From positions 1-23,122 of the forward strand of contig NW_026570648.1 in NCBI RefSeq assembly GCF_019649055.1: DNA of 23,122 bases, read 5' to 3'. This document shows, piece after piece, positions 1 through 23,122 of the stretch (position 1 is its first letter; each line of letters opens with the position of its first letter). The position numbers and the translations under genes were made by a program. The notes below the pieces were generated by a model. That model saw only the letters and a list, made by a program, of their open reading frames with translations, made no database searches and was not told the origin of the DNA. This stretch comes from Paramacrobiotus metropolitanus (taxonomy: Eukaryota > Tardigrada > Eutardigrada > Parachela > Macrobiotidae).

Positions 1-3000
1 CTAGCATAGAAGGTCGTAACCGCCCTTAGGGCGAGCGGGCGGCGGTGTTAAGCTTTTCATGTAGAAAGTAGAGGTCTTATTTTTGACGAGAGACGAGTTA
101 CGAATACGATAACGCAATATAATAATAACGCAATAAAAATAAAATGATAACGCAATATCAACCCTACCGATCTTACTCAACGACAGAGAATGAGCTGATA
201 ATTTTAATGTGGCATAACTAAATAGAATGTGCATACGCTACGATCTACGCGAAGCGAGTATACGATTGCATTCCGAAGATATATTTTAATAGTAACCCGA
301 AACTGCCATACTCAGAATTAGAACGAACTGATGCTAAAATACTGCAACCCTCGGACTTATATAGGCGCGAAACGCATCCGGTTAGCAAAGCCAAAGTATT
401 ACCTCAAGCAAAAGAGAAATGCCAGAAAGTACAAATTAATATAGCCGTAAAGTACGAGCACCTCAGTACAGATATTATAGAAGTACGTACATTGCTGCTA
501 CCGTACAACATATTCCGTCATGTTAGAAAGGTAGAAACTTGCAATATCAAAGCTGCATATTCGTAACTTACAATCGTACGTGCTTGGTATTTTAATACGT
601 TAAGTTATATATTTTTTTAACTTTAAACTTTTGCCTTTCTGAATAAGCAGTTGTTGAAACGGGTATTGTCACCCTTTCACCCCTTACGGCCACTGTCGTC
701 TGTTTTCAAAAACTTAGGGCACTACCCTAAGCTACTGTCACCTTTGATCATAGCAATTCTTCGGCCACTTCCTCTTGATCAGTTGACCATTTAGCCCAAA
801 GTAACATTGACGGAAAAGGAAAAAAAGGCCGGTATGAATTTAAATGTAGCTCACAAAAGTTGCAGTTGCAACAAAACTATTGAATCAGGAAGGTTTTTCA
901 GGCGTCGGTCCAAAAGCATTTGTAAAGCTCTTCTTGCCCCTTTGCGAAATATACTTACTTGTGTGCAATCCCATTTATTCCGTTTAGTGGGTAAACACCT
1001 TCGTCAGAATTTAGCAATTAGGTTGTGTTCGCAATCACAAAAATGCTTACGATATACGGTATGATATACGATAGGCTCTTGCACGTCTTCATGGCGTACC
1101 CTTATCGGACCGTCTGACGATACGACTGACGATAGAAAGCATAGATATCGTCAAGCTTACCCTACATCTCTGCGAAATAGCAACCGCTCTCGTGGCGAAT
1201 GCATCGATTAGAACGGCAGCAGTTACCAAATCGCGAAACTTTTGAGGTATCAGAATAAGTTCGAACGGTTGTTGATTAGCAAGCGAAGTAAATCAGAATA
1301 AGTTTTTTGATACCAAGTGAGGAGAGTTTGTCCTAAACCAAACGGTTTTGCAACTATTTGAATTTAACATGCAAAGCTCACGGCGTCGTTGAAGTACTCA
1401 GTGCGAACTTTTACTCGAACTCCGTAGACGCCTGTTTTAACTCAAATGTTCATAACAACGCTCATTGGCGCTCAAATCTAGCAGCTTTGTTGTCAAAAAA
1501 TAATTTATAATTTTAATTTTCATCGGCTTTGCAGCTAGAACCAATTTCGCACAAACAAAAGCGCCAAGGCTGATTGAAACATTTCACGTTTCATTTCGGA
1601 GGCAACTCTCGACCATATAGCGTTTATCGTTTGTCGGTTGTGATGAGAGCGAACACAATAAATCACCGGCGATATGATTACGGTGCGGCGTTCGATCGTG
1701 TCGTACAACGGACCGTCTATCGTTGGTGTGTCGCGAACACAACCTACTACATCAAGTTAACCGACTGCTCACCCCAAAGCAGCAACATGAGACAAATTAT
1801 TATACATGGCTGAGTTACAATTTGCAGTCTGAAAAAGGGTATCTTAAGTTCTTGTTTTTTTCAAAATCCACCCAGTTTATCAAACAACAGATAAAAACGT
1901 TCAACATTTCTTTAGCCGTCCGGCATGTTGCTTATTCTGTGAGGATCATTGCCTTGTATCACTCGTGCAGTTTACCCTAAAGCCAAAATCTGTTTCATAA
2001 TTTTAGTACAACAGCAGCCAGAGGTGATCAAGTTGTAAAGCAGTAAATAAAGTAAGCAGAATACAATAAAGTATGTAGTATACATTCAGTGGAATAAACA
2101 AATGCGATGAGAACAAGTCTTTGCAAGAAACGTTTCGAAACAAACCTTTTCGTCCAAGCCAGACATTCAAGAAAACACTGGATGATAAAATTAAACAGGT
2201 CACTTGATTTTTAAACTGAAATTAGCAGCTACTTGAACCTCCGCAACAAACAAATTACAAAGTTTACTTTTACTTTCTACTAATATTAACATAAACGAAG
2301 TGTGCAACTTTGATACGCATTTCACTTCAAATAAAGGATGTAAAGTACAGTGAATTTAATTACTAAATAGCAGTAGAATATAACGCAGGTATGTACATCG
2401 GGCAACTGAATTGCGCAAATTATTTCTTCGTTTGTTGCCGCTGTGATAGAAAGCAAACTCACTCACGAAACGGGAGCGTTAGACATTCAAAATCCGCTTA
2501 TAATTTAACTAACCTTTTAAACCACTGAACAGTGGCTCTACATAAAGTCTGCTTTAAATCAAGCTTAAACTCGATATGTAGAACGCTAGCGTGCAACTTA
2601 AAGTTGTAGCGAAATCTGTGTTTGCGTTCGAGCAAAAGATATTCCACCGAAACGTATCAATAAAATTTCTTACTGTAATCAGGGAATCAGTGACCTTGGG
2701 GTACATAAAGGCCTAAGGCTATGACACAGGGAGCTTATTTTGGGAAGGGCGCAATCTCGGAAGGTGTCATTGTTTCTTGAACGATATGTTTTGGGAGGGA
2801 CACTGTTGTTTATAAGGCTGCGCATTCTGTTCTAGCAAACGCGAACATAATAGTTGCCGGAACATGCAACCGCCTAATCGTGCCAGCAATATTGTCAGCA
2901 TATATTTAGTTACGTAGAAATTCTGCAAAAGAATGTTCTTTTTTTGCTCACAACTGCAACAACTTTTATGAGGCAATTTGCAGCATTCTTATCATCCTGC

Positions 3001-4540
3001 AGGGCTTTATATTTATAAATGGCTCTTTAGGGCGTAATTTCGAGAGGAGGTGTTATTATTCAAACAGGCTTGGTGAGGTGCGCTTGATGCAGTGGGACTT
3101 ATTTCCGGGAGCCAAAAAATGCGATAATTAATGTATTTATATGGAAGGTTTTCTTCTTGTAATGTTTTAACCGTCTATTTTACAGTTATAAGTTTAATGA
3201 AGGGTATCAGGTAATTTACACGCTATCCACCAACCAGTGAAAGCAGGATGTTGCGCAAGAAATATGCTTTCCGTAAGCGTTCTATGACCTGTCATTGTAA
3301 CCGTAAATTTTGACGAGAGAAAACGTTACGCTTACGGTAATTTGTTTAGCACAGCGGTAAAACATTGCATAACAGTATCGTATCCTTTTATGGTTTCTTG
3401 AGATCACCGCTATAGTAGCAAATTACAACACACTAAACCGATTGCTGCTAGGACATTATTCTTTTAACGTTTCCGAATGCCTGCTAACGTAATGGGCTGG
3501 TACGGGAACTGCAGTTTTAATGGGATAAGTCTGCAGATTTTGGCAGAAACGATATGTGGGTAGGCGTGTCGTTAGTGCGAATCCATTACGGTAACCCTAG
3601 ACTTCCATGGTAGCGGTGACTGAGACCGTGGTTCATTATGCTGAGGAAGCCCGTAACAGTTACCATCGCTCGTTACAGCAACTAAAGCCAGTCACGAAAA
3701 TAACAAAATCAATCTGCCGCACTACAGATCGGTGCGATAGCTGTTATTCCCACTGTAATTTCGAAATTATTACGTTAAAGTACGCAAATTTTGAGTTTGA
3801 TTTTGTCCAGTTTGCCCCAGTTATATGCGTGCTATCTTATTGTGTGCGTGAGGCGGCTTTGTACCGTTGCAGAAGGCATTAAATTCATTATTATCAAGCA
3901 ACAAATGTCCCTGTAACGCAAATCCGTAACCTTAGTTAAGGCTCAACTTATTAGTGGTGGCCCATTACAACAAACCGCTGTGTTAACTACAACCAATTAA
4001 AGTAACGTCAGCCAGCTGCATTCGCGATAACCTCTTGCAGTTCGGGTGAGCCGAAGTAAAGCAGTCACGATTTTTGCTTTCATTGTTATAGCTAACAGTC
4101 ACAATAACGCAAACTTAAGCCAGTTAAGGCAAAAAGCAGTGAAACACGGATAAATGCATTAAATGCAATAACTGCAGCTTTGTACGCTCACGTTATCTGT
4201 TGAGGTAACGTGATATCCCTCATGGTAAATAAATTGTAGCTTAATAGTTGTAGCACCGCCATTGTGTCACAGTACCCGCGGCTCGTTACGACAACATTGC
4301 GCCGTTACGCCTTAACGTGACATATGGTCTGTAGTCGCCTGCATTAGGAGAAACGTCATGTTAAACGTTATCTCATAATATGCGAGCCCATCTTATTCAG
4401 AGATGACGCATAACGCTGATTACTGCAACACTAACGTGCACACCAAAATCAAGAGGTATAGTTTGCTGTGTAAGCACGTAAGGTTGAGAAATTTAAGCTC
4501 GTAGAATCGCGGTTGTGTGGTTTCAGGAACTGTGAAGTCA
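1..4540. other. Long gene-poor intergenic stretch
   Basis: I see no ORF with recognisable protein character on either strand. The region is AT-rich. Near the left end, at about 100-160, a short word of the form ATAACGCAAT recurs three times in loose tandem. From about 3280 to 4440 the words GTAAC, GTTAC and TAACG recur far more often than elsewhere (see findings). The ORFs here, such as those at 807-1064, 2767-2976 and 3607-3882, show no domain, no signal peptide and no phase-matched neighbouring exon. I treat them as chance. Confidence 0.6.
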
Positions 4541-4900
4541 CTAAGGTCACCGGCGACCCAAAGGTCAGGGTCGCCGTGTCTTAGAACCGCAGTTTCGGGT
4601 GTCGGGAACCTAAAGGTCACAAAGGTCACATCACACGGCGACCCAAAGGTCAGGGTCGCCGTGTCTTAGAACCGCAGTTTCGGGGTCTCGGGAACCTAAA
4701 GGTCACAAAAGGTCACACGGCAACCCAAAGGTCAGGGTCGCCGTGTCTTAGAACCGCAGTTTCGGGGTCTCGGGAACCTAAAGGTCACAAAGGTCACTAA
4801 AGGTCACACGGCGACCCAAAGGTCAGGGTCGCCGTGTCTTAGAACCGCAGTTTCGGGGTGTGAGGAACCTGAAGGTCAAGGTCGCCGTGTCTTAAAACCT
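4541..4900. repeat. Tandem array of 82-91 base units rich in AGGTCA
   Basis: Four near-identical units start at about 4551, 4636, 4718 and 4809, a spacing of 85, 82 and 91 bases. A degenerate fifth piece ends near 4895. Each unit opens with a perfect 8-base inverted repeat, GGCGACCC and GGGTCGCC around an 8-base loop (the third unit has GGCAACCC). A conserved stretch with TTAGAACCGCAGTTTCGGG follows, and the unit ends with two or three AGGTCA hexamers. I count 13 AGGTCA in about 335 bases, all on the plus strand, many as direct repeats with 3- or 4-base spacers. Unit length differs mainly by the number of hexamers. The array could be a satellite or a cluster of nuclear-receptor half-sites. 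Confidence 0.9.
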
Positions 4901-5254
4901 CAAAGTGCTTATATTGAAAAAAACGCGGGCTCGCTTCGCTCGCCCGCTCGATTACTCCGCCGGTGACCGCAAAACAGTAAAAACAGCGTTCGTAACGTTA
5001 GTAGCTTTACCCTGCATCTCGAATATGCTGTACTTGGCTTCTCCCAAGTCTTACACTACGCACAATAAAAGCTAAAAGACGTCGTGAAACCGCTAGTTTT
5101 GTGGAACAGTATTAATTTTACATTATAAGTGCCCTTCGTTTAATGCTCCGTGAGCCGTCAACGCTCATTTATCAAACAAAATTTGTTTTTGTCGCCTGTT
5201 CAGTGTACACTGTGCCAGACTGGCCGCTGCTGACTACATAACTCGCAAAAAATC
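4901..5254. other. Intergenic, no gene seen
   Basis: Apart from a GC-rich imperfect inverted repeat at about 4923-4948 (GCGGGC and GCCCGC around a TCGCTTCGCTC core), nothing is recognisable here. A run of six A at 5247-5252 is the terminator of the tRNA-like unit on the minus strand. Confidence 0.6.
5247..5252 (-). terminator. Pol III oligo-T terminator of the tRNA-like unit
   Basis: Six consecutive T on the minus strand lie two bases past the discriminator base. This is a standard RNA polymerase III stop, and it supports the unit being, or having been, a transcribed gene. Confidence 0.6.
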
Positions 5255-5325
5255 TGCCGATTGCGGGAATCGAACCCGCGTCCTCTATACTCTAAGGCCG
5301 AGAGAGGCACCACTAGGCTATCGGC
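5255..5325 (-). tRNA. tRNA-like Pol III unit, anticodon arm unclear (possible tRNA pseudogene or SINE head)
   Basis: Read on the minus strand, the 71 bases begin GCCGATAGCC and end AATCGGC plus a discriminator A. Six of seven acceptor pairs form. A perfect 5-base T-stem, GCGGG/CCCGC, encloses a seven-base TTCGATT loop, which gives an exact B box. TAGCCTAGTGG fits an A box. A run of six T follows directly at 5252-5247, a normal Pol III stop. The middle does not fold as a canonical D arm plus seven-base anticodon loop. CCTCT/AGAGG can pair only around a 16-base loop, so no anticodon can be named. It may be a tRNA with deletions near positions 7-9 and in the anticodon arm, or a tRNA-derived element. 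tRNAscan-SE would decide. Confidence 0.5.
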
Positions 5326-5819
5326 GTACAGCAGAATATCGTAAGATATTCTCCGTACAGCCGGCAACCTAACGAACAGAGCCACGCTCCTAACAACTGT
5401 CTTGATCACGACGTCTTAACGCAGTTATGACGCGGATGTGATCGAAGCACGACCTGTTTACCGCATTCTCTGCATTTATTCGAAAGCAGCTTACTAATGG
5501 ATCAAAGAAACTTTTTCGGACATCCAGAATAAAAGCTTCCGCTGTCGAACATTTCAACACTGCGTACTGCAAGATCACCGCACTACAATTATGACAAGAA
5601 AATAATTACGGCGCATTCGGGACAAATTATCCTCGGGTTTCTTTGAGGAGCAAATTCTTGGTAATATAGAAATATTTACCGCGGGGCTGCAGTAGATCCT
5701 GTTTCACCGGTCACACCACCGAAGGGATAGACAATTATCAAGGATAAAAGCGGTTGCTCATCCATTTCTGTTCGGTTTCTACCAACCGATCGCAACATTT
5801 TTTCGTCAACATTGCTACC
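5326..5819. other. Intergenic between tRNA-like unit and GPCR
   Basis: No supported gene. The reading frame of the downstream receptor is open back to 5754 but has no ATG before 5820. This stretch should hold the promoter and 5' leader of that gene. I see no clear TATA box. Confidence 0.5.
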
Positions 5820-6885
5820 ATGGCAAACAACAGTACATTCCGGATCCTCAACGCATCGCTTGACGCCTGCGACTCTTTAATTAACCACCACAAGTGGGAC
5901 CTCGCTACTGTCATAACACTGGCCATAAACGTGCTAATATTCGCGACCAATGCCTTTGTCTTGGTCGTGTACATTGCTAACTTTCGCCTATGCCGGAATT
6001 TTCATATCTATATTTTCTCCTTGCTGTTCTCTAACTTTCTTTTCGCTGCAATTTTTGGACCAACGGATGCCTTCTTTCATTTATCCGAAATTTGGTGTCT
6101 GGGCCGGGATTTATGTAATCTGCACTTATACGCTACATGGACACTGCCAACCGTGCCGATTTTCATTCACACAGCCATCGCCATTAACCGCTTTGCTGCT
6201 ATCACCTTTCCGGTGCAAAACCGTCTCCTGCACACTACCCGCATCGCTCTGGTGACTAACGCCATCTGCTGGATTGCAGCGCATGCCGTGGCCTTCCCCG
6301 TTGTTATCGTGGACGCGTTAGTTTACCGCGAGCCGGAAACCAAGGCCGGATGCCACATTAATTTCCCCAAGTCCAAATCCCAGCAAGCCTATTTGTACGT
6401 GGCGCAGGCGGTCAATTTGGTCACTCTGCTCGTGATGCTTGGCTTGTTTCCCGTCGTTGTGGTTGTTCGGCGGAGACGTTTAAAGAAACTGATGGCGATG
6501 CGTTCGACCAGGGTTCGGCCTACCGGTAAACAAACGCTGCCAATAATGCTGATATTTTGTCATCGTTACATAATTTACGGTCTGTTATCGTATTATTTTC
6601 AGACGAAAATATACAGCCAGCCGATCATGCGCCCTCTCTAAACAAAAGCACAACAGCCGAACAATCGGAAAAAAACGGTTTCAGATTGCTAGCTCTATTG
6701 ACCATCAGCATTTTTGTTTGCTGGGCAGTCGCCGTGGTGTCTATCCATTCTTTGCCTTCATCCAAAACGCCAAAGTTGTATTTTTCTGGCTGCGCATGGT
6801 GTATGAAGTGCAACCGATATTGGATCCAGTTATTTTCGTCTTGGCATTACCTGAATTGCGCCAAGCAGTGTTTAGAAGATGGTAA
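5820..6885 (+). CDS. Rhodopsin-like (class A) G-protein coupled receptor, two exons, frameshifted in TM6
   Basis: The start is ATG 5820 (MANNSTF, with an NxS/T glycosylation site). Exon 1 is 5820-6525, a 77-base intron runs 6526-6602 (GTAAAC...TTTTCAG), and exon 2 is 6603-6885. Splice phase matches: g plus ac gives Asp. TM1 has ITLAINVLIFATNAFVLVVY. The end of TM3 has INRFAAITFP in place of DRY. Extracellular loop 2 carries GCHINF, and ICL3 is basic. TM6 begins LLALLTISIFVCWAVAV. After about 6736 the family's sequence continues only in another frame: VYPFFAFIQN, then TM7 with ILDPVIFVLALPELRQAVF, ending at TAA 6883-6885. Exon lengths sum to 989, one base short of a multiple of three. No GT-AG intron of usable size fits here. 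It is therefore a pseudogene or carries a one-base sequence error. The ligand is unknown. It belongs to the same receptor style as the gene at 16583-17650. Confidence 0.85.
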
Positions 6886-7148
6886 TCGGCTACGTACGAC
6901 AGATCGGTTTTCTTCCTAATTACATATAATTAGGAAGAAACATATTTACATAGGTCGAGATAGGGCTTCTGTGGTTACATTTTCGGTCGTCAGATTCACG
7001 TGTAAGCAATGGATTTACGGGTAAACTCTTCAATCAGAAAAAATTCAGCTGCAGTTGTCAAAAGTATTTTTTTAGCTCTTCGTGGATTTCTCGTTCTTGT
7101 GGTTACTACGTATGTTATAATAATTATCACAACACTGATTCTCCAAGG
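6886..7148. other. Intergenic between convergent GPCR and kinase genes
   Basis: This AT-rich 263-base gap separates the 3' ends of two convergent genes. A short direct repeat, AATTAGGAAGAAA, lies just after the receptor stop. I see no perfect AATAAA signal for either gene. Confidence 0.5.
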
Positions 7149-8366
7149 TCATGCAGTCAACTCCTGTTCTAAACACAGATAGCCATGCCGGTCACTGAGT
7201 AACTGGACTGCAGTTCTGCGATGTTCCATGGTAAACTGGAGACAAGATTTCATAAAACTTATCAGCAGCGCGTCCGCCGTCGTGTTTCCCAGATCTGGTA
7301 TCTTTGGTCGGGCTTGATGCTCTGCAACTTGATACATTATTTGCTGACGCTGGGTGAAAGTCTGCTCTCCGTACGATCCTTCCCAGTCCTCCAGTGCACC
7401 AATCGGCTCTTTCCATTTCCGTATTATTGGATGCGCTCCTGTGCATAACTGTATAGCTACACAACCCACACTCCAAATATCGGTTTTGTCAGATATTGTT
7501 ATCCCTGACTCACAGTCGTTTCCGAGCATTGCCGTACACAGCAACAACTCGGGAGCAGCATATCGCGCCGTAAAATCCACACTCTGTACTCTGCCTTGCA
7601 GCTCACCATTCATTGCCGAACCTTCGAAGTCGACGATCACAAGAGAGTGCCGTCTGCACTGTCTCAGAAGAAGGTTTTCCGGTTTGATGTCGCAGTGAAT
7701 TATTCCGAAAGAGTGGATGTAGCAGAGACCAGCCAATAGATCCCGAAGAAATTTTTGAACGGTAGCATGTGGAGTAAACAGGGTGGTTTCTGTTTGTTGA
7801 TTCGGATCAGCTAGTCTTCTTTGCACCCACTCACTCAGATCTCCACCTACATTACAATCAAGCGAATGGATTTATTCGGTTATAGTATAATTATCCGGTA
7901 TCGTAAAATTTCACTAACTTCGCGATGAAAGGATGACCAAATCTGCGCAGCACAAATTTTGTCATCCTCAGTTAGAATAAGCAAATCATTTGCATTAGTT
8001 CAGCTCGTAACCCGAGCATTGTAGATGCTGGATATTTACAGCTGCTAAATTACCTGTATGGTATTCAGTTGAAACACGGTAGAGAATCAAGCTGTTAACA
8101 GCAATCTGCCGCATTGCCAATCCAAAATATTTCGTCATATTTGAGTGATTAAGATTCCTTAGTGTCTCGATTTTCTCTCGAACCGTGGCATCAAAATCGT
8201 TATTATTATTTTCGTATTGCAGTTCCTTCAACAGGAAGTCTACTTCGCCAAAATACGCCCGGTAGAACTTGGCTTTCGCCTGCGCCGATAAATTATTCAG
8301 TCTGATCGGGTTGGGGATGGTTAAGGAATAATGAGGGATTAGTTGTTCCCATTGTGGCCGATCCAT
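7149..8366 (-). CDS. Divergent protein kinase, two exons
   Basis: The model is ATG 8366, exon 1 8366-8054, a 207-base intron 8053-7847 (GTAATT...ATGTAG) and exon 2 7846-7149, 336 residues. The splice joins EYHTG to GDLSEWVQRR, a typical kinase hinge. Visible kinase parts are a beta-3-like lysine (FLLKELQ, K47), an alpha-C glutamate in REKIETLRNLNHSN (64-75), the catalytic loop HCDIKPENLLL (Asp 157, Asn 162), the metal-binding Asp in DFE (177, Gly of DFG replaced by Glu), AAPE (about 201-204), and SDKTDIWSVGC (about 223-232). Catalytic residues are all present, so it may be active, but I see no glycine-rich loop and HRD is HCD. It loosely resembles MEKK/STE-type kinases. The substrate is unknown. 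It stands head to head with the pseudokinase-like gene at 8758, sharing a 391-base upstream gap. A further 5' exon is possible. Confidence 0.85.
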
Positions 8367-8757
8367 TATTTGTAAATGCAACAACTCGTGCGTTGTGATG
8401 TTACCAAAAACCTTTCAATTGAGCATGTTATACAATTGTTCCTAATGTAGCAAGAGTTCAGCTGATTACAGTACTCGTACCACTATTTCTGTAACGTCTA
8501 ACAAGAAAATGCGTGCAGTAGAAATAGACTTACGGTATTCGTACCTTAATACTGAGCGCTAATCTTATCAGCCGATAGCGCCATACCACATACGGTGACA
8601 TACCACGTATATTTTATCCGACAATAATACTCGCGAATTTGTGCTAACGCATGTGTTGTTACTCATAGAAAGGTTTCCTTAACTTTTTCGCTGGCATGAC
8701 TTCAGCACAGCAGAGAACTGCATTGGTACATGAACACTTTATTAATAATTTGGTCAT
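8367..8757. promoter_or_regulatory. Shared upstream gap of the divergent kinase pair
   Basis: This 391-base gap separates the two divergent start codons, so it should hold both promoters if the start sites are right. It is AT-rich. No clear TATA box or repeated operator-like motif stands out. I saw no exon here for the missing N-lobe of the plus-strand gene. Confidence 0.35.
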
Positions 8758-10703
8758 ATGGCTCTGGACGACGATGAGCCTCATGGCTACTCTAGACGAC
8801 GATCGAAATCTTTTGGCAATAACATTATCCTTACGAGAAAAGACCAAGTTTCAGTGGAAGAACTCATTCGCTGCCCTTCCTTGTTTGCGAACGTTACCGG
8901 CTTGGAGCGATCTCAAGCAAACTTCAAATCTTTGTCAACAATTGAACGACTGTGGATTGCGGATGCGATACTGCAGCAGATAAGTTATTTACGCTTAAAC
9001 AACACATGTGCCTTAGATTTTCGTCCTGACCAAGTACACATTACCCGCAAAAGAGTACGTTTCCGAAAGCAAAATCCTCTTTTGTTTACCGAAGAATACA
9101 TTAAATGCCATCGCGACGAAGCGGTTCGCGCCCTGTTGTACAGCGCTCCAGAATGCATTCGCGGCGATATTGTAAGCAGCCAGTACAGTGACAGTTATAG
9201 TGCCGCGTGTCTTTGCTTGTATTTGCTCAGCGGACGAGATCCAGAATATTACCGGCAAAAGCCTAGGGAAGACAGGATACCGATAAACCTTGGGAAGAAC
9301 GTATATGCTGCCATTTCGGTGATGGTTGGTAAGGAGCAATGCACTCCAGAATTTACGCTCTTCTGTCGGAATAATTCTGAGTTGGAATCCTTCTTCTATG
9401 AAGCTTTTCACCAGTTTCGAGGAAGATCAACGGTAGCACAGTTACGGAGGCGGCTGTTTTTAGCCCGTAAATCTGTGCTGTATGAAATGAAGCAAATGGA
9501 CACAATCAACTATGGTATGCATGGATACAGCACTCTAGCTTGTGTCAATCCTATATTAATGTGGTCGTCACACCGGATAAAGCTGCACCGACGCAATGAG
9601 GAAAGGAAAAATAACATGAAGGAAAAGATCTCCAGACACAATGCATTCCGCGAACAGGAGCGAAAGCGTTTTCATCAGCTAATACACGATTCAAACAACG
9701 AAACGGAATCCCAAAGAAAGCTCCGGCAAGAGAGAATGCGTATGGAGCAGACATGCGCTGAAACCCACTTCGACAACGGGCGCAAACAGTGCGAATGGGT
9801 GCTGAATAGTATAGCTTGGAGTATGTCACGAATTGACCAGGAAATGATGGGCATAGCTCAACAGTTGCGCCAACCAGTTACAGAGCGTGAAAAGAAGGTA
9901 GAGTTCGTTAATGGAATGAATTTGGACATTTACCAGGACAACTCGATCTTTCTAGTCAGCGTAATAGAATCTGAGAAAAGTGTAGTTCAAATTCTCCTGG
10001 GAAAAGGTCAGCAAGCGTCAATGTCCGTTGCCACTAAAACACAGGAACTTGCTCAACAGAAGGAATGGGAGAAACCGAAAACAATTCTTATTCTTCTGAG
10101 TACCATATGGAATTGGTTAACCCCTATGCCAGTTTTACTTTGAAGGCAATTGAATTTCAAAAGTGGTCCGCAGAAAATATTCTAAAGATGTTGGCGCTTT
10201 TGATATGCAAAGGTATTCCTAAAGATTTGATTGTTATCAGCGATGAAAAAATCGACCAGCCATTAGTGTCACTGGCATTGCTGGGAATCGACAACACTCT
10301 GGTTGTCATCCCGGCCAAGGAATTTGATGGGCAGCAAGAGACGGGAGCAAAAAGCACAAGAGTGACTGATAATGTAGCAGATCTCAACAAAGTTCAAGAT
10401 TTGTCCATGCACAAAATTATTCGCGATTTCCGTCTTGGAGAACCATTGAGTGCAATCACCAATCTTGACGACATTGAATCAGTTGTCCGCAGAAGAAAAG
10501 CTGCCGGCATCAGGCCTTTTCACGTTCTGGTGGGCAAAGTGGGAAAACGATTCGTTGTTGCAGAACATCATGACTACAGCACCGAAGCTATCTTCCGCTT
10601 CATTTATATCTATGCGGTTGTATACAAGAAAGACGTTGGTGGATTTATGAAATACGCTAGTTTATCGGATGTCAATAGACCCATTAAACGCTTAAACGGC
10701 TGA
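8758..10703 (+). CDS. Pseudokinase-like protein with coiled-coil tail, probably two exons
   Basis: ATG 8758 opens a 461-codon frame whose first 170 residues resemble a kinase C-lobe. ALDFRPDQVHIT (85-96) sits where the catalytic loop should be, with Asp kept and Asn replaced by Gln. No DFG is visible; the position reads KRVRFRKQ. YSAPECIRG (128-136) is the APE region and SDSYSAACLCLYLLSGRDP (144-162) is subdomain IX. No N-lobe is visible. This fits a pseudokinase. Residues about 270-350 are highly charged and helical, probably coiled coil. The frame stops at 10143, while another frame runs from 10038 to 10703. An intron 10007-10059 (GTCAGC...CAACAG, 53 bases) or 10007-10044 joins them in phase, giving 630 or 635 residues; a frameshift is the alternative. 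The C-terminal 215 residues match nothing I recognise. Confidence 0.7.
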
Positions 10704-11459
10704 CAGAAAATTTGTGGCGAGAACCAGAGCTCTTTCTTATTAGTTGGGAATGTTACGCGGTGTACCCGAGCGATCGACTTGCCCATTGTTATAAGCCCGG
10801 CAGCTACCGGCGAATATTTATTATGTTTCCTAACGATTTATGTGCGTACAGTATTAGTGAGCGTTGATACAAAACTAGAAGTGCAACAAAAAGACAAACT
10901 GAACACAACTGGAAGGGAAGCCGTATAAATTTAACTAAATGTGAATGCTACCCGTATCTTTGCGAAGCGAGAGTAATTTGGGCACGTGGAATTCTCGACT
11001 ATGCGACGCTCATGAAATGATAAACACCGACGTAGTGTTCGGCCCTGTTCGCACTCCTCAACGCGTACAGTTATCCCTGCATTGGTGCATAAAAGAACTA
11101 CAGTATATCATAGACGGAAAACGGAAATACTGCACATTTCTTACGTGTAGAAACCCATTTGGTAGAAGCCGCATGGGACTACAGGTGTGACCCGCAAAAA
11201 CGCTTCGTGCAGTAAGCTAACAGCGGTTCCATAATTTTGATATGTACATACATTGAATATGTAAACGTAAACATGGGCATTGTTAAATGCCCAATTACGG
11301 TATAATATTATTAGCATCTGACAGAACAAGAAAGCGCTATTAGATGGGATAAATAAGCTGGATCTTGAAAAGCACTCTACTGGCATAATAAGAGTGAGGG
11401 TGCAGCGATCGCAGTTGCCGTGAATTGCTTGTTGGCGAGCTTGTAATTATTGACGTGTG
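10704..11459. other. Intergenic, no gene seen
   Basis: The plus ORF at 10945-11190 and the minus ORF at 11141-11386 have no domain, splice partner or signal peptide, and I do not call them. Bases 11469-11495 on the minus strand hold the displaced C-terminal codons of the cysteine-rich gene, described separately. Confidence 0.5.
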
Positions 11460-11468
11460 TTGGTATTA

Positions 11469-11495
11469 CCCAACAATGTCACTAAAGACCTGGCA
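11469..11495 (-). pseudogene. Displaced ancestral C-terminal codons of cysteine-rich copy 1
   Basis: On the minus strand these bases read CAG GTC TTT AGT GAC ATT GTT GGG TAA, that is QVFSDIVG-stop. The paralogue ends QIFSDLVG-stop at the same place. They lie about 185 bases past the current stop of copy 1, beyond the insertion. They are either dead or reached by splicing. Confidence 0.8.
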
Positions 11496-11746
11496 ATAGG
11501 GCTGTCATCACGTCATCACACGCTATCACAATCACGCCGATTTCCTGTTCCCAATCCCATCATGCCGAAGAATTGTGGCCGTGATAATGTGATGGGATGA
11601 ATGATGGATTGGGAAGTGATGGGATGATTTTCCATTGCCCAAAATATGTGTTTTAGTGCCAAAATTTACTGTGCTTCAGTTATCCCGCATAACTTTTGCG
11701 CGCTACAAACTTTTCTTCCTTTTTAAATATCTTGCCAGGCTGGCAA
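11490..11746. mobile_element. About 243-base insertion in the 3' end of cysteine-rich gene copy 1, flanked by 7-base direct repeats
   Basis: CTGGCAA occurs at 11490-11496 and again at 11740-11746, like a target-site duplication. Compared with the paralogue at 14373, the sequence between them is extra. Left of the insert the paralogue's last codons and stop are preserved, and right of it the upstream codons are. Inside are repeats of GTGATGGGATGA and an imperfect inverted repeat (11550-11563 with 11601-11613). The right edge forms a perfect 12+1+12 base palindrome at 11727-11751. I see no terminal inverted repeats and no ORF of its own, so the class is unknown. A non-autonomous element or an intron-like insertion are both possible. 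Confidence 0.6.
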
Positions 11747-12147
11747 GATATGGCCCCTTTGCAGGCCTGATTGCATTTGGCGCAGCATTCTTTGACAGCG
11801 CGCTCCGCACTCGGTTCTTTCTTTGTCCCGCTGCAGACGGCGCACAAGTAAGTACCTCTTTCGTTTATACAGCGCGATTGTTGTCGGCAGTTGTTGGTGC
11901 AGTCCTTGCAAGGTTGGAAACTGGGTTCCCCGTGGCAACGACATCCGCAGAAATTTCTGCGGAGAATCATGGAAACTATTACACAGATACGTGTCGCATG
12001 CATTATCAGTGATTTGGATACATTTTATATGCCGGCGCGAATCGTCAGTTTGTAAAATGCGTACACGTACTTGAATCGGGCCGACGCAAACTCACTCGTG
12101 ATGCCGACAACAACAACGACAGCAGTGAACACCACTGGTGCCCTCAT
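11680..12147 (-). CDS. Small secreted cysteine-rich protein, copy 1, two exons
   Basis: Exon 1 is 12147-12071 (77 bases), followed by a 114-base intron 12070-11957 (GTACGT...CCGCAG). Exon 2 is 11956-11680, giving 117 residues. Exon 1 encodes a signal peptide: Met-Arg, a run of Val/Ala, then SEFASA before the mature ARF. The mature part has 14 cysteines, with landmarks GCRC, CRQQSRC, CAVC, ECCAKC and ACKG. It is paralogous to the gene at 14373-15006 (same exon sizes at the 5' end, same phase, same donor). Relative to that copy it has two extra cysteines, one before GCRC and one in CAVC, possibly a new disulfide. Its last 19 residues (PGKIFKKEEK...) come from an insertion. An alternative splice, GTAGCG near 11704 to the AG before 11492, would restore VFSDIVG. 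Function is unknown: a defence peptide, a matrix component or a protease inhibitor are all possible. Confidence 0.8.
11727..11751. repeat. Perfect 25-base palindrome (12+1+12)
   Basis: ATATCTTGCCAG and its exact reverse complement CTGGCAAGATAT flank one central G. It lies across the right boundary of the insertion and within the codons of the new C-terminus of the cysteine-rich gene, so the mRNA could form a strong hairpin there. Confidence 0.85.
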
Positions 12148-12240
12148 GCCAAAGATTGCCGCTTATTCCCTATAGCTCTTCGAAAATGCTTTTAAAACTC
12201 AAAAAAGGAGTTATAATGGAGCACTCACATAAATTTCTAT

Positions 12241-12600
12241 AGAATATCGAAGCATGATTTCGAGCCGCAATGCCGGTCCAGTATTAATAGTAAATCTTCA
12301 TATTTATCCACGGTGTACGCTTAGTTTGATTAGGGACATCAATAAATGGTGATACAATCATCGGCATCCACAATTCCACATTAATTATCAATATGGATGT
12401 CGCTTAAGCGAGACAATATTTATGATTAATATTGCGCATAAAATCTTAATAACGGGTTTATTAAGTAATATTATCATTAAAAACACAACAGCGGATCCGT
12501 AAACATGACAATTACAATATTTAAAAAACCTTTTAGCCATCCACTTGCTAGTGGCTATTGTTTTCGCAGAGTTTTACCGATGCAGAAATTATCTTGATAC
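12241..12600 (-). promoter_or_regulatory. Conserved upstream region of cysteine-rich copy 1
   Basis: This flank matches 15099-15420 upstream of copy 2 in a series of blocks: CGAAGCATGATTT, GGTCCAGTATTAATAG (TATAAATAG in copy 2), AAACACAACAG followed by GTAAACA, and GCTAGTGGCTATT. The TATA-like block at 12281-12290 lies 134 bases before the start codon. Survival of these blocks in both copies suggests the promoter was duplicated with the gene and remains constrained. Confidence 0.55.
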
Positions 12601-12772
12601 CTATTACCTATGATCTTTTTGCTGCAAGCACGAAACGACCTTTTATGGACAAAAACGCATGCGATTTTGGAATATGACTTGCAGGTTCAGCTACTTGCTG
12701 GCTCGCTGCTCCCCACCAGTTTGAAATCTAAGCGGGACAGAGTACAAGCCTGATTTTACTCTTAAGTAACGC

Positions 12773-13404
12773 TCACACCTTTGTTAGTACGCGTACATAA
12801 AGTGCAGGAGTGGAAATTGGATAGGTACGGTGTATTGATAGCTGAATCCAATGATACATAGGTACATACTCACGATTCTGCGGTACTGAAACAAACAGTG
12901 TTATGGAGTCGCATGGCACCAATCGCAGATATGTTACCCGTAACTCCGTTTTCTCTGGTGGTAAGAAAAATATTTCGAACCCTAAGGTGTTCAGCTTAAT
13001 CCATGCTTCTGGTGTGTTGCCTGTGCAGCATTCGTTAGCCAGCGTGCACAAATCATCCAACGGGCTTGCCAGTGCTTGCCATCTACAGCTTCGTTTTTGT
13101 CTTAAGTTACTGCGGGGTAGATGTTTAGTACTTTACCTTGAGCTCATAGACATTTCGACGTTATGATGCACATCCAGGCGGATCAAGTCCTCTCCATAGC
13201 TCGGACAGCAACATGTAACGGGCTGTTTCACTGGTTGGGATCGTGCAGTAACCGGAGGTGCGTTCGTAAAAAGAGAAACTGTCTTGATCTAAAGACTGTA
13301 TGTCAGCAAAGGATAATATTGCAATATGACAAAATAGAAGCGGAATTTACGTCTATAATGGTCGTGGGCGCTGGGTACTGCGTATAGATGACAAAATAAT
13401 CGTA
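12773..13404 (-). CDS. Spliced gene of unknown function, 3' part
   Basis: Three exons join in phase: 13404-13351 (after ATTCAG), 13288-13137 and 13082-12773. Introns of 62 bases (GTAAAT...TTTAG, with a CTGAC branch-like site) and 54 bases (GTAAAG...TGTAG) separate them. Together they encode 171 residues to a TGA stop. Landmarks are YDYFVIYTQYPAP, VTCCCPSYGEDLIRLDVHHN, LDDLCTLANECCTGN, FEIFFLPPEK and YLRLVPCDSITLFVSV. I do not recognise the family. The CC pairs and alternating hydrophobic stretches suggest a folded, possibly extracellular domain. The 5' end is unresolved. The frame at 13689-13438 could be an upstream exon, using a donor that gives a 48-base phase-0 intron. The gene lies between the two cysteine-rich paralogues on the same strand. 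Confidence 0.55.
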
Positions 13405-14372
13405 CTGAATTTTAGTACGGTTATGTGCGGTTTCAGCCTACGTTTCTTCTACGGCCACGGTACAGTTACGGTAAGAGTGACTGGATTGACCGTACCGTAT
13501 ATGGTTCGACCATTTACCGTCGCCGTTTCTCATACGGTTCTTTACGGTTTGACCGTACCGTAAACGGTAGTGTCGTGTATGGTTTGCCACCTCTAGTACT
13601 GCGGAGCAACTGTCAGCTACGTCCAGGAGCCACCTTTCCATACTGGATGATGGGAATTTACCATTCAGAAAACACAAAATGTTTGCCACACAAAATTCTC
13701 ACCAGGCAAAACAGTGCAATAACTAAATGCTATTACGTGGACCTAATTTTAGGGTTCTTGCGGTTGTGGTGAGCAACTTCATAGTAAGCCCGCACGATCA
13801 TCTATGTAACTTGTAAGCAATTAAATTTTGCATTGAGTTAAGTATTTATCGCTCATTTATTCCGCGCAATTTAAGCGGGGTCTCCTAGTTACTCGATAAA
13901 GTCATGCCGCTTATGGTCTGCCGTCTCCGTTACGATGATTCGTGCACGATTACTGGTGCCATGTGGTGCGTAAGAAAGCTAGAAGCGCTACAAAAATGAT
14001 GCACAGTGCAAACATATACCTAAATTCGGTTAGGAGGCTGCTGCTACTACTGGCGCGAAAGGCAGTGTTGCGCCTCCTATGGTAAGTTGGTAATGAAAAC
14101 GTGCAGCATGTTTCAATGATTGTTCCAGCCAGCTGCCATCCTTATACTGTATGCTACAGTAAACATTTGATAGACACTCTTCAGTGCCGCGCCCGATAAA
14201 TAACTGCTACGAACAGGAATGCGCTATTGTGTCATCAATCAAACGAACGCCACCACAAGCTTTTTAATGATAAACAAATAGACCGTGAAAGGTACCTGAC
14301 TGCGGTACGTAGTTAAAGCAGCGGCCGTTGGTTACTGGCTGGCGATCTTGAGAAAAGGGATTTTTGTTGGTA
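13405..14372. other. Intergenic, with a TACGGT/ACCGTA cluster at 13410-13570
   Basis: The left part carries many TACGGT and ACCGTA words, including two copies of TTGACCGTACCGTA at about 13487 and 13549. It may overlap the 5' part of the unknown minus-strand gene. From 13800 to 14372 I see nothing recognisable. Confidence 0.45.
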
Positions 14373-15006
14373 TTAACCAACAAGGTCACTGAAGATCTGG
14401 CAGGCTAATTCACCTTTGCAGGCCTTGTCGCATTTGCCGCAGCAATCTTTCATACTCCTCTCTTCTTGTGGATTTTTCTTTGTCGATTCGCTGACGGCGC
14501 AAATATAAGTACCTCCTTCGTTCACACAGCGCGTCTGTTGTCGGCAATTTCGTGTGCAGGTCTTGCAAGTCATGAAGCTGGGTTCTCCGGGGCAACGGCA
14601 TCCCCGGAAGTCTCTGCGGAAAAATATGAAAACTGGCTTATAGAAACGTTTGCAGTAATTATCGCTATAGAAGTATGCTTGTTAGCCGTATATGCCAAAT
14701 AAATTGGGAATTTATATAGGGGGAAAAATGAGCCTAGCCGAACCAGTCCCTTGTACTTCTGATGTAAGCCGGCTGGTGTTTTACGTTGTGGCTGTACATG
14801 GCGCTTATGTGCCGGCCTGATTTAACCGTATGTATTGCCGTAACGTCACACTCCAGGCGGGTGACGGCAGAAGTACAGGGAAACGGGCCGAGTAGACTTG
14901 TTTGTCCCCCTATAAAAGCGAATACGTACTTGAATCTGGCCGACACGAACTCACTCATGATGCAGACTACCACAAGGACAGCAATAAAAACCATCGATAG
15001 CCTCAT
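14373..15006 (-). CDS. Small secreted cysteine-rich protein, copy 2, two exons
   Basis: Exon 1 is 15006-14930 (77 bases), followed by a 316-base intron 14929-14614 (GTACGT...TTCCGCAG). Exon 2 is 14613-14373, giving 105 residues. The signal peptide is clear: Met-Arg-Leu, hydrophobic FIAVLVVVCIM, then SEFVSA before ARFK. The mature part has 12 cysteines in the order GCRC, CKTC, C, CRQQTRC, C, DCCGKC, C, C, ending QIFSDLVG. It shares signal-peptide layout, splice phase, cysteine order and upstream DNA with the gene at 11680-12147, so they arose by tandem duplication. Copy 2 looks like the intact ancestral form. The even cysteine count suits an all-disulfide secreted fold. I do not recognise a named family, and it carries no catalytic motif. 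Confidence 0.85.
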
Positions 15007-15098
15007 TTTAAAAGCTGTTGCAGATTTTAAAAACTTAAAATTAAAAACAAATGTGTATAATGGAATACACGTATTAAATTCTGCTGAACACTGAATAA

Positions 15099-15420
15099 CG
15101 AAGCATGATTTGAGAAGTACTGTGGGTCCAGTATAAATAGCACTGTACCCTAGTAGATCTTAATGGCTGTCCAGGGTGTGCGCTTCTGCTTTGGGGCATC
15201 GTTAACTGGTTACACAATCACCGTTGTACTGTCTTAGTAAACAATATTTATAACAATATTAATTGGAAATTCCTGAAGACTGGTTTTATCCAATGGTATC
15301 AGCATTAGAAACACAACAGAAATCTGTAAACACGGCAATTAACTGAGAAATCTCTTAGTAATCAATTGGCTACCGGCTATTTTTGTCTACGAATTGCAGT
15401 TAATTACTGTCACAAAAATT
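15099..15420 (-). promoter_or_regulatory. Conserved upstream region of cysteine-rich copy 2
   Basis: This is the homologue of the copy 1 flank. The block GGTCCAGTATAAATAG at 15125-15140 contains a TATA-type core 125-134 bases before the start codon, and CGAAGCATGATTT lies about 20 bases closer to the gene. AAACACAACAG and GTAAACA recur farther upstream in the same order as in copy 1. Confidence 0.55.
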
Positions 15421-15712
15421 ATGAGGCAGAAAAGATTTCAGTTATGTAATTTAATTTGCTACAAACCAGCTAACGAACTGCATTCTGTAAATTTATGTAA
15501 GTACTCTGTAGCTTTTTACGAATTTCAATCGAGATTTAATTTCGACATAATTAATTTTGCTCAGAATTTGTTCGGAACCGGACGAGCTGTTGTCGCCATC
15601 TCAAGAATCATAAGAATTAAACTGTCTTTCAGTAACGCTGCGCTTACAACTTCGCTTGTGCGTGCCGTACAAAATAAAACGCAAACGTACAAGAAGGGTA
15701 ACGCTTAAAAAA
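15421..15712. other. Intergenic, no gene seen
   Basis: The plus ORF at 15394-15708 has no recognisable domain and overlaps the duplicated promoter block. I do not call it. Confidence 0.5.
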
Positions 15713-16085
15713 GCATCTGGACTGATAAAGTCTTTTGCCGTTGGGATATGTGCAAAATATATGTTGTTAGGAACCCGGAACGTCTCCGTCAGGCTCGATG
15801 CCCGACGTGCTAATGGCGGAATTCGATAAGTACTCATGGTCAGATCCTACTTTCACAAATAACTCTGTTCCGATATCTCCAGTCACAACAAAATGGTTGG
15901 ACAAGTCCAAAAACTGCACAAGAATACATTTCCCGCTCACATCAGCTTGGGCAATAACCATACACAAGGGTCAAGGTAATAAGGTCAAGGCGGTAATCCC
16001 ACACTGGCAAGCGGGAAATCCATCCGGTTTTATTAATGTTGGCTTTTCACGCGTGAAAACATGGAGGGAAAACAGGCGCCAATAG
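15713..16085 (+). pseudogene. PIF1/Helitron-type helicase C-terminal relic
   Basis: Two overlapping frames each carry part of the C-terminal end of a PIF1-like helicase. Frame one (15713-15829) reads SFAVGICAKYMLL then TRNVSVRL, like the VGAxVMLxRN segment, and hits a stop. Frame two (from about 15813 to 16085) continues AEFDKYSW, then FPLTSAWAITIHKGQG (motif V, the usual AWAxTIHKxQG) and INVGFSRVKTWRE (motif VI, usually YVALSRV). A one-base-type shift near 15815-15829 separates them, and no N-terminal Walker motifs are present. It is a broken remnant of a Helitron or PIF1 helicase gene. The distinction cannot be made from this piece. Confidence 0.75.
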
Positions 16086-16230
16086 TAAAGCCGTAAGGTG
16101 GTGAGAATAGCCAAAGGTGGTGTAAAAAATATTAAAAAAGGTGGTGCAAAAATGCGAATAGCCAAAACGGGGTGAAAGGTGGTGACATTACAAAGGTGGA
16201 GTCAGGGTGGTGAGAATAGCTATTTGCTAA
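16086..16230 (+). repeat. Degenerate AAAGGTGGTG repeat
   Basis: The word GGTGGTG recurs at about 16097, 16113, 16140, 16179 and 16207, mostly within AAAGGTGGTG. GAGAATAGC or GCGAATAGCC appears three times between copies. The tract abuts the helicase relic and may be part of the same element. Confidence 0.55.
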
Positions 16231-16582
16231 TATTTAATACAATATATACCTAATCAACATAACATTATGTATTTATCAACATTAACCAACATAAAACAAC
16301 ATCAGTTTTTTATTGTTTAAATTTTAACTGTGATGTAGTGTGCCAGCGCTTGCAGTTTTTTTTTATTTTATTTTGATGGCTATTGCATATACATAAAACC
16401 ACGTAACAAATACCCTTAGCATTTGTACAAAACTATGTTTCCGGCTTCGCTTCGGTCTAATAGTGCTAGCCAAAAGCGGTGCACTTCCCTAGTATACCAT
16501 GGATCAAAGGTCACTCATTATTCGTAAAGCCTGTGGATCAATTACAGTTGCTGATTTGTGAGAAAATTACACTGAAACGAGC
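16231..16582. other. Intergenic AT-rich spacer
   Basis: This stretch is AT-rich with several CAACAT words (CAACATAACAT, CAACATTAACCAACAT) near 16255-16300. It has no gene. It lies downstream of the minus-strand GPCR. Confidence 0.5.
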
Positions 16583-17650
16583 TTAGCGAAACATCGGAAA
16601 CGTCGGTGTTAACTTCAACCGGCGCATACAAAAGCCACGCAAATCATCCATGGCAGCCATAAAAAGCAGCGGATCGATGGCCGAGTGCAGCATCTTGAGG
16701 ATATTAGCGGTGCGGTACAAGTTCTGATCGTTGACGAGACTAGGCATCAGGTAATACGCGTTCATCGGCGTCCAGCATACCACGACGCTGCTGGTTAGGA
16801 CGATAAGGATGCGTACGCTGTGCTGCGAACGGCGTGTGCGGCTGTTCATTCCGTTGCCGCCCGTGACGGCGCCCCCACCGCGTCGTGTTGATTCCGTGGC
16901 CGATGGGGAATTGCTGTCCGCTGTCGGCTGCGCCGCTGGCTGTTTAGCGCGTACCCGCTGCATGCGCCGGCGCCGGCACAAAATCAGCGGACAACTGGCC
17001 ACGATCAACACTTCCGGGGTTACCATGAACAGCACATTGAACGCGGCATTCCACTGCCGCAGACCCGGGATCGCCTGGTTGAGGTTGCACCACTGGTTGA
17101 GTAATACGGAGCGCGGATAACCGGCGTCGATAGCCACGGCCGGCACAATGAAGAGGAGGATGGCGGTGTACGTGCCGACGCAGATGGCCAGCGCCAGTTG
17201 CCGCGTGTGCCGGCGTCGATAGGAGTGCGGCTGCAGAATGGCCCACAGCCGGTTGAAGCACATGAGGGCGTGGCACACCGCCATGAAGGCGACGGTGGCG
17301 GTCCTTAACGTCAGCTGGAAGCCGCAGAGCAGGGAGGCCTGCTGGTTGGTGATGATGTCTTTGATGGCCACTACCAGCGGGTTCTGCAGCACGGCGCTGA
17401 GGAAGTTACTTCCGGCCAGGCTGATCAGGTAGACGCTGAAGCCGCTGCGTAACTGCGGCTCGACGACGTACATGGCCAACAGAAATCCGTTGAAAAGCAC
17501 GGATACAGTGCAAATCACTAACGTGGCGATCTGGGCGCTGTTGAGATGAGCCAGGCTATTATAACTAGGGACTGACAGGTTGCTGTTATAACTAGGAATA
17601 CGGACTGACAGATTGGAAATCGTCCAACTGAGCGTGCGGTTTACGTCCAT
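16583..17650 (-). CDS. Rhodopsin-like (class A) G-protein coupled receptor, single exon, intact
   Basis: I chose ATG 17650 (MDVNRTLSW), giving 355 residues. The frame is open to 17794, but the extra 48 residues show no signal peptide and precede a normal N-glycosylated start (NRT, NLS). All seven membrane segments are present. They include TM1 IATLVICTVSVLFNGFLLAM, TM3 ending CFNRLWAIL (NRL in place of DRY), TM5 LFMVTPEVLIVASCPLIL followed by CRRRR, TM6 ILIVLTSSVVVCWTPMNAYY, and TM7 SAIDPLLFMAAM (DPLLF in place of NPxxY). Cys in CGFQL and WCNLN should form the conserved loop disulfide. ICL3 is a Pro/Ala/Gly/Ser-rich linker. The N-terminus repeats NLSV-PSYNS (17614-17555). Coding GC is far above the flanks. 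It belongs to the same style as the gene at 5820. The ligand is unknown. Confidence 0.92.
   Translation of the reverse strand: MDVNRTLSWTISNLSVRIPSYNSNLSVPSYNSLAHLNSAQIATLVICTVSVLFNGFLLAMYVVEPQLRSGFSVYLISLAGSNFLSAVLQNPLVVAIKDIITNQQASLLCGFQLTLRTATVAFMAVCHALMCFNRLWAILQPHSYRRRHTRQLALAICVGTYTAILLFIVPAVAIDAGYPRSVLLNQWCNLNQAIPGLRQWNAAFNVLFMVTPEVLIVASCPLILCRRRRMQRVRAKQPAAQPTADSNSPSATESTRRGGGAVTGGNGMNSRTRRSQHSVRILIVLTSSVVVCWTPMNAYYLMPSLVNDQNLYRTANILKMLHSAIDPLLFMAAMDDLRGFCMRRLKLTPTFPMFR
17555..17614 (-). repeat. In-frame tandem duplication in the GPCR N-terminus
   Basis: NLSVRIPSYNS is followed directly by NLSVPSYNS, and the DNA copies (CTGTCAGTC...CCTAGTTATAA) are nearly identical. This suggests a recent duplication that adds one N-glycosylation site. 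Confidence 0.8.
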
Positions 17651-19136
17651 GCCGCACCGGGCGCATTTAGCGGGGGGGAAGAAATTATACCGAGATGGAT
17701 AAAATCTTAAAAGGTTTAAACCGCATGGTAAAAGCTTCGTTGAATATGGTCTGTCAGCAACAGGAATGCCATCGTCGAAGTAAGGCACGGCCAAGAATAA
17801 AGGTCACTCAGGAAGCCGGTAATGAAGTTTCTTTCCGCTCATATGTAGTACAGCCTGTTTACGTTTTACAGCGATGGATGTACGGCACAGTATATTACAC
17901 ATATGTAATATCATTCTACTCCGTATGTTACGTCCTTTCCTCTAAATATCCGGTGGTCGTAAGACTCCCGTTATGAAAGGCAGAAAATGAAGTTAGGAAT
18001 GAGAAATGTGGAGCAACCTTTAAGCACAGTAACTGAATACCTACGCTCATATGCTAGCGCGTCATCCACAATTAAGCACTGTAAGATTGGATTGCGATGC
18101 TTGCATCACTGGGAAAACGATCTTGTTAATTAGGGAACATTGTCCCGTGACTGCGCAGTACGCACCGGTACTGAGACGGGAACGCAGCGTTTCCAATTAG
18201 CGAGCAAAATCAATCGTATGCTTGTAAGTCACTGGTTCTGGTAAGTAATCTCCAAAATAATTATTTAGTATTTACTTATTCGGAGTGGAAAAATGCTGAT
18301 TTGTAGTTTCCTTCGATCCCAGCTTCCTGCTTCCCGCTGAAGCGTAGTTCGCCCGTAAATTGATCTGCTGCTTTTGCCATTTCCACCCGACTGCTTTTGC
18401 CATTTCCACCCAAATTCTGCGCTCTAAAGTTGAATTCCCGAACAAATTCTGCGGATCACTGTGGTTGTCGTTTCCTAGCATCCGCCCGGTTTTCTAACAA
18501 GACTTATCTGGTTGTTTCAAATGTGTGTGCAGACAGGGAAAAACCTATTCATCCACGCACAATAAGCCATCTACGATATATCTACCATATCCCGATGCAA
18601 CGACATATCCTGCTGGACAACTCTTAGGTGTTTCCGCTTTTACGATTTTTTTTTGCATTTACAACGGAAGACTATACAATTTAAGGACAGCGTACTGTAT
18701 CTACAGAAAAGGTGGAAAACGTTTTATACATTCTGCGATAGTATAATATAATTCTAAGGATACCGGCACAGCAGTAGTTACAGCCTCTGGTACGAATTCA
18801 ACAGTAATTAACAGTCATTCAACAGTAATTAACTGAATTCTTTTCTCGACCGGTTCGCAATTAAGGGTTTTACCATGGCGTCTATGGCAATAGACTATAT
18901 CGAGTAGGGCTTAAGTATGACTTTGTTCCCATGCATATGCATATGCACGTGGGTGATATGATTTTATAAGACCTTCAGGTAAAAATTCGATTGAAAATAA
19001 AAGCAGCCAGGAACCGTCACGAAACGTTTGTTTGCAATGTACGAGTATCTGTTCATGTAAACAGTAAAGCCACCAATTGCGCAAAAAAAGCAACAAAAAA
19101 ATTCAATTTTAAATTCGGTTTTCGCCATTAAGTGTA
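17651..19136. other. Intergenic, no supported gene
   Basis: It contains two small tandem repeats: CTGCTTTTGCCATTTCCACCC at 18368-18388 and 18391-18411 (period 23), and ATTCAACAGTAATTAAC at 18796-18812 and 18817-18833 (period 21, flanked by GAATTC sites). None of the ORFs here has domain character. The stretch 18900-19136 would hold the 3' UTR of the dermatopontin-like gene, but no AATAAA is near. Confidence 0.5.
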
Positions 19137-20760
19137 TCAAAGTCGATCCGACACTACGACATGTCCAGACGCCGCGGATGCTGCTGTTTCTTCTACTTGT
19201 GGTTTATTCCGAAACCATACACGTGTGGCCGAGAACCTTGTGGTATTCGTAGACGGTTCTGTTGCGTCCGGCAGAGTTCGGTACTGGGCCTGGTAGCCGT
19301 TGGGGATGTGCGCCGGAGTGTACGGCTCCGCGGCGTAATATGCCGGAAGTCCACTGTGGCCGCTAATTACAGGAGGCGACACGATATGCGGAATGCCGTA
19401 TCTATGCCGTTGTATGCGAAAAGAAACCATCTGAGTATGATTCGAAATGTTTCTGATTTAAATACTGAACTTTATACACGTACCCCAAACGACAGCACTG
19501 AATCCAGTCCACTCTATACGTCGCTGTATTAGCGTTCATCTTCTTGGATATTCCGGTAATTACGTGGCCATGTGCGCACGTGACAATAAAGTTGAAGTTT
19601 GAGTCGTAATATTCTCCAAATTGGTCGTGCGTTGATACATAATCTTACAGAAAAAACCAAATCTAATAATGTTACGATAATTTATAGTTTGAATATTTGA
19701 GGGTTTCTGTACAGCACGATGCGTAATCGATATAGTAGCCTTTCGGGGTTGTGCAACACTTCATAGAACAGCTGTCATCGGCCACCGGGCGCCATGTAAA
19801 GAAGTTATTATCGTCATCCCAAAGACCTGTAAAGTTACCGGCTAAACGTGTATGCTTAAGGGTATTGGTTTGGTTATCGTAAAACAAACTTATCAAACTT
19901 TTTACCTGTGACAAAACTGTTGACGCTTATGCTGGAATTCTTGGGGTCGTAACAAAAGAAGTTGAACGTGAAATTTCTGTAGACACAACTACAAACACAC
20001 GGATTTGGTAAACTTCTTAATCGTCTGTGACATAGGATTGGCATTCACGGTTAAAGTGTTTGTATTTAACCGCGCCACGTGATTTTTTTCTAGTGCTGCC
20101 TATACTTACTTGGGATAATATGGATACAATCCTTTGGATGGGGGCTTGTAAGGAAACATAAACTTGCACCACAACTCCTCTATTCTCTAAGCATCGACAC
20201 AATTCAAACAAACAATTAAATGCTACAGATACCGGCTGTAAAACAAGCGATCACAAGAATTGCCGTACCTCAAAGTCGAAAATCAAGTCTCTACAATGAT
20301 CACATCAAAAATAATATCCTACAAACGATCGGACAAAATGCTTCAGAATATGATACTTACTGTATTCCTGAAAAATAAAAAAACTTTAGTGAAAACAAAC
20401 AAAACCGAAAAGCAAAGCCCACGATGGAAAACAGGGCACATGTCATTTATTACAGCCAGAATCAACTTGCCAACTGCCGCCTCTCCATCGAGGCACTCCA
20501 CAAGCCATTGTCGATGTGGAAATCGCGGGCCGCCATGATTATGAAAAGTGTAAATAATCGTGTCTCCCTGAAAAATTTTCTCGTTGTAAAATGTAGGCAG
20601 CTCAAAGATTTCGCAAAAATCGCTCGTTTATTACAACATTTCTTAGGATTACCGTTCCATAAACCACGTAGCTACCGTGATACCGGTAAGTTGCAAAAAC
20701 AGCCACAAAAATTGGTCCAAGTATTACCAGAATTAACCGAAAATTATAAAAGTTTTGCAT
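19137..20760 (-). CDS. Dermatopontin-like secreted matrix protein, eight-exon model
   Basis: Exons are 20760-20653, 20600-20454, 20367-20323, 20186-20110, 19976-19906, 19826-19713, 19643-19484 and 19401-19137. Introns are 52, 86, 136, 133, 79, 69 and 82 bases, all GT-AG with matching phases, giving 328 residues without a stop. Residues 1-36 contain a signal peptide or anchor (RLILVILGPIFVAVFA). Dermatopontin-like units show aromatic-x-aromatic, Cys, then R/D-x-W-x-x-x-C. They are HRQWLVEC (65-72), NFTFNFFC (127-134) with DDSCSMKCC (166-174), and NFNFIVTCAHGHVITGISKK (203-222) with YRVDWIQCC (230-238). An 87-residue Pro/Tyr/Thr-rich tail follows. Exons 5-8 are strongest. Exon 4 has a competing acceptor at the TTTTACAG upstream in another frame, and exons 1-3 could belong to a separate gene. 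The expected role is in the extracellular matrix. Confidence 0.65.
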
Positions 20761-21014
20761 TTTATGTTTGTAAACTAAAAGCTATCAATGTATGTATCAA
20801 AGGAGCGGATAACTAGCGGCTTATTAATTTCTGCTTTTCGCGTAGTGAATCATGCGCATAAGCTTACATCTATATTCACAATACGGTTAACTATCGCGTT
20901 CAGTACAAATTATTCGTGTTCAGTGTCGCTGTCACTCAGGAATTCCACGTCTTTGTGCTGAGTACTGCCTGGTGTAACAGCGGCGTTTGTACGTAAAGTC
21001 GAAAACGTGATACA
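20761..21014. other. Upstream region of the dermatopontin-like gene
   Basis: This is a candidate divergent promoter between the minus-strand gene starting at 20760 and the small plus-strand ORF at 21015. No core element is obvious. Confidence 0.35.
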
Positions 21015-21194
21015 ATGGCTTTTGCAAAGCGAGGTCCGCAGCATCCCACTCACTATCGTTTAAGAGACGGTGTGAAAATGTCGTTCGAGAGAGGCAGCGT
21101 GAGCTATGAATTGACCGAAATTGACCCAGCTTGTAGCACAGCGCAAATCCTACTCAAAAGTTATCGAAAGTGTACGGACGTACCTGTACAGTAA
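21015..21194 (+). CDS. Small hypothetical ORF, 59 residues, possibly a first exon
   Basis: ATG 21015 sits in a good start context (GATACAATGG). The frame encodes 59 residues with charged, coding-like composition (AKRGPQHPTHYRLRDG, then SYELTEIDPACSTAQILLKS) and ends TAA at 21192. A possible splice donor, GTACCT, lies at 21180, so it could be the first exon of a longer gene, but I could not find the next exon. There is no known domain, signal peptide or membrane segment. It could be a real short protein or chance. Confidence 0.35.
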   Translation: MAFAKRGPQHPTHYRLRDGVKMSFERGSVSYELTEIDPACSTAQILLKSYRKCTDVPVQ

Positions 21195-22002
21195 TTTATA
21201 AACACTGAGAGCAGGCTGTTTGTATATAACATGCTCATTAAGCGTAATGCATTGGGCAAAAGTCGGTACGGTTTCCTGTTTCATTATGAATAAAAGATTG
21301 TAATGACTGACAGGTATTGACGGTTGACTAATCGTTGCTAAATCCGTGTACGTGTCGACCAACTACAGAATATATCGTATTAACTATACTCGTAGTACAG
21401 CAAAGTACGTACAAAGCACTTCTACTACTTATTCATAATGCGCACAGCAGTACAAATGATTTCTAAACTGCCAATGTATCCTTATTAAGTAATGCAATTA
21501 AGTGCTCTCAGAAGCATGCTAAACAATAATTTATTCAAAAATTATTAAAAATGTAGGACATAGCCGGCATTGAGCTTATTGGATGTGATACCGCACGCTA
21601 AATTTGCTGCTTTTGGACAAGTTCCATGCGTGCATTTATAGCGAACTCCACTAAGAAGTTTTGTTTTTGTAATTCAAAGTTTTGATCTTTATACTGGAAA
21701 TTTAGAAATGTCGAAAACCCATTTTGTAGTGCATAAATGCCTAAACCGTAAATACATTTAATGCAATTAGGCTTAACGTAGGTAGTGCATATACAAACGC
21801 TGAGCTCGATTCACAGCTCGATTTTTGCTGAAATGATAAATTCTTCGAGGCAAAATTGAAAATTACCCACGCGTGGGTTAAAGTGGTAGCAGGGAAATTG
21901 CCGGGCTAAAGATGTTGATGGTTTGTGCTTTTGTGGTGAAGCTTTTGTGGTGAACATAATATCCAGTAGTCGCTAATTACAAACAACTAATTCAGTTTAA
22001 GG
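21195..22002. other. Intergenic, no gene seen
   Basis: AT-rich with no convincing ORF. A short direct repeat, GCTTTTGTGGTGAA, appears twice near 21937-21956. Confidence 0.5.
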
Positions 22003-22204
22003 TCAGCGAAAACCACAAAGTTGATGGCATTTAGATATAACTTTAATACCCGTATTCAAAACAAGAGAGTTGACTGGTGCCAGCCGTAACAGGTGAGATT
22101 GACCGTTTCCGGCCCTTCCATCTTCGCTTTTGTCATCCAACCGGCATCTAACATTACAATTTTCCAGGGAGCATATTGCCAGCTTAATCTTGGGCTCAAG
22201 TGAA
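22003..22204 (-). CDS. Possible terminal exon of an unknown gene
   Basis: After a plausible acceptor (TGTTGTAGACTTGTAG, ending at 22205) a frame stays open for about 66 codons to TGA at 22003. It reads EPKIKLAICSLENCNVRCRL, then a Gly/Asn/Asp-rich stretch and CHQLCGF. The composition looks more coding-like than the competing frames. I could not find an upstream exon, and no family is recognised. It could be chance. Confidence 0.2.
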
Positions 22205-23122
22205 CTACAAGTCTACAACAGAACCGCCTACGTAAATGACCCTCAGCACAAAACAATTATCATAATAAATAAACCAAGAAATCGTCGATTTCTATCAAGT
22301 CAGAAAGCACTTTTAACAGCAAACGCCGGTTCGTTATCACTTTCTATTTGGGTTGTCATTCTTTATAATTGGCTGCTTATGATGACTCTTGACTCGAACT
22401 ACATACGTAATTAACTTGTTCGCTTATTCAACAGACAACTCGTGACAACAGTAATCTTTAATGCGCCATTAATACCGATAAAATGCGACGCTTCTGGTGC
22501 CAGCTACCTTATCGGAACAATTAAATTTCCGCGGAAGCAATGGAACGTGCATGCAAAATTAGAAATGATATCATTCTCTTGCTGTCTGTTCGATTTGTTA
22601 AGCCTGCTTCCCGTAGAATCTGCATCCTGTTCAGTGCCGATACAATTATCCGGCACCGGTTTATCACACTTCTCGTCACTTTTCGTTTAATCAGAATCTT
22701 ATCAGAAACTAAAGGAAGAAAATACGTCGCTTCTACTTGGCATTTGGAAATGCCAAAAATGCACACCAAAATATTTTCACTTATCAGTTTAACAGTTTAT
22801 AGTTTATACTGAGCTTTAAGTAAATTGTAACTCGAAACAACTGCCAGCTTATTGAAAAAGTAGTTTCGAATAGCAGATTTTCTAGAATGCTTAGATATTT
22901 CAGGATACTTTGCATCTTTCTGTTTGGCACCTTTTTGTCGCTCGTTTTTGGCACTACAGTGCTGCACCATGTAGGTACTTAAAATTTGATGTTATTGAGA
23001 TCGTGGCTTGAGAACTATTTTACTTCGCAGTGGCTCGACAACCCTGGCAGGTTCCGGCTAACCAACATTATACTCAAGGTAAATCGAACCCGGACTGCGT
23101 AAAATATAACACATGAAGCTTG
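22205..23122. other. Right end of the window, no supported gene
   Basis: Overlapping open frames on both strands at 22442-22812 are mutually exclusive. A pyrimidine-rich acceptor-like TTTTCTTCCTTTAG on the minus strand precedes one of them (22721-22521), but no splice partner is visible. Near 23080 the minus strand has a GGGTTCGATT word without a tRNA fold. Confidence 0.4.

Follow-up and report, generated by a model that had tools for sequence, protein, structure and literature searches.

How did one of two neighbouring paralogues come to end differently from its sister, with the end that the two would otherwise have in common still legible behind its stop codon? The locus was analysed within a stretch of 23,122 nucleotides (hereafter the window), where the two genes lie in tandem on the minus strand: copy 1 at 12147-11680 and copy 2 at 15006-14373. 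The original prediction held that an insertion had replaced the C-terminus of copy 1 and left the old end behind it, either as C-terminal exonisation of the insert or as the birth of an intron. The coordinates given there, the 19 added codons with their stop, and the old VFSDIVG-stop were all recovered from the sequence. The observation itself (an insert, a new tail and a homologous old tail behind it) is confirmed.

The splice signals are common to both genes (donors CAA/GTACGT, acceptors CCGCAG), with inferred introns of 114 nt in copy 1 and 316 nt in copy 2. Over 98 alignable codons the copies are identical at 220 of 294 nucleotides and at 64 of 98 residues, and the Nei-Gojobori estimates are dS 0.58, dN 0.25 and dN/dS 0.43. 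Given this ratio and the frames open in both copies, the two look like maintained rather than decayed genes, as judged from a single short pair. The product of each is probably a small secreted protein, with a signal-peptide-like leader recognised by eye. Counted from residue 25 (11956-11740 compared with 14613-14397), copy 1 has 14 cysteines and copy 2 has 12. The two surplus cysteines of copy 1 would permit one further disulfide. Every alignable cysteine lies upstream of the insertion point, and the altered part therefore sits behind the core. The upstream flanks (12242-12290 and 15093-15140) have in common a 49-nt block with 82% identity (blastn, E 4e-8), and the duplication thus took in the putative promoter.

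Table 1 Features of the two paralogues and of the segment that interrupts their homology. Positions are those of the window.
Feature	Position	Strand	Description
Copy 1, exon 1	12071-12147	-	Start codon and hydrophobic signal-peptide-like leader (by eye); homologous to copy 2 exon 1; GTACGT donor next
Copy 1, intron	11957-12070	-	114 nt, GTACGT...CCGCAG; inferred from conservation with copy 2
Copy 1, exon 2	11680-11956	-	Host part 11956-11740 with the cysteine-rich domain, then 19 new codons and stop
Junction palindrome	11727-11751	.	Perfect, 25 nt (12+1+12), across the upstream junction; RNA hairpin -14.0 kcal/mol
Direct repeat, upstream copy	11740-11746	-	TTGCCAG, 7 bp, exact
Insert	11490-11739	-	250 nt, downstream repeat counted in; interrupts homology with copy 2
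New codons	11683-11739	-	19 codons, PGKIFKKEEKFVARKSYAG; stop 11682-11680
Direct repeat, downstream copy	11490-11496	-	TTGCCAG, 7 bp, exact
Old C-terminus (putative relic)	11466-11489	-	VFSDIVG-stop; 20/24 nt identical to copy 2; tblastn row; preceded by CAG 11492-11490
3' flank	11411-11465	-	Homologous to copy 2 flank, 37/55 nt identical; within the 85-nt blastn block
Copy 2, two exons	15006-14930, 14613-14373	-	End QIFSDLVG-stop

There was no Pfam family for copy 1. The match of copy 2 to Metallothi_Euk2 (E 0.017, 15.9 bits against a cut-off of 27) was not accepted, and neither was the single PDB sequence match (E 0.61). Protein relatives were also sought in viral and prokaryotic contig collections, which are little suited to an animal protein: none of the 30 and 167 pattern matches passed tblastn. 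The AlphaFold prediction of exon 2, made from a two-row alignment, had a mean pLDDT of 41, too low for use. Elsewhere in the window, Pfam recognised rhodopsin-type receptor (7tm_1) open reading frames at 5820-6641 (E 3e-22) and 16583-17650 (E 2.5e-23), and one open reading frame matches Pkinase; with the inferred spliceosomal introns, these give the window a eukaryotic look. Other features of the window include: a tandem array at 4539-4878, with four units of about 82-91 nt, an internal near-palindrome CACGGCGACCC...GGGTCGCCGTG and many AAAGGTCA motifs; a perfect palindrome at 6909-6940, with 14-nt arms TTTCTTCCTAATTA / TAATTAGGAAGAAA and a 4-nt centre; and a repeat containing GACCGTACCGTA at 13483-13568, present in two copies 63 nt apart.

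The alignment of the two copies runs to TGCCAG, breaks, and in copy 1 picks up again 250 nt later, at another TGCCAG. Two separate blastn blocks reflect this, one over exon 2 (238 nt, 74%, E 4e-40) and one over the old tail and 3' flank (85 nt, 74%, E 2e-11), and in copy 2 they overlap by the 6 nt TGCCAG. After this motif copy 2 ends within seven codons (IFSDLVG-stop) and copy 1 after 19 codons and a stop. The seven-base repeats predicted on either side of the segment proved to be exact copies of TTGCCAG on the minus strand (11746-11740 and 11496-11490), a heptamer that occurs six times in the 23-kb window when both orientations are counted. The gap in copy 1 can be slid by 7 nt. Among 200,000 random window points paired at 250 nt, the insert site itself included, a slide of at least 7 nt was obtained at only 0.135% (at least 6 nt at 0.298%), and the repeat is therefore a trace of how the copies came to differ: by insertion with target duplication, or by deletion between repeats. 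The density of differences immediately ahead of the junction (5 of 9 nt) was not special, at least five differences being present in 31 of 209 9-nt windows of exon 2.

By default, the insert would be translated unspliced and would give the copy 1 protein a new, slightly longer C-terminus, and the old tail would most simply be a relic, unread behind the new stop. The account that we consider reasonably probable is that the insertion occurred in copy 1 after the duplication and is translated as the new C-terminus. The tandem duplication would have come first, and about 250 bp would then have entered the last exon of copy 1 directly behind the CAG of its last glutamine, with TTGCCAG on either side. 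With less confidence, we infer that the insert arose in the repair of a staggered double-strand break with fold-back copying, in which gap filling would have produced the direct repeat and fold-back synthesis the palindrome. Translation would then enter the insert, add 19 codons and stop, and the seven old codons and their stop would stay unread in the 3' flank.

The palindrome, which the original prediction does not mention, has the arms ATATCTTGCCAG and CTGGCAAGATAT around a central C. The upstream junction is its centre: the first new codons repeat the last host codons in reverse complement, and the stretch so repeated extends 5 bases deeper into the host exon than the TTGCCAG repeat. An inverted copy of the break-side sequence (12-nt arms, 1-nt centre), as break repair would leave, is thus present at one junction and would fit fold-back copying at a broken end. 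Twenty simulated windows of equal length contained one palindrome with 12-nt arms in total. The real window is richer than the simulation, which counts against this account: it contains four palindromes with arms of at least 12 nt, of which two belong to a single satellite array and another lies at 6909-6940. Even when judged by the real background, it is unlikely that a palindrome would fall by chance on a given junction, and we estimate the probability at about 1% or less. A second inverted repeat (11477-11486 and 11652-11661, 9/10 nt), which would extend a hairpin outside the insert, was judged likely to be chance. Two further points weigh against break repair with fold-back copying: more than 200 nt of filler is a lot for fold-back copying to supply on its own, and no donor for it was found in the window.

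The order of events was approached through the old tail, with copy 2 as the only unoccupied site seen for comparison. The 20/24 identical nucleotides of the old tail are followed by 8/8 identical nucleotides, and the farther flank is identical at 29/47. The Fisher tests of old-tail conservation are weak, another point against the preferred account: p is 0.10 against the farther flank and 0.34 against exon 2, neither significant. For a tail under no constraint in either copy, the binomial probability of at most four mismatches in 24 nt is 0.013 at the synonymous rate (0.40) and 0.25 at a rate of 0.25, and spans 0.013-0.46 according to the rate assumed. A stem GTTGGT/ACCAAC (14366-14387, -6.0 kcal/mol) lies across the copy 2 stop codon, with most of its letters kept in the copy 1 relic, and may explain part of the old-tail identity. 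The old-tail conservation and the junction palindrome together modestly favour, and do not prove, copy 1 as the derived form, with an insertion later than the duplication and fairly recent relative to it.

Tentatively, the same segment might be an unclassified or truncated mobile element, flanked by a 7-bp target-site duplication and translated as a new C-terminal end. The direct repeat is exact, as such a duplication would be, though end-joining and deletion leave the same sign. The insert is also partly self-complementary (11497-11640, rich in ATCAC and GATGGG), and the DNA folding of 11490-11746 has a z of -2.3, with 5 of 200 shuffles folding equally well. On the other side, the search for further copies of the insert that the original prediction had proposed, carried out by blastn on the 23-kb window, the only part of the genome covered, gave none: the top-ranking rows were the palindrome of the insert itself and others at chance level, and the best match outside the locus has an E of 0.20. 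Also against an element, there were no terminal inverted repeats (at most 7/20 ungapped matches in eight registers), no A or T run of at least 6 and no A/B box in a simple pattern search of the insert for SINE or LINE features, no Rfam matches at the gathering threshold, and no plasmid or phage match (one 23-mer gave 0 in viral contigs), in collections not expected to hold animal elements. The tRNA scan gave 0 hits, and motifs like GATGGGATG were seen four times in the window against 3.3 expected.

It is rather unlikely that the long form is ancestral and that copy 2 lost 250 bp between TTGCCAG repeats, with a downstream frame joined to its coding end. Such a deletion would leave exactly the junction seen, and in a comparison of the two copies it would look identical to the insertion that we prefer. 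The seven-codon tail would then have been non-coding ancestrally, yet its 20/24 identity implies less divergence than the synonymous rate would give (P 0.013); a constrained 3' flank might nonetheless account for this identity. The deletion must also have opened a frame with a prompt stop, and insertion accounts better for the palindrome.

The birth of an intron, the other half of the original prediction, fared much worse. The spliceosome would join TTT (before GTAGCG, 11706) to GTC (11489), skip 217 nt and restore VFSDIVG. The GTAGCG is present at 11706 and in phase with CCAG/GTC, the in-phase join yields PGKIFKKEEKFVFSDIVG-stop, and the insertion sits at CAG/GT, a site type favoured in intron gain (PMC3443670, from an excerpt). 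Introners with 3-9 bp duplications are known (PMC9860276, likewise an excerpt); no literature on introners in tardigrades was found. However, the donor TTT/GTAGCG scores -6.1 bits against a window median of -5.1 for GT, with 59.9% of 2840 GTs scoring at least as well, and the inferred first-intron donor CAA/GTACGT scores +2.5 on the same matrix, a generic metazoan one. By this generic matrix, the insert lacks the usable GT donor that an introner would have, with an AG acceptor, at or near its borders. At -20 to -5 the acceptor is 50% pyrimidine, without a pyrimidine tract, and an AG 12 nt upstream competes with it. The insert starts with CC right after CAG, and the duplication thus gives an acceptor (CCAG/GTC) and no donor. 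The new codons contain three GTs (11710, 11706, 11693), of which 11706 alone shares the phase of the old tail; with three GTs, at least one in-phase join is expected by chance in about 70% of cases. There is no good sign in the sequence that the insert is spliced out, and we regard the birth of an intron as very improbable. The replaced C-terminus with the old end behind it is thus supported, and intron birth is poorly supported in view of the weak donor, the poor acceptor and a phase attributable to chance. More doubtful still is a half-formed intron at a CAG/GT proto-splice site, with an acceptor from its own 7-bp duplication and low-level splicing from the weak GTAGCG, giving two secreted forms (one ending in the new tail, the other a new/old hybrid) for which the old tail would be selected.

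On our preferred reading, insertion in copy 1 after the duplication, the locus is a clear small case of how a duplicate gene can alter its protein end in one step, with the old end still legible alongside the unchanged sister gene. The palindrome at the junction raises the question of whether the complementary strand of this gene served as the template for the new residues. Splicing of the insert, if true, would make it a rare intermediate in intron birth, and the evidence here speaks against it.

C-terminal exonisation of inserted sequence in a duplicate gene is already known, and the change described here is a new instance of an ordinary, known kind. As in such exonisation, the insert of copy 1 provides both the final codons and the stop, but its source is not identified as a transposable element. 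Compared with introners, as described in an excerpt of PMC9860276, the insert likewise lies in an exon, with a duplication within the 3-9 bp range and one splice site (AG) from the duplicated target, but lacks a donor at its other border, a second copy within the window and terminal inverted repeats. Short direct repeats are present at 43% of gained Daphnia introns and are cited as a sign of staggered-break repair, according to an excerpt of that study (PMC3443670). Unlike these introns, the copy 1 insert carries no sign of splicing and gives a stop and a new C-terminus; like the staggered-break insertions proposed in the same excerpt, it is of unknown source, lies in a coding exon and is flanked by short direct repeats. 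Yeast breaks can acquire fold-back inverted duplications of 5-34 bp (PMC11724301, from the excerpted text). Copy 1 differs from these in its additional filler of more than 200 nt, in the 7-bp repeat that brackets it and in being known here from sequence alone, and resembles them in carrying at its junction an inverted copy of the break-side sequence, 12 nt long here against the 5-34 bp reported in yeast.
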